A DNA stretch of 17,250 nucleotides, from NCBI GenBank assembly GCA_947468985.1, contig CANINJ010000007.1, positions 1 to 17,250 on the forward strand, written 5' to 3'. The notes under the pieces were generated by a model that was not told where the DNA came from, ran no database searches, and was given only the letters and a program-made list of their open reading frames with translations. The position numbers were made by a program, and so were the translations under genes. This DNA comes from Bacteroidota bacterium (GTDB lineage Bacteria; Bacteroidota; Bacteroidia; Flavobacteriales; Flavobacteriaceae). Below, in pieces: positions 1 through 17,250 of this stretch. The stretch's first letter is position 1, and the number at the start of each line of letters is the position of its first letter.

Positions 1-814
1 AGACATTTTCTTTGGTTTTATTTTTATATACAAATACCGAAATAAAGATACTTGCTTCGTAAATTAGTAACATTGGAATAGCAACAATAATTTGGCTAAC
101 CACATCTGGTGGCGTAACAATTGCTGCAATTAGCAATACAACTACCACAGAATATTTTCTGTACTTTCTTAAAAATGTTGGCGTTACTAATCCTAATTTT
201 GTCAAGAAATAAATAATTACGGGTAATTCAAAAAATAATCCACTCGCAATCACCGATGTTTTCAGCATGCCTATATAAGAATCAATTGTAAACTGATTTT
301 GTACCATTTTACTAATTGAAAAAGTAGCACAGAAATTGATTGACATTGGAACAATGACATAATATCCAAATAGGACCCCTAAAAAGAATAATATGGAAGC
401 TATAAATATAAATACGCGTACATTTTTTCTTTCTTTTTCATATAATGCAGGACTGATGAATTTCCATAGTTCCCATAAAATATAAGGAAATGCAAGAATA
501 AATCCAGCGGTAATACATGTCCAAATGAACATATTTACTTGCCCTTCCATATCGGTATTCTGAATTATAAAAGGCAATTCGGTAATACAAATGCTATCTG
601 CAAATCCTATATTATGAGATAATTCACAGAAAAAAGTATAGGTAAAAAAACTGGGACTTGTTGGCGCGAAGATTATAGTGTCAAAAATAAAATCACTAAA
701 AAAATAAGTGACTACTGCCATAATTAATACTGCAGAAGTACTTCGAACCAATAACCATCTTAATTCTTCAAGATGATCTAAAAACGACATTTCATTTAAC
801 GTTTTCTTTGCCAT
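1..814 (-). CDS. tatC: Sec-independent (twin-arginine) protein translocase subunit TatC, 3' end outside window
   Basis: TatC is the polytopic inner-membrane subunit of the Tat translocase. It recognises twin-arginine signal peptides and exports folded proteins. Reading the minus strand from ATG at 814 gives 271 codons without a stop, so the gene runs off the left edge, probably near its natural end. Visible family marks are the N-terminal SFLDHLEELR (residues 10-19), FPYILWELWKF followed by SPALYEKER around residues 110-130, the FFELP segment in a later membrane helix, and TPPDVVSQ before the last helices. Several hydrophobic stretches fit a six-helix protein. The loop after the first helix (about residues 50-100) is longer than in E. 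coli TatC. Its ATG overlaps the stop of the upstream isomerase gene in a TAATG, so the two are translationally coupled and share a promoter. Identification is firm. Confidence 0.95.
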   Translation of the reverse strand, partial: MAKKTLNEMSFLDHLEELRWLLVRSTSAVLIMAVVTYFFSDFIFDTIIFAPTSPSFFTYTFFCELSHNIGFADSICITELPFIIQNTDMEGQVNMFIWTCITAGFILAFPYILWELWKFISPALYEKERKNVRVFIFIASILFFLGVLFGYYVIVPMSINFCATFSISKMVQNQFTIDSYIGMLKTSVIASGLFFELPVIIYFLTKLGLVTPTFLRKYRKYSVVVVLLIAAIVTPPDVVSQIIVAIPMLLIYEASIFISVFVYKNKTKENV

Positions 815-1779
815 TATACAATTCCTTCTTTTAAAATATCGTGTAAATGCAACACGCCTTTGTATTCTTCCTTTTCAAGAACTACTAATTGTGTGATTGA
901 AAAATCCTCCAAAATATTTAAAGCATCCGTTACCATAGCTGATAATTGAATCATTTTAGGGCTTTTTGTCATAATATCTTTTGCGGTTAAGTGTGCAAAG
1001 GTATCGTTATTATTCAGCATTCTACGAATATCTCCGTCCGTAATTATTCCGATTACCTTATTATTTTCGATAACCGCCGTAACACCAAGACGTTTTTCTG
1101 AAATTTCAAAAATAACTTTTTTGATATTCGTTTCAGGAGTAACTTCAGGTTTGTGACTTTGATCAAGCATATCACCCACGCGAAGTAATAATTTTTTCCC
1201 CAATGCGCCACCAGGATGGTATTTTGCAAAATCTTGAGAATTGAATTCTCGAAGTTCCATCAAACATACCGCAAGCGCATCGCCCATAACCAATTGTGCT
1301 GTGGTACTATTTGTAGGTGCTAAATTATTCGGGCACGATTCTGAATCTATAGTTGTATCTAAAATAAAATCGGCGCCTTTTGCTAAAAAAGAGGTTGTAT
1401 TTCCTGTAATTGCTATTAAAGTATTTCCGAAATGCTTTACAATAGGAACCAAAACTTTAATTTCAGGACTGTTGCCACTTTTTGAAATACAAATCACCAC
1501 ATCTTCGGGTTGAACCATACCTAAATCGCCGTGAATTGCTTCAGAAGCGTGTAAAAAGAGCGATGGTGTTCCTGTAGAATTCATTGTTGCTACAATTTTT
1601 TGTGCGATAATGGCGCTTTTTCCAATGCCCGTGACAACCAATCTGCCTTTGGAATTGAATATGATTTCTGTAGCTTTTGCAAAGTCATCTGTAAGTAAAT
1701 CAGATAGTTTAGCAATAGATTTGCTTTCAGATAGGATTGTCTTTTTGGCAATTTCCAAAATATTTTTGTTTGTTTTCAA
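814..1779 (-). CDS. kdsD: Arabinose-5-phosphate isomerase (KdsD/KpsF family; SIS + two CBS domains)
   Basis: It interconverts ribulose-5-phosphate and arabinose-5-phosphate, the first step toward Kdo for lipopolysaccharide, and is cytoplasmic. The 321 residues match the family length (E. coli KdsD is 328). A sugar-isomerase SIS domain (about 35-175) holds GIGKSA at 51-56, AIHGDLG at 81-87 and HPGGALGK at 188-195. Two CBS repeats follow (about 205-260 and 265-321). Lys54, Glu106, Glu147 and His188 stand exactly five residues before the four residues I recall as catalytic in E. coli KdsD (K59, E111, E152, H193), so activity is likely. The start codon is TTG at 1779: an in-frame TAA lies four codons upstream, and the first internal ATG (residue 66) would remove part of the SIS domain. 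It is followed by tatC with a 1-base overlap. Assignment to KdsD or to a capsule KpsF paralogue cannot be settled here. Confidence 0.93.
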   Translation of the reverse strand: MKTNKNILEIAKKTILSESKSIAKLSDLLTDDFAKATEIIFNSKGRLVVTGIGKSAIIAQKIVATMNSTGTPSLFLHASEAIHGDLGMVQPEDVVICISKSGNSPEIKVLVPIVKHFGNTLIAITGNTTSFLAKGADFILDTTIDSESCPNNLAPTNSTTAQLVMGDALAVCLMELREFNSQDFAKYHPGGALGKKLLLRVGDMLDQSHKPEVTPETNIKKVIFEISEKRLGVTAVIENNKVIGIITDGDIRRMLNNNDTFAHLTAKDIMTKSPKMIQLSAMVTDALNILEDFSITQLVVLEKEEYKGVLHLHDILKEGIV

Positions 1780-1796
1780 AACAGTTTTTTATAAAG

Positions 1797-1827
1797 TTTG
1801 TATTTATTAAAGTTTGTTGTATCTTTA
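1797..1827 (+). promoter_or_regulatory. Bacteroidota-type promoter of recQ
   Basis: TTTG (1797-1800), a 19-base spacer, then TATCTTTA (1820-1827), one mismatch from the flavobacterial -7 consensus TAnnTTTG. It would give a leader of about 30 bases before the ATG at 1865. It overlaps the leader region of the divergent isomerase gene. Confidence 0.5.
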
Positions 1828-1834
1828 TGAACCA

Positions 1835-1842
1835 CAAATTTA
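1835..1842 (-). promoter_or_regulatory. Candidate -7 element for kdsD-tatC
   Basis: The minus strand reads TAAATTTG, a perfect TAnnTTTG, about 55 bases before the TTG start at 1779. No clear -33 TTG is present at the expected distance. It lies only 8 bases from the recQ -7 element on the other strand, so the two promoters could compete. Confidence 0.4.
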
Positions 1843-1864
1843 TGTAAAATACTATTAACTAAGA

Positions 1865-4060
1865 ATGAAATCTACCGAAATTGATATCCATAAGGAATTA
1901 AAAAAATATTTTGGTTTCAACCAATTTAAAGGATTACAAGAACAAGTCATTAGAAGCCTTATCTCAGGCAAAAATTCTTTTGTAATTATGCCAACGGGTG
2001 GTGGAAAATCGCTTTGTTATCAATTGCCTGCATTAATGAATGAAGGAACGGCAATTATTGTATCGCCATTAATTGCATTGATGAAAAACCAAGTAGATGC
2101 CATTCGGAGTTTGTCTTCGGAAAATGGAATTGCGCATGTATTAAATTCCTCCTTAAATAAAACGGAAATCAATCAGGTTAAAAAAGATATTACCTCTGGA
2201 TTGACAAAATTATTATATGTTGCACCAGAATCTTTAGCAAAAGAAGAATACATTAAATTTTTAAAGAACATAAATATTTCATTTGTAGCCATTGACGAGG
2301 CACATTGTATTTCAGAATGGGGTCACGATTTTCGTCCTGAATACAGAAATTTAAAAAATAGCATTAAACTTTTGGGTAACGTTCCCGTTATTGGCTTGAC
2401 CGCAACCGCAACACCAAAAGTGCAAGAAGATATTTTGAAAAACTTAGAAATGGCTGATGCCAATACTTTCAAAGCTTCCTTCAACAGACCTAATTTATAT
2501 TATGAAGTTCGTACCAAAACCAAGAATATTGAGTCGGATATTATTCGCTTTATCAAACAACACAAAGGAAAATCTGGAATTATTTATTGCTTAAGCCGTA
2601 AAAAAGTAGAGGCAATTGCTCAAGTTTTACAAGTAAACGGAATTAGTGCCGTTCCATATCACGCAGGTTTGGATGCAAAAACGCGTGCAAAACATCAAGA
2701 TATGTTCCTAATGGAAGATGTTGAAGTAGTGGTTGCAACCATAGCTTTTGGAATGGGAATTGACAAGCCCGATGTGCGTTTTGTAATTCATCACGATATT
2801 CCAAAATCATTAGAAAGTTATTACCAAGAAACAGGTCGTGGTGGTCGAGATGGTGGCGAAGGACATTGTTTGGCTTATTATTCCTATAAAGATGTAGAAA
2901 AATTAGAGAAATTCTTGTCAGGAAAACCAGTTGCAGAACAAGAAATAGGTTTTGCTTTATTACAAGAAGTTGTGGCGTATGCTGAAACTTCGATGTCAAG
3001 ACGTAAATTTTTGCTGCATTATTTTGGTGAGGAATTCGATAGCGAAACAGGAGAAGGTGGCGATATGGATGACAATGTTCGTAATCCAAAGACCAAAGTT
3101 GAAGCGATGAGTCAAGTGGTAAAACTTCTTGAAATTGTTCGCGATACTAAACATTTATACAAATCAAAAGAGGTCGTTTATACCCTTACGGGGAAAGTAA
3201 ACGCAATGATAAAAGCACACAGAACAGATTCTCAAAGCTTTTTTGGTTCTGGGGCTGCATTTGAAGAGCGCTATTGGATGGCTTTATTGCGGCAGGTTTT
3301 GGTTGACGGTTTATTATCAAAAGACATTGAATCGTATGGTATTATTAAAATCACCGAAAAAGGATTGGATTTTATAAAAAACCCGATTTCTTTTATGATG
3401 TCTGAAGATCACGAATACAACGAATCTGAAGATGAAGCAATTGTTACAGCTGCAAAATCTTCTGGAATTGCAGATGAAGCGTTGATGTTGGTTTTGCGTG
3501 ATTTACGTAAGAAAGTTGCCAAAAAATTAGGGGTTCCTCCTTTTGTGGTTTTCCAAGATCCGTCACTTGAAGATATGTCGCTTAAATATCCAATTACAAT
3601 GGATGAAATGGGGAATATTCATGGAGTTGGTGAAGGGAAAGTCAAGAAATACGGCAAAGAATTCGTCGATATTATTAGTGCTTATGTAGAAGAAAATGAC
3701 ATTCTACGTCCTGATGATTTGGTTGTAAAATCTACGGGTGCCAATTCAATTAATAAGCTATACATCATTCAAAATATCGATAGAAAATTAAATCTTGATG
3801 ATATTGCTCGAGGCAAAGGCTTGAATATGGATGCTTTGATTAAAGAAATGGAGCAAATAGTCTATTCCGGAACCAAATTAAACATTAAATATTGGATTGA
3901 TGAAATTCTTGATGATGACCAACAAGAAGAGATTCACGACTATTTTATGGAGTCAGAATCCGATAATATTGAAGAAGCCTTAAAAGAATTTGATGGCGAA
4001 TATGATATTAATGAATTGCGATTTATGAGAATTAAATTCATCAGCGAGGTTGCTAATTAA
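1865..4060 (+). CDS. recQ: ATP-dependent DNA helicase RecQ, zinc-site cysteines missing
   Basis: RecQ is a 3'-5' DNA helicase for recombinational repair and restart of stalled forks. The 731 residues show the SF2 helicase core: Walker A TGGGKS (44-49), DEAH box (144-147), LTATAT (178-183), and motif VI QETGRGGRDG (321-330). The RecQ C-terminal region follows with SRRKFLLHYFGEEF (378-391). HRDC-like sequence covers about 530-610, with the GVGEGKVKKYG stretch at 587-597. A further tail of roughly 110 residues resembles the helix-turn-helix extension of long bacterial RecQs. In E. coli the zinc module has four cysteines (one just before the RR and three in CGNCDIC). Here the first is Ser378 and the later segment (392-408) is acidic with no cysteine. 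The ATG at 1865 agrees with the promoter above. Monocistronic. The zinc-site loss may be typical of this subfamily rather than a defect. Confidence 0.95.
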   Translation: MKSTEIDIHKELKKYFGFNQFKGLQEQVIRSLISGKNSFVIMPTGGGKSLCYQLPALMNEGTAIIVSPLIALMKNQVDAIRSLSSENGIAHVLNSSLNKTEINQVKKDITSGLTKLLYVAPESLAKEEYIKFLKNINISFVAIDEAHCISEWGHDFRPEYRNLKNSIKLLGNVPVIGLTATATPKVQEDILKNLEMADANTFKASFNRPNLYYEVRTKTKNIESDIIRFIKQHKGKSGIIYCLSRKKVEAIAQVLQVNGISAVPYHAGLDAKTRAKHQDMFLMEDVEVVVATIAFGMGIDKPDVRFVIHHDIPKSLESYYQETGRGGRDGGEGHCLAYYSYKDVEKLEKFLSGKPVAEQEIGFALLQEVVAYAETSMSRRKFLLHYFGEEFDSETGEGGDMDDNVRNPKTKVEAMSQVVKLLEIVRDTKHLYKSKEVVYTLTGKVNAMIKAHRTDSQSFFGSGAAFEERYWMALLRQVLVDGLLSKDIESYGIIKITEKGLDFIKNPISFMMSEDHEYNESEDEAIVTAAKSSGIADEALMLVLRDLRKKVAKKLGVPPFVVFQDPSLEDMSLKYPITMDEMGNIHGVGEGKVKKYGKEFVDIISAYVEENDILRPDDLVVKSTGANSINKLYIIQNIDRKLNLDDIARGKGLNMDALIKEMEQIVYSGTKLNIKYWIDEILDDDQQEEIHDYFMESESDNIEEALKEFDGEYDINELRFMRIKFISEVAN

Positions 4061-4064
4061 GTCG

Positions 4065-4088
4065 AAAGTCATAAAGTCTTAAAGTCGA
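4065..4088 (+). repeat. Three tandem 8-base AAAGTC units after recQ
   Basis: AAAGTCAT, AAAGTCTT and AAAGTCGA follow one another at exact 8-base spacing from 4065. A degenerate copy (TAAGTC, 4058-4063) includes the recQ stop codon. A 7-base inverted partner of the last unit, ATTCGAC at 4138-4144, pairs with GTCGAAT at 4084-4090. Function unknown. Confidence 0.6.
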
Positions 4089-4090
4089 AT

Positions 4091-4110
4091 GTTCAAAATA
4101 GAACTTTTTT
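4091..4110 (+). terminator. Weak candidate terminator of recQ
   Basis: GTTC (4091-4094) and GAAC (4101-4104) enclose a 6-base loop and are followed by six T residues (4105-4110). The stem is only 4 bp, so this is a weak candidate. No better terminator was seen between recQ and the convergent gene at 4155. Confidence 0.25.
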
Positions 4111-4154
4111 ACATTTCACGTCGTTCAACATTATGAAATTCGACATTAGACATT

Positions 4155-4388
4155 TTAATAAATCTCGCCTCGGTGTGGTTTTAATTTATCTCGAACAGCA
4201 ATCATATTTTCATCTGTTACAACCATAAATGCGATGGCGTGCATTTCATTTAGAATTGTAAATCCTGTGATATTCAACGGTAGTTTTTCTGTTGAAATGT
4301 ATTCTTTGAGGTGAATTTCGTGATGTTCCGCAGTTTTTGCAGCTGCAGCGCCTCTAAAATCCCAAATTAGTTTTATTTGTCGTGACAT
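4155..4388 (-). CDS. Small conserved-looking protein of unknown function (77 aa)
   Basis: I do not recognise a named family. The 77-residue product has no signal peptide, membrane helix or cysteines. It contains WDFRG (9-13), then AAAAKTAEHHEIHLKEY with two adjacent histidines, a hydrophobic middle (ITGF, AIAFMVV) and a basic end (KLKPHRGEIY). The pattern suggests a small soluble alpha/beta fold. It is likely real rather than a shadow: it has its own ATG, lies in a region otherwise free of genes, and has a perfect minus-strand TAACTTTG -7 element 15 bases upstream. It is convergent with recQ and divergent from the FAD dehydrogenase at 4490. Function cannot be inferred from the context. Confidence 0.75.
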   Translation of the reverse strand: MSRQIKLIWDFRGAAAAKTAEHHEIHLKEYISTEKLPLNITGFTILNEMHAIAFMVVTDENMIAVRDKLKPHRGEIY

Positions 4389-4403
4389 ATTTTTTATATT
4401 TCA

Positions 4404-4437
4404 CAAAGTTACAAACTTTATTAGTCGTAAAACACAA
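4404..4437 (-). promoter_or_regulatory. Promoter of the 77-aa protein gene
   Basis: On the minus strand TTG (4437-4435), a 23-base spacer, then TAACTTTG (4411-4404) matches TAnnTTTG perfectly. The element ends 15 bases before the ATG at 4388. Confidence 0.5.
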
Positions 4438-4459
4438 TTATTAATCAACTTCAAATAAC

Positions 4460-4467
4460 TACTTTTG
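4460..4467 (+). promoter_or_regulatory. Candidate -7 element for the FAD dehydrogenase gene
   Basis: TACTTTTG fits TAnnTTTG and ends 22 bases before the ATG at 4490, implying a leader of under 20 bases. No clear TTG lies at the -33 position. Confidence 0.45.
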
Positions 4468-4489
4468 TAATTCGATTAATTAAAAAATA

Positions 4490-6052
4490 ATGCCTCAAGA
4501 ACTTCTACTTCAAGTATCACCTGAAATTGCTGTAAACGAACAACTTCTTAAAGACTATGTTGCGAAATTGGTTCGTGTTTCTTTCAATGAAATCAAGCAT
4601 ATTTCAATATTGAAGCGTTCAATTGATGCCCGCCAAAAGGCAATAAAAATGAATTTGAAAGTGATGATTTACTTTCAAGGTGACGAATTCATTGAAGAAA
4701 AAATCCAACTTCCAGAATATAAAAATGTGTCCAATGAGCAAGAAGTTATTGTTGTTGGTGCTGGGCCTGCAGGACTTTTTGCAGCTTTACAATTAATTGA
4801 ATTGGGTTTAAAGCCAATAGTTATTGAGCGTGGAAAAGATGTTCGTGGGCGTCGTCGTGATTTAAAAGCCATCAATGTGGATCATATTGTCGATGAAGAT
4901 AGCAATTACTGTTTTGGCGAAGGCGGTGCAGGAACTTATTCTGACGGAAAATTATATACCCGTTCCAAAAAGCGTGGCGATGTAACTCGAATTTTAGAAT
5001 TATTAGTCGCTTTTGGTGCTTCCGAAGACATTTTGATAGAAGCACATCCACATATTGGAACCAATAAATTACCCCAAATCATTCAGGATATTCGTGAGAA
5101 AATTATTGAAATGGGAGGAAAGGTGCTTTTTGAAACTCGCCTGAACGATATTTTGATAAAAAATAATGAAGTTCAAGGAATTGTAACGCAATCTGGAGAC
5201 ACCATTCTTGCCAATAAAATCATATTGGCAACTGGACATTCCGCTCGTGATATTTTTGAATTGTTAGACAGAAAAAAAGTATTTATAGAGGCGAAACCAT
5301 TTGCCTTGGGCGTTAGAGCAGAACATCCACAAACCCTAATTGACAGTATTCAATACAGTTGCGATTATCGTGGCGAGCATTTGCCACCAGCACCCTATTC
5401 AATTGTAAAACAAGTAGGCGGAAGGGGAATGTATTCTTTTTGTATGTGTCCCGGCGGCGTAATTGCTCCTTGTGCGACAAGCCCCGGCGAGGTTGTAACT
5501 AATGGTTGGTCGCCATCAAAACGAGATCAAGCGACTGCCAATTCAGGAATTGTTATAGAATTAAAATTAGAAGATTTTAAACCTTTTGCTAAATTTGGAG
5601 CCTTAGCAGGATTAGAATTTCAAAAAAGTATCGAACAAAAAGCGTGGCATTTGGCTGGGGAATCTCAAAAAGTTCCAGCCCAAAGAATGGTCGATTTTAC
5701 TCAGAATAAAATATCATCAGATATTCCTAAAACGTCCTATGTTCCTGGAACTACTTCGGTAGAAATGGGGCAAGTTTTCCCAGGTTTTCTAACGCAAATA
5801 TTGCGTGAAGGTTTTTCTGAATTTGGAAAATCTATGCGGGGTTATTTGACAAATGAAGCCATTTTACACGCACCAGAATCCAGAACTTCCTCGCCAGTTC
5901 GTATTCCCCGAGATTCTATTTCATTAGAGCATTTGCAAATAAAAGGACTTTATCCTTGTGGTGAAGGTGCTGGTTATGCCGGTGGAATTATTTCTGCTGC
6001 TATTGATGGTGAAAAATGCGCTATTAAAATTTTTGAAGCGTTACATTTATAA
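4490..6052 (+). CDS. Uncharacterised FAD-dependent dehydrogenase (COG2509-like)
   Basis: A large flavoprotein of 520 residues. An N-terminal segment of about 80 residues, containing the basic stretch LKRSIDARQKA (41-51), precedes a Rossmann FAD-binding motif: VIVVGAGPAGL (86-96), ending in the acidic residue of VIERG (111-115). Further marks are CFGEGGAGTYSDGKLYTR (141-158), a TGHSARDIFELL segment after the central domain, and the C-terminal flavin-contact motif CGEGAGYAGGI near residue 495. This architecture is that of the COG2509 FAD-dependent dehydrogenases, widespread but without an agreed substrate. The protein is cytoplasmic, with no signal peptide or membrane helix. It stands alone with its own -7 element and a 201-base gap downstream. 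It could be misannotated as a geranylgeranyl reductase or HI0933-like protein. The family call is good; the reaction is unknown. Confidence 0.88.
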   Translation: MPQELLLQVSPEIAVNEQLLKDYVAKLVRVSFNEIKHISILKRSIDARQKAIKMNLKVMIYFQGDEFIEEKIQLPEYKNVSNEQEVIVVGAGPAGLFAALQLIELGLKPIVIERGKDVRGRRRDLKAINVDHIVDEDSNYCFGEGGAGTYSDGKLYTRSKKRGDVTRILELLVAFGASEDILIEAHPHIGTNKLPQIIQDIREKIIEMGGKVLFETRLNDILIKNNEVQGIVTQSGDTILANKIILATGHSARDIFELLDRKKVFIEAKPFALGVRAEHPQTLIDSIQYSCDYRGEHLPPAPYSIVKQVGGRGMYSFCMCPGGVIAPCATSPGEVVTNGWSPSKRDQATANSGIVIELKLEDFKPFAKFGALAGLEFQKSIEQKAWHLAGESQKVPAQRMVDFTQNKISSDIPKTSYVPGTTSVEMGQVFPGFLTQILREGFSEFGKSMRGYLTNEAILHAPESRTSSPVRIPRDSISLEHLQIKGLYPCGEGAGYAGGIISAAIDGEKCAIKIFEALHL

Positions 6053-6230
6053 TACAAATGTTCTTTAAAACGAAAACGTTATATTGAAAATTATTTATTT
6101 AAAAATGCTCTTTTCTCGTACAATATCGTAAAATAAATTAACTAAATTAAAATAATTTAGGATAATGATAATTCTGCTGCTTTTCTACTCAAATAGTTTG
6201 TAATTAGAGACTTCCAATATTTATAAAGTG

Positions 6231-6238
6231 TAAATTTG
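6231..6238 (+). promoter_or_regulatory. Candidate -7 element for the aldehyde dehydrogenase gene
   Basis: TAAATTTG, a perfect TAnnTTTG, lies 15 bases before the ATG at 6254, so the transcript would have a very short leader. No correctly spaced -33 TTG was found. The rest of the 201-base gap (6053-6253) is AT-rich with no further feature I can support. Confidence 0.4.
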
Positions 6239-6253
6239 TAAAAAATAGCGACT

Positions 6254-7834
6254 ATGAGTTTTATACCCGAAGAATTTCAAATTACCGCTCCATTATTTCA
6301 AAATACCTACTTGGTCAACGGAGCTTTAAAAGAATGGAAAGGACCTACTACAGAAATTTTTTCTACCATTTCATCTACAGAAAATTATGCACCAACACTT
6401 TTAGGGTCGATTCCAACAATGGGAGTTTCAGAGGCCAATGAAGTTGTTGAAGCCGCTGTAAATGCGTATGATAATGGACAAGGAATTTGGCCAACGATGA
6501 AAGTGACGGATCGAATTAAATGTATGGAGAATTTCGTAAATCAAATGAAATTGACTCGTAATGAAGTCGTTAAATTTTTGATGTGGGAAATCGGAAAATC
6601 GTTACCAGATTCTGAAAAAGAATTTGATAGAACGGTTGAATATATTGTTGATACGATTGAAGATTATAAAAAATTAGATAGAAATAGCGCTCGATTTACA
6701 AAAAGTCAAGGCATTAATGCAATGGTTCGTCGCGGACCACTTGGAGTTGTATTGTGTCTTGGGCCTTACAATTATCCTTTAAATGAAACTTTTTCCTTGC
6801 TAATTCCTGCAATTATAATGGGAAATACGGTGATTTTCAAACCTGCAAAACACGGCGTTTTATTAATTTCACCTTTGTTAGAAGCCTTTAGAAGCAGTTT
6901 CCCAAAAGGAGTTATCAATATTGTTTATGGAAGAGGCCGTGATGTAGCTTCGCCAATTATGGAATCAGGAAAAGTCGCTATTTTGGCTTTAATTGGAAAT
7001 AGTAAATCGGCAATTGCATTGCAAGATCAACATCCAAATAAAAACAGATTGCGTTTGGTTTTAGGTTTAGAAGCTAAAAATCCTGCAATTGTTTTGGCTG
7101 ATGCCGATTTGGATTTGGCCATTCAAGAATGTGTTGCGGGAAGTTTATCCTTTAACGGTCAACGCTGTACTGCATTGAAAATTTTATATGTTCACGAATC
7201 CATTGTTGAGGAATTTAATAAAAGATTTGCTGCAAAAGTTGATGCGCTTACTTTTGGAAACCCTTGGGATAAATCGGTGTTCTTAACGCCATTACCAGAA
7301 AAAGACAAACCTGCTTATATTCAAGAATTGATTGACGATGCCACAAGCAAAGGCGCTAAAGTAATCAATGCTAAAGGTGGTCAACATTCTGATAATTATA
7401 TTTTTCCAGCTATTTTATATCCTATAAATAAGGAAATGCGAGTGTATCACGAAGAACAATTTGGACCTGTCGTACCTATTTTGACTTTCAAAGACATTCA
7501 AGAACCGTTGAAAGATATGGCGGAATCGAATTACGGGCAGCAAGTGAGTTTGTTCGGGAGAGACATTAAAACCATTGCGCCACTTATTGATACTTTGGTG
7601 AATTTAGTTACCCGAGTAAACTTAAATAGCTCTTGCCAACGCGGTCCAGATGTGTATCCGTTCACAGGTCGAAAAGATTCTGCTGTGGGAACTTTGAGCA
7701 TTCACGATGCCTTGCGTTCGTTTTCTATTCGAACTTTCGTAGCGTCAAAAGACAATGACTATAACAATGAAATCTTACAGGCGTTGTTGAATAGTAAAGA
7801 ATCGAATTTTATCAATACAGATTATATTTTGTAG
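6254..7834 (+). CDS. gapN: Aldehyde dehydrogenase, likely NADP-dependent non-phosphorylating glyceraldehyde-3-phosphate dehydrogenase
   Basis: An ALDH-superfamily enzyme of 526 residues. The closest match I recognise is the GapN type, which oxidises glyceraldehyde-3-phosphate to 3-phosphoglycerate and makes NADPH without ATP. Visible marks are [11 protein letters not shown] (170-180) with the oxyanion-hole Asn173, the cofactor Lys196 in IFKPAK, the nucleophile Cys305 in [10 protein letters not shown], and EEQFGP (400-405). The usual ELGGKNP around the general base is replaced by GLEAKNP (271-277): the expected Glu position is Gly271 and a Glu stands two residues later (Glu273). The C-terminus after about residue 495 is extended and polar. 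Single-gene unit with a candidate -7 element just upstream and a strong terminator at 7854-7890. The superfamily is certain; substrate and NADP preference are inferred. Confidence 0.82.
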
Positions 7835-7853
7835 TATTTCTAATTTCAATAAT

Positions 7854-7890
7854 AAACCGCAAATTGCTGAACGTGATTTGCGGTTTTTTT
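7854..7890 (+). terminator. Intrinsic terminator after gapN
   Basis: Perfect 11-bp stem AAACCGCAAAT (7854-7864) / ATTTGCGGTTT (7876-7886) with an 11-base loop. The T run extends to 7890. On the minus strand the hairpin is followed by TTTATTATT, so it may also serve the convergent kinase gene ending at 7896. Confidence 0.9.
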
Positions 7891-7895
7891 ATGAA

Positions 7896-9962
<2,067 letters not shown>

Positions 9963-9999
9963 TTTATTTTTATTTTTTATTAAATGTAAATCATCATAA

Positions 10000-10007
10000 C
10001 AAATTTA
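10000..10007 (-). promoter_or_regulatory. Candidate -7 element for the hybrid kinase gene
   Basis: The minus strand reads TAAATTTG, a perfect TAnnTTTG, 37 bases before the TTG at 9962. It supports the TTG start over the ATG at residue 50. No clear -33 TTG. Confidence 0.4.
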
Positions 10008-10151
10008 TAAACATTTTGATTTTAAAATATAAAAAATGTGTTTTATTTTTTTATTTTATGAAAATAGAAAGTTGATTATCAAATAATCTTACTTTTTAAA
10101 GGCTGTTTTTCTATTGAATTTAATATAATTACGTTTTTAGTTGAGATGTCT

Positions 10152-10159
10152 TATCTTTG
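10152..10159 (+). promoter_or_regulatory. Candidate -7 element for the PLP-enzyme operon
   Basis: TATCTTTG fits TAnnTTTG and ends 18 bases before the ATG at 10178. No correctly spaced -33 TTG. The 215-base gap 9963-10177 holds this and the divergent kinase promoter; the stretch between them is very AT-rich with nothing else I can support. Confidence 0.45.
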
Positions 10160-10177
10160 TAATAAATAGTTTTATAA

Positions 10178-11083
10178 ATGAAATCTTTGGTTTTCAACCA
10201 ACAAATATTTTTTCCATTTCCAAATGAAATCACTTTGCATATTAAACGCGAAGACTTGATTCATCCTTTTATTTCAGGTAATAAATTCAGAAAATTAAAA
10301 TACAATTTGCTTCAAGCAAAAGCAGAAGGAAAATCAAAATTAATTACTTTTGGTGGTGCTTTTTCAAACCATATTGCGGCTGTTGCTTATGCCGGAAAGG
10401 AAAATAACTTCGAAACTGTTGGAATAATTCGCGGTGATGAATTGGAATCTAAAATTTCTGAAAATTCCACGTTGACTTTTGCTCAAAATTGTGGAATGAA
10501 ATTTGAATTTGTAACCCGAGAAGCTTACAGAAACAAAACAACGCCTTCATTTAATGAAAAATTAAAAGAACACTATGGCGATTTTTATTTAGTGCCAGAA
10601 GGCGGAACAAATATGCTTGCTGTGAAAGGCTGCGAAGAGATAGTAACACCTGAAGATGCTGATTTTACTCATATTTGTTGTGCAATTGGAACAGGCGGAA
10701 CGATTTCTGGATTAATCAATTCAGCAAAAGAAAATCAAAAAATAATTGGTTTTCCAGCCCTAAAAGGTGATTTTTTGTCAGATGATATTCGTAAATTTGT
10801 AACGAATTCAAATTGGGAAGTACAATTGGACTATCATTTTGGTGGTTATGCAAAAATAAATGAAGCATTAATCCGTTTTATTAATGATTTTTATAAACAA
10901 ACTAATATTCCATTAGATCCAATTTACACTGGCAAAATGATGTTTGGAATTGTGGATTTAATCAATAAAGGATATTTCCCGAAAGGAGCAAACATACTAG
11001 CCATTCACACAGGCGGACTTCAAGGAATTGAGGGAATGAATAGGAATCTTAAAAATAAAAATTTACCATTAATTGCTATATAA
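10178..11083 (+). CDS. PLP-dependent 1-aminocyclopropane-1-carboxylate deaminase / D-cysteine desulfhydrase family protein
   Basis: A fold-type II PLP enzyme of 301 residues, shorter than characterised ACC deaminases (about 338). The PLP lysine is Lys36 in SGNKFRKLKY (33-42), preceded by the family motif KREDL (23-27). GGAFSNH (59-65) is the substrate-carboxylate loop, and GTGGTISG near residue 172 is the phosphate-binding glycine loop. Such enzymes deaminate ACC to 2-oxobutyrate and ammonia, or release sulfide from D-cysteine. The two activities cannot be separated by eye, so no symbol is given. The protein is cytoplasmic. Its TAA overlaps the ATG of the lipoprotein gene (TAATG), so translation is coupled, and hemL follows. 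This gene order seems conserved in flavobacteria from memory. It may reflect shared transcription rather than one pathway. Confidence 0.88.
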   Translation: MKSLVFNQQIFFPFPNEITLHIKREDLIHPFISGNKFRKLKYNLLQAKAEGKSKLITFGGAFSNHIAAVAYAGKENNFETVGIIRGDELESKISENSTLTFAQNCGMKFEFVTREAYRNKTTPSFNEKLKEHYGDFYLVPEGGTNMLAVKGCEEIVTPEDADFTHICCAIGTGGTISGLINSAKENQKIIGFPALKGDFLSDDIRKFVTNSNWEVQLDYHFGGYAKINEALIRFINDFYKQTNIPLDPIYTGKMMFGIVDLINKGYFPKGANILAIHTGGLQGIEGMNRNLKNKNLPLIAI

Positions 11084-11946
11084 TGATTAGAAAATTGATC
11101 CTACTTTTTGTCTTATTTTTAGTGGCGAGTTGCGTTTCTAAAAGAGTTGTAATTCAAACCTCAAAATCAGGTAAGTCTCGACCTCATACCAATGTTGTTG
11201 TAAAAAAATCAAACGAAAATAATACTTCTGTAAGTAATACTACTGTAAACAATTCTTCTGAAGGAAATTCTTCAAAAACTGAAATTCTTGAAGCCACAAC
11301 AAGAGTAAAAGTTACCACCGAAATGGTTTTGGCTTATATTTCTCAATATAAAGATATTGCAAAAAATAATATGAAACAATTTGGAATTCCATCAAGCATT
11401 TGCATTGGACAAGGAATTTTAGAATCAGGTGCAGGAACTGGACCTTTAAGCACTTTGGCAAACAATCATTTTGGTATTAAATGCCATCAAGATTGGACAG
11501 GACCCTCTGTTAAATATGATGATGATAGCGCTCAAGAGTGTTTTAGAAAATACACTCAAGCAAGTGAATCCTATAATGACCACGCACTTTTTCTAAAAGG
11601 AAGAAGATGGTACGAGCCATTATTTAAATTAGAGAAAGATGATTATAAAGGCTGGGCGAAAGGGCTGAAAACCGCCGGTTACGCTACAGATCCAAAATAT
11701 CCAGAAAAATTAATTGCCATTATTGAACGCTATCATTTGGATCAATATGATGCTGAGGTTTTGGGCAACGATTATGTTGTAAAATCAATTGAAACCAAAT
11801 CTAATTTCAAGGAATATCAGGTTTCTCAAGGCGATACATTGTATTCGATTTCTAAGAAATTTAATGTATCGATTGACGATTTAAAAAAGAAAAATAATAT
11901 TTCCGACAATGCACTTTCCATAGGTCAGAGTTTAATTGTTGAATAA
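11083..11946 (+). CDS. Peptidoglycan glucosaminidase lipoprotein with C-terminal LysM
   Basis: A cell-wall hydrolase expected to cut the glycan strand at N-acetylglucosamine (GH73-type). The 287 residues begin with a lipoprotein signal ending in LVASC (lipid-modified Cys17). A Ser/Asn/Thr-rich linker runs about 40-66. The glucosaminidase domain (about 82-225) contains [12 protein letters not shown] (109-120), whose Glu114 is the likely catalytic acid, then NNHFGIKCH (127-135) and the aromatic [16 protein letters not shown] segment (165-180). A LysM peptidoglycan-binding domain (about 243-286) contains [12 protein letters not shown] and ends in IGQSLIVE. Anchoring to a membrane plus LysM suggests action on the sacculus during growth or separation. 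Its ATG overlaps the stop of the PLP-enzyme gene, and hemL starts 26 bases after its stop. Confidence 0.92.
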
Positions 11947-11972
11947 ATAACATCATAAATATCAAATTAAAA

Positions 11973-13259
11973 ATGTTGTATCAAAGAAGCAGTCAATTAT
12001 TTACGGAAGCAGAACAAGTAATACCAGGAGGCGTAAATTCACCAGTTCGCGCATTTAAAGCCGTTGGAGGAACACCAATTTTCGCGAAAAGTGCAAAGGG
12101 AGCGTATGTATTTGATGAAGACGGAAACCGATTTATAGATTATATAAATTCTTGGGGACCAATGATTTTGGGACACGCTTTTCCCCCTGTTGTAGACGCT
12201 GTTATTGAAAAAGCAAAATTGGGAACTTCATTTGGAATGCCCACAGAAATTGAATCACAAATTGCGGCATTAGCAATAAAAATGGTGCCTGGAATTGATA
12301 AAATCCGTTTTGTAAATTCAGGAACAGAAGCCTGTATGAGTGCCATTCGATTGGCTCGAGGATTTACTAAAAAGGATAAAATAATCAAATTTGCTGGTTG
12401 TTATCATGGTCATTCCGATTCTTTTTTGATTCAAGCGGGAAGCGGAGCGGTAACTTTTGGTTCGCCAAATAGTCCAGGCGTTACAGAAGGAACGGCAAAA
12501 GATACTTTATTAGCAAAATACAATGATTTTGAAAGTGTAAAAGTACTTGTTGAAGCAAATAAAAATGAAATTGCGGCAATAATAATTGAGCCAGTTGCAG
12601 GAAATATGGGTTGTATTCCGCCAAATAAAGGGTTTTTAGAAGCGTTACGACAAATTTGTACGGACAATGCAATACTTTTAATTTTTGACGAAGTAATGAC
12701 TGGTTTCCGATTGGCAAAAGGTGGAGTTCAAGAATTGTTGAATGTGAAAGCCGATATTGTAACTTTTGGAAAAGTAATTGGAGGTGGATTACCAGTTGGT
12801 GCATTTGCAGCAAGAGCAGAAGTTATGAATTATTTAGCTCCTTTAGGACCCGTTTATCAAGCGGGAACTTTGTCGGGGAATCCCTTGGCTATGGCTGCGG
12901 GATTGGCAATGTTGAAAGCGTTAAATGAAGATGAAGCGGTGTTTCAACGACTTTCAGAAAAAACTATTTATTTAGAAAATGGAATTCAAAAAGCACTTTC
13001 TTCAAATGGAATCGCTTTTACAATTAACAGAATTGGTTCTATGATTTCGGTTCATTTTGATGCCGAACCTGTTGTTGACTTTCAAAGTGCTTCAAAAGGC
13101 GATAATGAAACGTTCAAGAAATTTTTTCACGGCTTGTTAAACGAAGGAATTTATATTGCCCCATCGGCTTATGAAACTTGGTTTATAACCGATGCATTAA
13201 CCTATGAAGATTTGGATTTCACAATTCGAGCAATTGAAAAGGTTGCTAAAACTTTATAA
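11973..13259 (+). CDS. hemL: Glutamate-1-semialdehyde 2,1-aminomutase
   Basis: HemL moves the amino group of glutamate-1-semialdehyde to make 5-aminolevulinate, the haem and tetrapyrrole precursor in the C5 pathway. The 428 residues match the family length. Visible are [13 protein letters not shown] (16-28), [15 protein letters not shown] (115-129), YHGHSD (144-149), and the PLP-pairing Asp239 in [10 protein letters not shown]. The Schiff-base Lys267 lies in [15 protein letters not shown] (264-278), followed by [15 protein letters not shown] (296-310). All are intact. The N-terminal [18 protein letters not shown] is typical, supporting the ATG at 11973. It is third in the run after the PLP enzyme and the glucosaminidase, 26 bases downstream with no promoter seen, and ends at a strong bidirectional terminator. 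Confidence 0.97.
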
Positions 13260-13260
13260 T

Positions 13261-13296
13261 AAAAAAAGGGCTTTCAAATATGAAAGCCCTTTTTTT
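13261..13296. terminator. Bidirectional intrinsic terminator between hemL and convergent genes
   Basis: Perfect 9-bp stem GGGCTTTCA (13268-13276) / TGAAAGCCC (13281-13289) with a 4-base loop, flanked by seven A on the left and seven T on the right. It therefore terminates both hemL (plus) and the 128-aa protein gene (minus, stop at 13310). Confidence 0.95.
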
Positions 13297-13309
13297 ATAA
13301 TGTAAAATC

Positions 13310-13696
13310 TTATTTTTTAACTTCTATTGCATCAGTACTTAACAACTGATTATAAAGCGCTGCATTTGCTCTTAATTTTTCTAGTTGTTTTGAGTCGATT
13401 GTAGCTTCAATTTTTAAACCTACAATTCTTGACATTTCTCTTCTGCTTTCAACAGTTTCAGAGCTACTTTGCATTACGTTATGTTTCATTTCGAAAAGAG
13501 CAATAAAAGCAGTTCTTAAATTTTCGTCAAGTCCTAAAAATTCAGAAATAGCAACTCCGTCTTTTTTTGCTGCTTGTTTTGGAGTAAGATTAACAACTTC
13601 TTTCGTTTTAGCTACAACATTTTTTTTTATGCTTTGAGCATTTACAGATAAACTAAAAGAAAGCATTAAAAAACTAGCAATAATTATTTTTTTCAT
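13310..13696 (-). CDS. Small exported helical protein of unknown function
   Basis: I do not recognise a named family. The 128 residues begin with a Sec signal peptide (KKIII, then a hydrophobic core, cleavage probably after Ala20 in NAQ). The mature part has no cysteine and looks helical: a Lys-rich start, LTPKQAAKK (37-45), LDENLRTAFIALFEMKH (56-72) and a final IDSKQLEKLRANAALYNQLL segment. Two LTP/L-D-E-type helices separated by charged sequence recall the organisation of the Spy/CpxP-like protein encoded just upstream, so it may be a divergent relative, but this is inference. It is transcribed from 61 bases after the gene at 13758-14183, probably in the same operon, and ends at the terminator shared with hemL. 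A periplasmic location is expected. Confidence 0.8.
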   Translation of the reverse strand: MKKIIIASFLMLSFSLSVNAQSIKKNVVAKTKEVVNLTPKQAAKKDGVAISEFLGLDENLRTAFIALFEMKHNVMQSSSETVESRREMSRIVGLKIEATIDSKQLEKLRANAALYNQLLSTDAIEVKK

Positions 13697-13757
13697 GAGA
13701 ATTTATTTAAATTGAATTCAAATCTAAATGATTTTTATTTAAAAAAAAAATAATTGA

Positions 13758-14183
13758 TTATTTATCTTCTGATTTCTCACCTTTTTCTTCTCTTCGTTCT
13801 TTTATTTGTTCTTTTCTTTCTTTGATTTTTTCTTTTCTTCCTTCCATTTTCTCTTTTCTTTCTGCTTGTATTTTCTCCCAAGTTGCGTTTTGTTCTGGAG
13901 TAAGAATTTTGCTAATTTTATCTTTCATCAACTGACGGTCTGCTTTTGAGGCTTTGTTATTAATTTCTTTTTTAGCTTCGGCTTCTGAAAGTAATTCACT
14001 CATCTGTTTTTGTTGCGCCTCATTTAAACTCAGATTTTTCGTCATTCTTTTCAATGCCATTTGGCTTCTTTCAGCAGGAGACATTTTCTCCATTTGCTCT
14101 TTTTTAGCATTTTCCTTCATCTGAACTTGTGCAAATGTTGTAAATCCTACAACTAAAAATGCAGCTACAATTAATTTTTTCAT
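13758..14183 (-). CDS. Exported Spy/CpxP-like helical protein with a highly charged tail
   Basis: A 141-residue protein with a Sec signal peptide (cleavage probably after the Ala of TFAQ, near residue 18). The mature region contains SPAERSQMALKRMTKNLSLNEAQ (about 35-57) and LTPEQNATWEKIQAE (about 93-107), the paired L-x-x-x-Q/L-T-P-E-Q helices seen in Bacteroidota Spy/CpxP-like periplasmic proteins, which act as chaperones or stress sensors. From about residue 108 to the end nearly every residue is Lys, Glu, Arg, Gln or Asp in i/i+4 patterns (RKEKIKERKEQIKERREE), predicting a long single charged helix. No cysteine or histidine cluster speaks for direct metal binding. It is divergent from the copper-type genes starting at 14343 and probably cotranscribed with the 128-aa gene. 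The Spy link rests on pattern only. Confidence 0.78.
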   Translation of the reverse strand: MKKLIVAAFLVVGFTTFAQVQMKENAKKEQMEKMSPAERSQMALKRMTKNLSLNEAQQKQMSELLSEAEAKKEINNKASKADRQLMKDKISKILTPEQNATWEKIQAERKEKMEGRKEKIKERKEQIKERREEKGEKSEDK

Positions 14184-14330
14184 TTTATATCTTTTTTAAG
14201 TTAATGTAAATATAAGACCGTTTGTGTTTTAAAAGGTTTAATGCTTAACAAAGTTTTATAATTTTAACCTGCATTATATAAATTCAAGAAAATTATTTTT
14301 TTATGGTCTAATAAATAGCATTAATTAAAC

Positions 14331-14338
14331 TAACTTTG
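14331..14338 (+). promoter_or_regulatory. -7 element very close to the CNGKC gene start
   Basis: TAACTTTG, a perfect TAnnTTTG, ends only 4 bases before the GTG at 14343. No TTG lies at the -33 distance. Transcription would begin at about the start codon. The rest of the 159-base gap 14184-14342 is AT-rich with no convincing operator. Confidence 0.5.
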
Positions 14339-14342
14339 CATC

Positions 14343-14714
14343 GTGAAAAAAACAGTATTCATTCTCGCCTTGTTAATGCTTCTAAAACCAGTACTTCCGG
14401 TTGTAGAATATGTGGTGAATTATGAATATATCTCGAAAGTTTTATGTGTCAATAAAGACAAACCAATGCTTCATTGTAATGGAAAATGTCAATTAATGAA
14501 GGAATTGGCAAAAGCGGCTGAAAATGAAAAACCTATTTCAGATAAAAAAATTGCTGCACAAGAATTTGAAGTTTTATTCATTGAAAATATTAAATCTTTT
14601 GAGGTAAAACCTTGTTTTTATTTTAGTACAACACAAATCAACAATAGCTATTCTAACTTTTATTCTCATTTGAATAGTTGTACCGTATTTCATCCACCAA
14701 CCTGTATTTCTTAA
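14343..14714 (+). CDS. Small cysteine-motif (CNGKC) membrane or exported protein, candidate copper-associated
   Basis: A 123-residue protein of no named family I can assign. Residues 4-25 form one hydrophobic segment after MKK: a signal peptide or anchor, without a lipobox. The following region holds LCVNKDKPMLHCNGKCQLMKEL (34-55; Cys35, His44, Cys45, Cys49), a C-x9-C-x3-C arrangement. The centre is charged (AAENEKPISDKK). The C-terminus carries Cys91, Cys113 and HPPTC (117-121). Six cysteines in a short exported protein suggest disulfides or metal binding. Context points to copper: the next gene encodes a Met/His-rich YtkA-like lipoprotein and the one after it an OprC-like receptor. Start is GTG at 14343, with an in-frame TAA upstream; ATG codon 12 (14376) is the alternative. 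I recall similar small proteins near such receptors in other Bacteroidota, but the role is unknown. Confidence 0.8.
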   Translation: MKKTVFILALLMLLKPVLPVVEYVVNYEYISKVLCVNKDKPMLHCNGKCQLMKELAKAAENEKPISDKKIAAQEFEVLFIENIKSFEVKPCFYFSTTQINNSYSNFYSHLNSCTVFHPPTCIS

Positions 14715-14738
14715 ATTTTATCAATTTTCGCTAGGAAT

Positions 14739-14766
14739 GTATCATTTAACAACAGTTTTATGATAC
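14739..14766 (+). repeat. Inverted repeat between the CNGKC and lipoprotein genes
   Basis: GTATCAT (14739-14745) and ATGATAC (14760-14766) form a 7-bp stem with a 14-base loop, followed by only three T. It could slow transcription or shape the mRNA between the two genes. It is too weak to call a terminator, and no separate promoter is obvious for the gene at 14821. Confidence 0.35.
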
Positions 14767-14820
14767 TTTATTCGTGCACTTTTAAAATACAATAAATTAA
14801 ATAATTTAAGAATATCAAAA

Positions 14821-15666
14821 ATGAAAAATATAATAAAAAATACAATTGCTATTTTGGCAGTTGCAATAAGTCTTGTTTCTTGTTCAAATAATGATGCTAC
14901 AACTCCAGTTGACGAGTTAGTAGGAATTTCAAAATTTAAAGAAATTTCAAATGCAACCCATACAATAGAATTGTATTCTCACATGTCTGTTGAACAAGGA
15001 TACAATGAAATTAAAATTAGAATTAAAGATAATTCTACAAATGAATATGTGAAAAATGCAGTTGTAAATTGGATGCCACTTATGCACATGGCCATGATGA
15101 CGCATTCTTGTCCTAAATCCGGTGTTGAAAAAATAACTGCCGACGGAACGATTTATGAAGGATATATAGTTTTTCAAATGGCTCAAAATGCTACGGAATA
15201 TTGGGATTTGAAAATAGATTATTCTGTAAATGGCACAAACTATTCTGTAACTACCGTAATTGATGTTCCGGCTGCTACTGAAAGAAATGTGAATACTTTT
15301 ACTGGATCAGACGGGATTATGTATATTGTGGTTTATGCTGAGCCACATCACCCAAAAGTTGCTTTAAATGATATGGTGGTGGGTGTTTTTAAAATGCAAG
15401 ACATGATGAATTTTCCAGTTGTTGATGGATATACATTGAAAATTGACCCAAGAATGCCAAGTATGGGAAACCATAGTTCTCCAAATAATGTCAATCCAAC
15501 TCAAATTAATCCAGGGGATTTATACACGGGTAAAATGGCCTTGACGATGACAGGTTATTGGAAAATTAATCTGCAATTAGTCAATCCAAATGGTGAAGTT
15601 GTTAAAGGAGAAGAAATATCAGATACTGTTTTAGGAAGTAGTATTTACTTTGATTTCGAATTTTAA
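14821..15666 (+). CDS. Lipoprotein with two YtkA-like, Met/His-rich domains (candidate copper binding)
   Basis: A 281-residue lipoprotein: the signal ends in SLVSC, lipidated at Cys21, followed by SNND, an acidic start that may favour surface export in Bacteroidota. Two similar halves follow. Half 1 (about 45-150) has MPLMHMAMMTHSCP (85-98) and then YEGYIVFQM...YWDLKIDYSVNG (112-138). Half 2 (about 165-275) has HH (176-177), MPSMGNHSSP (212-221), then YTGKMALTMTGYWKINLQL (235-253). Both share MPxM...HSxP then Y-x-G...M...YW, the arrangement of YtkA-like (FixH-related) domains. Methionine and histidine clusters of this type bind copper in periplasmic carriers. Placement between a CNGKC protein and an OprC-like receptor suggests it hands copper to or from the receptor or buffers it. 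It is followed by a strong hairpin. The tandem domain call is good; metal and direction are inference. Confidence 0.82.
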   Translation: MKNIIKNTIAILAVAISLVSCSNNDATTPVDELVGISKFKEISNATHTIELYSHMSVEQGYNEIKIRIKDNSTNEYVKNAVVNWMPLMHMAMMTHSCPKSGVEKITADGTIYEGYIVFQMAQNATEYWDLKIDYSVNGTNYSVTTVIDVPAATERNVNTFTGSDGIMYIVVYAEPHHPKVALNDMVVGVFKMQDMMNFPVVDGYTLKIDPRMPSMGNHSSPNNVNPTQINPGDLYTGKMALTMTGYWKINLQLVNPNGEVVKGEEISDTVLGSSIYFDFEF

Positions 15667-15680
15667 CAATTAATTAATTA

Positions 15681-15713
15681 GGTCAAAAATCGCATTGATT
15701 TTTGACCTTTTTT
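15681..15713 (+). terminator. Terminator-like hairpin directly before the receptor gene
   Basis: Perfect 11-bp stem GGTCAAAAATC (15681-15691) / GATTTTTGACC (15697-15707), 5-base loop, six T (15708-15713). It lies 14 bases after the lipoprotein stop and 8 bases before the receptor ATG at 15722. It would separate the two genes or act as a conditional attenuator, as no promoter fits between it and the receptor. Confidence 0.85.
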
Positions 15714-15721
15714 AAAATATT

Positions 15722-17250
15722 ATGAAAAATAAAGTTATATTATTTTTTCTGATGAATTCGTTTCATTTTGTTTTTTCACAAGTAATTCAAACGGATTCTA
15801 TCATTCCTATTGAAATAAAAGAGGTGATAGTTATTGGCAAAAAAGCCCAAGTTTCTGAAAAACAATCTAAACCACTTACAACGATTGATGATTATTTGCA
15901 AAAATCATCAAAAGTTGATATGATTAAGCGAGGTGCTTATGCTTGGGAGCCAATAATTAATAGTATGCCAACAGAGCGAACATTGGTAACCATTGATGGA
16001 ATGCGAATTTTTGGTGCTTGTACAGATAAAATGGATCCAATAACTTCCTACGTAGAAGTTTCTAATCTATCGGAGGCAACCATTTGTTCGGGTCAAGAAG
16101 GGGCTTGTTTTGGAAGTACAATTGGTGGTTCTATTGACTTAAAACGAAATCAATCAACATTTGGAAATCAAAAATGGGATTTTAGTTTAAACACAGGTTT
16201 TGAAACCAATAACAAGCAGAAAATTATTGGAACATCATTAAATTATTCTGATAAATTGTTTTATGTTGACACCGATTTTATGTTTCGTGATGCCGAAAAT
16301 TACATAGCTGGTGGCAATCAAGAAATTTTGTTTTCTCAATTTAAAAAGGTCAACTTTTCAGGAACTTCTGGATATAAATTAGATACAAATAAACGCATAG
16401 AAGCATCTTTTATTTATGATAAAGCTACCAATATCGGTTATCCAGCTTTACCAATGGATGTTGCTGTTGCGGAGGCAATTATTACCGCATTAAAATTTGA
16501 CTATTTACCAATAACATCTACTATAAAAAAATGGGAAACAAAATTGTATTTCAATAGCATAAACCATAAAATGGACGATACAAAACGACCTTTTGTTGCA
16601 ATTCACATGGACATGCCTGGCTGGAGTAAAACGTATGGATATTATTCTAAAATTAATGGAAATTATAATAACCATTTCTTTTTATTAAATGCAAATTCTT
16701 TTTACAATAAATCGGTTGCCGAAATGACAATGTATCCAAATAATCCAAATGAAAACCCAATGTTTATGTATACTTGGCCCGATGTGAGTACATTTTATAA
16801 TGGTTTTTTTATAGAAGATAATTATGCTTTAAATTGTCATTCAAGTCTTAAAACTTCAGTGTCACTTGGAAGTCATATAAATAAAGTTGAAAGCCAATTT
16901 GGATTGGAAAGTTTGCAAATTTTTTATCCTAAAATGAGGGCGCAAAACAATAGGTTTTTAAAAAGTTTCTCCTCTAATTATAATTACAATCTGCAAGGTT
17001 TTGAATATGGATTTGGTTTTGGATATGGCGAAAGAGCACCTTCGGTTTCTGAAGGATATGGGTTTTATTTATTCAATAGTTTTGACGGTTTTGACAACAT
17101 AGGAAACCCAAATTTAAAAAATGAAAATTCCATAGAAGGCAATGCTTTTATTGGGTTTAAAACCAAAAAAGGTAGTGCTAAAATAGCATCTTCCTACTTT
17201 CATATTTCTAATTATATTGTTGGAAAACCAAGTTTAAATTTGATTCCTAT
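15722..17250 (+). CDS. TonB-dependent outer-membrane receptor, OprC/NosA-like copper receptor, 3' end outside window
   Basis: Outer-membrane active transporter driven by TonB. The 509 complete codons cover signal peptide (cleavage near Ser19/Gln20), plug and the first part of the barrel. The plug holds IEIKEVIVIGKK (30-41), INSMPTERTLVTIDGMRIFG (79-98), and GSTIGGSIDL (131-140). The sequence GACTDKMDPITSY (98-110) resembles the GGCPNRMDPPTSY stretch of OprC/NosA copper receptors. Cys100 and Met104 make CxxxM, and NHKMDD (281-286) gives His282 and Met284 (HxM). OprC uses Cys143, Met147, His323 and Met325 as I recall; the gap between the two pairs is 176 residues there and 178 here. Two extra plug cysteines (122, 129) are present. 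The barrel shows aromatic, alternating strands (GERAPSVSEGYG near 436-447). It follows the YtkA-like lipoprotein with a hairpin between. Copper as substrate is well supported but not proven. Confidence 0.88.
   Translation, partial: MKNKVILFFLMNSFHFVFSQVIQTDSIIPIEIKEVIVIGKKAQVSEKQSKPLTTIDDYLQKSSKVDMIKRGAYAWEPIINSMPTERTLVTIDGMRIFGACTDKMDPITSYVEVSNLSEATICSGQEGACFGSTIGGSIDLKRNQSTFGNQKWDFSLNTGFETNNKQKIIGTSLNYSDKLFYVDTDFMFRDAENYIAGGNQEILFSQFKKVNFSGTSGYKLDTNKRIEASFIYDKATNIGYPALPMDVAVAEAIITALKFDYLPITSTIKKWETKLYFNSINHKMDDTKRPFVAIHMDMPGWSKTYGYYSKINGNYNNHFFLLNANSFYNKSVAEMTMYPNNPNENPMFMYTWPDVSTFYNGFFIEDNYALNCHSSLKTSVSLGSHINKVESQFGLESLQIFYPKMRAQNNRFLKSFSSNYNYNLQGFEYGFGFGYGERAPSVSEGYGFYLFNSFDGFDNIGNPNLKNENSIEGNAFIGFKTKKGSAKIASSYFHISNYIVGKPSLNLIP

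Follow-up and report, generated by a model that had tools for sequence, protein, structure and literature searches.

The greenhouse gas N2O is removed biologically mainly through N2O reductase, a copper enzyme. The TonB receptors OprC of P. aeruginosa and NosA of P. stutzeri (TIGR01778) carry a CxxxM-HxM site, and NosA was linked to N2O reductase, but a later report is contrary to this link, according to the available part of PMC8610252. Leaders of the CutF and CruR kinds are small, have a hydrophobic N-terminus, a Cys motif, and a PP close to the C-terminus, and stand first in their operons; in the parts of PMC9426467 and PMC9973294 at hand, CutF has a CxxxC motif and CruR heads a copper TBDT operon. 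The rules for CutF-like ORFs in the accessible sections of PMC9973294 are a length of <150 aa, PP in the 15 C-terminal residues, a co-oriented gene following within 1000 nt, CxxxC, and a predicted Sec signal peptide, and 19% of the resulting list falls in Bacteroidota. Arrest for CruR and CutF themselves has no direct demonstration in the available part of PMC10987492. CrdA from H. pylori and YtkA/CtaK from B. subtilis share a fold (Pfam YtkA) with a Met-rich site, and CtaK and the YtkA domain of YcnJ aid copper-site assembly in an oxidase, as described in an excerpt of PMC13344008. The order nosZ-nosL-nosD-nosF-nosY is described without a cassette of the present kind in the parts of PMC9697520 and PMC7477175 at hand. 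Our literature search found no characterized outer-membrane copper-acquisition system of Bacteroidota.

The window, i.e., the whole 17,250-nt stretch of DNA that was analyzed, belongs to a freshwater Flavobacterium-type bacterium. The three consecutive plus-strand genes reported by a first-pass annotation were confirmed as adjoining ORFs at 14343-17250, with hemL and small genes upstream and an opposite-strand gene after the receptor. The features discussed below are as follows.

14331..14338, plus strand: TAACTTTG, a −7 promoter box of the TAnnTTTG type, which we take to be the Bacteroidota consensus, with its end 4 nt ahead of the start codon of gene 1.
14343..14714, plus strand: gene 1 (CN), GTG start, 123 aa, N-terminal hydrophobic segment; read as a probable copper-sensing leader ORF.
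14475..14489, plus strand: CNGKC (CxxxC; C45-C49), preceded by C35; possible Cu-binding site of gene 1.
14691..14699, plus strand: HPP, which may slow the ribosome, 4 residues from the C-terminal end of gene 1.
14739..14766, plus strand: inverted repeat GTATCAT...ATGATAC of uncertain role, lying between genes 1 and 2.
14821..15666, plus strand: gene 2 (YT), 281-aa predicted lipoprotein, lipid Cys C21, YtkA/CrdA-fold domains at residues 37-150 and 152-281.
15680..15708, plus strand: terminator-like hairpin and T-run between the lipoprotein and receptor genes.
15722..17250, plus strand: gene 3 (TB), OprC-like TonB-dependent receptor, of which three quarters (the 5' part) are present here and the remainder on contig C135 (L004 1-597).
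16019..16033, plus strand: CxxxM (C100, M104), putative receptor copper site, aligning with OprC copper ligands.
16565..16573, plus strand: HxM (H282, M284), putative receptor copper site, aligning with OprC copper ligands.

The relatives fetched were the best 80 of 239, ranked by their resemblance to the lipoprotein of the window, with a skew toward Flavobacterium. In this set, gene 1 lies upstream of the lipoprotein gene in 78 and the receptor lies downstream of it in 79; the distance from gene 1 to gene 2 is 963 nt in L050 and 331 nt in L033. Proportions over loci, here and below, come from loci with shared ancestry and are not independent samples. In 394 genomes of the phylum, the receptor family was present in 32 of the 35 with the lipoprotein family versus 22 of the 359 without (Fisher p 4e-29); both the gene order and this co-occurrence exceed chance. 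An absence of co-occurrence, or a receptor for another substrate lacking CxxxM/HxM, either of which had been named in advance as evidence against a copper route, was not observed. The conserved co-occurrence, the OprC-like receptor with intact site residues, and the lipoprotein with copper-protein folds make an outer-membrane copper-acquisition route the best reading of the cassette, so that the envelope route originally proposed survives in this part and not in the part that cast gene 1 as a carrier. We assign a probability of roughly 0.6 to the fuller reading of a copper-acquisition operon with a copper-sensing leader, a CrdA/YtkA-fold lipoprotein, and an OprC-like importer, in which NosZ is a main client in nos-linked relatives. 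If true, this reading would name genes supplying copper for N2O reductase, let tests ask when Bacteroidota consume N2O, and widen the range of partners for nascent-chain copper sensing.

Regarding gene 1, the six Cys and the CNGKC motif noticed at first were both found, and only three of the Cys are conserved: C35, C45, and C49 were each kept in 79/79 alignment rows, and C91, C113, and C121 occurred in 3, 25, and 4 of them. The family is large (1322 homologues at E<=1e-3). PP lies 65-71 residues downstream of CxxxC in the 78 of 79 rows that were parsed (row L063 was not), with 1-4 residues after it in 76 of the 78 and H (67) or R (7) before it in 74, and about 60 variable residues separate the two motifs; in a control set, PP was present within the last 15 residues in 1/318 other small ORFs. 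Viewed against the rules of PMC9973294, as given in its available part, gene 1 has 123 aa, a PP 4 residues from the end, a 106-nt gap to a gene on the same strand, and the CxxxC CNGKC with both Cys in 79/79, and its hydrophobic N-terminus is visible in the sequence, read by eye with no signal-peptide prediction behind it. These properties, together with the place of gene 1 first behind the sole recognizable promoter box, indicate that it is probably a regulatory leader resembling CutF and CruR that senses copper. It differs from both in the absence of a DUF2946 match, in (H/R)PP in place of RAPP, in a spacer of 65-71 residues rather than 45, and in its partners, a YtkA-type lipoprotein and an OprC-like receptor. 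As a member of the DUF2946/CruR family itself, gene 1 was rejected: in the 16 genomes searched, DUF2946 (PF11162) gave nothing at the cassette and three sub-cut-off matches at other places, it was not among the 14 families matched by members of set A3, and the CruR pattern of CXXC, about 45 residues, and RAPP was not present.

Of 49 phylum loci, 34 have a putative leader immediately upstream and 15 do not. Twenty-five of the leaders are of the CN kind, with a CxNK...CxGKC head, and in the other nine, gene 1 is replaced by a Cys/His-rich, PP-tailed ORF with a head of the CEV.FCYC...CTCHH type, which the gene 1 profile did not match. Gene 1 also precedes the OprC-like receptors of L133 and L135-L137, four cases in which no lipoprotein gene was detected. 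This replacement and this presence both favor a leader over the carrier envisaged in the first-pass annotation, and a carrier role is unlikely. An envelope copper carrier or membrane-anchored chaperone, the Cys of which bind imported Cu(I) and hand it on while genes 2 and 3 keep their roles, nevertheless retains some appeal from the three invariant Cys, from dN/dS values of 0.107, 0.093, and 0.134 in the single pair compared, by which gene 1 evolves no faster than its neighbors, and from CN-like ORFs downstream of the receptor in L099-L101, L103, L104, L127, and L068. We regard it as unlikely given the constant spacing between CxxxC and a near-terminal PP, the variable residues between them, the substitute ORFs with the same kind of tail, and the nos-operon pairs of L119, L124, and L125, at which gene 1 was not found, though it was found in L114. 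As a leader, gene 1 would be a short exported protein, the CxNK...CNGKC site of which samples copper during synthesis, and its (H/R)PP tail would slow the ribosome and thereby decide the transcription or translation of genes 2 and 3, a mechanism already put forward for CutF and CruR. Judging from CruR, the operon is expected to be expressed under copper scarcity and shut off under plentiful copper.

In 71 of 77 relatives, the 150 nt preceding gene 1 contain a −7 box, and in 47 the box keeps the exact 4-nt distance to the start codon; letter shuffles gave means of 10.4 and 0.04 of 77. The box was found before the lipoprotein gene in 0/79 and before the receptor gene in 2/79. Its position suggests a leaderless or nearly leaderless transcript. 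Since this was the only −7 box found, one promoter before gene 1 would drive all three genes. The gap between genes 1 and 2 is more folded than shuffles (family median z −2.68, n=77), with no hairpin sequence conserved across the family, and the gap between genes 2 and 3 is more folded still (median z −4.85, n=80), being terminator-like in 40 of 80 relatives against a mean of 3.8 in letter shuffles; the hairpin in the latter gap may set the lipoprotein above the receptor. An FNR-like dyad was present in 43 of 50 loci with nos/NO-reductase genes or an adjacent Crp/Fnr gene versus 2 of 28 others, and was not found upstream of gene 1 in the window. Such dyads also lie upstream of 102/1240 other ORFs of the loci, including nos/NOR genes and the divergent regulator, and it is the fixed 30-bp spacing to gene 1's own −7 box, which we assume to be a class-II Fnr position, that ties the dyad to gene 1.

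The strongest physiological clue, which was invisible to the earlier reader and is absent from the window copy, is linkage to nos and NO-reductase genes. Forty-five of the 80 loci lie within 10 kb of such genes, and clade II nos clusters of flavobacteria surround 29 of the 80 cassettes by a two-gene rule, namely, at least two of nosZ, nosD, and nosY by BLAST; the window copy is elsewhere in its genome and not beside nos genes. The genome of the type strain of F. cheniae has both an unlinked and a nos-linked copy (L010, L038). Family models confirmed the identity of the NosZ, NosD, NosL, NrdD, LysS, LipB, and HemL queries, PDB matches that of NorB, and the NosF, NosY, and NosB labels are our assumption from position. 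In two distant loci, L119 and L124, the lipoprotein-receptor pair sits inside the nos operon, between nosL and nosD, with all genes in one direction. The receptor tree, a FastTree phylogeny with long branches among the distant rows, where nos labels were entered by hand, implies about 20 changes in linkage. Of the 394 phylum genomes, 127 have clade II nosZ above the model cut-off. NosZ was encoded by 21/35 genomes that have the lipoprotein family, against 108/359 that do not (p 6e-4); for the receptor family, the figures were 34/54 with it and 95/340 without it (p 1e-6).

In many relatives, the module is linked to nos/NO-reductase islands carrying an FNR-like site, and this linkage is the reason for proposing N2O reductase as a main client there. 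The islands may instead have captured the cassette merely through a shared anaerobic Fnr-type regulator, with the real client being, for example, a heme-copper oxidase. The 14 of 35 lipoprotein genomes without a NosZ match, the heme-copper-oxidase-family proteins encoded in the host genome, and the unlinked window copy speak for this explanation, which we still consider rather doubtful in view of the pairs placed between nosL and nosD and the repeated changes in linkage. With N2O reductase as the preferred client in linked relatives, the window copy would be an unlinked form, which may serve NosZ, also encoded by the host, and heme-copper oxidases generally. A broader proposal, which we advance tentatively and at slightly less than even odds, is that outer-membrane copper import in Bacteroidota is controlled by nascent leaders on leaderless transcripts, that these leaders arose at least twice, with metal-binding heads of no detectable similarity converging on an (H/R/K)PP tail ahead of one and the same lipoprotein-receptor pair, and that Fnr-controlled N2O islands repeatedly captured the module, which would make N2O consumption copper-gated through a ribosome-borne sensor.

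Gene 2 was initially described as a lipoprotein with two YtkA-like domains, and two PF13115 stretches were recovered (E 2.2e-7, 31.9 bits, above the gathering score of 25.9), with both domains matching the CrdA fold. In contrast to CrdA and YtkA, the domains are in tandem on one lipoprotein, beside a TonB receptor, and the site contains His, which CrdA lacks according to the available part of PMC9182242. M212, M215, H218, and M243 were invariant in 81/81 and 31/31 rows and the copper-type residues of domain 1 were variable beyond close relatives; the M212/M215/M243-G-x-W region aligned weakly with CrdA (E 0.013). Gene 2 would capture copper via its Met/His sites, with M212-M215-H218-M243 as the more conserved site, and exchange it with gene 3, presumably toward import. 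Acidic residues after the lipid Cys suggest a cell-surface location in 64 of 80 close relatives, and the window copy, with one acidic residue in +1..+5, is without this signal; the NosL/NosZ control was confined to rows with a recognized lipobox pattern (8 and 19). Copper protection, in which the lipoprotein would trap excess copper and the receptor would take part in surface handling rather than uptake for use, would agree with CrdA being a copper-resistance determinant of H. pylori (PMC9182242, in part) and with the efflux genes downstream of many CutF-like leaders (PMC9973294, in part), but appears improbable because OprC-like TonB receptors import, as stated in the accessible part of PMC8610252, no efflux pump was present among the nameable recurrent neighbor groups, and the linkage of the cassette is to nos/NO-reductase islands.

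The receptor ORF ends at the contig end; C135 starts with the same 131 bases, giving a full length of 665 aa. Its plug (PF07715) scored above the gathering score, and the 509-aa fragment scored 78.9 bits against TIGR01778 'TonB-copper', so far below the cut-off of 472.45 that, unlike OprC and NosA, it is not filed as that equivalog; it is also unlike them in being accompanied by a two-domain lipoprotein and a putative leader. Its PDB matches at E<=0.001 were OprC entries only, and with the family profile OprC was the sole PDB family at E<=1e-5 (3.6e-26; positions 56-663 of 664). The CxxxM and HxM motifs that led to its annotation as an OprC-type receptor are present, align with the OprC ligands, and were kept in 75/75, 29/29, and 16/16 rows, the 75-row alignment leaving out five short receptors. 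A substrate other than copper ions, i.e., a chelated copper compound, such as those taken up by the copper receptor CrtA (PMC12914433, in part), or another metal, would suit the low TIGR01778 score, but is very improbable beside four ligands conserved in every row, OprC as the only PDB family, and an adjoining gene for a Met/His copper-fold protein. By homology with OprC, we infer that the receptor imports copper, which it would bind at CxxxM-HxM, probably beneath a methionine track, with import powered by TonB. The putative track residues M245, M296, M298, M335, and M337 were invariant in 75/75 and 29/29 rows and less conserved in 16 further rows, with M298 being absent from the four lipoprotein-less receptors and kept in 12 others.

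Three genes on the plus strand make up the cassette at the 3' end of the window, with a hairpin between the second and the third:

14343-14714, plus strand, small protein of 123 aa
14821-15666, plus strand, YtkA-like lipoprotein of 281 aa
15680-15708, terminator-like hairpin of 13 pairs with a T-run, between the lipoprotein and receptor genes
from 15722, running past the window end, plus strand, TonB-dependent receptor

The host assembly of the window (contig C7) is 1.9 Mb in size and 66% complete. Contig C135 opens with the final 131 bases of the window and carries the 3' end of the receptor gene, giving a full receptor of 665 aa. Since the next long open reading frame on C135 lies on the opposite strand, the receptor appears to be the last gene of the operon. 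Terminator-like hairpins between the lipoprotein and receptor genes were present in 40 of 80 relatives versus 3.8 in letter shuffles, and the lipoprotein may thereby be made in excess of the receptor.

The lipoprotein was used to scan GTDB species genomes, yielding 239 relatives, the best 80 of which were fetched. Among these 80, the small protein was encoded upstream of the lipoprotein in 78 and the receptor downstream in 79, the exceptions (L022, L067, and L005) being contig edges. The lipoprotein was matched in 35 of 394 Bacteroidota genomes (E<=1e-10), the receptor in 54 (E<=1e-30), and both together in 32 (p 4e-29). The first-pass annotation had proposed a copper-handling trio with the small protein as a carrier; the three-gene cassette is confirmed, the copper-acquisition reading holds for the lipoprotein and receptor, and a copper-sensing leader is the better reading of the small protein. 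At one locus, L008, a Flavobacterium-type cassette and NO-reductase genes stand in a public record (CALPUN020000002.1) entitled Bifidobacterium breve, which is probably mislabelled or mis-binned.

Regarding the receptor, the window fragment scored 78.9 bits against TIGR01778 (TonB-copper; cut-off 472), and OprC was the only PDB match at E<=1e-5 for a profile of 30 relatives (3.6e-26, positions 56-663 of 664). C100, M104, H282, and M284 align with the OprC copper ligands C143, M147, H323, and M325, as given in PMC8610252, and were kept in 75/75 close, 29/29 distant, and 16/16 further receptors, among which L146 duplicates one gene of the distant set. M245, M296, M298, M335, and M337 were invariant in the close and distant receptors; in the further set, M245 was found in 16/16 and each of the others in 12 or 13. 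The four receptors whose loci show no detectable lipoprotein gene (L133, L135, L136, and L137) retain CxxxM-HxM and miss some of the conserved Met positions, M298 among them. An OprC-like receptor with CxxxM-HxM was noted earlier in the flavobacterium Bizionia (PMC11213822).

Only three of the six cysteines of the small protein (C35, C45, and C49) were conserved in 79/79 rows, within a motif C-x-N...P...C-x-G-K-C that is followed by 65-71 mostly variable residues and then PP. In 74 of the 78 rows parsed, PP was preceded by H (67 rows) or R (7 rows), and in 76 it lay 1-4 residues short of the C-terminus; PP occurred within the final 15 residues of only 1 of 318 other small ORFs at the same loci. 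A profile search returned 1322 homologues at E<=1e-3, with no Pfam domain among the 120 homologue matches listed. Leaving aside the signal peptide, the small protein fits the rules used in PMC9973294 to compile CutF-like copper-sensing leaders. In CruR of Bordetella, a leader ahead of a copper-responsive TonB-dependent receptor, copper control depends on the CXXC motif and expression on the C-terminal RAPP (PMC9426467); CruR belongs to DUF2946, a family to which the small protein showed no match. For both CutF and CruR, PMC10987492 describes a direct demonstration of ribosome arrest as lacking.

Across the phylum (50 loci, L096-L145), a leader lay directly upstream in 34 of the 49 loci with enough upstream sequence: 25 matched the small-protein profile and nine, which did not, were Cys/His-rich ORFs ending in (R/K)PP. 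PP fell in the final 15 residues of 32 of the 34. No leader was found by this rule in the other 15, some of which have, 1.3-2.1 kb upstream, an ORF that is PP-tailed or resembles the small protein (L126, L134, L140, L141, and L145). The small protein was directly ahead of the OprC-like receptor in the four loci without a detectable lipoprotein gene. Where the lipoprotein and receptor accompany nos genes, a leader was present in L114 and not found in L119, L124, and L125. Among loci that included L131, L133, L135-L137, and L117-L118, Cys/His-type leaders accompanied one set of families. A second ORF resembling the small protein, with PP near its C-terminus, lies directly 3' of the receptor in L099 (8902-9285), L101 (3579-3947), L068 (12908-13285), and others, and may head another operon.

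A TAnnTTTG box, taken here as the Bacteroidota -7 consensus, was found within 150 nt upstream of the small-protein gene in 71 of 77 relatives (shuffle mean 10.4) and exactly 4 nt before its start codon in 47 (shuffle mean 0.04), versus 0/79 ahead of the lipoprotein gene and 2/79 ahead of the receptor gene. At 14331-14345 of the window, the box ends 4 nt before a GTG start, which suggests a leaderless transcript; among 78 relatives, the codon aligned with this start was GTG in 32, ATG in 26, and TTG in 10. A dyad, TATGA-N6-TCATA, was present within 120 nt ahead of the small-protein gene in 43 of 50 loci linked to nos, NO-reductase, or Crp/Fnr genes versus 2 of 28 other loci (p 3.5e-12), the window being one of the 28 and having no such dyad there. 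Its centre was exactly 30 bp before the -7 box in 36 of 43 dyad-bearing regions also having that box.

The fetched 10-kb flanks contained nos and/or NO-reductase genes at 45 of 80 loci: two or more of nosZ, nosD, and nosY at 29, and NO reductase only at 16. The NO-reductase label rests on COX1-family matches together with PDB matches solely to NorB at E<=1e-5. Of the 60 loci covered by 9 kb or more in both directions, 36 were linked (25 nos, 11 NO reductase only), and nos genes occurred at 10 of 35 fetched places in the distant set. In L119 and L124, the order in one direction is nosZ-nosB-nosL-lipoprotein-receptor-nosD-nosF-nosY (nosB, nosF, and nosY named from position). On the receptor tree, the nos label changes 20 times and the combined nos/NO-reductase label 21, with starred branches forcing at least 15, so the linkage was gained or lost repeatedly. 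NosZ was found in 21/35 genomes with the lipoprotein versus 108/359 others, and in 34/54 with the receptor versus 95/340 others. In P. stutzeri, the OprC orthologue NosA was connected early on with N2O reductase, and a later report disagreed (PMC8610252).

The window genome encodes heme-copper-oxidase-family proteins and a clade II NosZ, the latter in a nos island (L087, G000:C39, 1-11410) with the dyad at position 9351, ahead of the cytochrome c-nosZ genes. This contig ends inside a Crp/Fnr gene, where the cassette comes next in nos-linked relatives, and a second, unassembled copy is thus possible. Between the Crp/Fnr and fasciclin genes lies a conserved protein of approximately 410 aa, hydrophobic by eye and with no Pfam match (L015 7583-8800, minus strand; L012 7540-8787, minus; L087 580-1812, plus), which occurs at 31 of the 60 loci with full coverage.

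The analysis shows which genes are present and conserved, their site residues and predicted folds, where the promoter box and the dyad lie, and the linkage; copper binding, flow direction, stalling, and client enzymes are inferred as follows. At low copper, the leader tail would slow the ribosome and the operon would be expressed; when copper is available, the nascent Cys motif would bind it and downstream transcription or translation would be halted, a CruR-like direction assumed on the ground that an importer is encoded in the operon. Copper collected by the lipoprotein would pass through the OprC-like receptor to the periplasm, where NosZ and further copper enzymes would use it. Every part of the cassette has a known relative; for the combination, no published description was found among titles, abstract openings, and parts of papers.

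Two small divergent genes adjoin the cassette (13310-14183, minus strand), one weakly Spy-like (26 bits versus a cut-off of 174) and the other with a weak LTXXQ match; a Spy-like gene also adjoins several unlinked cassettes. Further upstream (7896-9962, minus strand), a hybrid sensor histidine kinase combines PAS domains with a receiver domain and has approximately 14 consecutive asparagines ahead of the latter.
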